Source: Deltaproteobacteria bacterium (lineage in GTDB: Bacteria; Myxococcota_A; UBA796; GCA-2862545). Taken from it: a DNA stretch of 64,000 bases. The stretch lies in NCBI GenBank assembly GCA_006226595.1, contig SBGP01000095.1, positions 1 to 64,000 on the forward strand, read 5' to 3'. The notes beneath the pieces were generated by a model, which saw only the letters and a list, made by a program, of their open reading frames with translations, did no database searches and was not told where the DNA came from. The translations under genes were made by a program, and so were the position numbers. Positions 1 through 64,000 of this stretch are shown piece after piece. How positions within the stretch are numbered: position 1 is the first letter of the stretch; each line of letters opens with the position of its first letter.

Positions 1-440
1 CGCGTCGTGCGTTGTGCGACGATGTCGGGGCACTGGGCCGGGGCGAGGGCGAACGCGGCCTGGACGTCGACAGACTGGACCACGGCACAGGTCACGTCCG
101 CCCCGCAGGCGGCCTCGTCGAGACCGTCGCAGGGACCTGCGGTGTCGGTGTCGGTATCCGTGTCCGTGTCCGTGTCGGTATCGGTGTCGGTGTCCGTGTC
201 GGTGTCCGTGTCCGTGTCCGTGTCGGTGTCCGAGTCGGCATCCGTGTCCGCATCGGCATCGGTGTCCGCGTCGGCATCGGTGTCCGAGTCGGCATCCGTG
301 TCCGTGTCCGTGTCCGCCTCCGACACCACACACACCCCGTCTCGCTCCGTCGTTCCCTCGCCGCACTCGAGGCCGCTGCCGCAGGCGACGAGTCCGAGGG
401 TGACGCCCATGAGGGCGCGGCGAATGGCATCAGCGGTCAT
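1..440 (-). CDS. Lipoprotein with Asp-Thr repeat, cut by window edge
   Basis: The reading frame opens at the ATG at 440, preceded by GGAGG at a 4-base distance, and runs open to the left edge, so the C terminus is missing. The N terminus has a short hydrophobic stretch ending in LVAC followed by G, a lipobox, which predicts a lipid-anchored exported protein. After about 45 residues comes a long run of alternating Asp with Thr, Ala or Ser (roughly residues 41-100), then a Cys-containing segment (CDGLDEAACGAD) that looks like the start of a folded domain. Such acidic linkers are common in surface lipoproteins of Myxococcota-like bacteria. The domain it carries cannot be identified from the part seen. 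Confidence 0.75.
   Translation of the reverse strand, partial: MTADAIRRALMGVTLGLVACGSGLECGEGTTERDGVCVVSEADTDTDTDADSDTDADADTDADADTDADSDTDTDTDTDTDTDTDTDTDTDTDTDTDTDTAGPCDGLDEAACGADVTCAVVQSVDVQAAFALAPAQCPDIVAQRTT
142..320 (-). repeat. GAC-ACS hexanucleotide-type repeat coding (Asp-Thr)n
   Basis: A low-complexity stretch built from GAC/GAT and ACC/ACG/ GCC/TCG codons inside the partial lipoprotein. Such tracts can change length by slippage; here every unit keeps the Asp-x frame. It also opens artificial frames on the other strand. Confidence 0.85.
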
Positions 441-502
441 GCAACCTCCAAAAAAACGACGGTACCAGCATTTCAGCGGGAGGAGGCGGCGCGATGGCGC
501 GC

Positions 503-1063
503 TCAGCCGGAGATCACCGCCCACAGCAGCGCGACGACTCCGGCCAACGCCGCGAAGAGAGCCACGAAGAGGACGGCGAAGGTGCCGTGCCCCCCCAGCC
601 ACGGGGCGTGGTCGCGAAGCAGCGCGATGGGACGCGCCAGCCACACGGTGATCGGCGAGCCCCGTCGGGCCGCGTCCCGGTAGACCTCGACCACGGGGAG
701 GTCGAAGTACTCCGCCCCCTCGACGAGCAGACGCGCGTAGCGCCGGGAGGGCAGTGCCTCGGCACAGCAAGCGCTCTCGTCGAGGACCAGCGCCCACGCA
801 GGCCCCGAGTCGAGGTGGACCTCGACCAGCTGATAGCCTGCTTCGTGGCCGGTGATCGACTCCCACTCGGCCTCGGAGAGCTCGACGCGCACGCCGTGAG
901 CCTCCCCACCGGGGCTCGCAACGAGCCCGAGAAAGCGGGGCTCGACCACCGCGACCCCAGAAAGCACAAAGCGCGCCTCGAAGTCCTCGAGACGCGCTCT
1001 ACTGCCGCGCTCGCGCACTGTCGGATGGCGCATCAGGGCGCCGTACACGAAGTACGCGGGCAA
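503..1063 (-). CDS. Gamma-glutamylcyclotransferase-like (AIG2-like) protein with C-terminal membrane segment
   Basis: The protein opens with YFVYGALMRHPTV, matching the YGxL phosphate-binding-type motif at the N terminus of the GGCT/AIG2-like fold. About residues 1-130 fit that fold. The last 30 residues are strongly hydrophobic (FAVLFVALFAALAGVVALLWAV), a membrane anchor not usual for soluble GGCTs. The start is a TTG at 1063, six bases after the stop of the upstream lipoprotein gene on the same strand; it is preferred over the internal ATG at residue 11 because the YGAL motif lies before that Met. Probably cotranscribed with the gene at 1070-1525. The substrate is unknown. Confidence 0.65.
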   Translation of the reverse strand: MPAYFVYGALMRHPTVRERGSRARLEDFEARFVLSGVAVVEPRFLGLVASPGGEAHGVRVELSEAEWESITGHEAGYQLVEVHLDSGPAWALVLDESACCAEALPSRRYARLLVEGAEYFDLPVVEVYRDAARRGSPITVWLARPIALLRDHAPWLGGHGTFAVLFVALFAALAGVVALLWAVISG

Positions 1064-1069
1064 TGGAGA

Positions 1070-1525
1070 CTACGCGGACAGGCTCACGTAGCGGGTGGCG
1101 ACAAAGTACTTCACGCCGTCGACCTCGAGCAGCTTGCCCTCGAGCGAGATCTTGCTGTCGGTGAGGCCGGCCTCGGTCAGCTGCTCGATCACCTCGTTGG
1201 CGACGACGTGCACGTCGCTGCCGAGGGTGAACGGGACAGCCACATGGCTGTCGAGCTTCTCGGAGAACGCGGTCAGGGTGCCGGCGTAGGTCTCGTCACT
1301 GCCCTCGGCGACGATGCGCTGAGCCATCATGCCGGTGGTGTAGCTGCACGAGCTGCCCACGAGCGACGCCTTCTTGGCGCAAGCGGTGGGATCGACATCG
1401 GCGTGGGCGACCTCGGCCTTGGCCTCGGTGTCGGCCTTGGTGGTCATGGTGCCCTTGTTGCCGCCGCAAGCGAAGGCAGCAGAGGGAAGCGCGAGAGCGA
1501 TGGTGAGAGCGACGAGCCTGGTCAT
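1070..1525 (-). CDS. Small exported lipoprotein, unknown function
   Basis: A 151-residue protein with the signal MTRLVALTIALALPSAAFAC followed by GG; the Cys sits at a plausible lipobox (AFAC). The mature part has no family I recognise; it has one further Cys pair (CAKKASLVGSSC) and a C-terminal alpha/beta-looking region. An AGGGG sequence precedes the ATG. The gene is divergent from the cupin gene with only 30 bases between the two start codons, so their promoters must overlap or lie inside each other's coding sequence. It probably reads through to the GGCT-like gene. Confidence 0.7.
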   Translation of the reverse strand: MTRLVALTIALALPSAAFACGGNKGTMTTKADTEAKAEVAHADVDPTACAKKASLVGSSCSYTTGMMAQRIVAEGSDETYAGTLTAFSEKLDSHVAVPFTLGSDVHVVANEVIEQLTEAGLTDSKISLEGKLLEVDGVKYFVATRYVSLSA

Positions 1526-1555
1526 GTATGCACCCCTGTGGCAGGAGGGAATTGT

Positions 1556-2098
1556 ATGGAGGAGATCGCGCGATCTCAACGGGGAGTACACATCGTGACA
1601 GCAGAAAACACGGGCGCGTGGCCGGTGACCCACGCGGAGGACGCGCCGGAAGAGGGCGGCGGAGCGGCTCCATGGGCCTCTCGCTGGCGGATGCTCACCC
1701 CGCACATGGAGGCGATGGGCGGCCGCCTGAACGTGGTCCAGAATACGCTGCCGCCGGGCAGCGCAGGCTGTCCGTTCCACTGGCACCTGCGCGAGGACGA
1801 GGTGTTCTTCGTACTCTCGGGCCGGGGCGTGCTCCGCTATGGCGAGCGGGTGGGCGAGATCCGGGCCGGAGACTGCATCAGCTGCCCTGCGGGCACACAG
1901 GTTGCCCACCAGATCGCGAACCCCTTCGACGAGGACCTCGTGTACCTCGCGATCGGCCCCCACGACCCCCACGAGGTGTGCGGCTACCCGGACAACGGCA
2001 AGGTCATGGTTCGCGCCGTGAAGACGGTCGGACGCCTCGAGCCCCGTGACTACCTGGACGGCGAGCCAGACCCGCCGAAGATCTTCGACATGACCTGA
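1556..2098 (+). CDS. Cupin domain protein
   Basis: A 180-residue single-domain cupin. The first cupin motif is visible as CPFHWHLREDEVFFVLSGRG (His-x-His, then Glu, then Gly), giving metal ligands His, His and Glu; the second motif follows around AGDCISCPAGTQVAHQI with the fourth ligand His. Cupins of this type bind a divalent metal and act as small dioxygenases, isomerases or sensors; the substrate cannot be read. Start chosen at the ATG at 1556 because AGGAGGGA lies at ideal distance; a GTG at 1595 behind GGGGAG is the alternative. Divergent from the lipoprotein gene at 1525. Confidence 0.75.
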   Translation: MEEIARSQRGVHIVTAENTGAWPVTHAEDAPEEGGGAAPWASRWRMLTPHMEAMGGRLNVVQNTLPPGSAGCPFHWHLREDEVFFVLSGRGVLRYGERVGEIRAGDCISCPAGTQVAHQIANPFDEDLVYLAIGPHDPHEVCGYPDNGKVMVRAVKTVGRLEPRDYLDGEPDPPKIFDMT

Positions 2099-2208
2099 GC
2101 GGCCCCGCACTCGCCTCCCCCAACGCAGCGAGGCGCCCGCCGCCGCGACGCGGGACACTCGAAGTGCCTCGTGCCAACGGCGAGCGAGCGCCTCGTCGCG
2201 GGGTTCGA

Positions 2209-3450
2209 CTACTCGCCGAAGGAGCGCGCGAACAGGTCGCGGATCGCCGCCCGACCTTCGTCGGTCAGGTAGCGGGTGCCCGTGCCCGTGAAGTGGATCG
2301 ACGTGATCAGCGGGGTGCCCGGAACCCAGGACTCGCCGTCCCAGCGGTACCAACCGGTCTGGTCCTGGTCGTAGACCCACAGGCTCTTGTTCCACATACG
2401 AGCGAGCTCGACGGACCAGCCGGTTCCACCGACGACGGTGCCGTCTTCCTGGATCTGGCCGATCACGAACACCTGCTGCGAGCGCGACACCATGTGCCAC
2501 AGGGTCTGCAGGACCCGGCGGATCAGGCTGCCCTCGGAGTAGGTGCGGTTGAGCCGGCGCGAGACGTAGACCAGGCTGACGTCGCCCGCGGCGAGCTCAC
2601 GCGGAGAGAGCTCGTAGCGGCCGCGGCTGCGGACCTGCTTGTGGCCCTCGAAGGTGAAGTTCACCTCGTGCACGCCCCACGCCTCGCAGGCCTCGCCGAA
2701 GGCGGCCTCGGCGCCGTTGGCGCCACCCGAGTACAGCGTGCACTCGGTCGGACGGGGAGTGTGCGCGGGACGCGCCTCGGGGGTGCCCTCCTCGCCGAGG
2801 ACCAGCATGGTCTCCGGGTCGAGGCTGGCGGCCAGCGCCTCGTCGTCGAGGCCGTGGCGAAGCACGGACAACGCGACGTTGCGGTCCTCGGACTCGAGCT
2901 TGATGCCGACGCTCGCCTCGTCCCACACGGCATCCGGAATGGACGCGTCGCTGCTGCGAATCGTCATCCACACCGGGACCTTGAGCTTGGCGGCCAGCGC
3001 CTTGATGCCCTGAACAGTGGACACCGCGGCGTCCGGCTCGAGGCCATCGATCACGAGCAGCTTGGGACGGAACTCCGCCACATCGCGCAGCATCTTGAGG
3101 TTCTCGGACAGGTGCTGCACCGAGAACTCGCGACTCGCGTAGCTGTGGATCATGCGGTGACGCTCGGCGGCGACCATGGTCCCCGCCTTGTCCCGCACCC
3201 GGCCCGCCTTGGCGAGCCCGGAGAAGATCTCGTCGTAGTAGGAACGCACGTGGTCCACGCTGTCGCGCAGCGCGACGTGCATCACGCCCTGATCCTGAAG
3301 CAGAGCATCGAGCGCGAGGTGCACCAGCAGGGCGCTCTTGCCCACGCCAGCGCGCGAGACCACCACGCCCACCTGGCCGGCCCCGAGGTCACCCTCGAGG
3401 GCAGCGGTCAGCAGGCGCACCGGGCTCCGTACGTCGAGATCGTGTCCCAT
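2209..3450 (-). CDS. P-loop NTPase fused to a SLOG-like Rossmannoid domain
   Basis: A 413-residue protein. Residues about 10-200 form a RecA/KaiC-like P-loop ATPase with Walker A at SRAGVGKSA (32-40) and Walker B at LLVIDG (131-136). Around residue 238 a second domain begins with LYSGGANGAEAAFGEACEAW, a glycine-rich nucleotide-binding loop typical of SLOG/LOG-like Rossmannoid proteins, and runs to about 370. The gene ends 110 bases from the convergent cupin gene and begins 18 bases after the stop of fusA on the same strand, so it is probably cotranscribed with EF-G. SLOG domains bind or make nucleotide-derived ligands, so a ligand-gated ATPase is a reasonable guess. The assignment of the second domain is by pattern only. 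Confidence 0.6.
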   Translation of the reverse strand: MGHDLDVRSPVRLLTAALEGDLGAGQVGVVVSRAGVGKSALLVHLALDALLQDQGVMHVALRDSVDHVRSYYDEIFSGLAKAGRVRDKAGTMVAAERHRMIHSYASREFSVQHLSENLKMLRDVAEFRPKLLVIDGLEPDAAVSTVQGIKALAAKLKVPVWMTIRSSDASIPDAVWDEASVGIKLESEDRNVALSVLRHGLDDEALAASLDPETMLVLGEEGTPEARPAHTPRPTECTLYSGGANGAEAAFGEACEAWGVHEVNFTFEGHKQVRSRGRYELSPRELAAGDVSLVYVSRRLNRTYSEGSLIRRVLQTLWHMVSRSQQVFVIGQIQEDGTVVGGTGWSVELARMWNKSLWVYDQDQTGWYRWDGESWVPGTPLITSIHFTGTGTRYLTDEGRAAIRDLFARSFGE

Positions 3451-3468
3451 GGCTTGGAAGAAGGACCC

Positions 3469-5559
<2,091 letters not shown>

Positions 5560-5755
5560 GGCCCCTCCGGGGGTTCTCGTGGGTATGGATGACGCGCGCA
5601 GGTAGCGTCTCTGGAGCATGACGGCAAGCCAATCGGCGGGTCGAAACACGCGATCGTCACGGAGGGACCGACGCTGACGGCCCTTCCAGAGTTCGATGTT
5701 TCCGTGGTAGACCATGCGCCGGCCGGTTCGTATCGGCCCTCAAGGAGACGACCCC

Positions 5756-6232
5756 ATGAAGAAGCTCGCAATCGCCGGCAGCCTGCTGATGACGCTCGCC
5801 GCGTGTGGTGGCGCCGAGGCGCCCCCGGCCGAGAAGGCCGAAGCGGCCGCCGAGGACGCGCACGAGGCCGCTGAGAAGGCAGAGGAAGCTGCCGACGAGG
5901 CCGAAGAGGCTGCGGACGAGGCCGAAGAGGCTGCCGAGGAGGCCGAGGAGGCCGCCGATGCCGCTGGCGAGGCTGCCGAAGAGGCAGTCGAGGCGGCCAA
6001 GGAAGAGGCCAAGGCCGAGCCGAAGCCCGCGGCGACCACCGGTGGCGGTGGCACCTCGACGGGTGGCGGCGGCACGATCGGCGGTGGCGGCACCAAGACC
6101 GGTGGCGGCGGCACGATCGGCGGTGGTGGCACCACCAAGACCGGTGGCGGCGGCACGATCGGTGGCGGCGGCACCAAGACCGGCGGCGGCGGCACCAGCA
6201 CCAAGACCGGCGGCGGCGGCACCAAGAAGTAG
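5756..6232 (+). CDS. Lipoprotein with Ala/Glu coiled coil and Gly4-Thr repeats
   Basis: A 158-residue protein starting at an ATG behind AAGGAG. The signal peptide ends in TLAAC followed by GG, a lipobox. Residues about 20-95 are almost only Ala, Glu, Asp and Lys with a regular AAEEAEEAAD pattern, predicting a long charged helix or coiled coil. The last 55 residues are Gly-Gly-Gly-Gly-Thr units with inserted IGGGG and KT. The next gene encodes a different lipoprotein with the same type of Gly-Thr tail, so the two are likely functionally linked. Composition suggests a periplasm-spanning spacer or matrix-like protein; no catalytic domain is present. Confidence 0.75.
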   Translation: MKKLAIAGSLLMTLAACGGAEAPPAEKAEAAAEDAHEAAEKAEEAADEAEEAADEAEEAAEEAEEAADAAGEAAEEAVEAAKEEAKAEPKPAATTGGGGTSTGGGGTIGGGGTKTGGGGTIGGGGTTKTGGGGTIGGGGTKTGGGGTSTKTGGGGTKK

Positions 6233-6252
6233 CCTTCGTTCCGGACACATCG

Positions 6253-6282
6253 AGCCCCTTGCAGCCCGCGCTGCAGGGGGCT
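6253..6282 (+). terminator. Hairpin terminator candidate after the Gly4-Thr lipoprotein gene
   Basis: Twelve-base stem AGCCCCTTGCAG with CTGCAGGGGGCT (one G-T pair) around the loop CCCGCG, 21 bases past the stop codon. It is followed by TCGTGCGTGTGG, so the T tract is weak. Confidence 0.55.
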
Positions 6283-6318
6283 TCGTGCGTGTGGATGAAT
6301 CGACCGCGAACCGGTGGC

Positions 6319-6352
6319 GTCCACCTGGGGTCTGCACCCAAGGTAGGCTTGC
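6319..6352 (+). promoter_or_regulatory. Promoter-like element, copy A
   Basis: CACCTGGGGTC, CACC and GGTAGGCTTG are shared in order with 7470-7503. TAGGCT at 6344-6349 fits the -10 pattern seen elsewhere in the window. It lies 21 bases before the ATG at 6371, upstream of the AGGAGG ribosome site. Confidence 0.5.
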
Positions 6353-6370
6353 GCCCCAGGAGGTCCCTAC

Positions 6371-6865
6371 ATGATCCGCACCCTCGCCATCGCGACCACT
6401 TCCAGCCTCGTGCTCGCCTTCGCCCTCGGATGCTCGATGGGCGACTCCGGAAGCGGCACCACCACCACCCCCGCCTCCGCCGAGCCCGAGCCCAGCGGTG
6501 AGACCTGCTGCTGCGAGTACAAGGAGGAGGGCGCCGCCGGCCCGTCGTACTCCGAGATGGCCGAGAGCAACTGCGAGAGCTGGGGCTACGCCTGCGTCGA
6601 CGACGACAAGTGCGAGGACGCCGAGGACGGCGCAGAGGCCGAGGACGGCGAGGAAGCCGAGGACGGCGAAGGGGCCGAGGAAGGCGAGGAAGCCGAGGAC
6701 AAGGAAGAGACCACCGCGCCCAAGCCGGTCCACAAGACCATCAGCGGCAGCACCCGCGCGACCAGCGGTGGCGGCAGCCGCACCGGTGGTGGCGGCACGA
6801 TCCGCTCCGGCGGCTCCACCAGTGGCGGCAGCAGCAGGACGGGTGGCGGCGGCACCAAGCGCTGA
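6371..6865 (+). CDS. Lipoprotein with acidic repeat and Gly-Thr tail
   Basis: A 164-residue protein with signal peptide ending in FALGC, a lipobox. Residues 45-85 carry a CCCEY motif and further Cys residues (CESWGYACVDDDKC), a possible small disulfide-bonded knot. Residues about 85-115 are repeats of EDGEEAEDG. The tail has SGGGSRTGGGGT units like the upstream lipoprotein, and both end in TGGGGTK plus one or two basic residues. The start has AGGAGG eight bases upstream. Its stop codon overlaps the start of the TetR gene (TGATG), so regulator and lipoprotein are translationally coupled. Confidence 0.75.
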   Translation: MIRTLAIATTSSLVLAFALGCSMGDSGSGTTTTPASAEPEPSGETCCCEYKEEGAAGPSYSEMAESNCESWGYACVDDDKCEDAEDGAEAEDGEEAEDGEGAEEGEEAEDKEETTAPKPVHKTISGSTRATSGGGSRTGGGGTIRSGGSTSGGSSRTGGGGTKR

Positions 6866-7452
6866 TGAGCAGCGACGAGACACGCACCCGCTTTCTCGAC
6901 GCCGCCCTTCGCCTGTTCGCCGAGCACGGCTACGCCGGCACCTCGACGCGCATGCTCGCGTCCGAGGCCGGCTCCAACGTGGCTTCCCTCGCCTACCACT
7001 TCGGGGGCAAGGAGGGGCTGTACCGCGCGGCCTTGCTCCGGCTGCACGAGGATCTCGGTGAGGCCACCCCCGCCGCGATCCCCATCGGCGCGCCCGCCGA
7101 GATCATCGAGCAGATCGTCGGCCTCGCGTGGTCCTTCGCCCGGGACCACCGCGACCACATCCGCCTGCTCATTCGCAACGTGCTCGACCGCGGCCAGCAC
7201 GTCGAGGGCGTGACCGACCAGTCCGCCCCCCTTCTCGCCCGCGCCGACGCCATCGTCGGCCTGCTGCGCCCGGACCTGTCCAGCACCCGGCGACGCATGC
7301 TGATCATGGGCGTGATGCACACCGTCGCTCGCCTCGCCATCGAGCATCCCGACGACCTCGGCGTGATGGTCGGAGAGCCCGAGGACCTCGACGCCGAGAT
7401 CCGGGCGTTCCTCGTCGATCTGGTGCGCCGTCAGCTCGGATTGCCCGAGTAG
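6865..7452 (+). CDS. TetR/AcrR family transcriptional regulator
   Basis: A 195-residue protein. The N-terminal helix-turn-helix is typical: TRTRFLDAALRLFAEHGYAG, then MLASEAGSNVASLAYHFGGKEGLYRA. The rest is a helical ligand-binding and dimer domain with no conserved ligand signature. It starts at an ATG sharing one base with the preceding stop. The adjacent lipoprotein operon is the most obvious target, although no clear operator palindrome was found. Confidence 0.9.
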   Translation: MSSDETRTRFLDAALRLFAEHGYAGTSTRMLASEAGSNVASLAYHFGGKEGLYRAALLRLHEDLGEATPAAIPIGAPAEIIEQIVGLAWSFARDHRDHIRLLIRNVLDRGQHVEGVTDQSAPLLARADAIVGLLRPDLSSTRRRMLIMGVMHTVARLAIEHPDDLGVMVGEPEDLDAEIRAFLVDLVRRQLGLPE

Positions 7453-7469
7453 CGAGCTTCTCGCACCGC

Positions 7470-7503
7470 GTTCACCTGGGGTCCACACCGACGGGTGAGC
7501 TTG
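7470..7503 (+). promoter_or_regulatory. Promoter-like element, copy B
   Basis: Repeats CACCTGGGGTC, CACC and GGTGAGCTTG from 6319-6352 with small changes, ending seven bases before the ATG of the small membrane protein at 7510. The conserved spacing suggests a shared promoter or operator. Confidence 0.45.
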
Positions 7504-7509
7504 GGGGAC

Positions 7510-7674
7510 ATGACCTTCCCACGTCCCGATGCCCAGCTCCTCCACGCCCTCGATGGCGTGGTCCACGCCCTCGCGGCCCCCTCCCCCGTGCTGCTCCTCG
7601 GCCTGCTCGTCGCCGGCGTCGGCGCGGGTACCCTCGCGGGCTTGATCACGCTGATCGCGGCTCGTCGGCGCTGA
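7510..7674 (+). CDS. Small single-span membrane protein
   Basis: A 54-residue frame with GGGGGA just before the ATG. Residues 24-50 form one strongly hydrophobic span (PSPVLLLGLLVAGVGAGTLA and GLITLIAA) ending in the positive-inside tail RRR. It lies between the TetR gene and the CsgG-like gene, ending 22 bases before the latter. No family is recognised; support comes from the ribosome site, codon usage and membrane topology. Confidence 0.5.
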   Translation: MTFPRPDAQLLHALDGVVHALAAPSPVLLLGLLVAGVGAGTLAGLITLIAARRR

Positions 7675-7696
7675 TCGCGCGTGGCATGCTGCTCAG

Positions 7697-8902
7697 GTGC
7701 TCCTCTCCCTCCTGCTGGCCATGGCGTCCGCTTCGACGATCGCGGTCGCCCCGTTCCAGGTCGCATCCCGCGACGACGCGCTGAGTCCGCTCGGTGTGGG
7801 CCTCGCCGACATGGTGCTCACCGATCTGTGCGTGGGGGCGTCCATCACCTGCGTGGAGCGCCATCGGGTGAGCGAGCTGCTCGCCGAGATCGAGCTCGGC
7901 ACCAAGGGCTACCTCGACCCGAGGACCGCCGCGCAGATGGGCAAGGGCCTCGGCGCGGAGCAGGTCGTGTTCGGCACCCTGTCCTCCGCCGGCGACGACC
8001 TGCGCCTCGACGCCCGATTGGTCGACGTGAGCAGCGGCAAGGTGCTGGTGACCGCCAAGGCCCGCGGCCCGAAAGCGGACGTGTTCGATCTCGAGGTGCA
8101 GCTGGTCGAGTCGCTCGCGGCGCCGCTCACCGCCGAGCCCCCGCCCCGCGAGCCCGTATCCACCGAGGCCGTCGAGGTGTACGGCAAGGCGCTCCAGGCC
8201 GAGGACAAGGGCAACGCCGAGCTCGCCCGGGCGCTGCTCGACGCCGCGGTGCTCGCCGACCCGAAGATGGTGTGGGCAGCGGAGCGGCTGCGAGCGCTCG
8301 ACGCCAAGCTGACCACGGCGACCGCGGCCCGGGTCGAAACCCTCGGGACCTCGCTGGTGGCCACGGTGGAGCGCATCGCCGACGGCGACACCGCTGCCTG
8401 CCGCCAGCTGCAGGCCGATCTGTGGAGCCTGTCGCAGCCCCTCACCATGGGCGGCCGGTTCATGTCGCTCGATCCCGCCTTCGCGCTCGAGAGCTGGCGA
8501 CAGGCCGGACTGACGGCCCAGCCCGCAGACCTGCAGGAGCTCGCCGACGGTGTCGGTCGCCAGCTGTACGAGGTGTACGCCATCACGCGGGTCGTGCTCG
8601 ACCACGGCTTCGCCGACGACCTGTGTCCGGGCGCGAATCCCAACGAGGTGGTGCTCGGCAACGCCATCATCGTGCTCGGCTTCGTTCGCGAGGGCGCAGG
8701 AAAGCCCGTCGAGATCCGCATGATCGACGGCCAGGGCGCGGTGGTGCGCGAGCCGGAAGAACTCGACGACTTGCTGCTCTCTCTCGTCGACAGCTACGTC
8801 ATGCGCTTCCCGGCGGGTCCCCAGATGAGCATGATCCCGACCTGGGTCGACCCCGCGGCTGCACGCGTCGCCGCCCGCGAACCCACGGACCCGGCACAGT
8901 AA
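7697..8902 (+). CDS. CsgG/TolB-N-like lipid-free exported protein with helical C-terminal half
   Basis: A 401-residue protein. After a very short hydrophobic leader (MLLSLLLAMASAS) it continues IAVAPFQVASRDDALSPLG, the first strand and helix of the CsgG/FlgO-type fold, then GLADMVLTDL, VERHRVSELLAE and GAEQVVFGTLS, which are typical of that domain (residues 14-150). Residues 155-205 look TPR-like. CsgG-like domains in this phylum often sit in periplasmic proteins linked to secretion or envelope assembly. The GTG start is preceded by CATGCT six bases upstream, compatible with a leaderless transcript. Confidence 0.65.
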   Translation: MLLSLLLAMASASTIAVAPFQVASRDDALSPLGVGLADMVLTDLCVGASITCVERHRVSELLAEIELGTKGYLDPRTAAQMGKGLGAEQVVFGTLSSAGDDLRLDARLVDVSSGKVLVTAKARGPKADVFDLEVQLVESLAAPLTAEPPPREPVSTEAVEVYGKALQAEDKGNAELARALLDAAVLADPKMVWAAERLRALDAKLTTATAARVETLGTSLVATVERIADGDTAACRQLQADLWSLSQPLTMGGRFMSLDPAFALESWRQAGLTAQPADLQELADGVGRQLYEVYAITRVVLDHGFADDLCPGANPNEVVLGNAIIVLGFVREGAGKPVEIRMIDGQGAVVREPEELDDLLLSLVDSYVMRFPAGPQMSMIPTWVDPAAARVAAREPTDPAQ

Positions 8903-9040
8903 CGACGCGTAAGTGCCCGCTGTTCCAGAACGGGCCACGATGAAGGTGCCAGTTGCGGTGGTCCCGACCGCTGCTCCCCACGAACGGAGCACGTCGAGTC
9001 CGGGCCACCGCCGCTTCCCACCTTCTTGTCTGGAGTCCGC

Positions 9041-9526
9041 ATGCGTGCCCCTGTTGTCCTTCTGTTCGCCCTCGCTTCGTCCACCGCCGCCGCCGGTGAG
9101 CCCATCCGCTCGTCCGGCAACTTCGGCCTCGGCATCGGCTCCGGCACGCACAGCTCCGGCCTGTCGATGAAGTACTACGCCGCCGACAACCACGCGTTCC
9201 AGGGTGTGGTCGGCTGGTGGGGGCTCGGTCGTGGCGCCGACAACGACGGCATCGGCGCGTCCTTCGACTACCTGATCGAGGGTCCGGCCCTCGCGCACGG
9301 CGACGGCCTCGAGATCGGCTGGAACATCGGACCGGGCGTGAACACCGTCATCACCGACAACAAGGGTGCCGCCCTCGGCGTGAACGGTGTGTTGGGCCTC
9401 GAGTTCAATATCGATCCCGTGCCGCTCGACGTGGTGCTCGAGTACCGTCCGGGCCTGCGCGTGGTCCCCGATCTCGAGGCCGACTTCGTCGGATTCGGCG
9501 CGCATATCCGCGTGTACCCGTTCTAG
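9041..9526 (+). CDS. Small outer-membrane beta-barrel-like protein
   Basis: A 161-residue protein with a cleavable signal (MRAPVVLLFALASSTAAAGE) and alternating-polarity strands thereafter; the chain ends in HIRVYPF with a terminal Phe, as expected of a barrel inserted by BamA. Eight strands are plausible from length. The start is the ATG at 9041 with TGGAG six bases upstream; an in-frame TTG at 9026 is less likely. No closer family is recognised. Confidence 0.6.
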   Translation: MRAPVVLLFALASSTAAAGEPIRSSGNFGLGIGSGTHSSGLSMKYYAADNHAFQGVVGWWGLGRGADNDGIGASFDYLIEGPALAHGDGLEIGWNIGPGVNTVITDNKGAALGVNGVLGLEFNIDPVPLDVVLEYRPGLRVVPDLEADFVGFGAHIRVYPF

Positions 9527-9671
9527 GAGGCGCGGGCGCTCGCCGCTCGATCCGCTCCCGCCCGCGGGTCGCAGCGCAAGCGTCCCCCAGATCGACAGGT
9601 GCAGCGGGACCGCGAGTGTGTTCCATTCGTCCTCCGTCGCGAGCGCGTCTCGCGCCAACCCTGGACGTCAC

Positions 9672-10556
9672 ATGCGACTCACGGTCCCCGAACTGATCGC
9701 GCTCCTCTCCGTGGAGCCCGTCGAAGAGCCCCCCACCGAGGTTCCCCCGCGCCTGGCGCGCAAGAGCTTCGTCGGCCCCACCCGAGACCTCGGCTGGGGC
9801 CAGGTGTTTGGTGGGCTGGTGCTCGGTCAGGCCCTCGCCGCCGCCGACGCCACCGTGCCCGACGACCGGCTGTGCCACAGCCTGCACGGCTACTTCCTGC
9901 GGCCTGGCAGCCTCGCGGAGCCCATCACCTACACGGTGGAAGCGATCCGCGACGGCGGCAGCTTCACCACGCGCCGCGTCACCGCGTGGCAGCACGGCGA
10001 AGCCATCTTCGGGCTCGCCGCGAGCTTCCACGTCTTCGAGGAGGGCTTCGAGCATCACGACCCGATGCCGGACGCCCCAGACCCGGACGGGCTGCTCTCG
10101 GAGGCCGAGCTCGCCCGACGCGCCGACAGCCCGCTCCCGTGGGACCGGCGCAGCGCCGAGCGCGCGATGACCATCTGCCCGGCTCGCCCCATGGACCCGC
10201 GCCACCCGGAGGTTCGCGAGCCACACCGCCAGGTCTGGTACCGGGCCAGCGACGAGCTGCCCGCGGACCCGCGCCTGCACCGCCGCCTGCTGGCCTTCGC
10301 CTCGGACAGCCACTTCATGACCACGGCGCTGCAGCCACATGGCGTGAGCTGGGCGACCCGCGGCATCCAGTGCGCGAGCCTCGACCACTGCATGTACTTC
10401 CACCGCGACTTCAGCCTGTCCGAGTGGCTGCTGTACGACGTGCACAGCGCCAGCGCGAGCGGCAGCCGCGGCCTCGTGCGAGGGGCGTTCTACACGCGCG
10501 ACGGACGCCTGGTCGCGTCCACGGTGCAGGAAGGCCTCATCCGAGACCGGCGCTGA
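9672..10556 (+). CDS. tesB: Acyl-CoA thioesterase II
   Basis: A 294-residue double-hotdog thioesterase that hydrolyses acyl-CoA to free fatty acid and CoA. Family landmarks are GWGQVFGGLVLGQALAAA near the N terminus, LHGYFLRPG, SDSHFMTTAL (catalytic Asp), SLDHCMYFHRDF (catalytic Ser/Thr region) and VASTVQEGLIR (catalytic Gln). Length matches the usual 285-295. The 3' end overlaps the convergent kinase gene by 20 bases. Confidence 0.9.
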   Translation: MRLTVPELIALLSVEPVEEPPTEVPPRLARKSFVGPTRDLGWGQVFGGLVLGQALAAADATVPDDRLCHSLHGYFLRPGSLAEPITYTVEAIRDGGSFTTRRVTAWQHGEAIFGLAASFHVFEEGFEHHDPMPDAPDPDGLLSEAELARRADSPLPWDRRSAERAMTICPARPMDPRHPEVREPHRQVWYRASDELPADPRLHRRLLAFASDSHFMTTALQPHGVSWATRGIQCASLDHCMYFHRDFSLSEWLLYDVHSASASGSRGLVRGAFYTRDGRLVASTVQEGLIRDRR

Positions 10557-11709
10557 GCATCGCGAGACCGGTGAGCACGCCGCACCCGAGCGCCCCCACC
10601 GCAGCCACCGCGAATGCGCCGACCATCGCCCAGGTCTGCCATCCGCCCTCGAGGGTGGCTTGTTGCTCGCCGCGTGTCGGCAGGCGTCGTGCGATGCGTG
10701 CCGTGTCCTGACCGCGGCGATCGCGGACGGTTGGATCGGCCTCGCCCACCGCGCCGAGATCCCCAGCGTCGACCACGTCCGTGTCGCGATCGAAGCCCGC
10801 GGGCTCGAGCGTCAGCCGACGGTTGCTCCACGGGCCCGGCGCGAGCGGCGGCAGCAGGTCCAGCGCCTGCCGCGCCCAGCCCTGAGCGCTGCCGCCTCCA
10901 GCCAGCGACGCGCGCGCCAGGACCTCGGCGAGCTCGGCGGCCGTCGGCCGCGCACGCGGATCGTGGGCCAGCGACGCGCGCAGCACCTCGGCACCGGGCA
11001 CGCCCGCCATCGCCTCCCCGATCAGCTCGTCGAAGCGCGCCTCGCTGGCGGCGAGCGTCGCGACCTGACGCGCGGTGCGTCCCCCGTAGATCGGCGTCCC
11101 GCGGAGCAGCTGCAGGAGCATCGCGGCGAGCGCGAACACGTCCCGTGGTGGCGCCGCATCCGCGTCGAGCAACGCCTCCGGCGCGAGGGTGTCGAGCTGG
11201 CCCAGCTGCTGGCCCGAGGCAGTGCGGCGCCCGCGAGATAGCGACGTGTGGCCCACACCGAGGTCGAGTACGCGAGGACGGCCGTCGGCACCCACGACCA
11301 CGTTTCCCGCGTGGAGGTCGCGATGGACGAGTCCGAGGGGCCGGCCGTCGGGTCCCGGCGCGCGCACGGCCTCGTCGAGGATCTCGGCGATCGCCGCGCC
11401 GAGCGCCATGACCACCGCCGGCGGCGGGCGGAGCGCAGCCGCCAGACGCGCCAGATCCGCACCCTCGGCGAGCTCGGTGAGCAGCACCACCTCGCCCTCG
11501 GTCCACGCCAGGCCGACGGGCTGGAGAATGCCCGAGTGGCCGGTCCGCGCGAGCAGTGCCGCCTCGAAGTGAAGCCGCTGGATCTCCTCGCGGCCGGGCT
11601 CGCGAGCCAGGCGCTTCACGGCGACCCGTCGTCCGTCCTCGAGCGTGCCGGCGTAGACCTCCCCTTGGGCTCCCGCGCCGAGGCGCTCCGCGATCGCTAC
11701 CCACTCCAT
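10537..11709 (-). CDS. Membrane-anchored Ser/Thr protein kinase
   Basis: A 390-residue Hanks-type kinase. The glycine loop is LGAGAQGEVY (10-19), the ATP lysine is in VAVK (Lys32), the catalytic loop is HRDLHAGN (129-136) and the metal motif is DLG (149-151) rather than DFG; APE follows. After a roughly 60-residue linker a single hydrophobic segment (WAMVGAFAVAAVGALGCGVL) anchors the C terminus, with almost nothing outside, so there is no sensor domain. The ATG at 11709 has TATGAT six bases upstream and no ribosome site, suggesting a leaderless message. Confidence 0.9.
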   Translation of the reverse strand: MEWVAIAERLGAGAQGEVYAGTLEDGRRVAVKRLAREPGREEIQRLHFEAALLARTGHSGILQPVGLAWTEGEVVLLTELAEGADLARLAAALRPPPAVVMALGAAIAEILDEAVRAPGPDGRPLGLVHRDLHAGNVVVGADGRPRVLDLGVGHTSLSRGRRTASGQQLGQLDTLAPEALLDADAAPPRDVFALAAMLLQLLRGTPIYGGRTARQVATLAASEARFDELIGEAMAGVPGAEVLRASLAHDPRARPTAAELAEVLARASLAGGGSAQGWARQALDLLPPLAPGPWSNRRLTLEPAGFDRDTDVVDAGDLGAVGEADPTVRDRRGQDTARIARRLPTRGEQQATLEGGWQTWAMVGAFAVAAVGALGCGVLTGLAMLSAGLG

Positions 11710-11715
11710 GCGCGG

Positions 11716-11721
11716 ATCATA
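11716..11721 (-). promoter_or_regulatory. -10 element of leaderless kinase transcript
   Basis: TATGAT on the minus strand matches TATAAT at five of six bases and lies six bases before the kinase ATG, so transcription would begin at or next to the start codon. Confidence 0.55.
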
Positions 11722-11810
11722 GACGAGATCGCGCGCCCCTCCGCGCACGGGTGGTCGGTACTCCACGGACTCAAAGACCGCCTTTCACGCCGATCCGGGA
11801 CGAACACGCT

Positions 11811-11838
11811 TTGATTGGAGCCTCGGGGCCGGTACTCT
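11811..11838 (+). promoter_or_regulatory. Sigma70-type promoter for the zinc-ribbon gene
   Basis: TTGATT at 11811-11816 and TACTCT at 11833-11838 separated by 16 bases. The start GTG lies 29 bases past the -10. Confidence 0.6.
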
Positions 11839-11867
11839 CTGTGTCCATCGGCCAGGTCGGGGGACGA

Positions 11868-12839
11868 GTGTCCGAACAGAACGTCTGCAGCAAGTGTGGA
11901 TCCACGTCGCTCAAGTGGGTGACGGTACGCCGGCATGTGCCGGTTGACGTGTTGCAGTGTCAGCGCTGCGGCACCGCCGCCATGGAAGAGGACTGGGTCG
12001 CCCCGGTCGCGCCCTACCTGCCCGAGAACTGCATCAACTGTGGCGACCGTCGCGAGTTCGACGTGTGCGTGAACTGCGGCCTGTCCAAGGAAGACGATCG
12101 CCAGGTCCACGACGAGCTGCGCGCCCTGGTCGCTCCGACGCACGACCTGCTCAACGCCTCTCGGGCCGCGAACAAGATGGGCCGACGCCTGATCGCCCTC
12201 AAGCTCGCCACCGCGGCTGTCGCCTTCGGCAACAAGGAAGAGATCGACGTCGCCCGCGCGCTGCGCATCTGGCTGCTGTCCGCCATCGGCGAGGCCGAGG
12301 CGGCGATGGAAGATGCGCGGTACTGGGTCGAGCGCAGCGAGGACCCGCCGGCCGTGGCGTTCGCCTCGTACGGGCAGATGCTCCAGCACAACAACCTCTC
12401 GGGCCAGGCCGCCGACATCTACAAGCAGGCCATCGACCGGGATCCGCGCCTCGTCACCATCCGCGCCCGTCGCGCGGCCCTGCTCATCCAGATGAGCCGA
12501 GAGGGTCAGGCCTCCGAAGAGGCGATCAACGTGTTCGAGTCCGAGCCCGACGAGCAGGCCGCGAAGATCGCCCTCTCCGTCGCCGAGACGCTGTGCGACA
12601 AGTGGGAGGCCAGCCTCCGCGACAACGAGATCCGCCGGATGATCGAGAAGGCGGGCAGCTACATCGAGCTGTCGGCGAAGATGCTCGCCCATCGCGCGCG
12701 CCTCGCAGCCCTCGACGGGGACACCTCGTCGGCCAAGCGCGACCTCAAGGCTGCACGCCGGCTCGCCCCCGAGCTCGACATCTACAGTCGGGTCGAGTCG
12801 GAGATCCGACCGGCGAAGCAGTCCTGGTGGCGCTTCTAG
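11868..12839 (+). CDS. Double zinc-ribbon protein with TPR-like helices
   Basis: A 323-residue soluble protein. The first 70 residues contain four CxxC pairs (CSKCG, CQRCG, CINCG, CVNCG), enough for two zinc ribbons. The remainder is helical and TPR-like, with repeats around LNNLSGQAADIYKQAIDRDP and a C-terminal helix bundle, so a scaffold or protein-protein adaptor is likely. The GTG start has GGGGGA at good spacing and replaces longer in-frame extensions that overlap the divergent kinase. Function is not known. Confidence 0.7.
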   Translation: MSEQNVCSKCGSTSLKWVTVRRHVPVDVLQCQRCGTAAMEEDWVAPVAPYLPENCINCGDRREFDVCVNCGLSKEDDRQVHDELRALVAPTHDLLNASRAANKMGRRLIALKLATAAVAFGNKEEIDVARALRIWLLSAIGEAEAAMEDARYWVERSEDPPAVAFASYGQMLQHNNLSGQAADIYKQAIDRDPRLVTIRARRAALLIQMSREGQASEEAINVFESEPDEQAAKIALSVAETLCDKWEASLRDNEIRRMIEKAGSYIELSAKMLAHRARLAALDGDTSSAKRDLKAARRLAPELDIYSRVESEIRPAKQSWWRF

Positions 12840-12878
12840 GCTCGACGACCCGCGGTCCACGCGCCGCGAGCCCCCGCC

Positions 12879-12904
12879 ACGAGCGCCCCCTCGAGGGCGC
12901 TCGT
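12879..12904 (+). terminator. Hairpin terminator candidate after the zinc-ribbon gene
   Basis: Perfect ten-base stem ACGAGCGCCC/GGGCGCTCGT around CCTCGA, 39 bases after the stop. Followed by CGTGCGTTCGG, only weakly T-rich. Confidence 0.55.
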
Positions 12905-13006
12905 CGTGCGTTCGGGCCAGCTCACCTTGCGGGCCGGACCACGCCACGATGAGCGCGCCATGCGGGGTGACGACCCATCGCTCGGGAGCGGCGAGACGTC
13001 CGAGCG

Positions 13007-13035
13007 GTGACCCCCGCGTGGGGACGAGCTAGGTC
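13007..13035 (+). promoter_or_regulatory. Promoter of the RNA methyltransferase gene, probably leaderless
   Basis: GTGACC at 13007-13012 and TAGGTC at 13030-13035 with 17 bases between. Only six bases follow before the ATG at 13042, and no ribosome site is present. Confidence 0.5.
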
Positions 13036-13041
13036 TGCGCC

Positions 13042-14271
13042 ATGCTCGACCTGATGCGCCCGCTTCCCCAGCCTCCGCTCGACGCCCGCCTGCTCTCGAA
13101 GGCACTGGGCGAGGGTCGCGTGCGCGGCATCGCCGCCGAGCTCGACGCCGCCGCCAGAGTGGACCTGCGACGGGCCGGAGGCGTGCTTCGCCGCGGGCTT
13201 CGCGACGCCCGAGCCCTGCATTCTCGCGAGCGGCGGCTCGTATCGGATGCGCTCTACGACGGCTTTCGCTGGGGTCCCGTCCTCGAGGTGGCCACGGGCC
13301 TGAACGGGTTCGACGGTCGCTGGCTCGGCTGGCTGGCGCTGCACGGCCTCGATCCCGCCGAGCTCCCGGATCCCGCCCGCTGGCAGCGCTTCGTGGCCGG
13401 CGACCTCCCGCTCGACGCCGGGGTCCTCGCCGGCGGCCAGGCGGTGTGGGAGGTGCTCTCCGCAGCACTCGGTGATCGCGCCGCCGCGTTCGTCGCCACC
13501 AGCAACGCGCGCGCACCCGTGCAGATCCGCGCCCAGGGCCTCACCCGCGACGCACTGGCCCGAGAGCTCGCAGACGCGGGCATCACCACCGAGCCCTGTA
13601 CCCACGCCCCCCTGGGGCTGACCGTGATCGGCTCCGCGAACCTGCGCGGGCACAAGGCGTTCACTCAGGGTCGGTTCGAGGTGCAGGACGAGGGCAGCCA
13701 GCTGCTCGCGGGCCTCGTACCCACCGATGCGGACGTCCTCGACCTGTGCGCGGGCGCTGGCGGCAAGTCACTCGCCCTCGCCGCCGCCGGTGCCCACGTC
13801 ACCGCCCTCGACGTGCGCCCTTCCCCGCTGGACGAACTGTCGAAGCGAGCTCGCAGGGCGCGACTCACCGTTCACACGCGACGCCTCGGCCCGCGAGGCG
13901 AGGTGCCAGAGGACGTGAAGCCCGCCGCCGCGGTCCTGGTCGACGCCCCGTGTACCGGCAGCGGCACGTGGCGTCGCCACCCCGACCTGCGCTGGCGCCT
14001 CGACGAGCTCGACGCCACGGTCGCGCTCCAAGCCCAGATCCTCGACCGGGCCGCAGACCTGGTGAAGCCCGGCGGCGTCCTGGTCTACGGCACGTGCAGC
14101 GTGCTCCCGGCCGAGGACGAGGCGCAGGTCGAGGCCTTCCTCGCCCGCCACCCTGACTTCGCGCTCGACCCGCTCGGCCAGCCCGAGCTCGGCGGCGAGG
14201 TCCTACGGGTCGCACCCGATACGCACGGCACCGATGGCTTCTTCGGTGCCCGCCTCAGGCGACGGCACTAA
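13042..14271 (+). CDS. rRNA cytosine-C5 methyltransferase (RsmB/RsmF-like)
   Basis: A 409-residue RNA m5C methyltransferase of the Fmu/Sun family, using S-adenosylmethionine. The C-terminal catalytic half shows QDEGSQLLAGL, VLDLCAGAGGKSLALA (SAM-binding motif I), DAPCTGSGTWRRHPDLRW (motif IV with the release Cys) and YGTCSVLPAEDE (motif VI with the nucleophilic Cys). The first 150 residues are helical and resemble the NusB-like N domain of RsmB in position. It overlaps the convergent amidotransferase gene by four bases. Whether it is RsmB proper (C967) cannot be decided. Confidence 0.85.
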   Translation: MLDLMRPLPQPPLDARLLSKALGEGRVRGIAAELDAAARVDLRRAGGVLRRGLRDARALHSRERRLVSDALYDGFRWGPVLEVATGLNGFDGRWLGWLALHGLDPAELPDPARWQRFVAGDLPLDAGVLAGGQAVWEVLSAALGDRAAAFVATSNARAPVQIRAQGLTRDALARELADAGITTEPCTHAPLGLTVIGSANLRGHKAFTQGRFEVQDEGSQLLAGLVPTDADVLDLCAGAGGKSLALAAAGAHVTALDVRPSPLDELSKRARRARLTVHTRRLGPRGEVPEDVKPAAAVLVDAPCTGSGTWRRHPDLRWRLDELDATVALQAQILDRAADLVKPGGVLVYGTCSVLPAEDEAQVEAFLARHPDFALDPLGQPELGGEVLRVAPDTHGTDGFFGARLRRRH

Positions 14272-14966
14272 CAAGCCGTGATCAGCGCCGCATAGAGCCG
14301 GTCGTCGCCGAGCAGCTCCGGATGCCACTGCACGCCGGCCGCGAAGCGGTGGCCGTCGAGGTGCATGGCCTCGACCGTGCCGTCCTCGCTCCACCCGCTC
14401 GCCGTGAACGGTCCAGTGTGGGCCACCGCCTGGTGGTGCGTGCTGTTCGCCTCGACCGAAGCGCCGAGCCACGCGGCCATCTGGCCCTCGCAGCGAACCG
14501 TGTGCCACGCCGTCGCCGGGTCCGTAGGCTGCTCGTGCTCGAGGGTCGTCGGGGGCCCCACCAGGTGCTGGATCAGCGTGCCGCCGAGCGCCACCGCCAT
14601 CGCCTGCATGCCGCCGCAGATGCCGAGCACGGGCACGTCGCGCGCCACGCACGCCCTCGCCAGCGACAGCTCCAGCGAGGTGCGGCCCTCCTCGACGCGG
14701 TCCAGACGCGCACGGACCGCCTGCCCGTAGTGGCTCGGGTGGATGTCGAAGTGGCCGCCGGTCAGCACCACCGCATCGGCCACCGCGAGCAGCGCGTCCA
14801 CGTCGGTCTCGCCGGGCGGCACGAGCAGCGGCGTGCCCCCCGCGCGGCGCACGGCCTCGGCGTACGCCTCGGTGAGGAACACCTCGGGTCGGTGCGGGCG
14901 CACCTTGGCTCCGGGCTTGTGGCCCGGCAGTTCGCGGCGATCGGCGGAGAGCAGGACGAGCGGCAT
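14268..14966 (-). CDS. Class I glutamine amidotransferase-like hydrolase (peptidase C26, PuuD-like)
   Basis: A 232-residue protein of the gamma-glutamyl-GABA hydrolase family. The oxyanion strand is DAVVLTGGHFDIHPSHY, the nucleophile elbow is LGICGGMQ (Cys), and the His-Glu dyad lies in GVQWHPE. These enzymes remove gamma-glutamyl groups from amines. It is divergent from the PLP enzyme gene with 23 bases between starts. The minus-strand TAGCCT lies six bases before the ATG. Confidence 0.85.
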   Translation of the reverse strand: MPLVLLSADRRELPGHKPGAKVRPHRPEVFLTEAYAEAVRRAGGTPLLVPPGETDVDALLAVADAVVLTGGHFDIHPSHYGQAVRARLDRVEEGRTSLELSLARACVARDVPVLGICGGMQAMAVALGGTLIQHLVGPPTTLEHEQPTDPATAWHTVRCEGQMAAWLGASVEANSTHHQAVAHTGPFTASGWSEDGTVEAMHLDGHRFAAGVQWHPELLGDDRLYAALITAC

Positions 14967-14972
14967 GTCGCG

Positions 14973-14984
14973 AGGCTATACCCT
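14973..14984. promoter_or_regulatory. Back-to-back -10 elements in a 23-base divergent gap
   Basis: The dodecamer AGGCTATACCCT holds TACCCT on the plus strand (14979-14984), five bases before the ATG at 14990, and TAGCCT on the minus strand (14973-14978), six bases before the ATG at 14966. Two polymerases could not occupy it together. Confidence 0.55.
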
Positions 14985-14989
14985 GCGGC

Positions 14990-15901
14990 ATGGACAAGCT
15001 CAGCCTCGCCCGACTGCCCACCCCCCTCGAACCCGCGCCTCGCCTCTCCGAGTGGGTCGGCGCCGAGGTGTGGGTCAAGCGCGACGACCTCACCGGACTC
15101 GGCATCTCGGGCAACAAGGTGCGCAAGCTCGAGTACCTGCTCGCGGATGCCCAGGCCCAGGGTGCTGACGGCGTCGCCACCTGCGGCGGGCTGCAGTCCA
15201 ACCACTGCCGGGCCACGGCGGTCGCGGCGCGTCGCCTGGGACTCGATCCCCTGCTGCTGCTTCGCGGCGAGGCCCCCGCCGAGCCCGACGGCAACCTGCT
15301 CCTCGACACGCTGCTCGACGCCGAAGTGCACTTCTGCACGCCCGAGGCCTATGCGAGCTCCCGAGGGGCCCTGCTCGAGGGTCATCGCGCGCGCTGGGCC
15401 GCCGAAGGCCGACACCTCTACGTGATCCCGGAGGGCGGCTCGAACGCACTCGGCTGCGAGGGCTACATCGCGGCCGCCGCCGAGGTCGCCAACGAGGCGT
15501 TCGACCACCACATCGTCGCCGTGGGCTCGGGCGGCACGCTGGCCGGACTGGTGCTCGGACCCGACATCGGCGAGGTCGTCGGCATCGCCGTGTGCGACTC
15601 GGCTCGGTTCTTCGTCGACAAGGTCCACGCCCTCGCTGCCGAGCTCGGACGCTCCCCGCAAGGCGCGTGGCGCGTCAGCGACGACTACATCGGCCCCGGC
15701 TACAGCCTGGCCCACGAGCCCGTGTGGCAGGCGATTCGCGAGGCCGCCCGCCGCGAAGGCCTGTTCCTCGACCCGGCGTACACCGGCAAGGCCCTGTGGG
15801 GTCTGCGGGAAGAGGTCGCCGCCGGACGCATGGGCGGTCGCGTGTGCTTCTGGCATACGGGGGGCGCCTTCGGCCTGTTCGGGCGCGGAGGCGAGCTGTG
15901 A
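14990..15901 (+). CDS. PLP-dependent D-cysteine desulfhydrase / ACC deaminase family enzyme
   Basis: A 303-residue fold-type II PLP enzyme. Landmarks are VWVKRDDLTG, GNKVRKLEY (Schiff-base Lys), CGGLQSNHCRATA (cofactor and substrate loop), a glycine-rich phosphate-binding loop GSGGTLAG and FWHTGGAFGLF near the C terminus. The family cleaves D-cysteine to pyruvate, H2S and ammonia, or opens 1-aminocyclopropane-1-carboxylate; the D-cysteine desulfhydrase branch fits better by overall sequence. It overlaps the following kinase gene by GTGA, so the pair is an operon. Confidence 0.85.
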   Translation: MDKLSLARLPTPLEPAPRLSEWVGAEVWVKRDDLTGLGISGNKVRKLEYLLADAQAQGADGVATCGGLQSNHCRATAVAARRLGLDPLLLLRGEAPAEPDGNLLLDTLLDAEVHFCTPEAYASSRGALLEGHRARWAAEGRHLYVIPEGGSNALGCEGYIAAAAEVANEAFDHHIVAVGSGGTLAGLVLGPDIGEVVGIAVCDSARFFVDKVHALAAELGRSPQGAWRVSDDYIGPGYSLAHEPVWQAIREAARREGLFLDPAYTGKALWGLREEVAAGRMGGRVCFWHTGGAFGLFGRGGEL

Positions 15902-16827
15902 GCGGCATCGGCGTCATCACCAACCCCCGGTCACGAGCGAACCGCCGCAACCCTCGCCTCGCGAAGCGCCTCGGCTACATCCTCGGCGAGCGCGGGGAGC
16001 TGGCTCAGCCCTCGGACCTCGACGCGCTCGACGCGACGGCGCGACTGTTTCGCGAGCGGGACATCGACATCCTGTGCGTGAACGGCGGCGACGGCACCCT
16101 GCACAAGGCGATGACCGCGATGGTGCGGGCGTATGGCGACCACCCCCTGCCGAAGGTGGCCATCCTTCGCGGCGGCACGATGAACACCATCGCGAAGAGC
16201 ATGGGCATCTACGGCAAGCCCTCGGACATCCTCGACTACGTGGTCGACGCGTACCATGCCGACGAGCCCATGCCGACCGTGCGCCGATGGCTGCTCGAGG
16301 TCGACGGCCACTACGGGTTCCTGTTCGGAACCGGGGTGATGGCTCGCTACCTCGAGGCCTACTACGAAGGCAGCGAGCCCTCTCCGTCCAAGGCGGCGTG
16401 GGTGCTGCTCAAGGCCGTGTTCTCCGCCATCGTCGGTGGCTCCTTCGCCGCCCGCATGGTCGAGCCCGAGCCGCTGACCGTGCTCGCCGACGGCCTCGCG
16501 TGGACGCCGCCCGCCTACGTGAGCGTGGGTGCCGGCACCGTCGACGACGTGGGCCTGGGCTTCCGCCCGTTCTTCAAGGCGCCCACGCACCCCGGACACT
16601 TCCATGCAGTCGGCATCGCGACCTCGACCCTCGGCGTGGTCCGCGCGCTGCCCTACATCTGGCGCGCCCGCTTCCCCGACGACGAGCTGGTGGTCGACCA
16701 GGTGGTGAAGGAGCTGATCATCCGCGGGCGGGAGCCGGTGAAGTACATGCTCGACGGCGACTTCTTTCCCGGCACCGAAGAGGTGCGGCTGCGGATCGGC
16801 CCCGGGGTCGACTTCATCCGTCCCTGA
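15898..16827 (+). CDS. Diacylglycerol/lipid kinase family protein
   Basis: A 309-residue DAGK catalytic-domain protein. It opens with IGVITNPRSRANRRN and has NGGDGTLHKAM, the nucleotide-binding GGDGT signature, and LRGGTMNTIAKSMG. The C-terminal beta domain ends with YMLDGDFFPG, matching the D-G-E-like metal motif of the family with Asp in place of Glu. It likely phosphorylates a lipid or lipid-like alcohol at the inner membrane. The GTG start overlaps the preceding stop. Confidence 0.85.
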   Translation: MSGIGVITNPRSRANRRNPRLAKRLGYILGERGELAQPSDLDALDATARLFRERDIDILCVNGGDGTLHKAMTAMVRAYGDHPLPKVAILRGGTMNTIAKSMGIYGKPSDILDYVVDAYHADEPMPTVRRWLLEVDGHYGFLFGTGVMARYLEAYYEGSEPSPSKAAWVLLKAVFSAIVGGSFAARMVEPEPLTVLADGLAWTPPAYVSVGAGTVDDVGLGFRPFFKAPTHPGHFHAVGIATSTLGVVRALPYIWRARFPDDELVVDQVVKELIIRGREPVKYMLDGDFFPGTEEVRLRIGPGVDFIRP

Positions 16828-17004
16828 GACGCGATCGACGGGCCCTCTCCGGACCCTTCTCCGGCCCGGCAAACCGGATCTGGCACGAAGCCGACACATG
16901 TCGCGCACTTCGGACGAGCCATTGACAACTCACCGTTCCGACCGTCTTTCGCCGTTTTTCGGCTCACTCGATGGTTGACTCCGCCCCAAAGGTGCAAATT
17001 CCTG

Positions 17005-17010
17005 TAGAGT
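17005..17010 (+). promoter_or_regulatory. -10 element upstream of the small TPR-like gene
   Basis: TAGAGT in an unusually AT-rich stretch of the 210-base gap 16828-17037. No good -35 at the expected distance. The rest of the gap shows no other structure. Confidence 0.4.
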
Positions 17011-17037
17011 AGATGCACCTTTTCAGCGAGGCCCCGG

Positions 17038-17289
17038 ATGCAAGAGCACGCCAACCGCGAGTTGGTCGATCTCCTCATGGAGGAGTCCGACCCGGTCGTC
17101 CGATCCCGTGCCCACGCCGAGCTCGCGCAGCGCGCGCTGTCGAGCGACAACCTGCCCAAGGCCGTGGTCCACTACCAGGAAGCCCTCGAGCTCGATCCCA
17201 CCGACGAGATCAGCCGCGACCAGCTCGAGCGCCTGACCCGCCAGAAGCCGGGTGGCATGTTCAGCCGCTGGAACCCCTTCCGCCGCTAG
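17038..17289 (+). CDS. Small TPR-like protein
   Basis: An 83-residue protein whose middle (LSSDNLPKAVVHYQEALELDPTDE) is a good single TPR unit; the tail is basic and aromatic (GGMFSRWNPFRR), which could touch membrane or nucleic acid. The ATG follows GCGAGG. The 3' end overlaps the convergent small gene by 29 bases. One TPR is not enough for a stable solenoid, so it probably packs on a partner. Confidence 0.65.
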   Translation: MQEHANRELVDLLMEESDPVVRSRAHAELAQRALSSDNLPKAVVHYQEALELDPTDEISRDQLERLTRQKPGGMFSRWNPFRR

Positions 17290-17533
17290 GCGTGCGCAAG
17301 TCTTTGGGCGCGCGCGCCGAGGCCGCCGGCCCCATGAAGTGGGCCCTGACGCAGGCCTCGACCGCTGTTCGCGCGGCCATCCAGCTCCGCAGCCGCGGAT
17401 TTCGCAGATCGAGCGCCTCGGTGGCGAGCGTGACTCGCCAGCCGCCCGCGACGCGCGACGCCCTCGCCTGACCGCCGCCCCACTCCGGTGGCAGGGCGGT
17501 GATGTAGCTCTCGTGTTCTCGTGTCCAGTTCAT
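17261..17533 (-). CDS. Small hypothetical protein
   Basis: A 90-residue frame beginning at an ATG with GGGAGG five bases upstream, which decides the start over longer in-frame options. It begins MNWTREHESYITALPPEW and has a short beta-rich stretch (GGWRVTLATEALDL). No family recognised. The C terminus overlaps the convergent TPR-like gene. Evidence is the ribosome site and the absence of any other gene here. Confidence 0.4.
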   Translation of the reverse strand: MNWTREHESYITALPPEWGGGQARASRVAGGWRVTLATEALDLRNPRLRSWMAARTAVEACVRAHFMGPAASARAPKDLRTPSGGRGSSG

Positions 17534-17702
17534 CGGGCCTCCCCCGCCACTGTCGAGCATGGGCGGACCATCGGATGACCGCAGCCGATAAACGCGTTGA
17601 ATGCATGCTTTTTGGACTATGGGGCCAAGCTGTCCATGCCGCTTGCACGGCGTTGACGCGCGCGATGCTGACAAGCGGCGGACTGTCTGGCAAAAGGCGC
17701 GC

Positions 17703-18533
17703 ATGACACGCCTCCTTCCCCTGCTGCTCCTCCTCGCCTGTGGCACCGACGTCGACGGCGACGGCTACCCCGTCGGCACCGACTGCAACGACGGCGACGC
17801 GCTGATCCACCCCGGCGCCGACGAGATCTGCGATGGGTGGGACAACGACTGCGACGGCCGCTTCGACATCGAGGCGGTCGACGCCGACACCTTCTACATG
17901 GACGCGGACGGCGATGGCTTCGGAGATCCGAACGCCCCGGTCCTCTCCTGTCGCCAGACCGACGAGGTCGTGCCGGACGCCAGCGACTGCGACGACACGC
18001 GCGCCGACCGCTTTCCCGGGGCCACCGAGACCTGCTCGGACAGCGAGGATCTGAACTGCGATGGCTCGCTGGGACAGGACGACGCCGACCAGGACGGCCA
18101 CGTGGCGTGCACCGAGTGCGACGACACGAACCCGAGCGCGTACCCGGGAGCGGACGAGACCTGCGACGGCGAGGACAACGACTGCGACGGACTGATCGAC
18201 GAGGGGGCCTGCAACTACACCCACGACGCGGACATCCAGCCTATCTGGGACAGCACCTGTACCCGGCGCTGCCACAGCCGTCCGGCGCCCTCCGGGGACC
18301 TGGATCTGTCGAGCGGCGCATACGCCGCGCTCGTCGGCGCCCCGTCCCAGCAGGCCAACATGGACCTGATCACGCCCAGTGACCTCGACCAGAGCTACCT
18401 CGCCCACAAGCTGTGGGGCACGCACCTCTCCGTCGGCGGAAGCGGCACGCGTATGCCAAAGACGGGCGTGCTCGACCCCGCGGATCTGGCGAAGATCGAG
18501 GCGTGGATCCACGACGGCGCACAGGAACGCTAG
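17703..18533 (+). CDS. MopE-like metal-binding lipoprotein with cytochrome-like Cys-His motif
   Basis: A 276-residue protein with signal MTRLLPLLLLLAC followed by GTD, a lipobox. Three consecutive units of the MopE/putative metal-binding type follow, each with DxDGDG, DCND or DCDD and a closing ETCDGxDNDCDG-like motif (residues about 14-175). Such Asp/Cys-rich units bind calcium or copper. The C-terminal part contains STCTRRCHS, i.e. Cys-x3-Cys-His, and the context of surface cytochrome-like modules (GDLDLSSGAYAALVG), then ends in a helix. An AAAGG sequence precedes the ATG. Confidence 0.75.
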   Translation: MTRLLPLLLLLACGTDVDGDGYPVGTDCNDGDALIHPGADEICDGWDNDCDGRFDIEAVDADTFYMDADGDGFGDPNAPVLSCRQTDEVVPDASDCDDTRADRFPGATETCSDSEDLNCDGSLGQDDADQDGHVACTECDDTNPSAYPGADETCDGEDNDCDGLIDEGACNYTHDADIQPIWDSTCTRRCHSRPAPSGDLDLSSGAYAALVGAPSQQANMDLITPSDLDQSYLAHKLWGTHLSVGGSGTRMPKTGVLDPADLAKIEAWIHDGAQER

Positions 18534-18552
18534 CTCTCCGCCCCGCCCGCGG

Positions 18553-18570
18553 TACCCTTCCGCGAGGAGG
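18553..18570 (+). promoter_or_regulatory. -10 element and ribosome site of the exported protein gene
   Basis: TACCCT at 18553-18558 followed by GAGGAGG at 18564-18570, five bases before the ATG at 18576. The short leader leaves little room for other control. Confidence 0.5.
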
Positions 18571-18575
18571 TGGCC

Positions 18576-19505
18576 ATGTGGGGGCTGCTGTTCTGTTTGC
18601 TGGCCGCGAACGCCCAGGATCGCGGGGCTCGCGCCGAAGACGCGACCTTCGGTGACGACGACCACGAGACCTACGAGCCCGCGCCGCGCGATCGGCTGTA
18701 CTTCACCAACGCGACCTTCGCGCGGGTGAACCCGCTCGGCTTCGTGGACCTGTACCGCATCGGGTGGCGGCGACGGCTGTCGACCAAGGACAGCGTCCTG
18801 TTCCACGACACCTACAGCTTCGTCAGCGCCGAGGTAATGGCGACGCCCGCCTACTCCCGCGTCGGCATCTTCGCGGAAGCCCAGGTCCTCGCGATCCTGC
18901 GCGTGTTCGCGAGCTACTCGGCCGTGGCGTACTACGGGACCTTCGACCAGGTTCTGTCGTGGCCAGGCCCCGACGCGCGCTACTCGGACCAGACCATCGA
19001 GGCCGAGGGCGAGCGGGCGAGCGGCACGCTCGGCACTGTGTTCACCGCGGGCGGCACCCTGCGCGCCGCCGTCGGACCCATCGCCGTGCGCTCGACCCTG
19101 TCGCTCACGCGCTACGACCTCGACCTGCCCGACGGCGACACCTACTTCTACGACCAGTACTGGGACCGACTGGCACCAGACGGCGGATGGATGGCGCTCA
19201 ACGACGCCGACGTGCTCGCCCTGCTCGGCAACGCACGCGTCGGTGTCCGCCACACCTTCACCGACGAGTTCGGCAACGACAGCGGCGAAGACTCGGCGCT
19301 CAGCACGCACCGGCTCGGGCCGCTCCTCGCCTGGCAGTTCCACGACAAGAAGCCCGGCACGAAGTTCAACCAGCCCACCGCATTCCTCGTGGCGCAGTGG
19401 TGGCTGCAGCACCCGTATCGAGCGGGCGCCGAGCAGCCGCAGGCGCTTCCGCTGATCGCCGCGGGCTTCGCCTTCAACGGCGACCTGGCGATGTCGAAGG
19501 ACTGA
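18576..19505 (+). CDS. Exported beta-rich protein, unknown function
   Basis: A 309-residue protein with signal MWGLLFCLLAANAQD. The mature part consists of aromatic, alternating segments (VLFHDTYSFVSAEVM, YSRVGIFAEAQVLAILRVFA, AFLVAQWWLQHPYRAG), consistent with an outer-membrane barrel or lipid-facing beta protein. It ends in DLAMSKD rather than an aromatic residue, so a classical barrel-end signal is absent. The ATG is chosen because GAGGAGG lies at the right distance. It faces the DUF1015 gene; a hairpin overlaps both stops. Confidence 0.6.
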   Translation: MWGLLFCLLAANAQDRGARAEDATFGDDDHETYEPAPRDRLYFTNATFARVNPLGFVDLYRIGWRRRLSTKDSVLFHDTYSFVSAEVMATPAYSRVGIFAEAQVLAILRVFASYSAVAYYGTFDQVLSWPGPDARYSDQTIEAEGERASGTLGTVFTAGGTLRAAVGPIAVRSTLSLTRYDLDLPDGDTYFYDQYWDRLAPDGGWMALNDADVLALLGNARVGVRHTFTDEFGNDSGEDSALSTHRLGPLLAWQFHDKKPGTKFNQPTAFLVAQWWLQHPYRAGAEQPQALPLIAAGFAFNGDLAMSKD

Positions 19506-19521
19506 TCCCCGCGAGGATCAG
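19502..19521. terminator. Bidirectional hairpin overlapping two convergent stop codons
   Basis: CTGATCC-CCGCGA-GGATCAG, a seven-base stem that contains the TGA of the plus-strand gene and the TGA of the minus-strand gene. A compact shared end for both transcripts. Confidence 0.5.
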
Positions 19522-20720
19522 AGCTTGCGGACGACCACGCCCTCGCGAAGCTTGGGCTCGAACCACGTGCTCTTCGGCGGCATGACCTGGCCCGCGTCGG
19601 CGACCCGGAACAGCTGGTCGAGCCCGGTCGGCACCATGTGGAACGCAACGGCAGCGCCCTCGTCGACGGCGGTGGACAGCGCCACGTGGCCGCGGATGCC
19701 ACCCACGAAGGAGATGCGGGTGGAGCGACGGGGGTCATCGATGCCGAGGATCGGCTCGAGGACGTGGTCCTGGAGCACGGCGACGTCCAGGCACTTCACC
19801 GGGTCGTCGGCGTCGACCACGCCGGCCTTCGGCGTGCACAAGTGCCAGGCGCCCTCGAGGTACATGGTGAAGGTGCCGCGCTCGGTCGGCACGGGCGCTT
19901 CGGTCCGGGCCACGTCGAACTTCTCGGAGAGCAGGGCCCGGAACGCCGCGACATCGTGACCGTTCAGGTCGTGCACGACGCGGTTGTAGGCCATCACGTA
20001 CAGCGCATCGTCGGGGAACAGCCCGGCGAGGAAGTAGGCGCTGCGCTCGTTGCCGCGGTTCGCGTGGACCCGAGACGCAGCGGCGCTGCGGTGATGGCCG
20101 TCGGCGATGTACAGCGTGTCAAGCTCGGCGAATGCCGCACGCAGCGGCTCGACGAGATCCGCCGGGGCAGGCCACAGGGCATGCTCGACGCCGTCCTCGG
20201 TGGTCACGCGCCACGCCGGCTCGCCGGCGGTACCGCGAGCGGTGAGAGACGCGAGCGTCTGGGAGGCGCGATACGCGAGGAACACGAGGCCGACCTGCGC
20301 ATCGAGCACCTCCATGTGGTGCGTGCGATCGTCCTCCTTGTCGGGGCGCGTGTACTCGTGCTTCGCGATGCGACCCGCGTCGTACTCGGCCACCGAGCAC
20401 GCGGCGAGCACGCCGACCTGGCGATGATCGCCCATGACCTGGCCGTAGAAGTAGTAGGTCGGCACCGCGTCTTCGACGATCGTGCCGTTGGCGACGAAGC
20501 CGTCGAGGTTCTCGCGAGCCTTCGCGTAGGCCGCGTCGCTGTGGGCGTCCGTGCCCGCGGGAAGGTCGACCTCGCTGCGGGTGATCCGGACGAAGCTCCG
20601 CCGGTTCTCGGCGATCGCACGCGCTTCTGCCTCGGAGAGCACGTCGTACGGGGGGGCGATCACCTCGACGGCGAGGTCATCGCGAGGGCGCAGCGCGCGG
20701 AACGGGCGAACGTCGGCCAT
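19518..20720 (-). CDS. DUF1015 family protein
   Basis: A 400-residue member of the widespread DUF1015 family. It begins VRPFRALRP and IAPPYDVLSEAEA, and carries the signature LYIADGHHRSAAA plus AYNRVVHDL, all typical of the family. Its length is usual. Some homologues lie beside serine biosynthesis genes, but no such gene is here and the activity is unsettled. GGAGG lies five bases before the ATG. Divergent from the large FHA gene across 137 bases. Confidence 0.85.
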   Translation of the reverse strand: MADVRPFRALRPRDDLAVEVIAPPYDVLSEAEARAIAENRRSFVRITRSEVDLPAGTDAHSDAAYAKARENLDGFVANGTIVEDAVPTYYFYGQVMGDHRQVGVLAACSVAEYDAGRIAKHEYTRPDKEDDRTHHMEVLDAQVGLVFLAYRASQTLASLTARGTAGEPAWRVTTEDGVEHALWPAPADLVEPLRAAFAELDTLYIADGHHRSAAASRVHANRGNERSAYFLAGLFPDDALYVMAYNRVVHDLNGHDVAAFRALLSEKFDVARTEAPVPTERGTFTMYLEGAWHLCTPKAGVVDADDPVKCLDVAVLQDHVLEPILGIDDPRRSTRISFVGGIRGHVALSTAVDEGAAVAFHMVPTGLDQLFRVADAGQVMPPKSTWFEPKLREGVVVRKL

Positions 20721-20857
20721 GAAACCTCCGGTCCGGGCGCATATCCCGACGCCCGCACGAGGCCAGCCACAGCGTGCCTTCCGACGAGGCCGGCTCCACC
20801 CCTTCCCCGTAGCTCTGCCGCGCGGTAACGTGCCCATCCGCACGGAGTACGTGGCAC

Positions 20858-24388
<3,531 letters not shown>

Positions 24389-24423
24389 CCCGGCGCGTGC
24401 CGGCCTAGCTCCCGAGGAGGTTC

Positions 24424-25293
24424 ATGCCCATCGCCATCGGCTACCGCTGCTCCATCGGTGGACCTGTGTCCGGCGGTGGGCGGGAACGCAACGAGGACAA
24501 CCTCCTCGTGTGCTCCGGCGGTCGGGCGCGATGGCGCGAGGGAGAAGTGATCGCCGAGCGCCCCGCCAATGGCGAGGGCGTGTTGCTCGCGGTGTGCGAC
24601 GGCATGGGCGGACATCAGGACGGCGACGCCGCCGCGCGCAAGGCAGCCCGGGTGATGGCCGAGCTGTACCGACCCGGGCGACCGCGCGACCCGGCCCGGG
24701 CGCTGCGCCGCTACCTGCTCGATGCCCACAGCCGACTGCACTACCGCGCCCGCGAGAAGGGCAAGGTCACGATGGGCACCACGCTGACCGCGGCGTGGCT
24801 GCTCCACAACAAGCTGCACTGGGCACACGTGGGCGACAGCCGGCTGTACCTGTTCCGCAAGGGGCAGCTCACGCAGCTCACCGACGACCACACGCGCAAC
24901 CTGTTCCGGAAGCGCGATGGCCGCGAGCTACTACCGGGTCCCGAGGGAAATGCGCTCGCTCAGGCCTTCCTGTACGGAAGCCGCGGCTTCGGCGACAACG
25001 CGGGCCTGCGCATCGAGCACGGCCGCGACACCGGGACCGCCGAGCTCATCGAGGGCGATACCGTGGTGCTCGCCTCGGACGGCGCCTACCGCATCCTCGG
25101 GGATGGCGACCTCGCGGACCTGCTGGCCGAGGGACTGTCGCCACAGGACACCGCCGACGAGATGATCGAGCGAGCCATCCTGCACGGCACCACGGACAAC
25201 GCCACCGCAGTCGTCGCCTATGTCGAGTCCCTCGACGAGGTCGAGACCGACAGCGATGCCTGGGGACTCGAAGAAGACACGCTGATGATCTGA
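24424..25293 (+). CDS. PP2C-type protein phosphatase
   Basis: A 289-residue metal-dependent Ser/Thr phosphatase. The family motifs are in order: RERNEDN, AVCDGMGGHQDGD (metal Asp and Gly), MGTTLTAAWL, WAHVGDSRLYLFR, LTDDH, LASDGAYR and TDNATAVVAY, with all metal-binding Asp residues present. It should reverse phosphorylation by the Hanks kinases of this genome. It begins 35 bases after the FHA gene with GAGGAGG before the ATG, so the two are one operon. Confidence 0.92.
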   Translation: MPIAIGYRCSIGGPVSGGGRERNEDNLLVCSGGRARWREGEVIAERPANGEGVLLAVCDGMGGHQDGDAAARKAARVMAELYRPGRPRDPARALRRYLLDAHSRLHYRAREKGKVTMGTTLTAAWLLHNKLHWAHVGDSRLYLFRKGQLTQLTDDHTRNLFRKRDGRELLPGPEGNALAQAFLYGSRGFGDNAGLRIEHGRDTGTAELIEGDTVVLASDGAYRILGDGDLADLLAEGLSPQDTADEMIERAILHGTTDNATAVVAYVESLDEVETDSDAWGLEEDTLMI

Positions 25294-25373
25294 TCGGCGT
25301 GCGAAATGCCACGATCGCGCGTGTGTTTCGGCACCATCGGCCCGCCCGCGCGCCTCCGACCCTCCCCGTGGGC

Positions 25374-25435
25374 CTGACCCCGATGGGGGCTCTGACCCCG
25401 ATGGGGGCTCTGACCCCGATGGGGGGTCTGACCCC
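25374..25435. repeat. Four 18-base tandem repeats (CTGACCCC spacing)
   Basis: CTGACCCC recurs at 25374, 25392, 25410 and 25428 in the unit CTGACCCCGATGGGGGCT. The last junction GGGGTC-T-GACCCC is a perfect inverted repeat. It lies in the 238-base gap between the PP2C gene and the next operon; it could be a REP-like element, an array of binding sites or part of a terminator. Confidence 0.8.
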
Positions 25436-25531
25436 AGAACAGGCCGTCTACATCGGCACCTCAGCAAGATGCAGCGTCCAGAGGGCCGAAATTGGCGTGC
25501 CCCTGGCCCGGATCTTGCTGCCACGCGAGCG

Positions 25532-25954
25532 ATGCACGCTCCCGAGACCCTGCCCACGCCGACGCAACTGCGGCGGAGAAAGCTGGTGGTCGGACTGTTC
25601 CTCGCTGTTCAGTTCGCGCTGCCCCTGTCGTACTACGCCTCCGGGAACCCCCTGGACGAGCGCTTCGCGTGGCGCATGTTCTCGCCCATCCGCATGGTCC
25701 ACTGCACCGCCACCTTCCACGAGGTCGGTCCGGAAGGACGCCGCCGCCTCGACCTCGGCAAGGAAGTCCCCGAGGTCTGGGAGACCTGGGTCGACCGCGG
25801 CCACACGCGGGTGATCCGCGAGGTCGGCGAGCACATCTGCACCCGCCGCGCGCGCCTCGGCCCCGAAGTGTCGGTGTACGCCGACGTGAGCTGCCCGATG
25901 CCGGACGGCACCCGCTTCCGTCCCCTCCCCGCCGAGGAGGACCTGTGTCGCTGA
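25532..25954 (+). CDS. Small membrane protein preceding the HTTM protein
   Basis: A 140-residue protein with one strong membrane span (KLVVGLFLAVQFALPLSYYA) near the N terminus, followed by a mainly polar domain (NPLDERFAWRMFSPIRMVHC and a Cys-containing end VGEHICTRRAR). Its stop overlaps the start of the next gene by ten bases. The start is uncertain; an in-frame ATG at 25469 would add 21 residues. The segment after the span, with its conserved-looking FAWRMFS, recalls the small partner proteins often found beside HTTM proteins. Confidence 0.6.
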   Translation: MHAPETLPTPTQLRRRKLVVGLFLAVQFALPLSYYASGNPLDERFAWRMFSPIRMVHCTATFHEVGPEGRRRLDLGKEVPEVWETWVDRGHTRVIREVGEHICTRRARLGPEVSVYADVSCPMPDGTRFRPLPAEEDLCR

Positions 25955-27333
25955 GCCGCCCCGAGCGCTTCTGGTTCGACCGCTCGATGGAGCCGGGTCG
26001 TCTCGCGGCCCTGCGCATCGGCTTCTTCACGCTGTTCGCCGTCGATCAGCTGCACCTCATGACCAGCCACGCATGGCGCTTCGGCGCCGGCGGCATCAAC
26101 CTCGCGCACTTCGACTGGCTCGACACGCTGCTCCCCCTGCCTCGCGTCGAGATCCACCTCGGTGCCTACCTGCTCTCCGCCTTCCTGTCACTGTGCGTGG
26201 CCGCCGGGATTGCCACTCGCGTGTTCATCCCGCTCATCGCGACGCTGTACGGCTACGCGTACTTCTCGTCGATGGCCGACGGCTACCAGCACCACTACCT
26301 GCTGTTCTGGATCCTGGTCGTGTGCAGCTTCGTGCGCTTCGACCAGGCGCCCGGCATCGCCTCTCCCCCCGCCGAGGGGCGCATCCGCAGCTGGGGCCTG
26401 TCCCTGCTCTACGCGCAGATCGCCATCGTGTACCTGTTCACAGCGATCACCAAGGTCGACCCCCAGTGGGTGAGCGGCTGGGCGCTGGAGCAGCAGGTAT
26501 CGACACCCTCGGTGCGCGCGCTGTTCGAGTCCACCAACGCCGCCCTCGGCCTCGGACCACTGGGTGCCTACGCCATCGTCGCGACCTCGGTGATGCTGTG
26601 GCAGTTCCTCGCCGCGGCCTCGTTCGTGGACGAGCGACTGCACGCCATCGCCTGCCTCACCGGCCTCGTCTTCCACGTGACCATCGAGTTCATCGGCATC
26701 GAGATCCGCTGGTTCTCGTACTACATGATCGCGCTGTACTACCTGCTCCTGCTGCCCGACACCTGGTACGCCTGGGTCGCGGAGCGCCTGTCGACGGCCT
26801 TCGCACCGCTCACCAGCGCCCTGTCGTCGCTGTTCGCGCCCATCGACCTCGACGAGCGACGCGCCGGGCAGATCACGGCCCTCGCCGCGTTCTTCGCGCT
26901 GGGCCTGGTCGGCAACAGCCCCCTTCCGGGCGCCGCCCTGCTCACCACCGCCGTGCTCGTCGCCATCGGCATCGCGTGGTGGACGGAACCGCGGACCCGC
27001 GGGGTCGCCGGACGGGGCGCAGTGTTCGTCGCCGCCGCCGCCGTCATCGGACTGGTGCCCCTGCGCAGCGGCGCGGTGTACGACTTCTACCGCTACCAGG
27101 GGGGCGACTACCTGCGCCGCGGCGACCTGCACAACGCCGCCGAGGCCTACTACGCGGCGATCGACGCCAACCCGGGCCCAGACAGCCGGCACGCCAAGCT
27201 CGCCACCGTGCTCGTCGAGCTCGGCCGCGAGCGGGAGGCCAAGGCCGTGCTCGAGCGCGGCCTGGCCCACGACCCGGATGACGCGAGGCTGAAGCGCCAG
27301 CTACAGGGGCTCACCGAGAAGGAGGGTTCGTGA
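25945..27333 (+). CDS. HTTM (vitamin K-dependent gamma-carboxylase-like) membrane protein with TPR tail
   Basis: A 462-residue protein. Residues 10-300 form the HTTM domain: helices with ALRIGFFTLFAVDQLHLM, LLFWILVVCSFVRFDQAPG, SLLYAQIAIVYLFTAITKVD and HVTIEFIGIEIRWFSYYM, as in the bacterial relatives of vitamin K-dependent gamma-carboxylase. More membrane helices follow to about 375, then a soluble stretch of two TPR-like units (GGDYLRRGDLHNAAEAYYAA). The animal enzyme carboxylates glutamate; what the bacterial forms do is mostly unknown. GAGGAGG lies before the GTG. Start and stop overlap both neighbours. Confidence 0.85.
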   Translation: MSLSRPERFWFDRSMEPGRLAALRIGFFTLFAVDQLHLMTSHAWRFGAGGINLAHFDWLDTLLPLPRVEIHLGAYLLSAFLSLCVAAGIATRVFIPLIATLYGYAYFSSMADGYQHHYLLFWILVVCSFVRFDQAPGIASPPAEGRIRSWGLSLLYAQIAIVYLFTAITKVDPQWVSGWALEQQVSTPSVRALFESTNAALGLGPLGAYAIVATSVMLWQFLAAASFVDERLHAIACLTGLVFHVTIEFIGIEIRWFSYYMIALYYLLLLPDTWYAWVAERLSTAFAPLTSALSSLFAPIDLDERRAGQITALAAFFALGLVGNSPLPGAALLTTAVLVAIGIAWWTEPRTRGVAGRGAVFVAAAAVIGLVPLRSGAVYDFYRYQGGDYLRRGDLHNAAEAYYAAIDANPGPDSRHAKLATVLVELGREREAKAVLERGLAHDPDDARLKRQLQGLTEKEGS

Positions 27334-28559
27334 CCTGGGAAGCCCTGTCCGAAGAGACGATCCGCCAGCGCGTGTTCGCGGCGCTCACCGAGAACCTGTC
27401 GTACGGCGAGGATGCCGTGCTCGGCCTGCCCGGCTCGTTCCTCGATCGCCGCGTGTTCCCGCCTCTGCCGGAGCTTGCGGGCTTTCCGCTCCTGTCCACG
27501 GTGCGCGCCAACCCCAACCACATCGGCTGCCACACCCTCGGCGACTCCGAGCCCGCCTTCGCCGGCACCCAGGCCATCGAGCGCGAGGTGATCACGCTGT
27601 GCGCCGAGTCCCTGCTCGGGGCCGAGCCTGGAACCATCGACGGCTACGTGGCCAGTGGCGGCACCGAGTCCAACCTCCAGGCCCTGTGGACCCTGCGCAA
27701 TGCCCTGCGCGAGTCGCACGGCTTCGGCCCTGGTGAGGTCGGCCTCCTCGCCTCGGAGGACACGCACTACTCGGTGCACAAGGCAGCGAACCTCATGGAC
27801 ATGCCGCTGTTCTCGGTCGCGGTGGACCCGAACACGCGCCGCATGCGCGCACCGTCCGTCCGCGACGCCATCGCCCAGGCCCGAGGCCGCGTGAAGGCGG
27901 TCGTCGCCGTGCTCAACATGGGGACCACGATGTTCGGCTCCATCGACCACGCCGACGACCTGCTCGTGCCGCTCGCCGAGGCCGGCATGCCGCACCGCAC
28001 GCATGTCGACGCGGCCTTCGGCGGCTTCGTGTATCCCCTCGTCGCCGAGCACCCCGAGCTCGACCTCCGCGACCCCCGCATCGACACCCTCACCCTCGAC
28101 GCCCACAAGATGCTCCAGGCGCCGTACGGCACCGGCATCCACCTCGCGCGCAAGGGCCTCATCCACCACGTGCTCACCGCTTCCGCCGCGTACGTGCCGG
28201 GCCTCGACTGCACCCTGTCCGGCAGCCGCTCCGGGGCGAACGCCGTCGCCGTGTGGATGATTCTCCGCAGCTACGGCTTCGCAGGCGGCCGCGCGTTCTG
28301 CCGCGAGCTGGTCGCACGCGCGCGTCGGCTGTGCGACGCCCTCGAGCGGGCGAACGTGCGCCACTACCGACACCCCGACATGAACGTCGTCACCATGCGC
28401 GCGGGGGACCTCCCCGAAGGCCTCGCCGAGCGCCACATGCTGGTCCCCGACAAGCACGACGGGCCCGCGGAGTGGCTGAAGATCGTGGTCATGGACCACG
28501 TCACCGACGGGAAGATCGACGCCTTCCTCGCGGACCTGCGCGCGAGCCAGGCCGCCTGA
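27330..28559 (+). CDS. Group II PLP-dependent amino acid decarboxylase-like enzyme
   Basis: A 409-residue fold-type I PLP enzyme of the glutamate/aspartate/tyrosine decarboxylase type. YVASGGTESNLQAL is the phosphate-binding helix, AAFGGFVYPL holds the region of the ring-binding Asp, and TLDAHKMLQAPYGTG contains the Schiff-base Lys. Length fits the shorter MfnA-like decarboxylases. GTG start overlaps the HTTM stop (GTGA), and the gene ends four bases from the convergent kinase gene. The substrate cannot be read. Confidence 0.85.
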   Translation: MTWEALSEETIRQRVFAALTENLSYGEDAVLGLPGSFLDRRVFPPLPELAGFPLLSTVRANPNHIGCHTLGDSEPAFAGTQAIEREVITLCAESLLGAEPGTIDGYVASGGTESNLQALWTLRNALRESHGFGPGEVGLLASEDTHYSVHKAANLMDMPLFSVAVDPNTRRMRAPSVRDAIAQARGRVKAVVAVLNMGTTMFGSIDHADDLLVPLAEAGMPHRTHVDAAFGGFVYPLVAEHPELDLRDPRIDTLTLDAHKMLQAPYGTGIHLARKGLIHHVLTASAAYVPGLDCTLSGSRSGANAVAVWMILRSYGFAGGRAFCRELVARARRLCDALERANVRHYRHPDMNVVTMRAGDLPEGLAERHMLVPDKHDGPAEWLKIVVMDHVTDGKIDAFLADLRASQAA

Positions 28560-28562
28560 CCG

Positions 28563-30980
<2,418 letters not shown>

Positions 30981-31180
30981 CCGAGACCTCCCGCAAAGAA
31001 GTGTAGCGCCTCAAACTGGCCCGGGGTCCACCAAGATCACAATAGTACAAAGGAGGTGGACGTAGCCTTACTTTCCGATGTCTCGGGCCCCCTGGACCGC
31101 CGGGGTGCTCGTCGGCGCGCACGGGGCGCGAACTCGTTATCAGGAAAGCCCTGATCGCGAGGTCGGGACTCCCTTATCCG

Positions 31181-33055
31181 CTAGTCCAGCTTCACCCGCG
31201 TACGCAACTTCGCCTCCCCTCCAGACGTCCGAGGAACCGTCACTTTCGCCAGCGCCTTGCTCACGCAGTCGAGCTTGCTCGACTCGACGGACGAGGGGTC
31301 GACCGCGGCGTCCGTGATGCCGCCGCTCGCCGCGATGGTCAGCGCGACCTTGGCATCGCCCTTCACGCCGCAGAGCTTGCCGATGTCAGCACCCGCGCGG
31401 TCGAGCGACTCGCTGATCGCCTTCTTCTCCGCGCTGTGCGCGGCGTCCGAGAGGTCCACGGGTCCAGCAGCACCGCCGCCACCGAGCAACCCGAGCTGCC
31501 ACACGACGATCAGGCCCACCACCACGAGCAGCGCACCACCGCCCAGCACGAACACGGCACCGCCCGCGGCGAGCAGACCCTTGCCGCCACCCCCGGAAGC
31601 CGGCGGCTCGGGCTCGAAGGCGTTGGCGGGCGCCGGGCGCGGAGTCGCAGCCTTCGGAGCCGGCGCGGGGGACGCCTTCGGTGCGGGAGGCGGCTCGGGC
31701 GGAGCCGGAGGCGGTGTGACCGGGGCCGGAGGCGGCGTGGGAGAGGGCGGCGGTGGCGGCTCGGAAGCCGACACGGGCGGCGCTGGCGGCGGCGTGGGCG
31801 GAGGCGGCGGCGGGCTCGCTCCCTTGGCCATCGGCTTGGAGGGCACCGGAGGCGCCTCGTCCAGGTCCAGTCGCCACGTGTCCTGGGACGAACGCGGCTC
31901 CCCGTGGTCGCTGCGGGTCTCCGCGGTCGGGCCCGACAGCGTGCGGCCGTCCGGACCGTCGAGCGTGTGGTGCTTGGGCACCTCGTCGGTGCGCTGCGGG
32001 ATGAACGTGGTGGTGGGAGCGACCCGTCGCGGAGGTGCCCCCTGGTCCGTGAACAGGGGCTGCCCCTCGGGTCGCCCCTCGAGCACGTCGTTGAGCCGCA
32101 CGAGGATCTGCTGCACGGTCCAGCGGTCGCCGGGGCGCAGCGTCATCGTCCAGTTGATGACCTCCTGCAGAGCCCCGAGGGTCATGCTGTCCTGACCGGT
32201 CGTGGGCAGCTGCGGCGGAAGCTGCTGGAGCAGCTCGTCGTGCGAAGCGGCGATGTCGTGCCGATGCGAGAACTTGAGCGGAGGCTCGCCGGTGATCAGG
32301 TAGTAGAGCACCCCGCCGGCCGCGAACACGTCCGTCGCCGGAGTCGGTGTCACGCCCTCGAACTGTTCGGGCGCCGCGTACTCGGGCGTGCCGATAAACG
32401 AGCCAAGCCGGGTGAGTCGGTCCCCCACCCCGCCGAATACCTTGGCGATGCCGAAGTCCGCCACCCGCACGAGCGGAATCTCGGTCTCGGGGACGTGCTG
32501 GTGAAGCAGCACGTTGTCCGGCTTGAGGTCGCGGTGCACGACGCCGCGCTGATGCGCCATATCGAGCGCGAGCAGGATCTGCTTGAGCACCCCCGCCGCG
32601 ACCCGTGGCGACAGGCCGCCCGCGGACTCGACGAAGTCGGTGAGCGCACCACCCTCCTCGAACAGCGTGACCAGATACGGCGCCTGACCCGTCCGGTGCA
32701 CGAAGCCGCGGCACTTCACGATGTGCGCGTGGTCGAGGTCCTGGAGGATCTGCGCCTCGTTCGACAGCCGGCGGAGGAAGGGGCCCGCATCCCGCTGCGT
32801 GTAGAGGACCTTGATCGCGAGCCGCGGACCGACCGGCCCACCCGCGTCGTCGACCTCGCGGGCGAGGTACGTGAGCCCAGCGCCACCGATCGCGAGTACC
32901 TTCTCGATCAGGTAGTGCCGGTCGAGCAGATCGCCCTCGCCGAGGACGGAACCCCAGCCCTCCTTCGGAGGCCCCTTGCCGCAGGACAGGTTCGGACAGC
33001 GGTCCGGAGTCCCCTGGAACGTGGTGAGGCAGCGTGAGCAGTAGTGGGTCGCCAT
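31181..33055 (-). CDS. Ser/Thr kinase with N-terminal zinc ribbon and C-terminal TonB-C/AgmX-like domain
   Basis: A 624-residue protein. Cys6, Cys9, Cys20 and Cys25 make a zinc ribbon. The kinase has AIGGAGLTYLA (55-65), IKVL (Lys82), HRDLKPDN (174-181) and ADFGIAK. A long Pro-rich linker (about 410-515) leads to one membrane span (AAGGAVFVLGGGALLVVVGL), and outside it a domain with CGVKGDAKVALTIAASGGI and a Cys near the end resembles TonB-C/AgmX C-terminal modules. Signals could thus pass between periplasm and kinase. The ATG at 33055 has TAGAGT seven bases before it and no ribosome site. Confidence 0.88.
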   Translation of the reverse strand: MATHYCSRCLTTFQGTPDRCPNLSCGKGPPKEGWGSVLGEGDLLDRHYLIEKVLAIGGAGLTYLAREVDDAGGPVGPRLAIKVLYTQRDAGPFLRRLSNEAQILQDLDHAHIVKCRGFVHRTGQAPYLVTLFEEGGALTDFVESAGGLSPRVAAGVLKQILLALDMAHQRGVVHRDLKPDNVLLHQHVPETEIPLVRVADFGIAKVFGGVGDRLTRLGSFIGTPEYAAPEQFEGVTPTPATDVFAAGGVLYYLITGEPPLKFSHRHDIAASHDELLQQLPPQLPTTGQDSMTLGALQEVINWTMTLRPGDRWTVQQILVRLNDVLEGRPEGQPLFTDQGAPPRRVAPTTTFIPQRTDEVPKHHTLDGPDGRTLSGPTAETRSDHGEPRSSQDTWRLDLDEAPPVPSKPMAKGASPPPPPPTPPPAPPVSASEPPPPPSPTPPPAPVTPPPAPPEPPPAPKASPAPAPKAATPRPAPANAFEPEPPASGGGGKGLLAAGGAVFVLGGGALLVVVGLIVVWQLGLLGGGGAAGPVDLSDAAHSAEKKAISESLDRAGADIGKLCGVKGDAKVALTIAASGGITDAAVDPSSVESSKLDCVSKALAKVTVPRTSGGEAKLRTRVKLD

Positions 33056-33062
33056 GGGCGGG

Positions 33063-33068
33063 ACTCTA
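33063..33068 (-). promoter_or_regulatory. -10 element of leaderless zinc-ribbon kinase transcript
   Basis: TAGAGT on the minus strand, seven bases before the start ATG. Confidence 0.5.
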
Positions 33069-33264
33069 CCGCGCGGGGTCGGGCCCGGGGTCCGTGACGA
33101 TGAGTCCTGGCATCCGGACGACAAGGGCGCGGCGCACACACCGCTGACGACGGCCTGTTGGTGCGTAGGGTCGTCGCCCCCATGCGAAGGGGCGGCGCGC
33201 CTGCCCAGTCCACGCGCGCGCCACCATCTGGTGCCGGGCGCTCGTTCGCGCCCGAGCGACGCCA

Positions 33265-33270
33265 TAGTCT
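33265..33270 (+). promoter_or_regulatory. -10 element of leaderless RlaP transcript
   Basis: TAGTCT five bases before the ATG at 33276, without a ribosome site. The 220-base gap to the divergent kinase holds nothing else that I can identify. Confidence 0.55.
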
Positions 33271-33275
33271 CCCGC

Positions 33276-34412
33276 ATGGACTTCGATCTTCGCGCTCACA
33301 CCCACCTGCTCGCCGTCGCCGGAAGCCGGGCCCACGGCCTGCACACCGAGGACTCGGATCTGGACCTCAAGGGTGTGGCCATCCCCCCGAAGTCGTGGCT
33401 GCTCGGCTTCACCCGGAGCTTCGAGCACTGCGACGACGCCGACGAGATGCGCACCTTCCTCGTCGATCTGCCGCAACCGGAGCGGCACATCGCCATGCGC
33501 ACCGACGTCGAGGGCACGGTCTACGACCTGCGCAAGTTCCTGAGCCTGGCCACCGCCGCCAACCCGAATGCCCTCGAGCTCCTCTTCTGCCGCGACGAGG
33601 AGCTGCGTCGCGTCACTCCCGTCGGCGAGCACCTGCGCGAGACCCGAGACGCGTTCCTCTCCGCCCGCTGCGTGCAGACCTTCGCCGGCTATGCCTCGCA
33701 GCAGCTGGGGCGCATTCGCCTTCACTACCGCTGGCACCACGACGGTCCTGAACAGCCGCCGACCCGCGCCGACTTTGCGCTACCGGACGTCGCGCTGATC
33801 CCCAGGGACCAGCGCCAGGCCGCCGAAGCCGCCGTCCGCAAGCAGCTCGCCACGTGGGAACTCGACCTTCCCGGGCTCGAGCCGTCGGAGCGAGAGCGGG
33901 TACAGGCGCGCCTGGTCGGGACGCTCGCCGAGCTCGGACTCGCCAGCGAAGACGACCGCTGGGCAGCGGCCGCGCGTTGGGTCGGCCTCGGCGACGACCT
34001 GATCGACGCGATGCGGCGAGAGCGCGCCTACCAGGCCGCCCGGGGCGAGTGGCGCCGCTACCAGGCGTGGAAGCAGAACCGCAACCCCGCACGGGCCGCG
34101 CTCGAGGCCCGGTTCGGCTACGACACCAAGCACGGCGCACACCTCGTGCGACTGCTGCGCATGGGCCTCGAGATCGCACAGGAAGGCCGCTGCATCGTGT
34201 GGCGCGGCGACCGCGACGCCGAGGAGTTGCGCGCCATCCGCGACGGAGCCTGGTCCTACGACGCGCTGGTCGCGTGGGCCGACGCGCGAACCGCCGAGCT
34301 CCACTCCCTCACCGAGCTCGCCGTCCCCACCGAACCCGACCGGGATGCCATCGACGCGCTGTGCGTCGCATGGATCGAGCAGGCCTGGTCTACACCCGCA
34401 CGCCCTGCTTGA
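33276..34412 (+). CDS. RlaP-type nucleotidyltransferase (RNA repair pathway DNA polymerase beta family)
   Basis: A 378-residue minimal nucleotidyltransferase. The catalytic motif is GSRAHGLHTEDSDLDLKGV, with the two Asp metal ligands in DxD, and VYDLRKFLSLATAANPNALELLF is typical of this family. A helical C-terminal part carries YDTKHGAHLVRLLRMGLEI. Members are placed in predicted RNA repair pathways, but no RNA ligase or end-healing gene is next to it here. Its 3' end overlaps the convergent gene by 23 bases. Confidence 0.8.
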   Translation: MDFDLRAHTHLLAVAGSRAHGLHTEDSDLDLKGVAIPPKSWLLGFTRSFEHCDDADEMRTFLVDLPQPERHIAMRTDVEGTVYDLRKFLSLATAANPNALELLFCRDEELRRVTPVGEHLRETRDAFLSARCVQTFAGYASQQLGRIRLHYRWHHDGPEQPPTRADFALPDVALIPRDQRQAAEAAVRKQLATWELDLPGLEPSERERVQARLVGTLAELGLASEDDRWAAAARWVGLGDDLIDAMRRERAYQAARGEWRRYQAWKQNRNPARAALEARFGYDTKHGAHLVRLLRMGLEIAQEGRCIVWRGDRDAEELRAIRDGAWSYDALVAWADARTAELHSLTELAVPTEPDRDAIDALCVAWIEQAWSTPARPA

Positions 34413-34959
34413 GGCGGCGCACCTCGGACTCGAGCGCGTGCACCTGCTCAGCACTCACGCCGAACGCCGTCCACGCCTGTTCCAGGACCCGCGCCAGCGC
34501 CTCGCGCTCCTCGGGGGTGTGCAGATCGACCGCCACCCGCACCTGACCCGCGGCGCCGAGGTCCACGACCATCTCGCCGCCGTCGACGAGCAGGCCGCGG
34601 ATCGCCCGCCACCCGACGTGCTCGCCGTCGACGGTCACCCCGGAGCGGTCGATGCGGACCTGGGCCTCGGTGGGCAGGCGCCCCGGAGCGTGTGCCGCCA
34701 CGCGCACGACGCCGACCAGCGCGCCCAGGCTCGCAGCCGCCGCCGCGAGCGTGGTGACGATCGGCAGGTAGTCCGGCCCGGTCGGTCCGAGCAGGAACAG
34801 GCCGACGGGTGAAGCGGCCATGAGCCCCGCGAAGCTCCACCCCGCAAAGGTGGCGATGGCCTCGCTCGGCGCCATCCCGCGCGGTGCGCCGAGTCCCTGG
34901 ACCCGAAAGCGGATCGCATCGGCGCTGATGTCGGGCTGAAAGGACTCGGGCAACTGCAT
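34390..34959 (-). CDS. Two-span membrane protein with cytoplasmic PH-like C-terminal domain
   Basis: A 189-residue protein. Two hydrophobic helices (FAGWSFAGLMAASPVGLFLL and IVTTLAAAAASLGALVGVV) form a hairpin, followed by a beta-rich stretch (AQVRIDRSGVTVDGEHVGWR) resembling bacterial PH-like membrane proteins, and a final helix. TAGGCT lies six bases before the ATG (34966-34971), so the message is likely leaderless. No specific family identified. Confidence 0.6.
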   Translation of the reverse strand: MQLPESFQPDISADAIRFRVQGLGAPRGMAPSEAIATFAGWSFAGLMAASPVGLFLLGPTGPDYLPIVTTLAAAAASLGALVGVVRVAAHAPGRLPTEAQVRIDRSGVTVDGEHVGWRAIRGLLVDGGEMVVDLGAAGQVRVAVDLHTPEEREALARVLEQAWTAFGVSAEQVHALESEVRRLKQGVRV

Positions 34960-34965
34960 GCGAGA

Positions 34966-34971
34966 AGCCTA
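34966..34971 (-). promoter_or_regulatory. -10 element of leaderless membrane protein gene
   Basis: TAGGCT on the minus strand, six bases before the ATG at 34959. Confidence 0.5.
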
Positions 34972-35036
34972 GGCACGCATCGTCCGCCAACAACCGCACG
35001 CGCCGCCGGATCGGCTACCACCGCCATCCGCCGCCC

Positions 35037-35058
35037 ATCGCGACACAGGTGTCGCGAT
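35037..35058. promoter_or_regulatory. Perfect palindrome upstream of the DUF2330 operon
   Basis: ATCGCGACA-CAGG-TGTCGCGAT, nine-base arms, about 108 bases before the first DUF2330 start and 78 bases from the divergent start. Looks like an operator for a dimeric regulator, or a hairpin in the leader. Confidence 0.5.
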
Positions 35059-35165
35059 TCTCGCGAGGATCCCGCACAATGGTCGCGACGATCCCCATGA
35101 TCACGGCGCTTGCACACCTGGCACGGCGGATGCAACGCCACGGGGGAAGACCCTTGGAGGGAACC

Positions 35166-36821
35166 ATGCGCACGCTCGCTCTCACCGCGGCACTCGCTCT
35201 GCTGCCCACCGCCGAGGCCCTGGCCTGTGGCGGCTTCTTCTGCAACCGCGACTTCCCCATCGATCAGGCGGGCGAGACCGTGGTGTTCGCCGTCGACGAG
35301 ACCGAGGGCCTGGTCACGACCCACGTGTCCATCGCCTACGAGGGCGCGAGCGAGGACTTCGCCTGGATCGTGCCGGTCCCGCGCCAGCCCGAGCTGTTCC
35401 CGTCCTCCGATGCGATGTTCTCGGGCCTGGGCGCGCGGACGAACCCCACCTTCTGGCTCAACTACGAAGTCACCGGCAACTGCTGGAACTACTACGACTA
35501 CGACATGGCCGCGTCCGACTCGGGCAACGGCGGTCCGGTCGCCGAGGACGACGGCAGCGGCGGCGTGACCATCGTCGCCGAGGAGCAGGTCGGCCCCTAC
35601 GACACCGTCGTCCTCCAGGCCACCGACGCCGGCGAGCTGCTCACCTGGCTCAACGACGCGGGCTACGACCTGCCGACCACCCTCGACAGCGTGCTCGCGC
35701 CCTACCTGGCGGACAACCAGTACTTCGTCGCCCTCAAGCTCTCCGCGGGCCGCGACACCGGCGACCTCGTGCCCCTCGGCATGCGCTACGCCGCGACCGC
35801 CGCGAGCATCCCGATCCAGCTCACGAGCATCGCCGCGACCCCGGACATGCCGCTCACCGTGTACGTGCTCGGCGAGAACCGCTCGGTGCCCGACAACTAC
35901 CTGCACGTGCGCATCAACGAAGCCGCCATCGACTGGTTCTCGGCCGGGTCGAACTACGCGGATGTCATCTCGCTCGCCGCGGACGAGGCCGGTGGCCACG
36001 CCTTCGCGACCGACTTCTCCGGCGCCACCGCGGACCTGCGCGGCTCGCTGTTCAACGAGTCCGCGTACAACGCGAGCGCGCTGAACGCCGCGACCTCGCC
36101 CTACGAGTGGCTCGACAACCTGCTCGGCATGGGGCTGCCCCCGTCCGCCGCGCTGCTCCGCGTGTTCGAGGAGGTCATCCCGTTCCCGGCCGCCCTCGGC
36201 AAGCAGGGCATCACCCCGCAGAACTTCTACGACTGCCTGTCCTGCTACTCCGAGTACGTCGACGAGACCGCGTTCGACGCAACGGCCGCGACCACCGTGC
36301 TCGAGGAGCAGCTGATCAACGGCCTGCGCGAGGCCGAGGCCATGCTCGCGGCGCATCCGCACATGACTCGCCTCACCTCGTCGCTCGACGCTGACGAGAT
36401 GACCGTCGACCCGATGTTCGTGTTCAACGGTGACATGACCCAGACCCAGAGCAACTACCACCAGGCCACGCTGCGCATGGACTGTGGCGTCGGCGAGGGC
36501 TGGTCCGAGGCCGAGCGCACCCTGGTGCTCTCCGATGGCCGCGAGATCCGCCTGCCCTCCGAGGACTGGGTGAACAACAACGGCACCTCCGAGTTCGAGC
36601 TCATGGAGGATGGCGGACTGACCGAGCCCGCGGCCATCGTCATCGAGGACCTCGGTCGCGAGGGCCAGGGCGAGGTGATGTTCGACTTCCGCGACGAGGC
36701 CGAGGACATCGCGCGTCGCTTCCGCCGTGCGGGCTGCGGCTGTCAGACCGCCTCCCCCATGTCCGCGCTGGGCTTCGGCCTGCTCGTGCTTCCCTTCGTG
36801 CTTCGCCGTCGTCAGGACTGA
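35166..36821 (+). CDS. DUF2330 surface protein, copy 1, with MYXO-CTERM-like tail
   Basis: A 551-residue protein with signal MRTLALTAALALLPTAEALA, then CGGFFCNRDFPIDQAGE, the Cys-rich opening of DUF2330. The body has conserved DFAWIVPVP, VVAEEQVGPYDTVVLQA and PQNFYDCLSCYSEYVD. The tail CGCQTAS, a hydrophobic span and RRRQD match a MYXO-CTERM sorting signal: Cys, membrane helix and basic end, processed by a myxosortase and lipid-linked. The function of DUF2330 is unknown. GGAGGG precedes the ATG. It is followed after 11 bases by a paralogue. Confidence 0.88.
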   Translation: MRTLALTAALALLPTAEALACGGFFCNRDFPIDQAGETVVFAVDETEGLVTTHVSIAYEGASEDFAWIVPVPRQPELFPSSDAMFSGLGARTNPTFWLNYEVTGNCWNYYDYDMAASDSGNGGPVAEDDGSGGVTIVAEEQVGPYDTVVLQATDAGELLTWLNDAGYDLPTTLDSVLAPYLADNQYFVALKLSAGRDTGDLVPLGMRYAATAASIPIQLTSIAATPDMPLTVYVLGENRSVPDNYLHVRINEAAIDWFSAGSNYADVISLAADEAGGHAFATDFSGATADLRGSLFNESAYNASALNAATSPYEWLDNLLGMGLPPSAALLRVFEEVIPFPAALGKQGITPQNFYDCLSCYSEYVDETAFDATAATTVLEEQLINGLREAEAMLAAHPHMTRLTSSLDADEMTVDPMFVFNGDMTQTQSNYHQATLRMDCGVGEGWSEAERTLVLSDGREIRLPSEDWVNNNGTSEFELMEDGGLTEPAAIVIEDLGREGQGEVMFDFRDEAEDIARRFRRAGCGCQTASPMSALGFGLLVLPFVLRRRQD

Positions 36822-36832
36822 TCGGAGGTCCC

Positions 36833-38476
36833 ATGCGCTCGCTCGCTCTCGCCACCGCCCTCGTGCTCATGCCCACCGCTGAGGCCCTCGCCTGCGGCGG
36901 CTTCTTCTGCAATCGCGAGTTCCCCATCGACCAGGCCGGCGAGGAGGTCGTGTTCGGCGTCGACGACAAGCTCGGCACCGTCACCACCCACGTCTCCATC
37001 GCCTACCAGGGCGCGAGCGAGGACTTCGCGTGGATCGTGCCGGTGAGTGAGCAGCCGAGCCTGTTCGCGTCGAGCGACGCGCTGTTCTCGGCGCTGCGCA
37101 GCCGCACCGAGCCACGCTTCTCGCTGCAGTACGACTACGCGGGCGAGTGCAACTGGGACATCCTCTACGACGACGAGTCCGCGCTCGACCCGCAGGCCGA
37201 CAACGACGGCGTCACCGGCGGCGTGAGCGTGGTCGCCGAGGAGCAGGTCGGGCCCTACGACACCGTCATCCTCCAGGCGACGAGCTCCGCCGAGCTGCTC
37301 ACCTGGCTCAACGGCGCCGGCTATGACCTGCCGAACACGCTCGACAGCGTGCTCGCGCCCTATGTCGCCGACGGCCAGTACTTCGTCGCCCTCAAGCTCT
37401 CCGCGGGCCAGGACACCGGCGACCTCGTGCCCCTCGGCATGACCTACCGAGCCAGCGCGGCCAGCGTGCCGATCCAGCTCACCTCTGTCGCCGCGACGCC
37501 GGACATGCCGCTTACCGTGTACGTGCTCGGCGAGCACCGCGCGGTGCCCGACAACTACCTGCACGTGCGCATCAACGAAGCCGCCATCGACTGGTTCTCC
37601 GGCGGCTCGAACTACCGCGACGTCATCTCGCAGGCCGCCGACGAGGCCGGCGGACACGGCTTCGCCACCGACTTCTCGGGCCCCACCTCGCAGCTCGTCG
37701 GCGCCGTGCTTCCCACCGGCTACAGCCGCGCCAACCTCGATGGCGCCGCGGATCCCTTCGAGTGGATCGAGACGCTCATGGGCCTGGGCCTCCCGCCGAG
37801 CGCGGCCCTCCTCGGTGTGCTCGAGGAGGCGATTCCGTTCCCGCAGGCCCTCGCCGACCAGGGCCTGACCCCGCAGAACTTCTACGACTGCCTTCGCTGC
37901 TACACCGAGTACGTCGACACCACCACCTGGGACGCCACCGCGGCCACGGACATCCTCGAGCAGGACCTGATCCAGGGCATGCGCGACGCCCAGGCACTGC
38001 TCGACGCCTACCCGCGGCTCACGCGCATGACCTCTTCGCTCGACGCGCAGGAGATGACCGTCGACCCGATGTTCGTGTTCAACCCCGACATCGGCCAGGA
38101 CGTGCCCAACCAGCGCTACGCCACGCTCCGCTGGGACTGCACCAACGGGGAGGACTGGAGTCGCGCGACCCGCACGCTCATCCTCTCGGACGGTCGTGAG
38201 ATCCAGCTGCCGTCCCTCGAGGACACCTGGGCCAGCGGCGGCACCGAGTTCGACGCGATGGAAGACGGCGGACTCACCGACCCGGCGGCCATCGTCATCG
38301 AGGACCTCGGCGTCAGCGGCGACGGCGACATGATGTTCGACTACCGCGACCAGGCCGCGGAAGACGCCGCGAACTTCGGCCAGGAGGGCGTCGGCTGCGG
38401 CTGCAACACCGCACCGGGGCTCGGGGGCGGGCTGCTGCTCGGCCTGCTTCCCCTCGTGCTCCGCCGCCGCGACTGA
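36833..38476 (+). CDS. DUF2330 surface protein, copy 2, with MYXO-CTERM-like tail
   Basis: A 547-residue paralogue of the preceding protein, nearly collinear: same signal, CGGFFCNREFPIDQAGEEV, DFAWIVPV, VVAEEQVGPYDTVILQA, PDNYLHVRINEAAIDWFS and PQNFYDCLRCYTEYVD. Differences cluster in the loop after the first third and before the tail. The C terminus is CGCNTAPGLGG, hydrophobic span, RRRD. A tandem duplication followed by divergence is clear. The ATG follows CGGAGGT. Confidence 0.88.
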   Translation: MRSLALATALVLMPTAEALACGGFFCNREFPIDQAGEEVVFGVDDKLGTVTTHVSIAYQGASEDFAWIVPVSEQPSLFASSDALFSALRSRTEPRFSLQYDYAGECNWDILYDDESALDPQADNDGVTGGVSVVAEEQVGPYDTVILQATSSAELLTWLNGAGYDLPNTLDSVLAPYVADGQYFVALKLSAGQDTGDLVPLGMTYRASAASVPIQLTSVAATPDMPLTVYVLGEHRAVPDNYLHVRINEAAIDWFSGGSNYRDVISQAADEAGGHGFATDFSGPTSQLVGAVLPTGYSRANLDGAADPFEWIETLMGLGLPPSAALLGVLEEAIPFPQALADQGLTPQNFYDCLRCYTEYVDTTTWDATAATDILEQDLIQGMRDAQALLDAYPRLTRMTSSLDAQEMTVDPMFVFNPDIGQDVPNQRYATLRWDCTNGEDWSRATRTLILSDGREIQLPSLEDTWASGGTEFDAMEDGGLTDPAAIVIEDLGVSGDGDMMFDYRDQAAEDAANFGQEGVGCGCNTAPGLGGGLLLGLLPLVLRRRD

Positions 38477-38479
38477 CCC

Positions 38480-38962
38480 ATGCGCCTGCTTCCCGTCATC
38501 GCGCTGCTGGCCGCCTGTGAGCCGCCGGAACGCGCCCCGTGCGCCGTCGACAGCGACCCGCTGCTCGAGCTCACCCCGTCCGGCGTACCCTTCGGCACGT
38601 TCGTCGACGGCGACGAGGCCTACTACGGCCCGCCACCGCAGGGAGGCGCCCCCTACAGCCCCGTCGACCTGCGGGTCTCGGGCCTCGAGGACATGGACAA
38701 GGGCGTGCTCATCGAGCTTTCCGCCGTCGACGTCGACTCTGGCGAGGATCTCGGCTCGCTGTCGTACCCGACCCGGCTCGTGTGCGCGAACGTGGGGGAC
38801 TCGGCGGGCAACTGGCTCGCGAACGACGTGCACCACCGCTTCTATGGCTGGGAGCTCGACGAGCTCCCGGGCAGGCTGATGGCGCTCACGGTGGCGGTCA
38901 CCGATCAGACGGATCAGCGCCTGGAGACGAGCTTCGAGGCGGTCCTCGTGCAGATGGACTGA
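38480..38962 (+). CDS. Small lipoprotein in the DUF2330 operon
   Basis: A 160-residue protein with signal MRLLPVIALLAAC, a lipobox, starting three bases after the second DUF2330 stop, so translational coupling is likely. The mature part begins EPPERAPCAVDSDP and looks beta-rich (VLIELSAVDVDSGEDLG). Not assigned to any family. Its position suggests a partner of the DUF2330 proteins on the cell surface. Confidence 0.65.
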   Translation: MRLLPVIALLAACEPPERAPCAVDSDPLLELTPSGVPFGTFVDGDEAYYGPPPQGGAPYSPVDLRVSGLEDMDKGVLIELSAVDVDSGEDLGSLSYPTRLVCANVGDSAGNWLANDVHHRFYGWELDELPGRLMALTVAVTDQTDQRLETSFEAVLVQMD

Positions 38963-38996
38963 TACACTGCAGTCCCCCTGACGCCCCCGCCGCTCC

Positions 38997-39596
38997 ATGC
39001 GCCTTCTCCCCTTCTTTCTGCTTGCTTGCGCCGGCTCGTCCGAAGACACGAGCGCGCCCGACCGCGACCTGGTCATGGCACCGCCCGCGTTCACGCCCGA
39101 GATCGGCGAGGTCGCCGAGTACGGCGTGCTCTTCGTCGGCGAGCTGCCCGACCGGGTCGAGTGGACGGTCGACGGCGAGCTCGTCGAGTTTGCGAACCTC
39201 ACCGGCGAGACCCGCTACGACCTGTCGCTGGAGACCCCGTCCACGGCATTCACCGTGGCGGTCGAGGCGTTCTACGGCATGGACTCGGTCTCCGCGTCCC
39301 TCGACGTCGACGCCGTTCCGAACACCGCGCCAGTGATCACCCTGGTCGAGCCCGCCAGCGGTACCGCCACCGCCGGCAAGCTTCTCGCGCTCGTCGCGGA
39401 CGTCGCCGACCGCACCGCGCCGGTCACGACCTGCCGCTGGGACGTCGACGGCACCACGGTGGCCGAGGGCGAGCTCACCGACACGAGCTTCTCCGCGGCG
39501 TGGTTCACCGAGGTCGGCACCGCGACCGCGACCATCGGGTGCACGGACAAGCTCGGGGAGAGCGCGTCGCAGTCGGTGATCGTGGAGGTCCAGTGA
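38997..39596 (+). CDS. Lipoprotein with Ig-like/PKD-like fold
   Basis: A 199-residue protein with signal [11 protein letters not shown], nearly the same as the preceding lipoprotein, then an acidic linker and two beta-sandwich-like segments ([34 protein letters not shown]) of Ig/PKD type. TACACT upstream (38966-38971) may be its own -10. Its stop overlaps the recQ start. Likely surface exposed; binding partner unknown. Confidence 0.65.
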
Positions 39597-41404
39597 ACGC
39601 GGCGCGCGACGTGCTCCGCGAAGTGTTCGGCTACGCGGCGTTCCGCCCGGGCCAGGAAGAGGCGGTGGCCGCGGTGATGGCGGGGCGCGACGCCACGGTG
39701 CTCCTGCCCACCGGTGGCGGAAAGTCGCTGTGCTACCAGGTCCCCGCGATGGCGCTGTGGGCCGCCGGCCAGGGGCTGACCCTGGTGATCTCGCCGCTGA
39801 TCGCGCTCATGGAGGACCAGGTCAGCGCGCTGAACGCGCTCGGCATCCCCGCCGCGGCGCTGCACTCGTCCATGCCGTGGGCGGAGCAGCGCGACATCCT
39901 CGACCGGGCCGACGAGCTGGCCCTGCTCTATGTCTCGCCCGAGCGGCTGGCGGTGAAGCGCTTCCGCGGGTTCCTCGCTCGCAACAAGCTCGCGCGGGCC
40001 GCGGTCGACGAAGCGCACTGCATCTCGGAGTGGGGCCATGACTTCCGCAAGCCCTACCGCGAGCTCTCCGTGCTCAAGAGCGAGCTCGGGCTGCCCGTCA
40101 TCGCGCTCACCGCGACCGCCACTCCCCGCGTGCTCGACGACATCCGCAAGAGCCTGAAGCTCGACGCCCCCGTTCACAGCCAGACGAGCTTCCTGCGCGA
40201 CAACCTCGCGTTCTCGGTCGAGCTGCACCAGGGCGACAAGGCGCGGACCGAGCGGGCCCTGGAGCTACTCGACGAGCTGGACGGCGGCCGGGCCGTGATC
40301 TACGCCGCCACCCGCAAGCGCGTCACCGAGCTCGCCAAGGCGCTGAACAAGGCGAAGATCAAGGCGGCGCACTACCACGCCGGCCGCACGGACGGCGCGC
40401 GGAACAAGGCCCAGAGCGACTTCGAGCAGGGCAAGGCCCAGGTGATGGTCGCGACCACCGCCTTCGGCATGGGCATCGATCAGCCCGACGTGCGGCTCGT
40501 CCTCCACGTGCAGGCCCCCGGCAGCCTCGAGGCCTACGCCCAGCAGGCGGGACGCGCCGGTCGCGACGGGGCGCCCGCCCGCTGTGTGCTGCTGTACAGC
40601 GCCGGCGACAAGCTCACCCACGCACGCATCCGCGGGAAGGGCACGACGCGTGGACAGATCGAGGGCTGGGACGCCCTCGCCGACTACCTCTACGCGAGCG
40701 ACTGTCGCCAGGCGCGCCTGGCCCGCCACTTCGGAGAGGAGGCGGCCGACTGTGGCCGCTGCGATGCGTGCACCCGACCGACGGTGGTCGAGCAGGCCGT
40801 CGAGGACGCCCGCAGCGCGGCTCGCGAGCGGATGGCCGAGAAGCGCGCCCAGCGCCGTGAAGAAGACGCCGTGGCGCTCACCGACGACCAGGAAGCGCTG
40901 GTCCTCGCCTTCGTCGAGGCGATGAAGAAGCCGCTCGGCGCAAGCACCGTCGCCAAGGGACTGCGCGGCAGCCGGGCCAAGGCGGTGCTCCGCAAGGGTG
41001 TGGCCCGAAACCCGCACCACGGCGCCCTCAAGGACGTGCCCGAGCGCTCGCTGATCCGCGAGATTGGTCGCATGCTCGAGGAGGGCAAGCTCGCCCGCCG
41101 CGGCCGCAAATACCCCACGGTGTGGATCCCCGAGAAGCGCGTGCGCCCGAAGTCCACGGGTACTCCCCGCACGTCCCGAAGCAGCGACCCGCCGCTCGTG
41201 CGCGCCCTCAAGAACTTCCGCACCCGCGAGGCACGCCGCCGTCGCTGGCGCGCGTACCAGGTGTTCACCAACGAGACGCTGGGACTGATCGCCGAGTCAC
41301 GGCCAGCGACCCTCGCCGACCTCGAAGAGGTCAAGGGCATGGGCCCCAAGCGCATCAGCCGCTTCGGGGAGGGCCTGCTCGAGGTCATCGCCGAGCACGG
41401 CTAG
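39593..41404 (+). CDS. recQ: RecQ-family ATP-dependent DNA helicase
   Basis: A 603-residue 3'-5' helicase. Core motifs: RPGQEEAV (motif 0), [14 protein letters not shown] (Walker A), [18 protein letters not shown] (DEAH plus the aromatic-rich loop of RecQ), [20 protein letters not shown] and [10 protein letters not shown] (motif VI). The zinc-binding domain is seen as [10 protein letters not shown] and CGRCDAC. The end (about 525-603) has an HRDC-like helical bundle with [20 protein letters not shown]. The GTG overlaps the preceding stop and has GGAGG upstream. Confidence 0.9.
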
Positions 41405-42177
41405 CGGCGCTTGCCCTCGATGACCGTGGCGCTCACGATGCGAGACAGCTGCGGCCAGCCGGCGTCGATCACGGCCACCCCGTAGTCGCGAATCGCGTCC
41501 TGGGACGGGCCACGCCCGTACGGCGCGCCCTCGCCATAGCAGGCGTACAGCGCGTCCACGGCCTCCATGCCCTCGACGACCACCCCGATGCCGGAGAAGC
41601 CCATCGGGTCGAGGCTGTCGTTGTCGACGAGGTTGATGTACATCTGCGTCGTGCGGCAGTCCGGCATGCCGCACTTGGCCATCACCAGCACACCGCGCTT
41701 GTTTCCGAGCTTGACCGGGTCGTCGGGGAAGCGGGCGTCGGCCCAGGCCTGGTTCGCGGCGGCGCTGGCCGAGAGGCCGAACTGGGCCATGAACTCGGGA
41801 ATGACCCGAAACGCAGGCCCGCCGTCGTAGAAGCCGATGCGCGCGAGGTTGTAGATGCGGTCGGCTCCATACGGAGACCACTCGCGGTGCACTTCGACCA
41901 GGAAGGTGCCGGCGGTGGTCTCGAAGCGGATCCAGAACTGGTCGGGTGCGGTCTCGGTCGCGAGGCTCGGGTCGGTGAGCGCGGGATGCGCGCCCTCGGG
42001 CAGCGGCGTCGGCGTGAGTGCGCGGGGGTCGACGCGTCCCGGTGGGGGCGCCGCGTCACAGGCCTGTGCGGGTCCCGGCGGCGGAACCGCCCACGTCGAC
42101 ATGTCGACGGTCGTGGGCAGCGGCGTCGGCTTCGCGCATGCCGTGAGGAACAGCGCGAGGAAAGCAGCTCGGACCAT
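41401..42177 (-). CDS. Cyclophilin-type peptidyl-prolyl isomerase, lipoprotein
   Basis: A 258-residue protein with signal [14 protein letters not shown], a lipobox, a Pro-rich linker to about residue 75, and a cyclophilin-like domain: [46 protein letters not shown] and [17 protein letters not shown]. The catalytic Arg region ([13 protein letters not shown]) matches the family, with Asp/Gly changes in the later loop. It would help fold envelope proteins. GGAGGG lies before the ATG and overlaps a palindrome. It overlaps recQ by four bases at its end. Confidence 0.85.
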
Positions 42178-42184
42178 GCACCCT

Positions 42185-42202
42185 CCGTAGGTCATCCTAC
42201 GG
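42185..42202. promoter_or_regulatory. Palindrome at the ribosome site of the cyclophilin gene
   Basis: CCGTAGG-TCAT-CCTACGG, perfect seven-base arms. On the minus strand TAGGAT inside it could be a -10, and the right part overlaps the GGAGGG ribosome site, so a protein bound here would block expression. Confidence 0.5.
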
Positions 42203-42212
42203 CAGGCGCGGC

Positions 42213-42641
42213 TCACGCAGCCAGGCGCGGGCTTCCCTGCGGCACGACCGCCTTCGGCGCGGCGACGCTGGCCTGGAGCTTGAGGTGCTCGGGGCGCAGC
42301 GCGTAGCTGGCACCGAGAACCGCGAGGAGCACGAGCGGAGCGACGGACTCGCCGAGGGCATCGCCCACGGCCAGGTGGGACCAGGTGGCGCCGAGCAGGT
42401 TGAACGTGAACCCGGCGTAGGCCCACTCCTTCAGCTTCGGGAAGGCCGGGGTGAGCAGCGCGAGCACGCCCAGCGCCTTGGCGAGGCCGAGGATGGTCAG
42501 GAAGTACACGGGATAGCCGAGGTGTCCGTTGACGGCGTCGACCATGAACGGCTGTTGCGTCAGGTAGACGGCCGCGGAGCCGCCGAGCGCGAGGGAGAAC
42601 AGACCGGTGGAGGCCCAGTAGCCGAGGGTACGCGTGTTCAT
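42213..42641 (-). CDS. DoxX-like membrane protein
   Basis: A 142-residue protein with four membrane helices (TGLFSLALGGSAAVYLT, YPVYFLTILGLAKALGVLALL, AYAGFTFNLLGATWSHLA, PLVLLAVLGASYAL). The order and length fit the DoxX-like family. GGAGATCCTC precedes the ATG. The divergent LysR gene across the 225-base gap is its likely regulator. Confidence 0.75.
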   Translation of the reverse strand: MNTRTLGYWASTGLFSLALGGSAAVYLTQQPFMVDAVNGHLGYPVYFLTILGLAKALGVLALLTPAFPKLKEWAYAGFTFNLLGATWSHLAVGDALGESVAPLVLLAVLGASYALRPEHLKLQASVAAPKAVVPQGSPRLAA

Positions 42642-42866
42642 GAGGATCTCCAGAAGCAGGCGCAGCTCACCCCGCCGCCGTCGGGCGGAGCACTGCCGTC
42701 GTCCCGGACCTCGCCTTCGTGGCGGGTCTGACCGGATGGGCCGGCTCGGGACACGAGAGCGGAAGCATCGCTCCCCTCTCCTGGTCCCAACCTATCCGCG
42801 TGCATCTTGCGTACAATGTTCCCGAAAGACACGTCAATCGTGCACAAACCACACAAGAGGTCGTTC
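42642..42866. promoter_or_regulatory. Divergent regulatory gap between DoxX-like and LysR genes
   Basis: The right third is AT-richer than its surroundings (TTGCGTACAATGTTCCCG) and contains GTGCA and TGCAC about 35 bases apart, usual dimensions for a LysR operator region. No sharper motif seen. Confidence 0.4.
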
Positions 42867-43814
42867 ATGGAGCCCTCGGACGGGTTCGAAGCCTTCGTCG
42901 CCGCGTACGAAGCGGGCAGCATCACCGGGGGGGCCGAGCGGCTGGGCATCCCGCGAGCCACGCTGTCTCGCCAGCTGTCTCGGCTCGAGGCGCGTCTCGG
43001 CGTACGCCTCGTGCACCGCGACACCCGGCGTTTCGACCCCACGGAGGCCGGCCAGGAGCTGTACGAGCGGGCCCGCCGCATCGTCGCCGAGAGCCGTGAA
43101 GCGCTCGAGGCCGTGCGCCGCAACGACGACGTGCCCCGCGGCCTGCTGCGGGTGAGCGTGCCCCCCTCCTCGGCCGATCCAGCCTTCTCGCTGATGCTCG
43201 TAGAGTTCGCGCGCCAGTGGCCCGAGGTCCGCATGGAAGTCCACGCGAGCTCGCAACACGTCGACCTCAAGGCCGGCCGCTTCGACGTCGCCCTGCGCGC
43301 CGGCGTGCTCCGCGACCCGGACCTCATCGCCCGCGTGCTGGTCGAGACCCACGTGGCGCTGGTCGCCGCCCCGGCCTACCTCGCGCGCCGCGGCACCCCG
43401 ACACACCCGGACCAGCTCGCGGATCACGACCTGCTCGTCGGCTTCGACGGCGGCATCGTGCCCTCTCGTCGGTGGCCCCTGCTCGACGGCGGGTTCGTGG
43501 CCATCGAGGGGCACCTTGCCTCGAACGACATCGACCTGATCAAGGCCGCCGCCATCGACGCGCACGGCCTGGCCATGCTGCCCGCGCTGGTGTGCGTCGA
43601 CGAGCTCCGCGCCGGCCAGCTGGTCCCCGTGCTCACCGACCAGGTGGGCCTCCACAGCACACTGGCACTCGTGTACCCGGAGCGTGCCTACCTGCTCCCC
43701 AAGGTGCGGGCCTTCGTGGATCACGTCGTCCGCTGGTCCGCCTCCTCGGCCCTCACCGACCGCCTGGAAGCCATCGCCGCCTGCCGACAAGGCCGTGAGC
43801 ACGGGGGCGCTTAA
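42867..43814 (+). CDS. LysR family transcriptional regulator
   Basis: A 315-residue regulator. The winged helix is at residues 5-60 with FEAFVAAYEAGSITGGAERL and ATLSRQLSRLEARLGVRLVHRDTRR. The effector domain starts about 90 (GLLRVSVPPSSADPAF). It belongs to the CrgA-like subgroup by its SRQLSRLE and SVP sequences. Start chosen at the ATG at 42867 with AAGAGG at good distance; longer starts would run into the operator. The next gene follows after 30 bases in the same frame. Confidence 0.9.
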   Translation: MEPSDGFEAFVAAYEAGSITGGAERLGIPRATLSRQLSRLEARLGVRLVHRDTRRFDPTEAGQELYERARRIVAESREALEAVRRNDDVPRGLLRVSVPPSSADPAFSLMLVEFARQWPEVRMEVHASSQHVDLKAGRFDVALRAGVLRDPDLIARVLVETHVALVAAPAYLARRGTPTHPDQLADHDLLVGFDGGIVPSRRWPLLDGGFVAIEGHLASNDIDLIKAAAIDAHGLAMLPALVCVDELRAGQLVPVLTDQVGLHSTLALVYPERAYLLPKVRAFVDHVVRWSASSALTDRLEAIAACRQGREHGGA

Positions 43815-43844
43815 CCGCACGCACCCGCCGGTCACCCCAGGTAC

Positions 43845-46800
43845 GTGCTGTTCTTCCTCGCCATCACCGCCCACGCCATGGACCTCGTCGAGGTCCGCTA
43901 CGAGGTCGCCGTGGACGGGCCCCTTGCCGAGGTGGTGGTCGCGCAGACCTTCGAGAACCGCAGCGGACGGCCCATCGAAGAGGTGTACGCGTTTCCCCTC
44001 CACGAGCAGGCCGCCGTCGATGGCATGCGCATCGAGATCGGCACGCGCATCGTGCAGGGTGAGGTCCACGAGCGGCAACGCGCGACCGCCGCCTACGATC
44101 AGGCCGTCGCACAGGGCCACACCGCGGCGCTGACGACGCAGGACCGCCCGAACCTGTTCGCGCAGCGCGTCGGCAACATCCCGCCCGGTGAGAAGGTCAC
44201 GGTGCGCATGCGCGTCGTGCAGCCCGTGCCCTACGTCGACGGCGAGTACGAACTGGTCCTGCCCCTCGTGGCCGGACCGCGCTTCGTGTCCACCGCTCGC
44301 TACGATCGCGGCGAACCCCTGTTCGCACAGCCCCTCGCCGGTCCCACCCACGCGAGCATCGACGTGGAGATCGCCAGCGCCGTGCCCTTCGTGCGCTTCG
44401 AGAGCAGCCACGAGCTCGACCTCGCCGCCAGCGGCGACACGGCGTGGGCCCAGACCGCGGAGGTGCCGCTCGATCGCGACTTCACCCTGCGGTGGCAGGT
44501 GGCCAGCGAGCAGCCGCAGGCCGGGCTCTATGTCGACGAGGGCCACGCGCTCATCGCCCTGGAGCCGCCTCCCGCCGTGCCCCGCCACCGCGAGGTGCCC
44601 AGGGAGTGGATCTTCGTCATCGACCAGTCGGGCTCGATGAGCGGCCAGCCCATGGCGCTGGTGAAGCAGGCGGCGCAGGCCCTGCTCGACACCGCGGACG
44701 GCCGCGACAGTCTGCGCATCGTCCGCTTCGGGAGCACCGTGGAGGCCGATCTGCGCGCTCACCCGCTGGTGCCCGAGACGCAGGCGCGTGCACGGGCCAC
44801 CCTCGACGCCCTCGCGCCCGGCGGCGGGACCTATCTGCTCGAGGGCGTGCGCGAGGCGCTGCGCACCCGCGACGACCCGATCCGCGAGCGGACCATCGTG
44901 TTCATGAGCGACGGGCTGATCGCCGACGAGCGCGCGGTGCTCGCGACCATTGCCGACGAGCTCGTTGACGCGCGCCTGTTCGTGCTGGCCGTGGGCCCTC
45001 TGCCCAACCGCTGGCTGCTCGCCGAGATGGCGCGCTTCGGAGGCGGACTGGCGGCGTGGATCGAGCCGGGCGACGACCCCCGCGCGGTCGTGGAGGACTT
45101 CGTCGACCGCATCGACGAGCCCGTGCTCACCGACATCTCCGTGGACTGGGGAGACTGGGAGGTCGACGGCCCCTGGCCGAGCCGCCTGCCTGCCCTGTAC
45201 GCGGGACAGCCGCTGCTCACCGGCGCGCGCGTTCGTCGCCAGGGCACGACCCCCGTCGCCGTCCGAGGCTGGACCGGCGAGGGTCCGTTCGAGGCCCTGC
45301 TCACACCCGTCGACGCCGCATCGGAGCGCTCGGTCGCGAGCACGTGGGCCCGCCAGACCATCGCCGAGCTCGAGCGCGACCAGGTGTGGGGCGACACCCC
45401 CGAGCTCGCCGCGCGCATCCTCGACACGAGCCTCGAGTACCAGGTGCTCTCCCGCTACACCGCGTTCCTGGCGATTGCCGAAGGCGAGATCGAACGCCAG
45501 GCCGAGATGGCGAAGCGCCGCGTGATCAAGACGCGACAGAGCCTGAGCCACGACGACGTCATCGAGGTCGTTGCCAAGCGCCGTGCGGTCGACGTGGAGG
45601 CGGTCGAGGCGGGCACGGTGCTCACACGCGAGGTCCTGCAGCGCATTCCCGCCGGGCGCGACTACCAGTCGGCCGTGCAGATCGCCGCGGGGGTGAGCTC
45701 GAACCCGAACCTCGGCAGCAGCGCGAGCAACGAGAACACCTACCTGCTCGACGGCGTGTCGATCACCGACCCCGTCACCGGCACGTTCTCGCTGAACTTC
45801 AACTTCGACGGCATCGAGCAGGTCGACGTATTCACCGCCGGCATCCCGGTCGAGGTGCCCGGCGCCACGCGCGTGGTCGAGGTGGTCACGCGGAGCGGGA
45901 CAAACCGGCTCGAGGCCAGCGCCGAGGTCTCCCAGGGCCTGCGCTCCGACCCGTCGCTGCGGGTCGGCTACGGCGGCCTCGCCGTGGGAGGACCGCTCAT
46001 CCGCGACCGCATGTGGCTGCGCGGCACCTACCACTTCGACCACTCGGCCATCGCGGGACGGCAGTTCTCCGGGCATCGCGGCACCGCCAAGCTGACCACT
46101 CAGCTGAACGCAGCGCACCGCCTCTCGCTCACCGGCGCCTTCGATCTGGCCGAGGTCCGCGGCGACGTGGACGTGCATCAAGACAGCGGACTCGGCACCT
46201 TCCGTTGGCAGTGGTTCATGTCGCCCGACGCGAACGTGCAGACCTCCGCCAGCGTGCAGCGCCTGGTCCTCGACGACGAGTGGCGCACCCGGCGACAGCT
46301 GCGCACCGGGCTCGTCGCCTTCGTCGGCAAGCACGACCTCGGCTTCGGCGCCGACCTCGAAGACCTCTCCTGGAAGCTCGACGCGGCCCGCGCCGAGTCC
46401 TGGCTGGGCATCCCGGTGGCCGCGCAGGGCGGGAGCACGCGCGTCGGCCTGTACGCGAGCGAGAACTGGGTCCTGGGACGCGGCTTCGTCCGGGGGGGCG
46501 TGCGCACGGACCTCACGCTGGGGCGCGCACACGTCGCGCCACAGCTGTACGTCGGGCTCAACCCGACCCACAAGAGCAAGCTCGCGCTCGGCGCGGCGCG
46601 CCGCTTCGGGCACCTCGGGCTGGTCAGCGCCGAGGTCGCACCCGAGCTCGGTCTATCGCGCGTGGACGAGGTCCTCGCGCTCGCCGAAGCGGAGCTGGCC
46701 GAAGACCTGGCGCTGAGCCTGTCGGGCACGTGGCGGGACCACTCGCGCATCCCCGCGGTGGGAGGAACGCGAACCCGATTGTCCGCCCTCGCGAGCGAGG

Positions 46801-47261
46801 TGGTGCTCCGCAAGGTGCAGAGCCGACGATGGTTCGCCGAGATCAGCTGGCGCACGGTGCACCGCATGGTCGAGCCCGGCGAGACCCTGCTCTACGACGG
46901 CAGCCTCGACGCCTTCCGCCATCGACTTCGCGGCGTGGCGACCTGGGACCTGCCCACCGAACCCTGGCGCGTCCGTCTCGGCGTGAGCGGCAGCGTGAGT
47001 GCCGTGCCGCTGGGAGTGGTCCGTCCGGACCCGGTGACCGGCGTCATCCCCAACGATGGACGCTGGACCGGCGGGGTTCGCCTGTCCCAGGGCGTCGACC
47101 TGCGACGACGACGCCAGCTATGGCTCGATCTCGAGGGGCAGTACTTCTCGCTCCTCGACAATGTCCCCCGCGGCACGTGGATCGCCGCACAGCGCGCCCT
47201 TCCCCTGGTTCGTGGATACGAAGGCTTGCGCTGGCAGGCCACCGTCCGCTTCGAACTCTGA
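43845..47261 (+). CDS. VIT-VWA protein fused to a TonB-dependent receptor-like plug and barrel
   Basis: An 1138-residue chain of unusual layout. Residues 10-130: VIT domain (VAQTFENRSGRPIEEVYAFP, YDQAVAQGHTAALT). Residues 250-430: von Willebrand A domain with intact MIDAS (VIDQSGSMSG, then Thr/Asp positions downstream). From about 570, VIEVVAKRRAVD and QRIPAGRDYQSAVQIAAGVS, NTYLLDGVSITDPVTG and VVEVVTRSGTN mark a TonB-dependent receptor plug of the Oar kind; beta strands fill 690-1138. The leader MLFFLAITAHA is very short and lacks a basic start, and the end is RFEL rather than aromatic. GTG start; no upstream in-frame alternative. It may be cotranscribed with LysR. Confidence 0.8.
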   Translation: MLFFLAITAHAMDLVEVRYEVAVDGPLAEVVVAQTFENRSGRPIEEVYAFPLHEQAAVDGMRIEIGTRIVQGEVHERQRATAAYDQAVAQGHTAALTTQDRPNLFAQRVGNIPPGEKVTVRMRVVQPVPYVDGEYELVLPLVAGPRFVSTARYDRGEPLFAQPLAGPTHASIDVEIASAVPFVRFESSHELDLAASGDTAWAQTAEVPLDRDFTLRWQVASEQPQAGLYVDEGHALIALEPPPAVPRHREVPREWIFVIDQSGSMSGQPMALVKQAAQALLDTADGRDSLRIVRFGSTVEADLRAHPLVPETQARARATLDALAPGGGTYLLEGVREALRTRDDPIRERTIVFMSDGLIADERAVLATIADELVDARLFVLAVGPLPNRWLLAEMARFGGGLAAWIEPGDDPRAVVEDFVDRIDEPVLTDISVDWGDWEVDGPWPSRLPALYAGQPLLTGARVRRQGTTPVAVRGWTGEGPFEALLTPVDAASERSVASTWARQTIAELERDQVWGDTPELAARILDTSLEYQVLSRYTAFLAIAEGEIERQAEMAKRRVIKTRQSLSHDDVIEVVAKRRAVDVEAVEAGTVLTREVLQRIPAGRDYQSAVQIAAGVSSNPNLGSSASNENTYLLDGVSITDPVTGTFSLNFNFDGIEQVDVFTAGIPVEVPGATRVVEVVTRSGTNRLEASAEVSQGLRSDPSLRVGYGGLAVGGPLIRDRMWLRGTYHFDHSAIAGRQFSGHRGTAKLTTQLNAAHRLSLTGAFDLAEVRGDVDVHQDSGLGTFRWQWFMSPDANVQTSASVQRLVLDDEWRTRRQLRTGLVAFVGKHDLGFGADLEDLSWKLDAARAESWLGIPVAAQGGSTRVGLYASENWVLGRGFVRGGVRTDLTLGRAHVAPQLYVGLNPTHKSKLALGAARRFGHLGLVSAEVAPELGLSRVDEVLALAEAELAEDLALSLSGTWRDHSRIPAVGGTRTRLSALASEVVLRKVQSRRWFAEISWRTVHRMVEPGETLLYDGSLDAFRHRLRGVATWDLPTEPWRVRLGVSGSVSAVPLGVVRPDPVTGVIPNDGRWTGGVRLSQGVDLRRRRQLWLDLEGQYFSLLDNVPRGTWIAAQRALPLVRGYEGLRWQATVRFEL

Positions 47262-47348
47262 GGGGCCGCGCCCCTCGATCCTCCAAGCATCGAGAACCCG
47301 CCTGCAAACCCCACGGCTGTGGTGTCGGCAACGCGTCGAAGCGTTTGC

Positions 47349-47354
47349 TACGCT
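47349..47354 (+). promoter_or_regulatory. -10 element of leaderless TPR gene
   Basis: TACGCT six bases before the ATG at 47361; no ribosome site. Confidence 0.5.
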
Positions 47355-47360
47355 GCCGCC

Positions 47361-48245
47361 ATGAGCATCCGCGACAAGATTCATCGAGGCTGGGACGACC
47401 ACGCTGACGACGCCGCCGGCGTGTGGGCGACCCTCGCAGAGCTGGACCCCGCCACCCCGGGGGAGCTGTTCCAGCTCGCCGCCCTGACCGCGCACGTCGG
47501 GGGGGATCACCTCGGCGACTGGACGGGTGCCCTCGCGCGCCTCGATGCCCTGCGGACACACGCACACTTCGATCGCGACAGCGACGAGGGGCGCGGCGTG
47601 CGGCGACTCATGGCCAGCCTGCACCTGTGCGCCGGCGACCCGACGTCCGCAGACGCGGCCATTGCCGACGCCGCCACCGAGCACCAGCCCGAGCCCATGG
47701 TCCGCGCCCGCGTGCTCGCCGTGTCCGCCTCGGCCTGGTGCGGTCACCGCCAGGTCAACCAGGCGACGAAGGCCCTCGACCAGGCGGTCGAGCTCGCCGG
47801 AGAGCAGCCCCCCGCCGCGGTGGCCCGCGCCCTCGCCGTGACCGCCAACAATCTCGCGGCGGACCTCGCGGAGCAAGACGTCCGCTCCCCCACCGAAGAG
47901 GGCCTCATGCTGCGCGCCGCGGTGATGTCGCGTCGCTACTGGGCCATGGTCGGGACCTGGGAGAACCTGCGCATCGCCGAGGTTCGTCTCGCAGAGTGCC
48001 ACCTGGCGGCTCGCCAGCCGCAGACGGCGAGGATGCACGTCCAGAACGCCCTGGCGCTGGTCGACGCCCACGGAGGCACCGAGGGCGACCGCTTCTTCGC
48101 GCTCGTCGCCGGCGTGCGGGTCCACCGCGCGCTCGAGGCGCACACCGAGGCCGACGCACTGCTCGCCCGCGCCCGCGACGCGGTCGCCCACACGACGGAC
48201 GGGATGCGGCCGTGGTGCGAGAAGGCCCTGGCTGACCTCGGCTGA
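47361..48245 (+). CDS. TPR-like helical protein
   Basis: A 294-residue soluble protein made of helix pairs, for example GRWDDHADDAAGVWATLAEL-type and QVNQATKALDQAVELAGEQPP, AEVRLAECHLAARQPQTARM. Repeats of about 35-40 residues indicate a TPR or similar solenoid, probably an adaptor. No catalytic residues. The start is the ATG at 47361, supported by the adjacent -10, not the upstream in-frame TTG/GTG options. Confidence 0.6.
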   Translation: MSIRDKIHRGWDDHADDAAGVWATLAELDPATPGELFQLAALTAHVGGDHLGDWTGALARLDALRTHAHFDRDSDEGRGVRRLMASLHLCAGDPTSADAAIADAATEHQPEPMVRARVLAVSASAWCGHRQVNQATKALDQAVELAGEQPPAAVARALAVTANNLAADLAEQDVRSPTEEGLMLRAAVMSRRYWAMVGTWENLRIAEVRLAECHLAARQPQTARMHVQNALALVDAHGGTEGDRFFALVAGVRVHRALEAHTEADALLARARDAVAHTTDGMRPWCEKALADLG

Positions 48246-48305
48246 GGACACACCGTTCGCGTGTCACATCTCCACGCCTCGCAGTACATCGAGGAGGGAG
48301 GTTCC

Positions 48306-49217
48306 ATGCGCACCCTCGTGTTCCTGTCGCTGGTCGCCTGCGCCAGCGCCGACTCCAGCGCCGGTGAGGTCGCAAAGAGCGCCGCATCCACGGGATTCTG
48401 GGACCACTGGGGGGACGGCCAGGCCGAGCTCGCGGGCTACGCCCTGGTCCAGCCCCGCTACGGCGAGCTGCGGCAAGGCACCGCCGTACACGTGACGGTG
48501 ACCGAGGACTTCACCCGCGGCGACCGGGTCAAGTCGGAGGGCGGACACGGCGACGAGTACCCGGTGGTCAAGCTCAACGCCGTGCGGGACTTCCAGACCG
48601 GCATCTACGACTACAACCTGCTGACCTCCGTGTTCCTGCCGCTCGACGGCTCGATGCCGCGCGGCCAGCCGACCAAGCTCTCGTTCTCGGGCCAGGAGTG
48701 GTGCGGCCACGTGTACGACCAGCTCATCGTCGACCCGGGCAAGGCCCAGTGGACCGGACACAGCTACTTCGACGGCGAGGCTGACCGCACGAAGGGCATG
48801 AGCGTCCCCGAGGATGCGGTGTTCGAGGACGCCATGCCACTGCTCGGACGGGACCTCGCGGGCCGCGTCGTCGGGCCGGGCGAGTCGGTCGAAGTGCCAT
48901 GGCTGCGCGCGATGCTCGACCATCGCTTCGCTCACGAGCCCCTGGCCCTGACCACCGCGACGCTCACCCGGAGCACAGGAACGCGCGAGCTCACCGTCCC
49001 CGCAGGCACGTTCACGGTGTACGACCTCACCGCGACCCTCGCCGACGGCTCTTCCACCACCTGGTCCTTCGAGCAGGCGGCGCCACACCGGCTGATCGCC
49101 TGGCAAGGCAGCGACGGCGAAGCGGGCAAGCTCACGGGAAGCGTGCGCGACCCGTACTGGGCGCATCACGGCAACGCCGACGCCAAGCTGCGGGAAGCCC
49201 TGAACCTGCCCGAGTGA
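48306..49217 (+). CDS. Lipoprotein of unknown function
   Basis: A 303-residue protein with signal MRTLVFLSLVAC followed by ASADSS, a lipobox. The mature part contains WDHWGDGQAELAGYALVQPR, a predicted beta-rich body with FTVYDLTATLADGSSTTWSF and a last segment AWQGSDGEAGKLTGSVRDPY; the latter pattern recalls DUF3108-like proteins but I would not assign it. GGAGGGAGG precedes the ATG. The stop abuts the convergent PHP gene stop without a spare base. Confidence 0.65.
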   Translation: MRTLVFLSLVACASADSSAGEVAKSAASTGFWDHWGDGQAELAGYALVQPRYGELRQGTAVHVTVTEDFTRGDRVKSEGGHGDEYPVVKLNAVRDFQTGIYDYNLLTSVFLPLDGSMPRGQPTKLSFSGQEWCGHVYDQLIVDPGKAQWTGHSYFDGEADRTKGMSVPEDAVFEDAMPLLGRDLAGRVVGPGESVEVPWLRAMLDHRFAHEPLALTTATLTRSTGTRELTVPAGTFTVYDLTATLADGSSTTWSFEQAAPHRLIAWQGSDGEAGKLTGSVRDPYWAHHGNADAKLREALNLPE

Positions 49218-50045
49218 TCAGGCGGCGGCGAGCGCCTCGAGGAAGTCCTTGAGCTCGTGCTTGCGCACCGAGTGCAGGCCGAGGTCCTGGGGACGCGCCC
49301 AACCATGCCAGTCGCTGCCACCGGTGGCGAACAGGCCCAGGCGCTGGCAGGCCTTCTTGTAGGTGCGCCGCGCGGTGCGGTTGAGTCCGGGCCGCAGCGC
49401 TTCGACACCCTGGAGGCCCGCGGCCGCGAAGGTCTCGATGTAGCGCGTGAAGGCGTCCAGCGGCGGGTGGGCCCACGAGGTGACCCCCCCGAAGCCGCGT
49501 GCGATGCGAATCGCGTCCACAAAAGGAAGGTCGAGCTGCGGAACCTTGCCGTGCTCGGCGCGGAGATAGCGGGAGAAGGCGTCCCCGATGTTGTCCGCCC
49601 GCCCGTCGCGCACGAGCGCCTGAGCCAGGTGGAAGCGGGTCACCGCGCGTTCGCCTCGCCAGGCGGCGTCATCCGGGCCCTCCCCGACCATGCCGAGGTT
49701 GGACAGCGCGGTCTCGTAGCGCGCCGCGCGGCCCTTGATCTGGCTGGTGCAGAAGTCGCGGAAGCCCTGCTGCACCGGACCCGGGAAGTACACGAGCAGG
49801 TGGAACTCCTGGCCCTCGTGCTGTCCGGTGACTTCGGCGCCGGCGATGAGCATCAGCTCCTTGCCGTCGATGCGTCGCATCTCCGTGTCGAGGTCGCCGA
49901 CGAGATCGTGATCGGTGATCGCCACGGCGTCGAGGCGAGCCGCCACGCAGCGCTCGAGCACTTCGTCGAGCGGAAACGCGCCATCCGACCGCGTTGTGTG
50001 AAGGTGCAGGTCGAAGCGGGCGCCAGGCTTGAGCTTGTCGATCAT
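49218..50045 (-). CDS. PHP-domain phosphoesterase (TrpH/YciV-like)
   Basis: A 275-residue PHP enzyme. Metal ligands are seen in FDLHLHTTRSDGAFP, AITDHDLVG, and later SWAHPP and GGSDWHG. The length and order match the TrpH/YciV group, whose E. coli member trims RNA 5' ends (RNase AM) and dephosphorylates 3',5'-bisphosphonucleotides. Which substrate this one uses is not visible. The ATG at 50045 follows GAGGACGCGGCC; a strong promoter lies just upstream. Confidence 0.85.
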   Translation of the reverse strand: MIDKLKPGARFDLHLHTTRSDGAFPLDEVLERCVAARLDAVAITDHDLVGDLDTEMRRIDGKELMLIAGAEVTGQHEGQEFHLLVYFPGPVQQGFRDFCTSQIKGRAARYETALSNLGMVGEGPDDAAWRGERAVTRFHLAQALVRDGRADNIGDAFSRYLRAEHGKVPQLDLPFVDAIRIARGFGGVTSWAHPPLDAFTRYIETFAAAGLQGVEALRPGLNRTARRTYKKACQRLGLFATGGSDWHGWARPQDLGLHSVRKHELKDFLEALAAA

Positions 50046-50066
50046 GGCCGCGTCCTCGGATCGGGG

Positions 50067-50095
50067 AACGTACGCAACGCGCTTTGACACGTCAA
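50067..50095 (-). promoter_or_regulatory. Sigma70-type promoter for the PHP gene
   Basis: On the minus strand TTGACG (50090-50095), 17-base spacer, TACGTT (50067-50072). Best promoter match in the window. Confidence 0.7.
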
Positions 50096-50163
50096 CAGCC
50101 GAAAGGGTCCGCACCGTCCCACGCAGGCCCCGAGCGGGTCCGCGGGCACCGTGCGAATGACCC

Positions 50164-51630
50164 CTACAGGCGCCACGTGTGCACTTCGGCTTCGAGATCG
50201 ACCGACAGGCGGCGAGCGAGGGTCTCGAGAGGATCGCTGCTCGCCGAGGCCTCGGCGATGAGCGGCTCGAGCGCTGGCCATTCCCGGCGGGTCGACGCGA
50301 GGAGCACGCCCTTCCCGGTGGTGTGGACGCGGTAGCCGCCGTCGCCGGTTGCCCACTCGGCCTTGTCGGCGGCGGAGGCGGAGGCATGGAGTACGGCGAG
50401 GCCCTGACCATCGTCGCGGATCACGAGCACGCGCTCGTCCTCTTCGACGTCGAAGGTCGCCCACACGCCACCACGGGCGGGGGTGAACTGGACGCGCTCG
50501 CTGCCGTCACGGACGTCCGGACGGAGCCAGGCGAGCATCGCCACCGCCGCGAGCGCCACGGTCAGACCCGTTCCCATCCACGCGCGACCGGCCGAAGGCG
50601 GCTCGGGAAGTGCCGCGGGCAGCTCGCCCATGCCCTCGACGGTGCCCCACGCGCGGGAGCGCACGACATCGCGGGCCTGCTGGGCAAGCGGTCCGAGGAG
50701 GCCGTGCTGGGACCACCGGCCGGGGCCCTCGAGACGCGCCACGCGAAGCAGCTCACGCGGGGGCGAAGCGACCTCGGCGGCGAGGATGAGCAGCGCACGC
50801 ACCTCCTCCTCGCGCTCGGCATCGAGCAGGAGCAGGTCCTCGTCCACGGGGAACAGCGGAACGTCGGCCTCGGCGACGAGCGCCGCGCGATGGTGACGAC
50901 CATCCGGGTGAAAGTGCACGGCCAGGACGTCGACAGTCTGCGAGGGGCGCGCCCCGAGCTTCGGCGGCACGAGGTCCGCCGTCGTGAGCACGCCACCGCG
51001 GAGCAGGCGATTGGCGCGGTCGCAGCGCGCACAGCGGCGCAGGTGCGGGTCGTGCAAGCCCTCGAGGATCTCGTGAAGCGGTGGGCACGGCCCGAGCGAG
51101 AATGCGGCAAGCCTTCGGAGCAGCCCATCCACGCGGTCGGCGCCCCAGGTGTCGAGCGGGAGCCCGTCATCGCACGCGGCACGGCGCACGACCTCGCGCA
51201 GACCTCCGCGCGCGGCCTCGAGCGAGACCTGGTCGACGCGCATCATGCGCTCGAGCTGCGGCAGCCCGTGGCCGTCGGCGTAGTGGTAGCGAAGCAGGGC
51301 CGCGGACAGCGGGGTCAGCGACTGCTCGAGGGCCCGGCGCCAGCGTGGAGACAGGGGCATCTCCCCGTCCTGCAGCCAGCTCCCGCGGATGGGCGCGTTG
51401 CGCGCGCGAGCGACGAACTCGCGGGTCAGCGTCGCCGCACGGTCCTCGGCATGGGCCACCGGCGTGGTCGGCGACAGATGCAGGAGCACGTGGTCCCGCG
51501 CATCACGCAGCACTGCGGGACGCACGCGTGCGCCGCAGGCAAGCAGTTCCCAGGCAACCCGGATGGTGATGCCAGCCCAGCCACAGACAGCCACGTCCGT
51601 GGGCGGTGGAGGAGTCGAGATCGGCAGCAT
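50164..51630 (-). CDS. Membrane protein with sigma-region-4-like N domain and CxxC motif
   Basis: A 488-residue protein. Residues 97-150 (LTPLSAALLRYHYADGHGLP, then LEAARGGLREVVRRAA) resemble region 4 of myxobacterial sigma factors. A CxxC (Cys200, Cys203, RRCARCDRANRLL) follows, as in zinc anti-sigma factors or zf-CHC2 modules, then a mixed alpha/beta part and one membrane helix (GTGLTVALAAVAMLAWLRP) near 380, leaving about 95 residues outside. No region 2 is evident, so it may be a membrane-tethered regulator rather than a working sigma factor. A TATCCT at 51681-51686 could be the -10. Confidence 0.5.
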   Translation of the reverse strand: MLPISTPPPPTDVAVCGWAGITIRVAWELLACGARVRPAVLRDARDHVLLHLSPTTPVAHAEDRAATLTREFVARARNAPIRGSWLQDGEMPLSPRWRRALEQSLTPLSAALLRYHYADGHGLPQLERMMRVDQVSLEAARGGLREVVRRAACDDGLPLDTWGADRVDGLLRRLAAFSLGPCPPLHEILEGLHDPHLRRCARCDRANRLLRGGVLTTADLVPPKLGARPSQTVDVLAVHFHPDGRHHRAALVAEADVPLFPVDEDLLLLDAEREEEVRALLILAAEVASPPRELLRVARLEGPGRWSQHGLLGPLAQQARDVVRSRAWGTVEGMGELPAALPEPPSAGRAWMGTGLTVALAAVAMLAWLRPDVRDGSERVQFTPARGGVWATFDVEEDERVLVIRDDGQGLAVLHASASAADKAEWATGDGGYRVHTTGKGVLLASTRREWPALEPLIAEASASSDPLETLARRLSVDLEAEVHTWRL

Positions 51631-51856
51631 GAGGGGTGGAGGGGGGAGGGAGCGCGAGGCGCAGGGGGGAGGGTGCGGGCAGGATAACCCGAACTCCCCT
51701 GGTGTCTGCAAGTCCTTCGCTCCGTCCTGCGCAATTCGCGTTCGCCAACGGCCCCGAAGCGGACCAACGGCGCCCGCGGTCGTGCGCGGACTCCTCACCC
51801 TGCAAGATGCTCGTGCGAAGGCGACACACCGCGCGGCGCATTCCTCGCCTCGAGCG

Positions 51857-52012
51857 TCAGGCCGCGGCTTCGAAGTCCTCGGACGCGAGCTGCAGGAGCA
51901 GCTTGTTGACGCTTGCCGCCGCCGCCACCGAGGCCAGGTCCTCGTCGCCGTAGAGCGCGAGGTATTCCTCGTAGAACGCCGTGATCAGCTCGCCGAGTGC
52001 CAGAGTCGTCAT
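51857..52012 (-). CDS. 51-residue acidic helical peptide
   Basis: A small frame with a strong ribosome site (GCAGGAGGTCGAC before the ATG). The peptide MTTLALGELITAFYEEYLAL, then an Ala-rich middle and a short acidic end, is predicted helical. It lies downstream of the P450 gene on the same strand after 147 bases with a hairpin between. It could be a helper protein, an antitoxin-like peptide or a precursor peptide; nothing decides this. Confidence 0.5.
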   Translation of the reverse strand: MTTLALGELITAFYEEYLALYGDEDLASVAAAASVNKLLLQLASEDFEAAA

Positions 52013-52118
52013 GTCGACCTCCTGCGTAGAGGGTTTGCAAGCGCCATGCCGCTCAGCGCATTTCGCGAGAAATGCCCAGAACATCGACGCTCACATGGTT
52101 CTTTACGCAGATCTGGCC

Positions 52119-52134
52119 GTCCGATTCGTCGGAC
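52119..52134. terminator. Hairpin after the P450 gene
   Basis: GTCCGA-TTCG-TCGGAC, six-base perfect stem 25 bases past the P450 stop codon. On the minus strand the loop reads CGAA. Short and without T tract. Confidence 0.35.
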
Positions 52135-52159
52135 GATGTCTCAAATGCTGTACTGCGGT

Positions 52160-53485
52160 CTACGTTCGTCGACGCACGCGGACCGGCGAGGGCTCCACGG
52201 GTCGGAGCGTGATCGACGGCACCGACTTCGGTGGCACCGGTCCGAGCGGCTCGAGCGTGACCTCACGCAGGATCGCCGCCATTCCGATGACGGCCTCGAG
52301 CATCGCGAAGTGGTTGCCGATGCAGATGCGCGGGCCCGCGCCAAACGGCAGGTAGGCCAGCTTCGGCAGCGCCTCGGTGGAGCCGTCGACCCAGCGCTGG
52401 GGCCGGTACACCAGCGGTTCCGGGAAGTAGCGTTCGTCGCGGTGGATGACCCACTGCGAGACGAGGAGCTGTGTACCACGCGGCACGTGGTACCCGCCGA
52501 GCTCGAGGTCGGTCATCGCCTCGCGACCCACCACCCACGCGGGAGGCTGCAGGCGCATGGCCTCCTTCACCGCCGCCTCCACACGCGGGAGACGCCGGAG
52601 CGCCGTGGCATCGAGCGGTCCAGCGTCCGCGTCCACCTCCTCGAGCACCCAGGTGAGCGCCTCCGGGTTCACGTGGAGGAGCAGCAGTGCATGCGTCAGG
52701 GCGAGCGCCGTCGTCTCGTGTCCCGCGAGGAACAGGGTGACCGCCTCGTCGCGCAGCTGCACGTCGTCGAATCCCCTGCCCTCGTCGTCGGTGGCGGCGA
52801 TCAGCCGGGAGAGAAGGTCGTCGCCGAGGCCCAGTGCACGACGTCCCTCGATGGCCTTGTAGATCAGCGCGTCGAGCGCGGCGATGCCCTCGGCCGCGCG
52901 ACGCCGTGTGCGGGTGGGGATGAAGTCGGGAATCAGCCGTCCAGGACCGTGAGCGTTGTAGGTGAACGCCTCCATCGCGGTGGCAATCGCCGGCCCCACC
53001 CCGGACACGTCCAGTCCCAGGTCGCCGCCGAACAGCGTGCGCAGGGCGATCTCCTGGGTCATGTCCATCATGTCGTCGTGCAGGTCCCGGGTCTCGCCGT
53101 CCTCGAGCTCGGCCAGGTAGGCGGTGCCGCACTCGGCCATGGTCGCGGCGTAGGAATCCACGTGCCGCTTGGCGAAGGACGGGGCCGCGAGGGCGCGGTG
53201 TCGACGCCAGGTCTCGTCCTCGGCCGTGACGAGCCCGTTGCCGAGCAAGGGACGCATGAGCTCGTAGATGGCGTCCTTGTGCATGGCCTCGGGCTTCTGC
53301 TTGAGCACGTGACCGACGAGATCGGCATCGTTCACGAGCACGACGTCGTGCCCGCCGACTCGAAAATACGCGAGGTCCCCGTACTCCTCGCGGAGGGACA
53401 TGCAAAACGCCAGGGGATCCCTCGCGAATGCCGCGAGCGACCCCACCAGGGGAAGCCCACGGGGCCCCGGAATGTCGAGTGGCAT
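52160..53485 (-). CDS. Cytochrome P450
   Basis: A 441-residue P450. The oxygen-binding I helix is LFLAGHETTALALTHAL, the K helix is AAVKEAMRLQPP (ExxR), the PERF-like region is VYRPQRWV and the heme loop is FGAGPRICIGNHFA with the thiolate Cys. These features fit the class with fatty-acid hydroxylase-like sequences (CYP102/CYP4-like). GGAGGACTG lies before the ATG. No ferredoxin or reductase gene is next to it, so its electron donor is elsewhere. Confidence 0.92.
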   Translation of the reverse strand: MPLDIPGPRGLPLVGSLAAFARDPLAFCMSLREEYGDLAYFRVGGHDVVLVNDADLVGHVLKQKPEAMHKDAIYELMRPLLGNGLVTAEDETWRRHRALAAPSFAKRHVDSYAATMAECGTAYLAELEDGETRDLHDDMMDMTQEIALRTLFGGDLGLDVSGVGPAIATAMEAFTYNAHGPGRLIPDFIPTRTRRRAAEGIAALDALIYKAIEGRRALGLGDDLLSRLIAATDDEGRGFDDVQLRDEAVTLFLAGHETTALALTHALLLLHVNPEALTWVLEEVDADAGPLDATALRRLPRVEAAVKEAMRLQPPAWVVGREAMTDLELGGYHVPRGTQLLVSQWVIHRDERYFPEPLVYRPQRWVDGSTEALPKLAYLPFGAGPRICIGNHFAMLEAVIGMAAILREVTLEPLGPVPPKSVPSITLRPVEPSPVRVRRRT

Positions 53486-53550
53486 CAGTCCTCCGATGGA
53501 CGCTACGCCCGAACTCGGGATAAGCCGTCCGCCGTTCTCAGGGAGGAGTA

Positions 53551-53733
53551 ATGGCCGAAGAAGAGACGACCGAGACCACCGAGGCGGAGACCGAAGAGCG
53601 TCAGCCCGGTGCGGCGCCGATGACGAACCCGCTGTCCAAGCCGACCGACCACGTCGCGCGGCCGGGCTTCCGCAACGCGCCGAACAAGGGCTCCAAGGCC
53701 CAGCGCGCCGCGAAGAAGAAGAAGCGCCGCTAG
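53551..53733 (+). CDS. Small protein with acidic start and basic tail
   Basis: A 60-residue protein with GGGAGGAGTA before the ATG. The first half is Glu/Thr-rich (EEETTETTEAETEER); the second is basic and ends KGSKAQRAAKKKKRR. It is probably disordered and may bind nucleic acid or a partner. Divergent from the P450 gene across 65 bases. Good codon usage and ribosome site support a real gene. Confidence 0.6.
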   Translation: MAEEETTETTEAETEERQPGAAPMTNPLSKPTDHVARPGFRNAPNKGSKAQRAAKKKKRR

Positions 53734-53815
53734 GGGCTTCACGCGCACCGCACGGGTGTCCGTCACCCGCGCAGCCGCCACCTTCCAGGTGAACGCGTGC
53801 GCTCCGCGAAGCCGC

Positions 53816-53852
53816 GGGCTCGGCACCGACGATGTCGTTCGGTGCCGAGCCC
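53816..53852. terminator. Strong convergent hairpin
   Basis: GGGCTCGGCACCGA/TCGGTGCCGAGCCC, a perfect 14-base stem with a nine-base loop, between the 60-residue gene and the convergent lipoprotein gene. No T tract on either side, but the only strong structure in the 130-base gap. Confidence 0.65.
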
Positions 53853-53863
53853 AGGCTACGCGA

Positions 53864-54166
53864 CTACATCGAGCAGTCGGCCTGACCCGCGAGATCCGGG
53901 ATCGTGCCGTCGCACTTGGCGTTGCTGCTGAGGCACTCGTAGAACGGCGTCATGTCCGTCGGATTGAGGTCGAGCGCGTCCGGGCAGTACTCGTTGGGGT
54001 CGAAGTTGATCGAGCTGGTGCACTCGAGGCTGTTGAAGTGCTCGACGTAGGCCTTGCAGGCGCCCACGTTGTCGAAGCTGCCGCCCATGCCGCCGCCGCC
54101 GCCGCCGCAGGCAAGAGAGAAGGCCAGGCCGAGTGCGGCGCCGCTGGCGAGAAGAATGGTGCGCAT
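53864..54166 (-). CDS. Small Cys-rich lipoprotein
   Basis: A 100-residue protein with signal ending LAFSLAC and then six Gly, a lipobox. The mature part has six Cys (for example VGACKAYVEHFNSLEC, EYCPD, FYECLSSNAKC, DCSM), suggesting a disulfide-stabilised helical fold. GGAGGACGACAC precedes the ATG, and TAGGCT (54189-54194) is a likely -10. Family unknown. Confidence 0.7.
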   Translation of the reverse strand: MRTILLASGAALGLAFSLACGGGGGGMGGSFDNVGACKAYVEHFNSLECTSSINFDPNEYCPDALDLNPTDMTPFYECLSSNAKCDGTIPDLAGQADCSM

Positions 54167-54265
54167 GTGTCGTCCTCCAGACTGGGGGAGCCTACCCCAG
54201 ATGATGCAGAGCGCGTGGTCGCCCCGGACAAGCACTCGTCGAGAACCCGTCCCCACAAACGAAAC

Positions 54266-54293
54266 GACCCCCGAGTCCGGAGACTCGGGGGTC
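54266..54293 (-). terminator. Intrinsic terminator, end of the candidate large RNA
   Basis: Perfect 12-base stem GACCCCCGAGTC/GACTCGGGGGTC with a UCCG loop on the minus strand, followed by GTTTCGTTTGTG on that strand. The plus strand has no T run after it. Its first ten bases equal those of the terminator at 58863-58890. Confidence 0.7.
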
Positions 54294-55995
54294 GATAGTG
54301 ACATTCGAGATGACGATGGAGAGGTCGTCTTCGCAGGTTCACGTTCCACCATGGTTGCCTTGACCGAGGTCAAAGCCGACCCTCGCGGTGTTGAGCGGAC
54401 CCTCGAGGAAGTCACCGCAAGCGGTGATTGTCCCGACTCCGTAGCAGCTCGTGTGCCTTCGCTACGTCCTCCACGTCCTTTTCGCATTGCTGCGTTGGAC
54501 CTCGAGGTTTTTCGAAGTCGGGCATACGCGTCGTTCGGTAAAACAGCGCATGCTCCCTCCTGATCTTGCCCTCACCCTCAGGGTTCTCCTTGGTAGCCGG
54601 GATGTTGCCATCCGCCTGCCATGAGATTCCTCCGCGTGAATGCCTTGCCTTCGACGTACCGACTGCGGGCCCCTTTCCCGTTGGAGCTTCCACCCTCCAA
54701 CTCGCGCTCCACATGCCTGTGAAGCGGGTGCCGCCCTCGTGGTTTCGCACCACCTCGACGGTTTGAGCCGTGCTGTCGGGCATGGGCTTGTTGCATCCCA
54801 CTGCCGAACAAGGTTCGCTGTGTTTCGGTCGTGGAGAGGCCCCTCGACCCGAAGGTCTCCTGGTCTCACACACGCGTTCCCATCAGCGCATTCACACCCT
54901 TCGAAGCTTTCCCCTCGCTGGTAGCCGTGTCGCCTCACGACGACCGTTACCTCCGCGGCGTTCGCCGAGACACTGCGCGTTGAACCGGTCTCGCGACCGA
55001 CTCTCGCCTTCAATGCTCCGACCCGGATGGCGCAGCACGCGTACGTGCCATCACCCCCCGGATGCCGGTCCCTGCTCACTCCGAAGAGTGAATCGACCCG
55101 ACATGGACCGTCGACCGACTGGCCCCGGACACCGAAGTGACCGACGCTTCCTCGACCGCATCGCGTTCCGACCTGCCGCGACCCACCGCCGCTTTCGCAG
55201 CCATGGCCCGCAGACCCTCTCACTGTCCCCGCTTTCGGCGGGCGACACCCGACACTTTCATCAGGCTCGCGCTTGGATGACGCGTCGCTTGAATCCCCGT
55301 GAAGGGCTTTCGGGAGAGAGCCGTGACCCCACCTTCGGACGTTGGCTTGCGCCACCGTACCGACCGTGGACCCACACAGCTCGCCGTGGACTTCGACGTG
55401 CGAGCACGTCGCTGTGAGCCTCTCGCAGGACCTCCATCAGCGCTGGGCATTTGATTTCTCAAATGCTGGAACCTGATTTCACATCCCTGCAAGTGGATGG
55501 GGCCAACCGTAGTCGTCCCATCCTCGCTCGACCCTGTGCGAAAGAGCCTCTCTTCCGCGCATCGCACCGACCGAGGTCGATGCACCACACCGCAGTGTGG
55601 GGCCCCACAACCCACTCCGGAGAGTGGGCCACATGATGAAGCGTTCCGCAGGCTGTGTTCTTGCTCTGCGTCGCACTCGACCGCATCGCGCTCGTACCTT
55701 CACTCTACGAGAGAGTGATGACCGAGCTGCGCGCCCTCGAGGCCTTGCTCCACCAGCGAGTCCGTTGTCTCGACCGGTCGTTGCCAACCGACCGAGACCC
55801 GTTGCTTCCCTGGGCTTGGTTCCCCTCCAGGACATCACCTATTCCTCGCTGGTGGGCTTCTCGCGAAGCCGGCCGATCCCGCATCCGATTTCCCGGGAGC
55901 CGATGGCGAGCCATCGACACCGAGCACGGAGGCGTCTGTCCGAGGAGGAAGGCTGCTGGCACCGAAGCACCGGCGGTCCTCTTGGGGTTTTTGAC

Positions 55996-56006
55996 GTTCA
56001 AAGAGC
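55996..56006 (-). promoter_or_regulatory. boxA-like antitermination element
   Basis: GCTCTTTGAAC on the minus strand resembles boxA of rRNA operons (GCTCTTTAACA). It lies about 270 bases from the presumed 5' end of the candidate RNA. Confidence 0.35.
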
Positions 56007-56298
56007 TGTTCCGACCTGCTGGACGAACCAGCTCGATGTCGGTCACACCGTCCTCGGTTGGCGATTGCCGCCCGAGTCCCGCATGTCGTGGGGACCCTAT
56101 GCGAGACCCGTGCCAACTTTGCCCGAACGATAGAACCTCGCTTTTCGGCGAATCGAATGGGAAATCCGCTTCACACCGACTTCCGGGCCAACGGCCACGA
56201 TCGCGCGCCATGGCACGCGCGAGGAAGTCCGCAGATGCACTAAACATGGGCACTTGTGCGCGGAAGTGAATTTCCGATCACAGCGTGCAGTCTGTTTC

Positions 56299-57543
56299 CT
56301 ATTCTGGAGAAGGAGCCATACCCATCAGTCGCACGCGCACGACGAGGCCACCCGACGGACGGTTCTCCGCGCTCACGGAGCCCCCGTGGAGGTCCGCCAC
56401 CTGCGCGACCAGCATGAGCCCGAGGCCCAGACCGCCCGTGGACCGCGCACGACTCCCCTCCCCGCGGAAGAACGGGTCGAACAGGTGCGGGAGATCCGCC
56501 GGGTCCACGCCTGCCCCATGATCCCGGACCTCGAACCCGCCCTCGCTCAGCGCGACCTCGACCGGCGGTGCGCCGTAGCGTGCCGCATTCGCGAGCAGGT
56601 TCACGAGCGCTCGCAGGACCAGCGCACGGTCCGCCTCGACCCAGGCTTCGCCTTCGATGCGCACGTCCTCGACCTTGGCGAGCAGCGAGGCCTCCTCGGC
56701 GAGCACCCGCAGATCCACGCTCTCTCGCTGCACCGGCGTCTCCCCGAGCTGCATGCGGGAGATGGCGAGCAGCTGGGCGATGAGGTCGTCGAGCTCTGCG
56801 AGATCGCGCTCCATCGCATCGAGACGCCCTGCGGGCGCGCCTTGATCGCGGAGCAACTCGAGCTCGAGCCGCAGCCGCGACAGCGGGGTTCGCAGCTCGT
56901 GGGACACGCCGGCGAGCAGCGCCTTCTCCCCGCGAAGCAGCTGGTCGATGCGGTCGGCCATGCGGTTGAACGAGCGCGCCATGCCCGCGAGCTCGGGAGC
57001 TCCCTGCTCTTCCAGCCGGTGGCCGAGGTCGCCCTCGGCAATGCGCTCCATCCCAGACCGAGCCGCAGCCAGGGGGCGGGTGGACACGCGACCGAGCCAG
57101 AACGCCGCGAGGAGCACGAGCAGGGCGCCCACCGCGAGCGCCAGTCCGAAGACCTGCGTCGGCCGCTCCAGATCGAGATCGCGCTCGACCACGATCCAGC
57201 CGGACGCGGTCTTCACGGCCACCGCGTTGCGCGGCCCCGGGTGAAACACGAGCACCCGACCGTCGCGCTCGATGCGGTGTGCCGGCCGGTGACCGCGACG
57301 CAGGTGCCGCTCCGGATCGGCACCCAGCGGTCGGATCTGGACCCCGAGCCCGCGACCCAGCGCCTCCGGGTCCTCCCCGGCGTCGACGCGGTCCGCAATG
57401 AACAGCGTCTCCTCCATGAACCCCTCGAACACCGCTCTACCCAGGGGATGGAGGATGCCGTGGACCGTGGTGGCCCACATCGCGAGACCCGCGAACGCGG
57501 CCAGGGCGAGGATGCCCAGACTGACTCGGGTCGACAGCCTCAC
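56299..57543 (-). CDS. Sensor histidine kinase (CpxA-like)
   Basis: A 414-residue two-span sensor. First helix ILALAAFAGLAMWATTV, a 110-residue periplasmic part, second helix (QVFGLALAVGALLVLLAAFW), HAMP (WLGRVSTRPLAAARSGMERI), H box VSHELRTPLSRLRLELELL with the phospho-His, N box VLRALVNLLANAARYG and G boxes DHGAGVDP and GGLGLGLMLV. It overlaps the response regulator gene by four bases (ATGA). With the Spy-like gene at the head of the operon this is a Cpx-type envelope-stress system. Confidence 0.92.
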   Translation of the reverse strand: MRLSTRVSLGILALAAFAGLAMWATTVHGILHPLGRAVFEGFMEETLFIADRVDAGEDPEALGRGLGVQIRPLGADPERHLRRGHRPAHRIERDGRVLVFHPGPRNAVAVKTASGWIVVERDLDLERPTQVFGLALAVGALLVLLAAFWLGRVSTRPLAAARSGMERIAEGDLGHRLEEQGAPELAGMARSFNRMADRIDQLLRGEKALLAGVSHELRTPLSRLRLELELLRDQGAPAGRLDAMERDLAELDDLIAQLLAISRMQLGETPVQRESVDLRVLAEEASLLAKVEDVRIEGEAWVEADRALVLRALVNLLANAARYGAPPVEVALSEGGFEVRDHGAGVDPADLPHLFDPFFRGEGSRARSTGGLGLGLMLVAQVADLHGGSVSAENRPSGGLVVRVRLMGMAPSPE

Positions 57544-58229
57544 CGGGGATCACGCGGCACGGTGTAGCCGACGCCGCGGACCGTCTTGACGAAGGTGGGG
57601 TCGCGGGAGTCGTCGCCGAGCTTGCGGCGAATGTGGCTCACGTGCACGTCCACGCTGCGGTCGAACGCCGCGTAGTCTTCGCCGCGCGCGAGCTCCATGA
57701 GCCGGTCACGAGGGATCACGCGTCCCGCGTTCGCAACCAGCACGCGCAGGATCTCGAACTCGGTGGTGGTGAGGTCGACCGCGACCCCATCGAGCTCCAC
57801 GACCCTCCGATCATCGTCGACGAGCAACGGACCCGCACGCAGCGCGCCCGCCGCGGATGCCGGCTGCGGGCCAGCCCGGCGAAGCACCGCCTCGATGCGG
57901 GCGACCAGCTCGCGCGGGTTGAAGGGCTTGCCGAGGTAGTCGTCGGCGCCGAGCTCGAGACCGACGATGCGGTCCATGTCGTCACCGCGGGCGGTGAGCA
58001 TGATCACCGGCACCTTCGAGAAGGCGCGCAGCTCGCGGAGGACGCCCAGCCCATCGAGGCCGGGCATCATCACGTCGAGGACGACGAGATCGGGCACGCT
58101 CGCACGCAAGGCCTCGAGGCCCGCCTGGCCATCCTCGGCGGTCACCAGGTCGAAGCCCCGCCCACCGAGGTACTCGGCGAGCAGGGTGCGGATGCGGTCG
58201 TCGTCATCGATGACCAGGATGCGTCGCAA
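57540..58229 (-). CDS. OmpR-family response regulator (CpxR-like)
   Basis: A 229-residue regulator. Receiver: ILVIDDDDRIR with the acidic pocket, LVVLDVMMPGLDG with the phospho-Asp, MLTARGDDMDR (Thr) and GKPFNPREL (Lys). C-terminal winged helix: LTTTEFEILRVLVANAGRVI, SVDVHVSHIRRKLGDD and TVRGVGYTVP. Its likely targets are the two GTGAA-N5-GTGAA boxes upstream of the Spy-like genes. It lies 27 bases after the first Spy-like gene. Confidence 0.93.
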   Translation of the reverse strand: MRRILVIDDDDRIRTLLAEYLGGRGFDLVTAEDGQAGLEALRASVPDLVVLDVMMPGLDGLGVLRELRAFSKVPVIMLTARGDDMDRIVGLELGADDYLGKPFNPRELVARIEAVLRRAGPQPASAAGALRAGPLLVDDDRRVVELDGVAVDLTTTEFEILRVLVANAGRVIPRDRLMELARGEDYAAFDRSVDVHVSHIRRKLGDDSRDPTFVKTVRGVGYTVPRDPR

Positions 58230-58256
58230 GGGGCCTCCGGGTGGCCAGTCTACGCC

Positions 58257-58724
58257 TCAGCGCTTGCCGAAGTGCGGATGGGGCGGTGGTCCCGCCTCGA
58301 GGTGCTCGGCGAGGAGCGCACGCTGTTCGGGGGTGAGGCTCGCCGCGAAGTCGCTGATCAAGCCGATGCCCTCGAGGTGACGCGCGTGAGCCGCCTCGGC
58401 CTCGGCGGTCGCCAGGGCCTCGAGCTTGGCGAAGTCCGGCGCGTCGGCGGTGAGCTCGGCCACGGCCGCGTCGCGGAACGCGTCGTGGGCGGCACGGCGC
58501 TCGTCGTGGGTCCCACGGAACCCGTCGAGTAGCGCGGTGAGCTCGGCAGTCTGGGCCTCGTCGAGCTCGAGGGTGGACGCGAGCATCTCGACCGGCGGGC
58601 CTCCGCGGTGATGGCCCATCGGCCCGCCGCGACGGCACTCGGCACCGTCGCCGTTGTTGGCAATCGCCGCACCCGCCATGGCGAGGGGGGCGAGGATGAG
58701 CACGGGAAGAATGAAGCGCTTCAT
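58257..58724 (-). CDS. Spy/CpxP-like periplasmic protein
   Basis: A 155-residue exported protein with signal MKRFILPVLILAPLAMAGAA and two LTxxQ-type motifs of the Spy/CpxP family (LDEAQTAELTALL; LTPEQRALLAEH). The rest is helical and charged with His-rich ends (PMGHHRGGPP, PPPHPHFGK), so metal binding is possible. CpxP inhibits the kinase and Spy acts as a chaperone. It heads the operon Spy-like, regulator, kinase. AGGAGGTCACCCC precedes the ATG. Confidence 0.85.
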   Translation of the reverse strand: MKRFILPVLILAPLAMAGAAIANNGDGAECRRGGPMGHHRGGPPVEMLASTLELDEAQTAELTALLDGFRGTHDERRAAHDAFRDAAVAELTADAPDFAKLEALATAEAEAAHARHLEGIGLISDFAASLTPEQRALLAEHLEAGPPPHPHFGKR

Positions 58725-58827
58725 GGGGTGACCTCCTGAATGGCGGGGATCCTGTCCTCCGCTGTGTTCAACCTAGGGCGCGCCTGCAGCCACTCGGTTC
58801 GCAGCGTCCAAAGCTGTGCTCGGAATT

Positions 58828-58842
58828 GTGAAGGACTGTGAA
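58828..58842 (-). promoter_or_regulatory. CpxR-like box upstream of the Spy-like/regulator/kinase operon
   Basis: GTGAA-GGACT-GTGAA (direct repeat, ten-base period) resembles the E. coli CpxR site GTAAA-N5-GTAAA. The motif TCCGCTGTGTTC, shared with the second Spy-like promoter, lies downstream at 58758-58769. Confidence 0.6.
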
Positions 58843-58862
58843 GTCGGCCTGAAAACGAGAAA

Positions 58863-58890
58863 GACCCCCGAGAATCACTCCTCGGGGGTC
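58863..58890 (-). terminator. Intrinsic terminator of the second Spy-like gene
   Basis: GACCCCCGAG/CTCGGGGGTC stem with an eight-base loop, eight bases past the stop codon, followed on the minus strand by TTTCTCGTTTTC. The best terminator in the window. Confidence 0.8.
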
Positions 58891-58897
58891 GGTGGTC

Positions 58898-59407
58898 CTA
58901 CTCGGGACGGGGGCCGCGCTTGTGGCGCTTGCCGCCCTCGAAGTCGCCGCTCTTCTCCCAGCGGCCGCCTTCGCCCTTGAACTCGCCGTGGCCACCGCGA
59001 CCGCGATGTCCCTCGCCGCGACGGGCCTGGCGCTGCTCACGCATCTCCGCGAGCTCGGCGAGCTGCTCGTCGGTGAGCACCTCGGAGAGCTCGGCGAGGT
59101 GCTCCAGGCGCAGGTAGGCAAGGTCGCGCTCGGCCTCGATCTTGGCGTCGACGTACTTCTTCAGGGCCTTCACGTTGGGCTCTCCGTCCTCCATGTCGGC
59201 CTTGATGGCCTCCTGGAGGGCTTCCCCAGCGGAGCGGACCTCCGAGCGAGCGGCCTCCATCTCGTCCTTGAAGCCGTCGACGACCGCCTGCTGTTCGGCA
59301 GTCAGGTCGAGGGCTTCGGCGAAGCGGGGGCCACCTGCACCGGCGATGGCGGTGCCGGCGAGGGCAGTGGAGAACAGGGCAGTCATGGCGATGGTCGCGA
59401 AGCGCAT
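58898..59407 (-). CDS. Second Spy/CpxP-like periplasmic protein
   Basis: A 169-residue exported protein with signal MRFATIAMTALFSTALAGTA. Motifs LTAEQQAVVDGF and LTDEQLAELAEM are LTxxQ-type; a long charged helix lies between. The tail is Gly/Arg/His-rich (RRGEGHRGRGGHGEFKGEGG) and unlike the first copy. It is a separate transcription unit: own CpxR-like box and own terminator. AGGAGG lies before the ATG. Confidence 0.82.
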   Translation of the reverse strand: MRFATIAMTALFSTALAGTAIAGAGGPRFAEALDLTAEQQAVVDGFKDEMEAARSEVRSAGEALQEAIKADMEDGEPNVKALKKYVDAKIEAERDLAYLRLEHLAELSEVLTDEQLAELAEMREQRQARRGEGHRGRGGHGEFKGEGGRWEKSGDFEGGKRHKRGPRPE

Positions 59408-59493
59408 GGGGAACCTCCTCGTTGGCTTGCACTGACGTAGACGTCCGCTGTGTTCGCCCGCTCTTTCCCCTCTCCGAAGCAATCCTTTGCCGT

Positions 59494-59508
59494 GTGAAGA
59501 AGTGTGAA
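59494..59508 (-). promoter_or_regulatory. CpxR-like box upstream of the second Spy-like gene
   Basis: GTGAA-GAAGT-GTGAA. The shared TCCGCTGTGTTC lies at 59444-59455. The box-to-motif distance is 38 bases here and 58 in the other promoter, a difference of 20, near two helical turns. Confidence 0.6.
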
Positions 59509-59523
59509 GACGCCGAAGAGGCC

Positions 59524-60132
59524 CTACAGCGCGAAGTCGTAGGTGCAGGAAGCCGTACCGTCCCCGTGGTCGTCGATGGCCATCGCGCGCGCCGGGTCGA
59601 ACCAGGCGTCGATGTCGTTGTACGGGTCGCCCTCGAAGTACAGCTGGGTCGTGAGTCGCTCGACGCCGTCGACCCAGATCTTCACGTGGATGTGGGCGGG
59701 GCGGTACTCGGCGCCGTTGAGGTAGCGACCCGGCATGATCGTCGTGAACGCGTAGCGGCCCTGCGCGTCGGTGGCCTGTTGCCCGCGATAGCGCATGTCC
59801 GCGGACTCGTTGTCGTAGCCACCTTCGTCGTCGGCCTGCCAGATCTCGATCACCGCGCCGGCGAGCGGCGTGCAGTCCTGGTCGGTGAGCACACCGGAGA
59901 GGGCGATCTTGAGCCCCGGGTCGTCCCATGTGTCGAGATCGGCGCGAACGGGAGCATCCGAGACGTAGAACGGCCCCTCGATGTCGGTGTTCGTGCGCGG
60001 ACAGGCCGGCGGATCGGTGTCGGGCTCGGGATCGCGTGGTTCGTCGGACGCCGGGTTGCAGCCGGCGAGCACGCCGGCACCCCCGAGGACACCGAGCTCG
60101 ACGAGTCGCCGACGGGTGAGTTCGCTGGACAT
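59524..60132 (-). CDS. Tat-exported intradiol ring-cleavage dioxygenase-like lipoprotein
   Basis: A 202-residue protein. The start SSELTRRRLVELGVLGGAG with LAGC gives a twin-arginine signal plus lipobox. The domain has EGPFY, TPLAGAVIEIWQADDEGGYD, MRYRGQQATDAQGRYAFTTI and YRPAHIHVKIW, the strands and Tyr/His iron ligands of protocatechuate-type intradiol dioxygenases. Exported members of the family occur widely but their substrates are mostly unknown. GGAG lies before the ATG at 60132. It is 63 bases downstream of the hybrid kinase gene. Confidence 0.85.
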   Translation of the reverse strand: MSSELTRRRLVELGVLGGAGVLAGCNPASDEPRDPEPDTDPPACPRTNTDIEGPFYVSDAPVRADLDTWDDPGLKIALSGVLTDQDCTPLAGAVIEIWQADDEGGYDNESADMRYRGQQATDAQGRYAFTTIMPGRYLNGAEYRPAHIHVKIWVDGVERLTTQLYFEGDPYNDIDAWFDPARAMAIDDHGDGTASCTYDFAL

Positions 60133-60195
60133 CTGGCTCCTGAGACCGTGCCCGCACACCATAGGCGAACCACCCGCGGTCCGCGATGGGGATCG

Positions 60196-61911
60196 CTACT
60201 CGGCGGCTCCGAGGTGACGACGCAGGGTGTCGGCGAGCGAGCCGCGGATCACCGGCTTCGTGACCACACCCACCATGCCAGCGGCGAACACGTCCTCTTC
60301 GACGCGAGCCGCGGACGAGGCGGTGAGACACACGATGGGAGCGGTGAAGCCCTCGGCGATCGCGAAGCGCGCAGTCTCGATCCCCGAGAGCCCAGGCATC
60401 TGCAGGTCCATGAGCACGAGGTCGCAGGCGGACTCGCGCAGCTTGGCCAGCGCCTGTTCCCCGGACTCGGCCTCGTCGACCAGGACGTTCAAGGTCTCGA
60501 GCAACCCGCGGATCACGAGGCGATTCACGGGGTCGTCGTCGACCAGCAACACCCGGGGCGACCCCTCGAACTCGTCCGTGGGGGCCGAGAACTCGGCCAT
60601 CGGCTCGCAGCGGTTCAGGGGCAGCCACAGCCGCACCGCCGCACCGCCGAGCTCGTCGGACTCGCCAAAGCCGAGCTGACCGCCGAGGGCTTCCGCGAAG
60701 CCCGCGACCAGGCTGAGGCCGAGTCCAGTGCCGTCCTCGGTGTCGCGCACCTGCTGGAAGGCGAGCACCACGCGACCGCGCTCCTCTTCGGGGATGCCCG
60801 GTCCGTCGTCCTCGACCGAGAACTCCACGCCCTTGCCGTCGACGGACACCACGAGGAGCACGCGGGAGGTCGCGAAGCGCCCGGCGTTCGCGAGCAGGTT
60901 GCCGAGCATCTGCGACAGGCGCACCTCGTCGCCGTCGACCCATTGGGCCACGCCGTCGCCGACCCGCGAGTCGACGGTCAGCGTGTCGCGAGCGCCGCGG
61001 AGGAGCTGTGTCTGCGTGCGAATCAGCGTGTGCAGGTCGACCGCCTCGCTGCGGAAGGAGAAGCCGCCGGCGCGGAGCTTCGAGAGATCGAGCAGGTCGG
61101 TGAGCAAGCGTCGCAGCGTCTCGGCGGACTTCGCGAGCGCCTCCACGTGCGCGAGCTCGCGGGCACCCAGGTTCGAGCGGGCGAGCAGCTCGCTCACACC
61201 GATGATGCCGTTCATCGGCGTGCGGATCTCGTGCGACACCGAGGCGAGGAAGTCCTCCTGGGAGGCGCGCGCCTGGCGTGCCTCGACCTCGGCGCGGCGT
61301 CGCACCGTGACCTCCTCCTGCAGCTCCGAGAGGGCCACGGTGAGCCGGCGCTGGGCGGCGGCTGTCGTCTGCTGGTAGAGGCGCACGACCGCAGTGGCCA
61401 CGAGGGTCATGCCGAGCACGTCGAGCATGGGCTGGAAGGGCGATGGCGGGCCGTACACGCGTGCAGGCAGCCAGCCGCGAATGTGGGCGACGAGACCACC
61501 CATGGCGACGATGCCGGTGATCAGCGCCCAGACCGTGGCCCCCGTCGCATCGAGCAGAAGACCCGCGAACAGCGGCACGAAGAAGATCCACGCAAAGGCC
61601 GGGTTGTGGATGCCACCGGTGAACAGGCCACCGCTGTACGCCGCGCCGGCGGCCCCGATCAGCGTGAGGTGGCCCGCGGTATCGAAGGCTCCGCGGCGCA
61701 GTGCGGACGCCGCCAGCAGCGAGGTACACACACCCAGCACGCCGAAGGGCGCGTACCAGCCGCCCATGAGCACCGGCGAGAGCAGCGCGAACCCGCCGGT
61801 CGCGAGCAACTCCACGAGCACGAATGCGGCAATCACCCGAGCTCGCGTCTGAAGGACCTGGTCCTCGGGGAGCTCGGGAAGGACCCGCCCATGCCATGCG
61901 TCGAGAAGCAC
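60196..61911 (-). CDS. Hybrid sensor histidine kinase / response regulator
   Basis: A 571-residue protein. Six or so membrane helices fill residues 25-190 (VLVELLATGGFALLSPVL; FAWIFFVPLFAGLLLDATGA), so the sensor is integral to the membrane and has no large outside domain. A coiled segment leads to the H box VSHEIRTPMNGIIGVSELLA, then MLGNLLANAGRFA (N) and DGPGIPEEE (G). The C-terminal receiver (about 445-565) has VLLVDDDPVNRLVI, LVLMDLQMPGLSG (phospho-Asp) and VVTKPV. No output gene is linked. GTG start. Confidence 0.9.
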   Translation of the reverse strand: MLLDAWHGRVLPELPEDQVLQTRARVIAAFVLVELLATGGFALLSPVLMGGWYAPFGVLGVCTSLLAASALRRGAFDTAGHLTLIGAAGAAYSGGLFTGGIHNPAFAWIFFVPLFAGLLLDATGATVWALITGIVAMGGLVAHIRGWLPARVYGPPSPFQPMLDVLGMTLVATAVVRLYQQTTAAAQRRLTVALSELQEEVTVRRRAEVEARQARASQEDFLASVSHEIRTPMNGIIGVSELLARSNLGARELAHVEALAKSAETLRRLLTDLLDLSKLRAGGFSFRSEAVDLHTLIRTQTQLLRGARDTLTVDSRVGDGVAQWVDGDEVRLSQMLGNLLANAGRFATSRVLLVVSVDGKGVEFSVEDDGPGIPEEERGRVVLAFQQVRDTEDGTGLGLSLVAGFAEALGGQLGFGESDELGGAAVRLWLPLNRCEPMAEFSAPTDEFEGSPRVLLVDDDPVNRLVIRGLLETLNVLVDEAESGEQALAKLRESACDLVLMDLQMPGLSGIETARFAIAEGFTAPIVCLTASSAARVEEDVFAAGMVGVVTKPVIRGSLADTLRRHLGAAE

Positions 61912-61988
61912 GCGACCTCACCCCGTAGAACGCAGTGGATATCACAGGGCACTGCCCGTCGGACGGGTGGGTGGGTTATCCGGCCCGG

Positions 61989-62618
61989 ATGGAAAAATGG
62001 GCACTCGGCCTGGCGCCCGGCGCGCTGGGACTCCTCAGCCTGGCCATTCCCCAGGCCGGGCGCTGGTTGCGCGTCGCGAGATGGCTCGCCATCGGCCTCG
62101 TGTGCCTGCTCGTCGGCTTGCAGATTGCGCCGGAGAGCTACCGCGAGATCGGCGTGCTCGCGGCGCTCCCGTTCTTCCTCGGGCTGCTCGGACCCACCGC
62201 CGCGGAGCGCCTGTCGGGTCTCGACCACGAACACGAGCACGGCGAGGCCCACCACGTGCACCACGACCACGCGCACGAGCACGGCCACGGCTCGCTGACC
62301 CTGGGCTTCGTCGGTCTCGGGCTGCACCAGGTGTTCGACGGACTGCAGATCGGCTTCGTGCACGACTCGCTCGGTCCGCAGGCCACCGTCGCCATCGGAC
62401 TGCACGGCGCGCCGCTGGTCGCCGCGTTCGCGCTCTCGTGTCGCAAGGCCGCCGGCACCCGGTACGCCCTGTTCCGCGGTGTGCTGCTCGTCCTGCTCAC
62501 CGGAGTCGGGATCGGCCTGGCCGGGCTGTTTCCGGCCGAGGCCGTGGAGCCCTTCGAGCCGTGGCTCGCGGCCTTCGTCGGCGGCGTGCTCCTCCACGTG
62601 GTCGTCCACGACGCCTGA
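61989..62618 (+). CDS. His-rich ZIP-like membrane protein
   Basis: A 209-residue protein with about seven membrane helices. After the third helix comes a His/Glu-rich loop (HEHEHGEAHHVHHDHAHEHG), a metal-binding linker. Then FVGLGLHQVFDGLQIGFV and AIGLHGAPLVAAFAL, which resemble helices IV and V of ZIP transporters with metal-coordinating His. It is shorter than usual ZIPs. TTATCC lies 7 bases before the ATG. Zinc or another divalent metal is the likely substrate. Confidence 0.7.
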   Translation: MEKWALGLAPGALGLLSLAIPQAGRWLRVARWLAIGLVCLLVGLQIAPESYREIGVLAALPFFLGLLGPTAAERLSGLDHEHEHGEAHHVHHDHAHEHGHGSLTLGFVGLGLHQVFDGLQIGFVHDSLGPQATVAIGLHGAPLVAAFALSCRKAAGTRYALFRGVLLVLLTGVGIGLAGLFPAEAVEPFEPWLAAFVGGVLLHVVVHDA

Positions 62619-62644
62619 CGAGTGTCAGTGAGCGAAGAACAGGG

Positions 62645-62650
62645 TAGACT
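62645..62650 (+). promoter_or_regulatory. -10 element of leaderless lipoprotein gene
   Basis: TAGACT seven bases before the ATG at 62658. Confidence 0.5.
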
Positions 62651-62657
62651 GCCGCGC

Positions 62658-63479
62658 ATGCGACGCCTCCTCCCCCTCGTTCTGCTCTGCGCCTGCAGCT
62701 CCTCCAGCGACACCCGCTGGGGCGTGTTGTCGTTCATCGAGCTCGGTCGCCAGACCGATGGCGTGACCCATGGCTTCGACCTCGACGGCATCACCTCCGA
62801 AGAGGACGGTGACAGCGGCTGCGGCATCGGGGACTACACGAGCCCGGACGGCGTCGAGGGCATCGACAACGCCATGGCCCGGATCATGCCGGTGCTCGAC
62901 GCGACCGAGGCCTCGGCGCTCGAGCCCCTGATCAACCAGAACATCAACCTCGGCGAGGTGCTGATGATCTTCGGGGTCAACGGCATCGACGATCCGCTCG
63001 ACGACGAAGAGGTCGAGGTCACCTTCGTGCGCGGCTACGGTGCCCCGATCGTCGGCGCTGACGGCCGCATCGTGAGCGGCCAGACCTTCGAGCGCGACGA
63101 GTCCCTCGAGCCGGTGACCGTCGAGGGGTCCCTCGAGAACGGCGTCCTCGAGGCCTCGGGTCTCGACGTGACCTTCCCCATCGAGATCTTCGACGCGAAT
63201 CCCGTCCTCGACGTCCAGAACGTGACCGTGCACTTCGAGTACGACGACAAGGGCGACTTCGTCGGGTACCTCGGCGGCGCGCTGAACTACGACCGCATCA
63301 TCGAGGGCGTCGAAGACGCGGCCGTCGACGCGGCCCTGCTCGACACGCTTCCCCTGTTGTTCGAGAACAACGCGGACCTGCCGAGCGAAGAAGACGGTGA
63401 GTGCTCGCGGCTCAGCGTGACCATCGAGTTCGACGGGCTGAACGCCCACCTCTTCGAGCCGCCGGAAGGCTTCGAGTAG
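62658..63479 (+). CDS. Lipoprotein of unknown function
   Basis: A 273-residue protein with signal MRRLLPLVLLCAC followed by SSSSD, a lipobox. The body is acidic and beta-rich (FGVNGIDDPLDDEEVEVTFV; VTVHFEYDDKGDFVGYLGGA), with an early CGIGDYTSPDG motif. The overall pattern (DLDGITSEEDGDSGCG, then long regular strands) is seen in myxobacterial surface lipoproteins but is not assigned to a family. The shorter start is supported by the adjacent -10. Confidence 0.65.
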   Translation: MRRLLPLVLLCACSSSSDTRWGVLSFIELGRQTDGVTHGFDLDGITSEEDGDSGCGIGDYTSPDGVEGIDNAMARIMPVLDATEASALEPLINQNINLGEVLMIFGVNGIDDPLDDEEVEVTFVRGYGAPIVGADGRIVSGQTFERDESLEPVTVEGSLENGVLEASGLDVTFPIEIFDANPVLDVQNVTVHFEYDDKGDFVGYLGGALNYDRIIEGVEDAAVDAALLDTLPLLFENNADLPSEEDGECSRLSVTIEFDGLNAHLFEPPEGFE

Positions 63480-63493
63480 GACCGCGGAGAACG

Positions 63494-63511
63494 GGCCGTT
63501 ACATAACGGCC
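63494..63511. terminator. Palindromic hairpin between convergent genes
   Basis: GGCCGTTA-CA-TAACGGCC, 15 bases past the lipoprotein stop; symmetrical, could end transcripts from both sides. Confidence 0.45.
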
Positions 63512-63561
63512 GTCATTAAACGGTGATCACCGCACCCCCGCACCCCTTTGTTTAGCCGATC

Positions 63562-63587
63562 CATTTCGTAACGCGCGTTGCGAAATG
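63562..63587. promoter_or_regulatory. Near-perfect 26-base palindrome
   Basis: CATTTCG-TAACGCGCGTTG-CGAAATG, 24 of 26 positions symmetrical, 12 bases past the hemerythrin-like gene stop. A bidirectional terminator or binding site in the 119-base convergent gap. Confidence 0.45.
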
Positions 63588-63598
63588 ACGACGGAACC

Positions 63599-63991
63599 TC
63601 AGCGGGTGCGCGTCAGGTTCTTGGTCAGCGACGACAGCCAGGTACGCGGCTTCTCGTCGGTGACCTCGTGACGCTGCGGCGCGGGGCGCGGGGTGCGGAG
63701 CGCCCGGTCGAGATCGTGGATGCTGCGCTGACGGTGCGGCACCGGCGTATCCGAGAGCTGAAACGCCTGGTTCACGACGCGGAGGGCCTCGGGGTACAGC
63801 CGCGTGTCCTCGAGGTGCGCATGCGTGTGGAACCGGTCGATGACGCGCTCGATCGGCCCGGCGACCGGCGGGCAGTAGGGCAGGACCCGACGCAGTTGCC
63901 GCGACAGCTCGTCGAGCTCCTCGTGCGCCTGCATCATCTGCGCGACCGACGTCGACACGGCGCTGCCCATGCTCTCGCGGCCGCCCATCAC
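63599..63991 (-). CDS. Hemerythrin HHE-like protein, start uncertain
   Basis: A 130-residue frame. HEELDELSRQLRRVLPYC and VIDRFHTHAHLEDTRLYPE fit the first two helices of the HHE/hemerythrin fold with His and Glu ligands (HxxE, HxxHxxxE). The C-terminal 35 residues are basic and not part of the domain. The start could be the GTG at 63991, ATG at 63988 or lie beyond the window, since the frame remains open to the edge. Confidence 0.55.
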   Translation of the reverse strand: MMGGRESMGSAVSTSVAQMMQAHEELDELSRQLRRVLPYCPPVAGPIERVIDRFHTHAHLEDTRLYPEALRVVNQAFQLSDTPVPHRQRSIHDLDRALRTPRPAPQRHEVTDEKPRTWLSSLTKNLTRTR

Positions 63992-64000
63992 GTGGCGAAT

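Follow-up and report, generated by a model that had tools for sequence, protein, structure and literature searches.

In animals, blood-clotting proteins are modified with the help of vitamin K by the membrane enzyme GGCX. GGCX belongs to the vitamin-K-dependent gamma-glutamyl carboxylases (VKGCs), single chains that carry an HTTM membrane domain and, after it, the last membrane helix, a linker and a lumenal domain. According to one study, K218 of GGCX deprotonates vitamin K hydroquinone, N159 binds the substrate Glu and M401 and M402 lie in the linker of the quinone pocket, with further roles assigned to H160, W223, F286 and F299 (PMC12589487). A second described arrangement is that of SdpA and SdpB, in which a small, membrane-anchored upstream gene touches or overlaps an HTTM gene, several loci adjoining a gene annotated as a sporulation-delaying-protein toxin. 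The HTTM protein CrdG is assumed to act in linaridin maturation, by a mechanism described as unclear (PMC9927463).

In the window (the whole stretch of 64,000 nucleotides analysed here), three genes, g1, g2 and g3, overlap head to tail as the preliminary description had stated, g1 and g2 by 10 bases and g2 and g3 by 4 bases (Table 1). We read g1 and g2 as jointly encoding one membrane enzyme of the VKGC superfamily, of which each gene supplies a subunit, i.e. a split VKGC-like enzyme, with a probability of roughly 0.78, because both halves are homologous to VKGC parts, the pair is adjacent across the phylum, and the quinone-pocket and catalytic residues are conserved. Where VKGC is a single chain, the pair makes two polypeptides, and the gene for the C-terminal half comes first. 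No description of g1-type partners of HTTM proteins was found in the open-licence literature searched, which is weak evidence of absence; the passages available from PMC12589487, PMC9927463, PMC5343777 and PMC10373908 hold none.

Table 1. Positions of the genes, domains and residues discussed, and HTTM loci of the source genome
Feature	Position	Strand	Remark
g1	25532..25954	+	ATG start, 140 aa
g1 membrane helix	residues 18-36		single helix by hydrophobicity, preceded by RRRK
g1 domain after helix			predicted periplasmic; four invariant Cys (58, 103, 121, 139)
g1 W47-R48-M49-F50	25670..25681	+	invariant in 13 aligned g1
g2	25945..27333	+	GTG start, 462 aa
g2 domains	HTTM, residues 13-272; TPRs, residues 385-460		about three further helices between HTTM and TPRs
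g2 H116	26290..26292	+	equivalent of GGCX H160
g2 K170	26452..26454	+	equivalent of GGCX catalytic base K218
g3	27330..28559	+	GTG start, 409 aa
g3 K260 (DAHK)	28107..28109	+	PLP lysine
Source-genome HTTM contigs	C1, C2, C14, C21, C26, C40, C62, C67, C76, C79
Source-genome HTTM loci	L002-L008, L056, L171-L173

The second gene matches Pfam HTTM (PF05090, E 4.7e-18) and TPR_19 (1.1e-8), and the relation to the glutamate carboxylase that had been proposed for it is borne out by the match of its HTTM profile to GGCX (9.4e-20). Profile-profile comparison with the HTTM domains of 30 fused bacterial VKGCs gives 99.6% (7e-25), and the first nine matches of the g2 structure model are all GGCX; a search with g2 on plasmids returned no match. 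The fusion of TPRs to HTTM, which the preliminary description had found unexpected, is real but is usual in the family and not specific to this locus. By helix count and an arginine-rich loop near residues 347-356, the TPRs probably lie in the periplasm, in a region where the g2 model has low confidence. The active-site residues K170 and H116 are both present. In an alignment of 44 split sequences, the K218 site holds lysine in 38 of the 41 that are ungapped there, and the H160 site holds histidine in 39 of 44 and tyrosine in the other 5. Such replacements, together with the TPRs, which are typical scaffolds, would fit a non-enzymatic HTTM-TPR protein that, with its partner, merely keeps the fold as a membrane receptor, scaffold or transporter. 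However, nearly all split sequences keep the lysine, the histidine, the aromatic residues of the pocket and the linker motif of g1, which a mere scaffold would not need, and we regard a non-enzymatic role as quite improbable.

The preliminary description overlooked g1 as the missing half of the carboxylase. Judged from sequence profiles and a structure model, g1 is homologous to the part of GGCX and other VKGCs that follows the HTTM domain, i.e. TM9, the quinone-lining linker and the lumenal substrate-binding domain. On its own, g1 has as its best Pfam match VKGC_lumenal_dom (PF22777; E 0.017), at 15.5 bits below the 27.7-bit cut-off; across the family, this domain is matched by 9 of 13 g1 proteins (best 1.7e-4), every other family by one at most (alignments A1 and A2 used 13 of 16 loci, with L010, G140 and G135 left out). 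The g1 profile aligns with the C-terminal part of the 30 fused bacterial VKGCs over 121 columns (96.3%, E 2e-9, profile-profile), and this alignment pairs W-R-M of g1 with the linker of the fused proteins; searched by sequence against PDB chains, the g1 profile gave no match. The W-R-M-F motif corresponds to W399-D400-M401-M402 of GGCX, the linker lining the vitamin K pocket. For an AF2 model of g1 (four input sequences, pLDDT 75), the top 16 VIA-align matches are all GGCX (Z 8.9 to 6.2, the next, unrelated match having 4.8), the best of which superposes 82 residues at an rmsd of 2.8 Å, with model residues 55-140 on GGCX 405-490. Foldseek likewise ranked GGCX first, with E-values of 0.08-0.3 that are not significant. 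As RRRK precedes the sole helix of g1, its domain should be periplasmic, on the same predicted side of the membrane as the lumenal domain of GGCX.

The residues K218, H160, W223, H287 and F299 of GGCX and the W-x-M linker are conserved in the pair. The pair also differs from VKGC: about three extra helices and the TPRs follow the HTTM domain, the lumenal domain of g1 comprises only about 90 residues, and the inter-domain disulfide C99-C450 is absent, the C99 position being A54 in g2. In addition, the site of N159 is Q115 in g2, with Q in 38 of 44 split sequences, whereas N is found in 30/30 fused ones. On account of the change from N159 to Q, the replacement of C99, and the extra helices and TPRs, we use the label ‘VKGC-like’ and do not claim carboxylation, and the earlier caution that the HTTM fold may not be a carboxylase here was a fair one. 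Fused VKGCs also occur in the phylum, the lumenal domain PF22777 being matched in 68 of 282 genomes (65 over the cut-off). In all 30 fused loci examined, the HTTM and lumenal domains share one open frame, with K and H at the K218 and H160 sites, and for L071, one of these, the alignment to human GGCX spans 19-489 (E 1.2e-45); the source genome has no fused VKGC over the PF22777 cut-off. In an HTTM tree of 78 sequences, the 30 fused VKGCs form a separate group (support 0.86), and 40 split sequences group with one other HTTM protein of the source genome at a weak support of 0.67-0.76.

The adjacency of g1 and g2 is widely kept. By tblastn, a g1 relative lies just upstream of the HTTM gene in 15/15 other loci first found with g2 (12 of 141 genomes with 13 places, among them the window itself, and 3 further loci). 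Among the loci used in the counts, L138 and L009 are one and the same contig, counted once. Profiles run over the 282 genomes of the phylum detect g1 in 37 genomes and g2 in 37, with a g2 match directly downstream on the same strand for 37 of 41 g1 matches; G275 adds a 38th g1 that has a weaker HTTM match directly downstream. In the exceptions, the two genes are 3.6 kb apart in G170 and on separate contigs in the two genomes of family f37, G171 (L158/L159) and G206 (L163/L164), which implies that the pair can be unlinked. Nor is the pair confined to one phylum, since it also occurs in a genome recorded as Planctomycetota (L010, 5474-5935 and 5932-7740). In the gene calls, 10 of the 13 aligned loci have g1 and g2 overlapping, by 1-11 bases; this, taken with the 37 adjacent matches, exceeds chance. 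Among 359 called neighbour genes, no further gene family is found beside the pair at more than 8 loci or in more than 3 families, and no conserved substrate gene was found.

Two-subunit HTTM genes of this layout recall SdpA-SdpB, and we compared the pair with 8 SdpA and 7 SdpB proteins from loci on seven plasmids and in one genome of the phylum. Were g1-g2 an SdpA-SdpB system, it would mature a secreted antibacterial peptide. The gene order is identical, sdpA then sdpB with the genes touching or overlapping, g2 is homologous to SdpB (97.5%, E 8.8e-12), the lysine is kept in 7/7 SdpB, and SdpA holds a similar W-x-F-F motif. However, SdpA is not detectably related to g1 (0.9% against the 8 SdpA, not significant), and SdpB is short, lacks TPRs and has the H160 residue in none of 5 ungapped sequences. 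Moreover, TIGR04034 (SdpA) matches only 1 of the 282 phylum genomes, which is not the source genome, and no SdpC-type peptide precursor was noticed among the genes beside the pair. The NCBIfam model of SdpA matches none of the 13 g1 members, and TIGR04033 (SdpB) matches 2 of 13 g2 family members, the g2 of the window not among them. An SdpA-SdpB identity of g1-g2 is unlikely; we rejected the identity and keep that system as an analogue.

The third gene, g3, encodes a group II PLP decarboxylase, MfnA/histidine-decarboxylase-like, with both the PF00282 fold (Pyridoxal_deC, 3.7e-21) and the PLP lysine present. No named decarboxylase model reaches its cut-off with g3; the MfnA-type tyrosine/aspartate decarboxylase (TIGR03812), which g3 resembles in fold and PLP lysine, gives 184.2 bits and thus falls below the 299.4-bit equivalog cut-off. 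The preliminary description had g2 carboxylate and g3 decarboxylate within one pathway or membrane complex. The overlap of all three genes and the retention of active-site residues in both g2 and g3 speak for such a scheme, but by tblastn g3 occurs in 0 of 46 other g1/g2 loci (four decarboxylase stretches and one duplicate left out; in five of the 46, either g1 or g2 is missing, and contig ends truncate several). Over 52 stretches, the only tblastn matches of g3 were in the window and in those four, which had been included for their decarboxylase. Its close relatives (53-74% identity), on contig C37 of the source genome and in G001 and G013, have no HTTM gene beside them, and G001 has g1/g2-type and g3-type genes on different contigs. 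In addition, enzymes of the g3 type are cytosolic, whereas a periplasmic location is predicted for the g1 domain. The absence of g3 from all 46 other loci leaves the carboxylase-decarboxylase idea unsupported, and we consider it highly improbable. A lack of conserved linkage, which the preliminary description had named as a refutation, thus applies to g3 and not to g1 and g2; of the proposed ‘pathway or membrane complex’, a membrane complex of g1 and g2 is supported as a reading, and a shared pathway that includes g3 is not. Probably, g3 is a local neighbour outside the conserved unit that by chance overlaps g2 in this genome, the g2-g3 overlap being genuine in the window and seen in no other locus examined. 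The paralogue of g3 on contig C37 (L055, 6391-7608; 73-74% identical) lies at the end of another gene cluster, which resembles a periplasmic nitrate reductase cluster.

For the split VKGC-like enzyme, we propose that the helix and the W-R-M-F linker of g1 would dock on g2 and so complete the quinone pocket which, as g1 supplies M49 and F50, would be whole only when the two proteins meet. With reduced menaquinone and O2, K170 would start a reaction yielding a strong base, which would deprotonate a side chain of an exported protein, with g1 and probably also the TPRs holding that protein; CO2 addition (carboxylation) is a putative further step. VKOR is no more common with the pair than without it, being present in 25 of 37 genomes with it (counted by eye from a listing) and in 170 of 245 without it (p 0.85). 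As menB gave nothing over its cut-off and an MqnC-like gene scores 359.6 bits against a cut-off of 428, the futalosine route to menaquinone is only suggested. If g1 and g2 do form one active site, the small upstream gene tells what must be co-expressed for activity, vitamin-K chemistry would become testable in a bacterial two-protein system, and mechanistic studies would gain a naturally divided counterpart of GGCX.

A similar partnership may extend to other HTTM proteins. The source genome has ten HTTM matches, nine of them over the cut-off, and all ten have a partner, which is a small gene directly upstream in eight cases and a C-terminal extension in two. The motif W-x-[ML]-[FY] is present in 7 of the 8 small upstream proteins and in none of the 74 remaining genes of that set that encode 100-230 aa (83 before nine g1 genes were subtracted). 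As this motif was written after the source-genome partners had been seen, we tested it on 40 HTTM loci from related genomes, chosen in list order and blind to their neighbours. This set leaves out the source genome, the g1-type loci G001:C99 and G028:C8, all matches after G012:C633 and the nine top-scoring matches (eight of them also PF22777 matches), as well as nine others within the range, G016:C61, G015:C951, G014:C296, G004:C151, G024:C824, G021:C37, G011:C586, G023:C192:75440 and G016:C14; L187 and L211 carry near-identical proteins. A motif partner was found in 35/40 loci, of which 32 have the motif in an upstream ORF that ends at the HTTM start and 3 have it behind the HTTM domain within one ORF; 5 loci have neither (one at a contig end), and the motif occurs in 1 of 188 downstream ORFs. 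The ORFs of this test run from stop to stop, and their lengths are thus upper bounds. Compared with g1 by profile, one of four source-genome partners matched (L006, 8.8e-6) and three did not (L002, L004, L005), so that the wider rule rests on motif and position. We tentatively suggest that bacterial HTTM proteins could in general be the membrane half of a two-subunit enzyme with a small upstream W-x-M-F partner, VKGC being the fused form, and that they could share a quinol- and oxygen-dependent strong-base chemistry that acts on exported proteins or peptides with varied outcomes, be it carboxylation or other changes that follow from the loss of a proton. A common quinol-driven strong base across HTTM enzymes, including those of SdpA-SdpB and linaridin, is a conjecture; if true, the rule would also give a mechanism for these two.

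Finally, a scan of the three-gene locus for promoters and terminators found nothing. An 18-base tandem repeat (GGGCTCTGACCCCGATGG, 3.7 copies) occupies window positions 25370-25435 in the gap just upstream of g1, and further upstream a 6-base repeat, present 24 times at 23477-23621, encodes a Glu-Pro run within a long protein (20858-24388). On the other side, a convergent gene on the minus strand (28563-30980) resembles, as judged by eye, a Ser/Thr kinase with a formylglycine-generating-enzyme-like domain.

What the first reader, a model, noticed from the sequence alone, without database searches (positions are those of the whole stretch)
43845..47261. VIT and VWA domains joined to a TonB-dependent receptor in one chain
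VIT-VWA proteins and Oar-like receptors both exist, but here the VWA (intact MIDAS, DQSGSMSG) sits in the place of the usual regulatory beta domain and runs into a receptor plug and barrel. This would put an adhesion-type module on the periplasmic or surface side of a barrel. The reading frame is continuous for 1138 codons and codon use is uniform. The leader is very short and the last residue is Leu, both odd for an outer-membrane protein.
Basis: partly seen in the sequence, partly recalled or inferred. Interest (0 to 1): 0.72.

Follow-up and report, generated by a model that had tools for sequence, protein, structure and literature searches.

The report
Adhesion-type module fused to membrane receptor
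In a few uncultured Myxococcota, a protein module best known from animal blood proteins is fused to an outer-membrane receptor that has lost most of its outside surface but kept the part that the cell's energy system pulls on.

Summary
Window 43845-47261 is one gene of 1138 codons: short leader, VIT, VWA with intact MIDAS, Ton box, TonB-receptor plug, beta-barrel. The window's own plug match is below Pfam's cut-off; a full-length relative (46% identical) passes for VIT, VWA, plug and barrel. The fusion is not an assembly error: it occurs in four genomes of one Myxococcota family (4 of 63 in the order). In that phylum I found no other VIT-VWA protein with a receptor barrel; an independent VIT-VWA-SusC fusion exists in Pontibacter.

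New here: (1) the barrel aligns with resident Oar-like receptors through all 11 hairpins, but 10 of 11 are shortened (451-462 residues against 667-682 in 17 receptors), and identity is kept beside the periplasmic turns. (2) The Ton box and first plug half stay 71-80% identical to the receptor of the same genome in 4 of 4 cases, rank 1 of 19. That segment rejects a single fusion clade (AU p 0.0005), although VIT-VWA and the barrel support common descent.

Best reading: a receptor turned inward, a TonB-coupled outer-membrane anchor holding VIT-VWA in the periplasm. Surface adhesion is unsupported. Function is untested; both structure predictions failed.

The parts
43845..47261 (+). whole fusion gene, 1138 codons plus stop
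   Evidence: homologues
43845..43877 (+). short leader MLFFLAITAHA (inferred Sec signal, cut after AHA)
   Evidence: read; equally short leaders in relatives; no signal-peptide predictor was run
43887..44210 (+). VIT domain (aa 15-122)
   Evidence: PF08487 3.7e-32
44610..45053 (+). VWA domain (aa 256-403)
   Evidence: PF13768 2.3e-11
44622..44645 (+). MIDAS motif DQSGSMSG (aa 260-267)
45555..45575 (+). Ton box DVIEVVA (aa 571-577)
   Evidence: aligned to the Ton boxes of resident Oar-like receptors
45555..45803 (+). Ton box plus first half of plug (aa 571-653), the tract that tracks the receptor of the same genome
   Evidence: 62/83 identical to P_G000, rank 1 of 19; tree
45804..45908 (+). second half of plug (aa 654-688), eroded
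   Evidence: 12/35 identical to P_G000
45909..47258 (+). beta-barrel of 22 strands by homology, extracellular hairpins shortened (aa 689-1138)
   Evidence: profile match to colicin I receptor

Best explanation
A receptor turned inward. An Oar-like TonB-dependent receptor was duplicated; its N-terminal CarboxypepD_reg domain was replaced by a VIT-VWA head; its outside loops were cut back. The barrel anchors the protein in the outer membrane, the VIT-VWA head lies in the periplasm, and TonB engages the Ton box between head and plug, so that force from the inner membrane acts on the VWA head and the weak half of the plug. The product would be a TonB-coupled periplasmic tether or switch whose ligand lies in the periplasm, not a nutrient importer. 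Shown: domain order, descent from Oar-like receptors, loop loss, asymmetric conservation, retention of Ton box and first plug half. Inferred: localisation, TonB binding, MIDAS ligand, the tether role.
For: Collinear with 17 Oar-like receptors through all 11 hairpins; 10 of 11 shorter. The window protein and the G020 relative have identical lengths in 7 of 11 (L2, L5, L7-L11), though only about 40% identical there. Identity beside periplasmic turns against the rest: 53% v 23% (p 4e-11), 36% v 22% (p 0.002), 44% v 31% (p 0.004); receptor-receptor controls even, 56/57% and 46/48%. Ton box plus first plug half 62/83 and 70/87 identical to the same-genome receptor, second half 12/35 and 18/35. In BtuB the first plug half is the part unfolded by TonB and the second half is linked to ligand signalling (PMC5413942, passages read). 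Strand alternation beats 300 of 300 shuffles. All 5 genomes searched have TonB_C matches, 14 in G000. Elsewhere in the phylum the VIT-VWA C-terminus carries envelope modules: 20 of 68 match the AgmX/PglI TonB-type domain, 1 OmpA.
Against: No experiment. AlphaFold gave pLDDT 28 for both attempts, with only two rows allowed, so barrel closure is not modelled. Branches of the receptor half are long and relatives erode further: G013 has an altered Ton box and a gapped second plug half; L024 gives no plug match. This also fits decay. No conserved neighbour gene.
Confidence: 0.5

Rival explanations
1. A working transporter of the Oar kind: VIT-VWA is a periplasmic adaptor that captures a protein for TonB-driven export, or receives an imported one.
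For: M. [quoted passage not shown] The plug is largely kept.
Against: Extracellular hairpins are shortened by about 220 residues in all and the second plug half is eroded. Oar's own N-terminal extension was dispensable for PopC secretion.
Confidence: 0.2
2. Receptor relic: VIT-VWA is the working part, and the barrel is a decaying tail or a plain membrane anchor without TonB coupling.
For: Long branches in the receptor half; no plug match in L024; Plug below cut-off in the window protein.
Against: Equal hairpin lengths in two distant relatives, strand alternation kept, Ton box plus first plug half 71-80% identical to the same-genome receptor, no stop or frameshift in any copy.
Confidence: 0.17
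3. Surface adhesin: VIT-VWA is carried to the outside and the barrel is its translocator.
For: VWA with MIDAS; VWA adhesins exist in Myxococcus (CglB, named in papers read).
Against: The module lies N-terminal to the Ton box, which must face the periplasm; no known receptor exports its N-terminus (recalled).
Confidence: 0.08
4. Artefact: misassembly or sequencing error joining two genes.
For: The genome is a draft of 117 contigs.
Against: Same layout in G020, G015 and G013; uniform GC3; continuous frame.
Confidence: 0.01

Closest known systems
Oar subclass of TonB-dependent receptors (Myxococcus Oar, PMC6434023)
   Same: Ton box, plug and barrel, collinear to the C-terminus; derived from this group
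   Different: VIT-VWA instead of CarboxypepD_reg; outside hairpins shortened; second plug half eroded
Marine sortase target protein TIGR03788 (VIT-VWA)
   Same: VIT-VWA core, 383 bits
   Different: below the equivalog cut-off 551.65; receptor instead of the C-terminal tail; no sortase match in 5 of 5 genomes searched
Pontibacter sp. G13 WP_311587986.1, annotated SusC/RagA
   Same: signal, VIT, VWA, Ton box, plug, barrel in one chain of 1564 aa
   Different: a SusC-type receptor of full size; receptor halves give no significant alignment with the window's: independent fusion
vWA force transducers (PMC12204202, section 8 read)
   Same: a periplasmic vWA domain tied to a proton-driven TonB/Tol-type system (proposed by its authors)
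   Different: those are anchored in the inner membrane on the motor side; this one would sit on the outer-membrane, receptor side
Standalone VIT-VWA genes L004-L007, L034, L035 in sister families
   Same: nearest VIT-VWA sequences, 38-43% identical
   Different: about 190-aa C-terminal region instead of a receptor, and an adjacent propeller-type gene in 6 of 6, which gives no match in the 4 fusion genomes

Membership tests
TonB-dependent receptor (TBDT) | Plug PF07715 at curated cut-off | tested here: not met
   window 18.0 bits < 23.9; met in the relative L002 26.9. I therefore call it TBDT-derived, not a Pfam-defined member
TonB-dependent receptor (TBDT) | 22-stranded barrel, PF00593 | tested here: inconclusive
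   no PF00593 match in the window, 27.9>27 in L002; 11 hairpins by alignment; structure prediction failed
TonB-dependent receptor (TBDT) | Ton box that binds TonB | tested here: inconclusive
   motif present by alignment in the window, G020 and G015, altered in G013; binding not testable
Oar subclass | N-terminal CarboxypepD_reg PF13620 | tested here: not met
   absent from the window protein; present in the paralogues L022 and L029
TIGR03788 sortase target | score at or above equivalog cut-off | tested here: not met
   383.2 < 551.65
TIGR03788 sortase target | sortase in the genome | tested here: not met
   0 of 5 genomes with a PF04203 match
VIT domain family | PF08487 at cut-off | tested here: met
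   111.2 > 26.5 bits
VWA domain with MIDAS | VWA at cut-off, DxSxS..T..D | tested here: met
   VWA_3 44.4 > 27; residues in all five fusion-type proteins
vWA force transducers of PMC12204202 | inner-membrane helix with SHLS motif | tested here: not met
   no SHLS string in the translation; leader-like N-terminus instead

The most novel reading that the evidence does not exclude
The fusion has stopped being a transporter and works on, or in competition with, the Oar-like receptor of the same cell. Its Ton box and first plug half are held in register with the resident receptor, by old gene conversion or by co-evolution with a shared partner, because they occupy the same TonB or even plug the resident barrel in trans. 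It would be a VWA-controlled dominant regulator of a TonB receptor. Pieces of plug behind VIT-VWA without a receptor barrel (L111, L112) would be the minimal form.
Probability: 0.15. Interest if true: 0.88.

Novelty: new variant of a known kind. Interest (0 to 1): 0.66.

Why it matters
TonB-dependent receptors are filed as transporters or signal transducers with few N-terminal extensions; a survey of 34,893 of them lists five architectures, none with VIT or VWA (PMC6434023, passages read). Here nature has separated the parts of a receptor: the ligand-facing outside is reduced, the TonB-facing inside is kept. That gives a natural test of whether TonB pulling can serve a purpose other than transport. 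The match of one plug half to the resident receptor in 4 of 4 genomes points to a shared partner and can be tested directly.

Tried and rejected
Structure prediction of the whole protein and of the receptor half with the two rows allowed (window plus L021): pLDDT 28.4 and 28.8, not used and not searched.

Operon context: no shared neighbours between window, G020 and G013; a LysR gene lies 30 bases upstream in the window only. In sister families the VIT-VWA gene has a propeller-type neighbour (6 of 6; only 2 of 4 pass Reg_prop's Pfam cut-off); the fusion genomes do not have it (0 of 4).

Independent fusion in each genome as the cause of the plug pairing: rejected for window and G020, whose barrels are closer to each other (120/309) than to any receptor (at most 99/334 and 120/345) and share hairpin lengths. 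For G013 common descent is only not rejected (p 0.36), with long branches. Recent gene conversion or chimeric assembly: DNA identity in the tract is only 71-78% and synonymous codon sharing is not raised.

Large VIT-VWA frames elsewhere (17 loci): tails of 130-283 aa and no receptor match by blast, so not fusions. L008 (G019) ends at its contig edge and groups with standalone proteins.

Literature: five searches for VIT or VWA with TonB receptors or bacteria found no description of such a fusion; subscription papers and preprints are not in that library.

Full report
Observation. The gene at 43845-47261 (+) is a single open frame of 1138 codons. Pfam finds VIT (aa 15-122) and VWA (aa 256-403) with certainty and a plug (aa 591-666) below the cut-off; no barrel model matches. 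NCBIfam gives the sortase-target model TIGR03788 at 383 bits, below its cut-off of 551.65. PDB chains similar by sequence are PARP4 (a vault protein) and inter-alpha-trypsin inhibitor heavy chains, for VIT-VWA. A profile of the receptor half with four Oar-like receptors matches the colicin I receptor in plug and mid-barrel.

The fusion is real. Among 58 relatives the same layout appears in G020 (46%, query 6-1136), G015 (43%, cut by the contig end) and G013 (31%, 6-1058). G020's contig is JAHQVJ010000069.1, titled Myxococcales bacterium MAG. Its protein passes Pfam cut-offs for VIT, VWA, Plug and barrel. G020 also holds L024, a VIT-VWA protein with a long tail, cut by the contig end, in which plug and receptor models find nothing. 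All lie in one family: 4 of 63 genomes of the order, 4 of 71 of the class, 4 of 377 sampled in the phylum (only the two best candidates per genome were scored there, so weak fusions could be missed).

Where the two halves come from. Other VIT-VWA proteins in hand have tails of about 56-282 aa without receptor. In a tree of 50 VIT-VWA rows, window, G020 and G015 form a clade (99) and all five fusion-type rows are compatible with one clade: the tree with them held together has a log-likelihood 11.3 higher than the free search (long branches in L009 and L024). The nearest standalone genes are followed directly by a propeller-type gene in 6 of 6 loci, from four genera. That gene gives no match in the 4 fusion genomes nor in G001 and G010, but is found in G019, G045 and G028. 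The receptor half descends from Oar-like receptors: the own genome's L022 has CarboxypepD_reg, Plug and barrel and aligns from Ton box to C-terminus.

The outside was cut back. Periplasmic-turn anchors from L022 split the barrel into 11 hairpins. In 17 Oar-like receptors the hairpins are nearly constant (total 667-682). Window: 33, 36, 38, 34, 49, 30, 46, 41, 46, 49, 49 (451). G020: 35, 36, 39, 40, 49, 32, 46, 41, 46, 49, 49 (462). All but the last are shorter than in any of the 17. G013 totals 430, but its middle part is poorly aligned; G015 is cut. The orientation of the turns rests on homology to known receptors (recalled topology and the match). Identity is concentrated within nine residues of the turns in fusion pairs (53 v 23%, 36 v 22%, 44 v 31%) but not between ordinary receptors (56 v 57%, 46 v 48%). 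Segments next to the turns keep strand-like alternation in the window (0 of 300 shuffles as high), G013 (0) and, weaker, G020 (12); the three receptor controls gave 37, 28 and 2.

The plug is split in its history. Ton box plus first plug half (about 85 residues): the window protein shares 62/83 with its own genome's receptor, G020 70/87, G013 68/86, G015 60/85. Each is rank 1 of 19 receptors and above the 47-51 matches with other fusions; G020's lead over its genus-mate's receptor is negligible (69/86). In the second plug half and barrel there is no such preference (ranks 18, 10, 17; 6, 11, 13; 8, 2, 2), and without the Ton box the window's own receptor falls to rank 7 in the first plug half. 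The tree of this tract pairs each fusion with its resident receptor (bootstrap/SH-aLRT 92/84, 93/87, 92/92 and 94/90, the last including the genus-mate) and rejects one fusion clade (AU p 0.0005). The tree of the rest joins three fusions (99/100) and does not reject four (p 0.36). Synonymous codons are not more alike in own pairs, so the match is at protein level and old, by conversion long ago or by co-evolution. I regard this as the most informative new observation; four cases from 85 columns are few.

Mechanism. In BtuB, the roughly 50 residues after the Ton box form the mechanically weak half that TonB unfolds; the other half is proposed to signal ligand occupancy (PMC5413942, passages read; the same paper notes that the weak half also touches ligand in BtuB and FhuA). 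The fusion keeps the former and has eroded the latter together with the outside. With the Ton box between VWA and plug, the head must be periplasmic. I therefore favour a TonB-coupled outer-membrane tether or switch for a periplasmic VIT-VWA, without import. Context agrees: of 68 non-fusion VIT-VWA C-termini of the phylum (chosen as close relatives, not at random), 20 match the AgmX/PglI domain, 15 the TonB C-terminal model and 1 OmpA; and vWA proteins driven by TonB/Tol-type motors have been proposed (PMC12204202, section 8 read). Localisation, TonB binding and ligand are untested.

Known or new. The architecture is not unique: Pontibacter sp. G13 encodes VIT-VWA-Ton box-plug-barrel of the SusC type on a plasmid, the only one among 72,556 plasmid records that covers at least 80% of that query. 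Its receptor half does not align significantly with the window's, so the two fusions are independent. The survey in PMC6434023 names five N-terminal architectures, without VIT or VWA (passages read). Five literature searches found no description. Hence a new variant of a known kind.

Noticed in passing
L111 (G332:C97) and L112 (G352:C13): VIT-VWA proteins of two other families carry only a first plug half behind VWA (E 1.2e-9 and 5.5e-5) and no TonB receptor barrel. The L111 piece is closest to a receptor of its own genome (65%), just ahead of a genus-mate's (64%).
   Followed up: partly
G000:C63:75129-76025, G000:C33:31179-31772, G000:C96:54300-55157: TonB_C and Plug matches apparently in the same open frame: receptors with a TonB-type domain N-terminal to the plug.
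   Followed up: no
L096-L101: Standalone VIT-VWA genes overlap or abut a propeller-type gene in 6 of 6 loci, a conserved pair of unknown function.
   Followed up: partly
L138 and others (68 VIT-VWA tails): VIT-VWA proteins ending in AgmX/PglI TonB-type domains, 20 of 68; L138 scores 116 bits.
   Followed up: partly
L024 (G020:C139): Second long-tailed VIT-VWA protein in a fusion genome, tail cut by the contig end, no plug or receptor match; possibly a far-eroded fusion.
   Followed up: partly
35166-36821 and 36833-38476 in the window: Two neighbouring genes with similar starts; the second matches DUF2330.
   Followed up: no
L151:3884-8578 (Pontibacter sp. G13 plasmid): Between VWA and Ton box lies an extra weak plug-like piece (TYYIDGVKV; E 0.0017), as if a half-plug preceded the full fusion.
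   Followed up: partly

Follow-up and report, generated by a model that had tools for sequence, protein, structure and literature searches.

Results

The RNA gene and its position in the genome

The window analyzed here, a 64 kb stretch of DNA from a GC-rich genome (7.23 Mb in 117 contigs), carries on its minus strand a predicted gene for an RNA of ~1.83 kb (1829 nt) at positions 54258 to 56089. The gene is read leftwards, from a predicted start at about 56089 to the U-tract behind a terminator at about 54258, and its assignment draws on a sigma-54 promoter, a terminator, homology, covariation and the absence of coding. On its right it is flanked by a histidine kinase gene (56299-57543, minus strand) and on its left by a small ORF (53864-54166, minus strand), followed by a cytochrome P450 gene (52160-53485, minus strand). 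Positions within the query (q) used for homology searches convert to window positions as 56281 - q. The original prediction had proposed a leftward structured RNA of ~2 kb, outside the classes known to its reader, between 54266 and 56280. This reading is supported by the lack of an Rfam match, by strong covariation and by the lack of a protein family; with regard to the bounds, an RNA gene is indeed present, but the right ~190 nt (about 56090-56280) represent the promoter and an upstream site rather than RNA. To that reading, the results below add the distribution across the phylum, the presence of several copies, the promoter and an architecture of variable length.

The region had also been claimed to lack credible coding, and comparison with the nearest paralogues bears this out. 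Among the indels, 53 of 59 are not multiples of three, and the mismatches are spread evenly over the three positions, with no three-base period. When the seven longest ORFs of the region were compared with Pfam, no match at E 0.1 was obtained, so that no protein family was found that would explain the region. Together, these three results rule out a protein-coding explanation.

Stems closed by special tetraloops are concentrated on the minus strand. Between 54266 and 56280, this strand contains 35 perfect stems of at least 5 bp with a 4-nt loop, 15 of which carry special loops, i.e., GNRA (8), UNCG (6) or CUUG (1); the earlier figure of at least seven such stems was therefore conservative. The loops on the opposite strand had been described as ordinary, and special loops were found in just 2 of the 36 such stems on the plus strand, as compared to 15/35 on the minus strand. 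By chance, a mean of 1.2 special loops (sd 1.16, maximum 6) was obtained in 300 dinucleotide shuffles. The stem at 55538-55558, which reads GCGGAAGAG-AGG-CTCTTTCGC on the minus strand, includes one G-U pair, for which the plus strand has C/A; that a G-U pair keeps this stem on the minus strand alone, as previously stated, can be read directly off the sequence. The folding energy of the minus strand, relative to shuffles, corresponds to z values of -4.8 in one half and -6.0 in the other.

Domain architecture

The RNA contains a core block, C2 (54730-54830, minus strand; query 1451-1551), and a conserved block, D1 (55723-55829, minus strand; query 452-558), which is a diverged second copy of C2. 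A covariance model, R1 (102 positions, built from 15 sequences of core block C2), matches the D1 position as a second match in five loci (L048, L041, L136, L047 and L119). Between D1 and C2 lies a stem-rich domain of variable length (54966-55721, minus strand; query 560-1315), which houses many of the tetraloop stems and is ~750 nt long in this gene and ~125 nt long in the copy on contig C94 of the same genome, and larger in other copies. This domain is bordered by a 24-nt direct repeat on the minus strand (right copy 55676-55699, left copy 55151-55174; 88% identical), which is perhaps a trace of the insertion or duplication of the variable domain. Unlike some GOLLD RNAs, none of 13 loci inspected has a tRNA within the variable domain; L135 does have a tRNA, located upstream of its predicted start.

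Each RNA contains several occurrences of a hairpin module, CUCU-GAA-G...C-ANG-AGAG, distributed along its length. In some 50 homologues, a 14-mer representing one strand of the module had 159 matches on the RNA strand and 4 on the opposite strand, as compared to 23 in shuffles. Highly conserved unpaired stretches include (A)UGCAACAAG and CUUCGAAGGGUGUGAA.

Towards the 5' end, a conserved, near-palindromic block (55976-56009, minus strand; query 272-305) is GCUCUUUGACGUCAAAAACCCC-like and resembles rRNA boxA; the GCUCUUUGACGUCAAAAACCCC reading of this block was found in many homologues. In G003, the one genome with a readable rRNA leader, the leader sequence is GGTCTTTGAAATT and the RNA block is GCTCTTTGACGTC, with only TCTTTGA in common. 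The resemblance is thus partial, the sequence of this one rRNA leader being different, and boxA antitermination is a tentative candidate for the role of the 5' block. Ahead of the 16S gene, this rRNA leader (L202) contains GGTCGGTCTTTGAAATT, which may be a boxA of these bacteria and is close to, but distinct from, the RNA's 5' block.

Homologues and distribution

The genome that contains the window has further copies of the RNA gene, including a 77-81% relative whose halves lie at two contig ends (C110 and C42) and are assumed to form one gene, and the shorter, diverged copy on C94; several more copies are present in the sister species. Matches to R1 were found in 37/63 genomes of the order, 40/71 genomes of the class and 66/379 genomes sampled from the phylum, although these counts include a handful of the weakest matches (E near 0.001), which may be due to chance. 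The best match had an E-value of 3.6e-30 (E-values are rough), and nearly all matches cover all 102 positions. Genomes carry up to 6 copies, and the distribution is patchy at every level. The genomes are mostly metagenome bins. As some loci lie at contig ends, lengths and copy numbers are partial.

Covariation and secondary structure

In an alignment of 58 sequences fitted to R1, standard pairs occupy 99.4% of the 790 base-pair cells. The covariation score was 0.684, as compared to 0.188 for shuffled alignments and no more than 0.095 for controls with slid columns, i.e., the signal was lost when the partner column was slid by one to three columns; double changes numbered 170 vs 37.6 in shuffles. 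Because the 58-sequence alignment is fitted to the model and hence biased towards it, covariation was retested on an alignment made without reference to structure. For this, a home-made, R-scape-like procedure was used, in which a sequence-only MAFFT alignment and a FastTree tree were combined with 30 null alignments that redistribute the observed substitutions along the tree. Among 68 homologues aligned over ~1 kb, 20 column pairs scored above every one of the 30 phylogeny-aware nulls. Covariation among homologues, proposed earlier as a check on the RNA, is therefore strong. Eighteen of these column pairs are standard base pairs kept at 88-100%; the other two (1525-1545 and 1527-1543) are non-canonical and lie in a 3x3 internal loop.

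The significant pairs define several helices on the minus strand. A long-range helix is formed by a 5' arm, CCUUGUUCGG (54804-54813), and a 3' arm, UCGAAGGCAAGG (54643-54654), and extends across ~150 nt (query positions 1468-1477 paired with 1627-1638); its covarying pairs (1468-1638, 1473-1631, 1474-1630 and 1477-1627) are 91-100% standard and are reached in 0/30 nulls. Covariation also supports a hairpin at 54782-54801, GUGGG-AUGCAACAAG-CCCAU, with the conserved loop (A)UGCAACAAG, as well as a two-level hairpin at 54468-54507, CCUCGAGGUCC...GGACGUGGAGG, with the covarying pairs 1776-1811, 1782-1805 and 1783-1804. The hairpin at 54731-54761, CCGUC-GAG-GUGG(U)...(A)CCAC-GAG-GGCGG, consists of two helices around the covarying 3x3 internal loop, for which the loop E, kink-turn and 11-nt tetraloop receptor motifs were weighed and not adopted. 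A further helix, 1706-1725/1874-1893, has weaker covariation support in the 68-homologue alignment (E about 0.1).

Promoter, upstream dyad and terminator

A predicted sigma-54 (-24/-12) promoter, TTGGCACGGGTCTCGCAT, is located at 56099-56116 on the minus strand and differs from YTGGCACG-N4-YTGCW by 1 mismatch. A -24/-12 promoter of the form TTGGCACG-N4-YTGCA could be aligned at the 5' ends of all 9 of the 9 copies examined, and the promoter pattern YTGGCACGNNNNYTGCW, with at most one mismatch, was found upstream of 36 of 70 loci, as compared to 7 matches in 872 kb of control sequence. The copies without a recognizable sigma-54 site are mostly distant ones, the promoter being unrecognized in most of the distant families; for some copies, the available upstream sequence is too short.

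Upstream of the promoter, at 56158-56175 on the minus strand, lies the dyad TGTGAAGCGGATTTCCCA, a probable activator site that matches the consensus TGGGAA-N6-TTCCCA at 11/12 positions. Of the 35 promoters examined, 26 are preceded by a dyad that matches at 9/12 positions or more (vs 0/35 in shuffles); with few exceptions, the promoter lies 48-51 bp downstream of the dyad center. When dyad and promoter were searched as a single pattern in 67 genomes, 14 occurrences were found; 12 lie at known copies of the RNA, and the remaining two at contig ends that run into RNA-like sequence. In 19 genomes, the exact dyad has 19 sites, nearly all of which lie upstream of RNA genes. RtcR as the activator was not supported by co-occurrence (15 genomes with both the RNA and RtcR, 23 with the RNA only, 10 with RtcR only and 19 with neither). 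Two of the exceptions among the 19 sites, G046:C44:49808-49825 and G049:C7:3983-4000, are additional exact dyads, one of them a second site farther upstream of an RNA gene and the other within the 3' half of an RNA gene. The third exception, G046:C9:198-215, lies by a contig end where no RNA copy was seen and may flag a copy cut by the assembly.

The gene ends with an intrinsic terminator hairpin, GACCCCCGAGUC-UCCG-GACUCGGGGGUC, at 54266-54293 on the minus strand, which has a stem of 12 bp, is followed by GUUUCGUUUG and is found in the same place in paralogues. It had been noted that this terminator is of the same stem type as a hairpin at 58863, and the hairpins at 54266-54293 and 58863-58890 indeed have a common stem, GACCCCCGAG...CTCGGGGGTC. 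The latter hairpin is intergenic. By eye, two tandem genes at 58257-58724 and about 58898-59440 (minus strand) appear to encode small CpxP/Spy-like secreted proteins, and the pair adjoins the response regulator and kinase genes at 56299-58229. In a simple scan, for which the choices were approximate, intrinsic terminators were found at a similar place in many copies. For 26 copies with both a promoter and a terminator, predicted transcripts range from 955 to 2711 nt, with a median of ~1490.

Gene neighborhood

A simple home-made gene caller left the core within a coding gap at nearly every locus that yielded gene calls; it failed on low-GC loci, and at a few loci a called gene came near the core. 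An all-against-all comparison of neighbors identified no common neighbor genes, and no Pfam family was enriched among 78 adjacent proteins. The sister species (G001) lacks the RNA next to its orthologues of the response regulator (83% identical) and kinase (61% identical). In three genomes of another genus, the RNA locus is syntenic, with 90-95% DNA identity. The adjacent histidine kinase and P450 were considered as targets of cis regulation by the RNA; this possibility was rejected, as the homologues have unrelated neighbors and the sister-species kinase lacks the RNA. Since neighbor genes are not common to the loci, the RNA probably acts in trans. A mobile element was likewise rejected, as transposases and integrases are absent from the recurrent neighbor families. 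The RNA had no match in phage, plasmid and viral collections (the viral scan used one exact 23-base pattern) and its neighbors are ordinary chromosomal genes, arguing against a phage or plasmid origin.

Comparison with known RNA classes

An Rfam match to a known class, which had been named as an outcome that would refute the prediction, was not found: the whole window had 0 matches to the 4227 families of Rfam 15 at the gathering score, and permissive thresholds gave unrelated low scores only. The Rfam models for GOLLD, ROOL, OLE, HEARO, raiA, group I and II introns and rRNA do not match, and in 11 divergent homologous loci Rfam identified nothing but two tRNAs about 4 kb away. A group II intron was rejected given the absence of an Rfam intron match and the intergenic position of the RNA gene with its promoter and terminator. 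A description of this RNA was not found in the open literature, a scope that left most subscription journals and bioRxiv outside.

Discussion

Apart from rRNA, very few bacterial RNAs are both large and intricately folded; OLE, GOLLD and ROOL each came as a surprise, and two of the three form RNA cages. The covarying structure, the long-range helices, the lack of coding, the presence in multiple copies, the promoter, the terminators and the lack of common neighbors indicate that the RNA described here is almost certainly a real, new class of large structured RNA. It is categorically new as an RNA class; the large ornate bacterial RNA as a kind exists, and the RNA resembles this kind but joins no family within it. 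It is longer than OLE, GOLLD and ROOL, spread across a phylum and present in several copies per genome.

GOLLD is a large ornate RNA, often >800 nt (833 nt for the solved one), that is found in phages and prophages near tRNAs, and it is the largest of three ornate RNAs studied together (PMC12286853). As in GOLLD, the 3' half is conserved and the remainder is less so, with an internal stretch of variable length (PMC12286853). Unlike GOLLD, however, the RNA described here is predicted to be longer (0.96-2.7 kb), is chromosomal with a sigma-54 promoter, and gave no match in the phage, plasmid and viral collections. The likeness to ROOL consists in a large structured RNA with a variable linker (PMC12286853), whereas hosts and size are different and the Rfam ROOL model does not match. 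OLE, with ~600 nt, occurs mostly in Bacillota and has associated proteins (PMC12286853, PMC12054373). Both RNAs are chromosomal, large, ornate, structured and mostly confined to one phylum, but OLE is recognized by a partner gene nearby (OapA and others), whereas our RNA has no conserved neighbor and no Rfam match. A different kind of parallel is provided by Pxr, a small RNA of myxobacteria (~108 nt), for which a predicted sigma-54 promoter has been reported and whose homologues adjoin nla19 (PMC5568312). Both are intergenic RNAs with paralogues and predicted sigma-54 promoters, the one in the window being probably myxobacterial as well, and control of this type thus has a myxobacterial precedent at ~108 nt (PMC5568312); the RNA in the window exceeds Pxr in length by a factor of roughly ten or more and is tied to no single locus.

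Our guess is that the RNA, synthesized in response to a sigma-54 signal, most likely plays a structural role, forms multimers or binds protein. A structural role is favored because the long-range helices, modules, tetraloops and variable domain resemble OLE, GOLLD and ROOL more than regulatory sRNAs. In such a scheme, arrival of a signal would cause an activator of the sigma-54 type to bind the dyad, and sigma-54 RNA polymerase would then synthesize an RNA of ~1.8 kb ending at the terminator. This RNA would fold into an rRNA-like multi-domain body from the repeated CUCU-GAA-G.../...C-ANG-AGAG module and the tetraloop hairpins, with the long variable domain behaving like an expansion segment, and it could act in trans as a structural RNA, either by homo-oligomerizing or by collecting protein copies on the repeated module. 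That it would assemble, by itself or with protein, into a large particle, as a cellular rather than phage-borne equivalent of the cages of GOLLD and ROOL, is a tentative and rather doubtful extension. Taken as a single statement, the combination of a new large RNA class, a sigma-54 switch and a trans-acting structural role may be right or wrong with about equal probability.

Several other explanations deserve consideration. The repeated module could represent a binding site, such that the RNA, once induced through sigma-54, would titrate a regulator in the manner of CsrB/RsmY-type RNAs at a larger scale. Such a sponge is consistent with a recurrent module that is present several times per RNA and is strongly strand-specific, and with a promoter that is probably inducible; on the other hand, a sponge would need neither long-range helices nor deep covariation, and the order of the core goes well beyond that of a series of sites, making this role unlikely. 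It is also conceivable that the rRNA- or intron-like complexity reflects chemistry, i.e., that the RNA is a ribozyme or has a catalytic core. Whereas the highly conserved unpaired stretches (A)UGCAACAAG and CUUCGAAGGGUGUGAA and the covarying non-canonical pairs would fit such a function, the RNA is intergenic with its own promoter and terminator, interrupts no gene, has no partner ORF and matches no intron or ribozyme in Rfam, and catalysis thus appears quite improbable.

The patchy occurrence among related genomes, with up to 6 copies, the orthologous locus without the RNA in the sister species and the direct repeat that borders the variable domain could suggest a selfish or accessory element that has the RNA as its product and spreads by duplication and transfer. 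We consider this very unlikely, given that the recurrent neighbor families are without integrases or transposases, that no tRNA attachment pattern and no phage, plasmid or viral match was found, and that the locus is syntenic in three genomes of one genus with 90-95% identity. While GC-rich sequence folds readily, an rRNA remnant, a decayed intron or chance GC-rich hairpins are already refuted, with next to no probability left, by the absence of matches to the Rfam LSU, SSU and intron models, by covariation beyond the phylogenetic null and by the dedicated promoter.

The RNA has a recognizable switch, a sigma-54 promoter with a dyad that occurs almost nowhere else in the genomes searched; with this switch located at the RNA genes, the role of these RNAs is directly testable. 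The hosts comprise many deltaproteobacterial genomes and are probably myxobacterial; those relatives of the window's genome that bear names are metagenome bins labeled deltaproteobacterial or proteobacterial, from which the phylum is presumed to be Myxococcota. A match in a bin labeled Opitutae (L071, CAIPZZ010000150.1) was rejected as a member, as it is a chance match to one hairpin only; this sequence has some DNA in common with L146 and may be misbinned. In addition, a public record labeled Klebsiella pneumoniae (L068, CAMASI010000038.1) carries the RNA as in G005, which belongs to the family of the window, and the label of this record therefore looks wrong.
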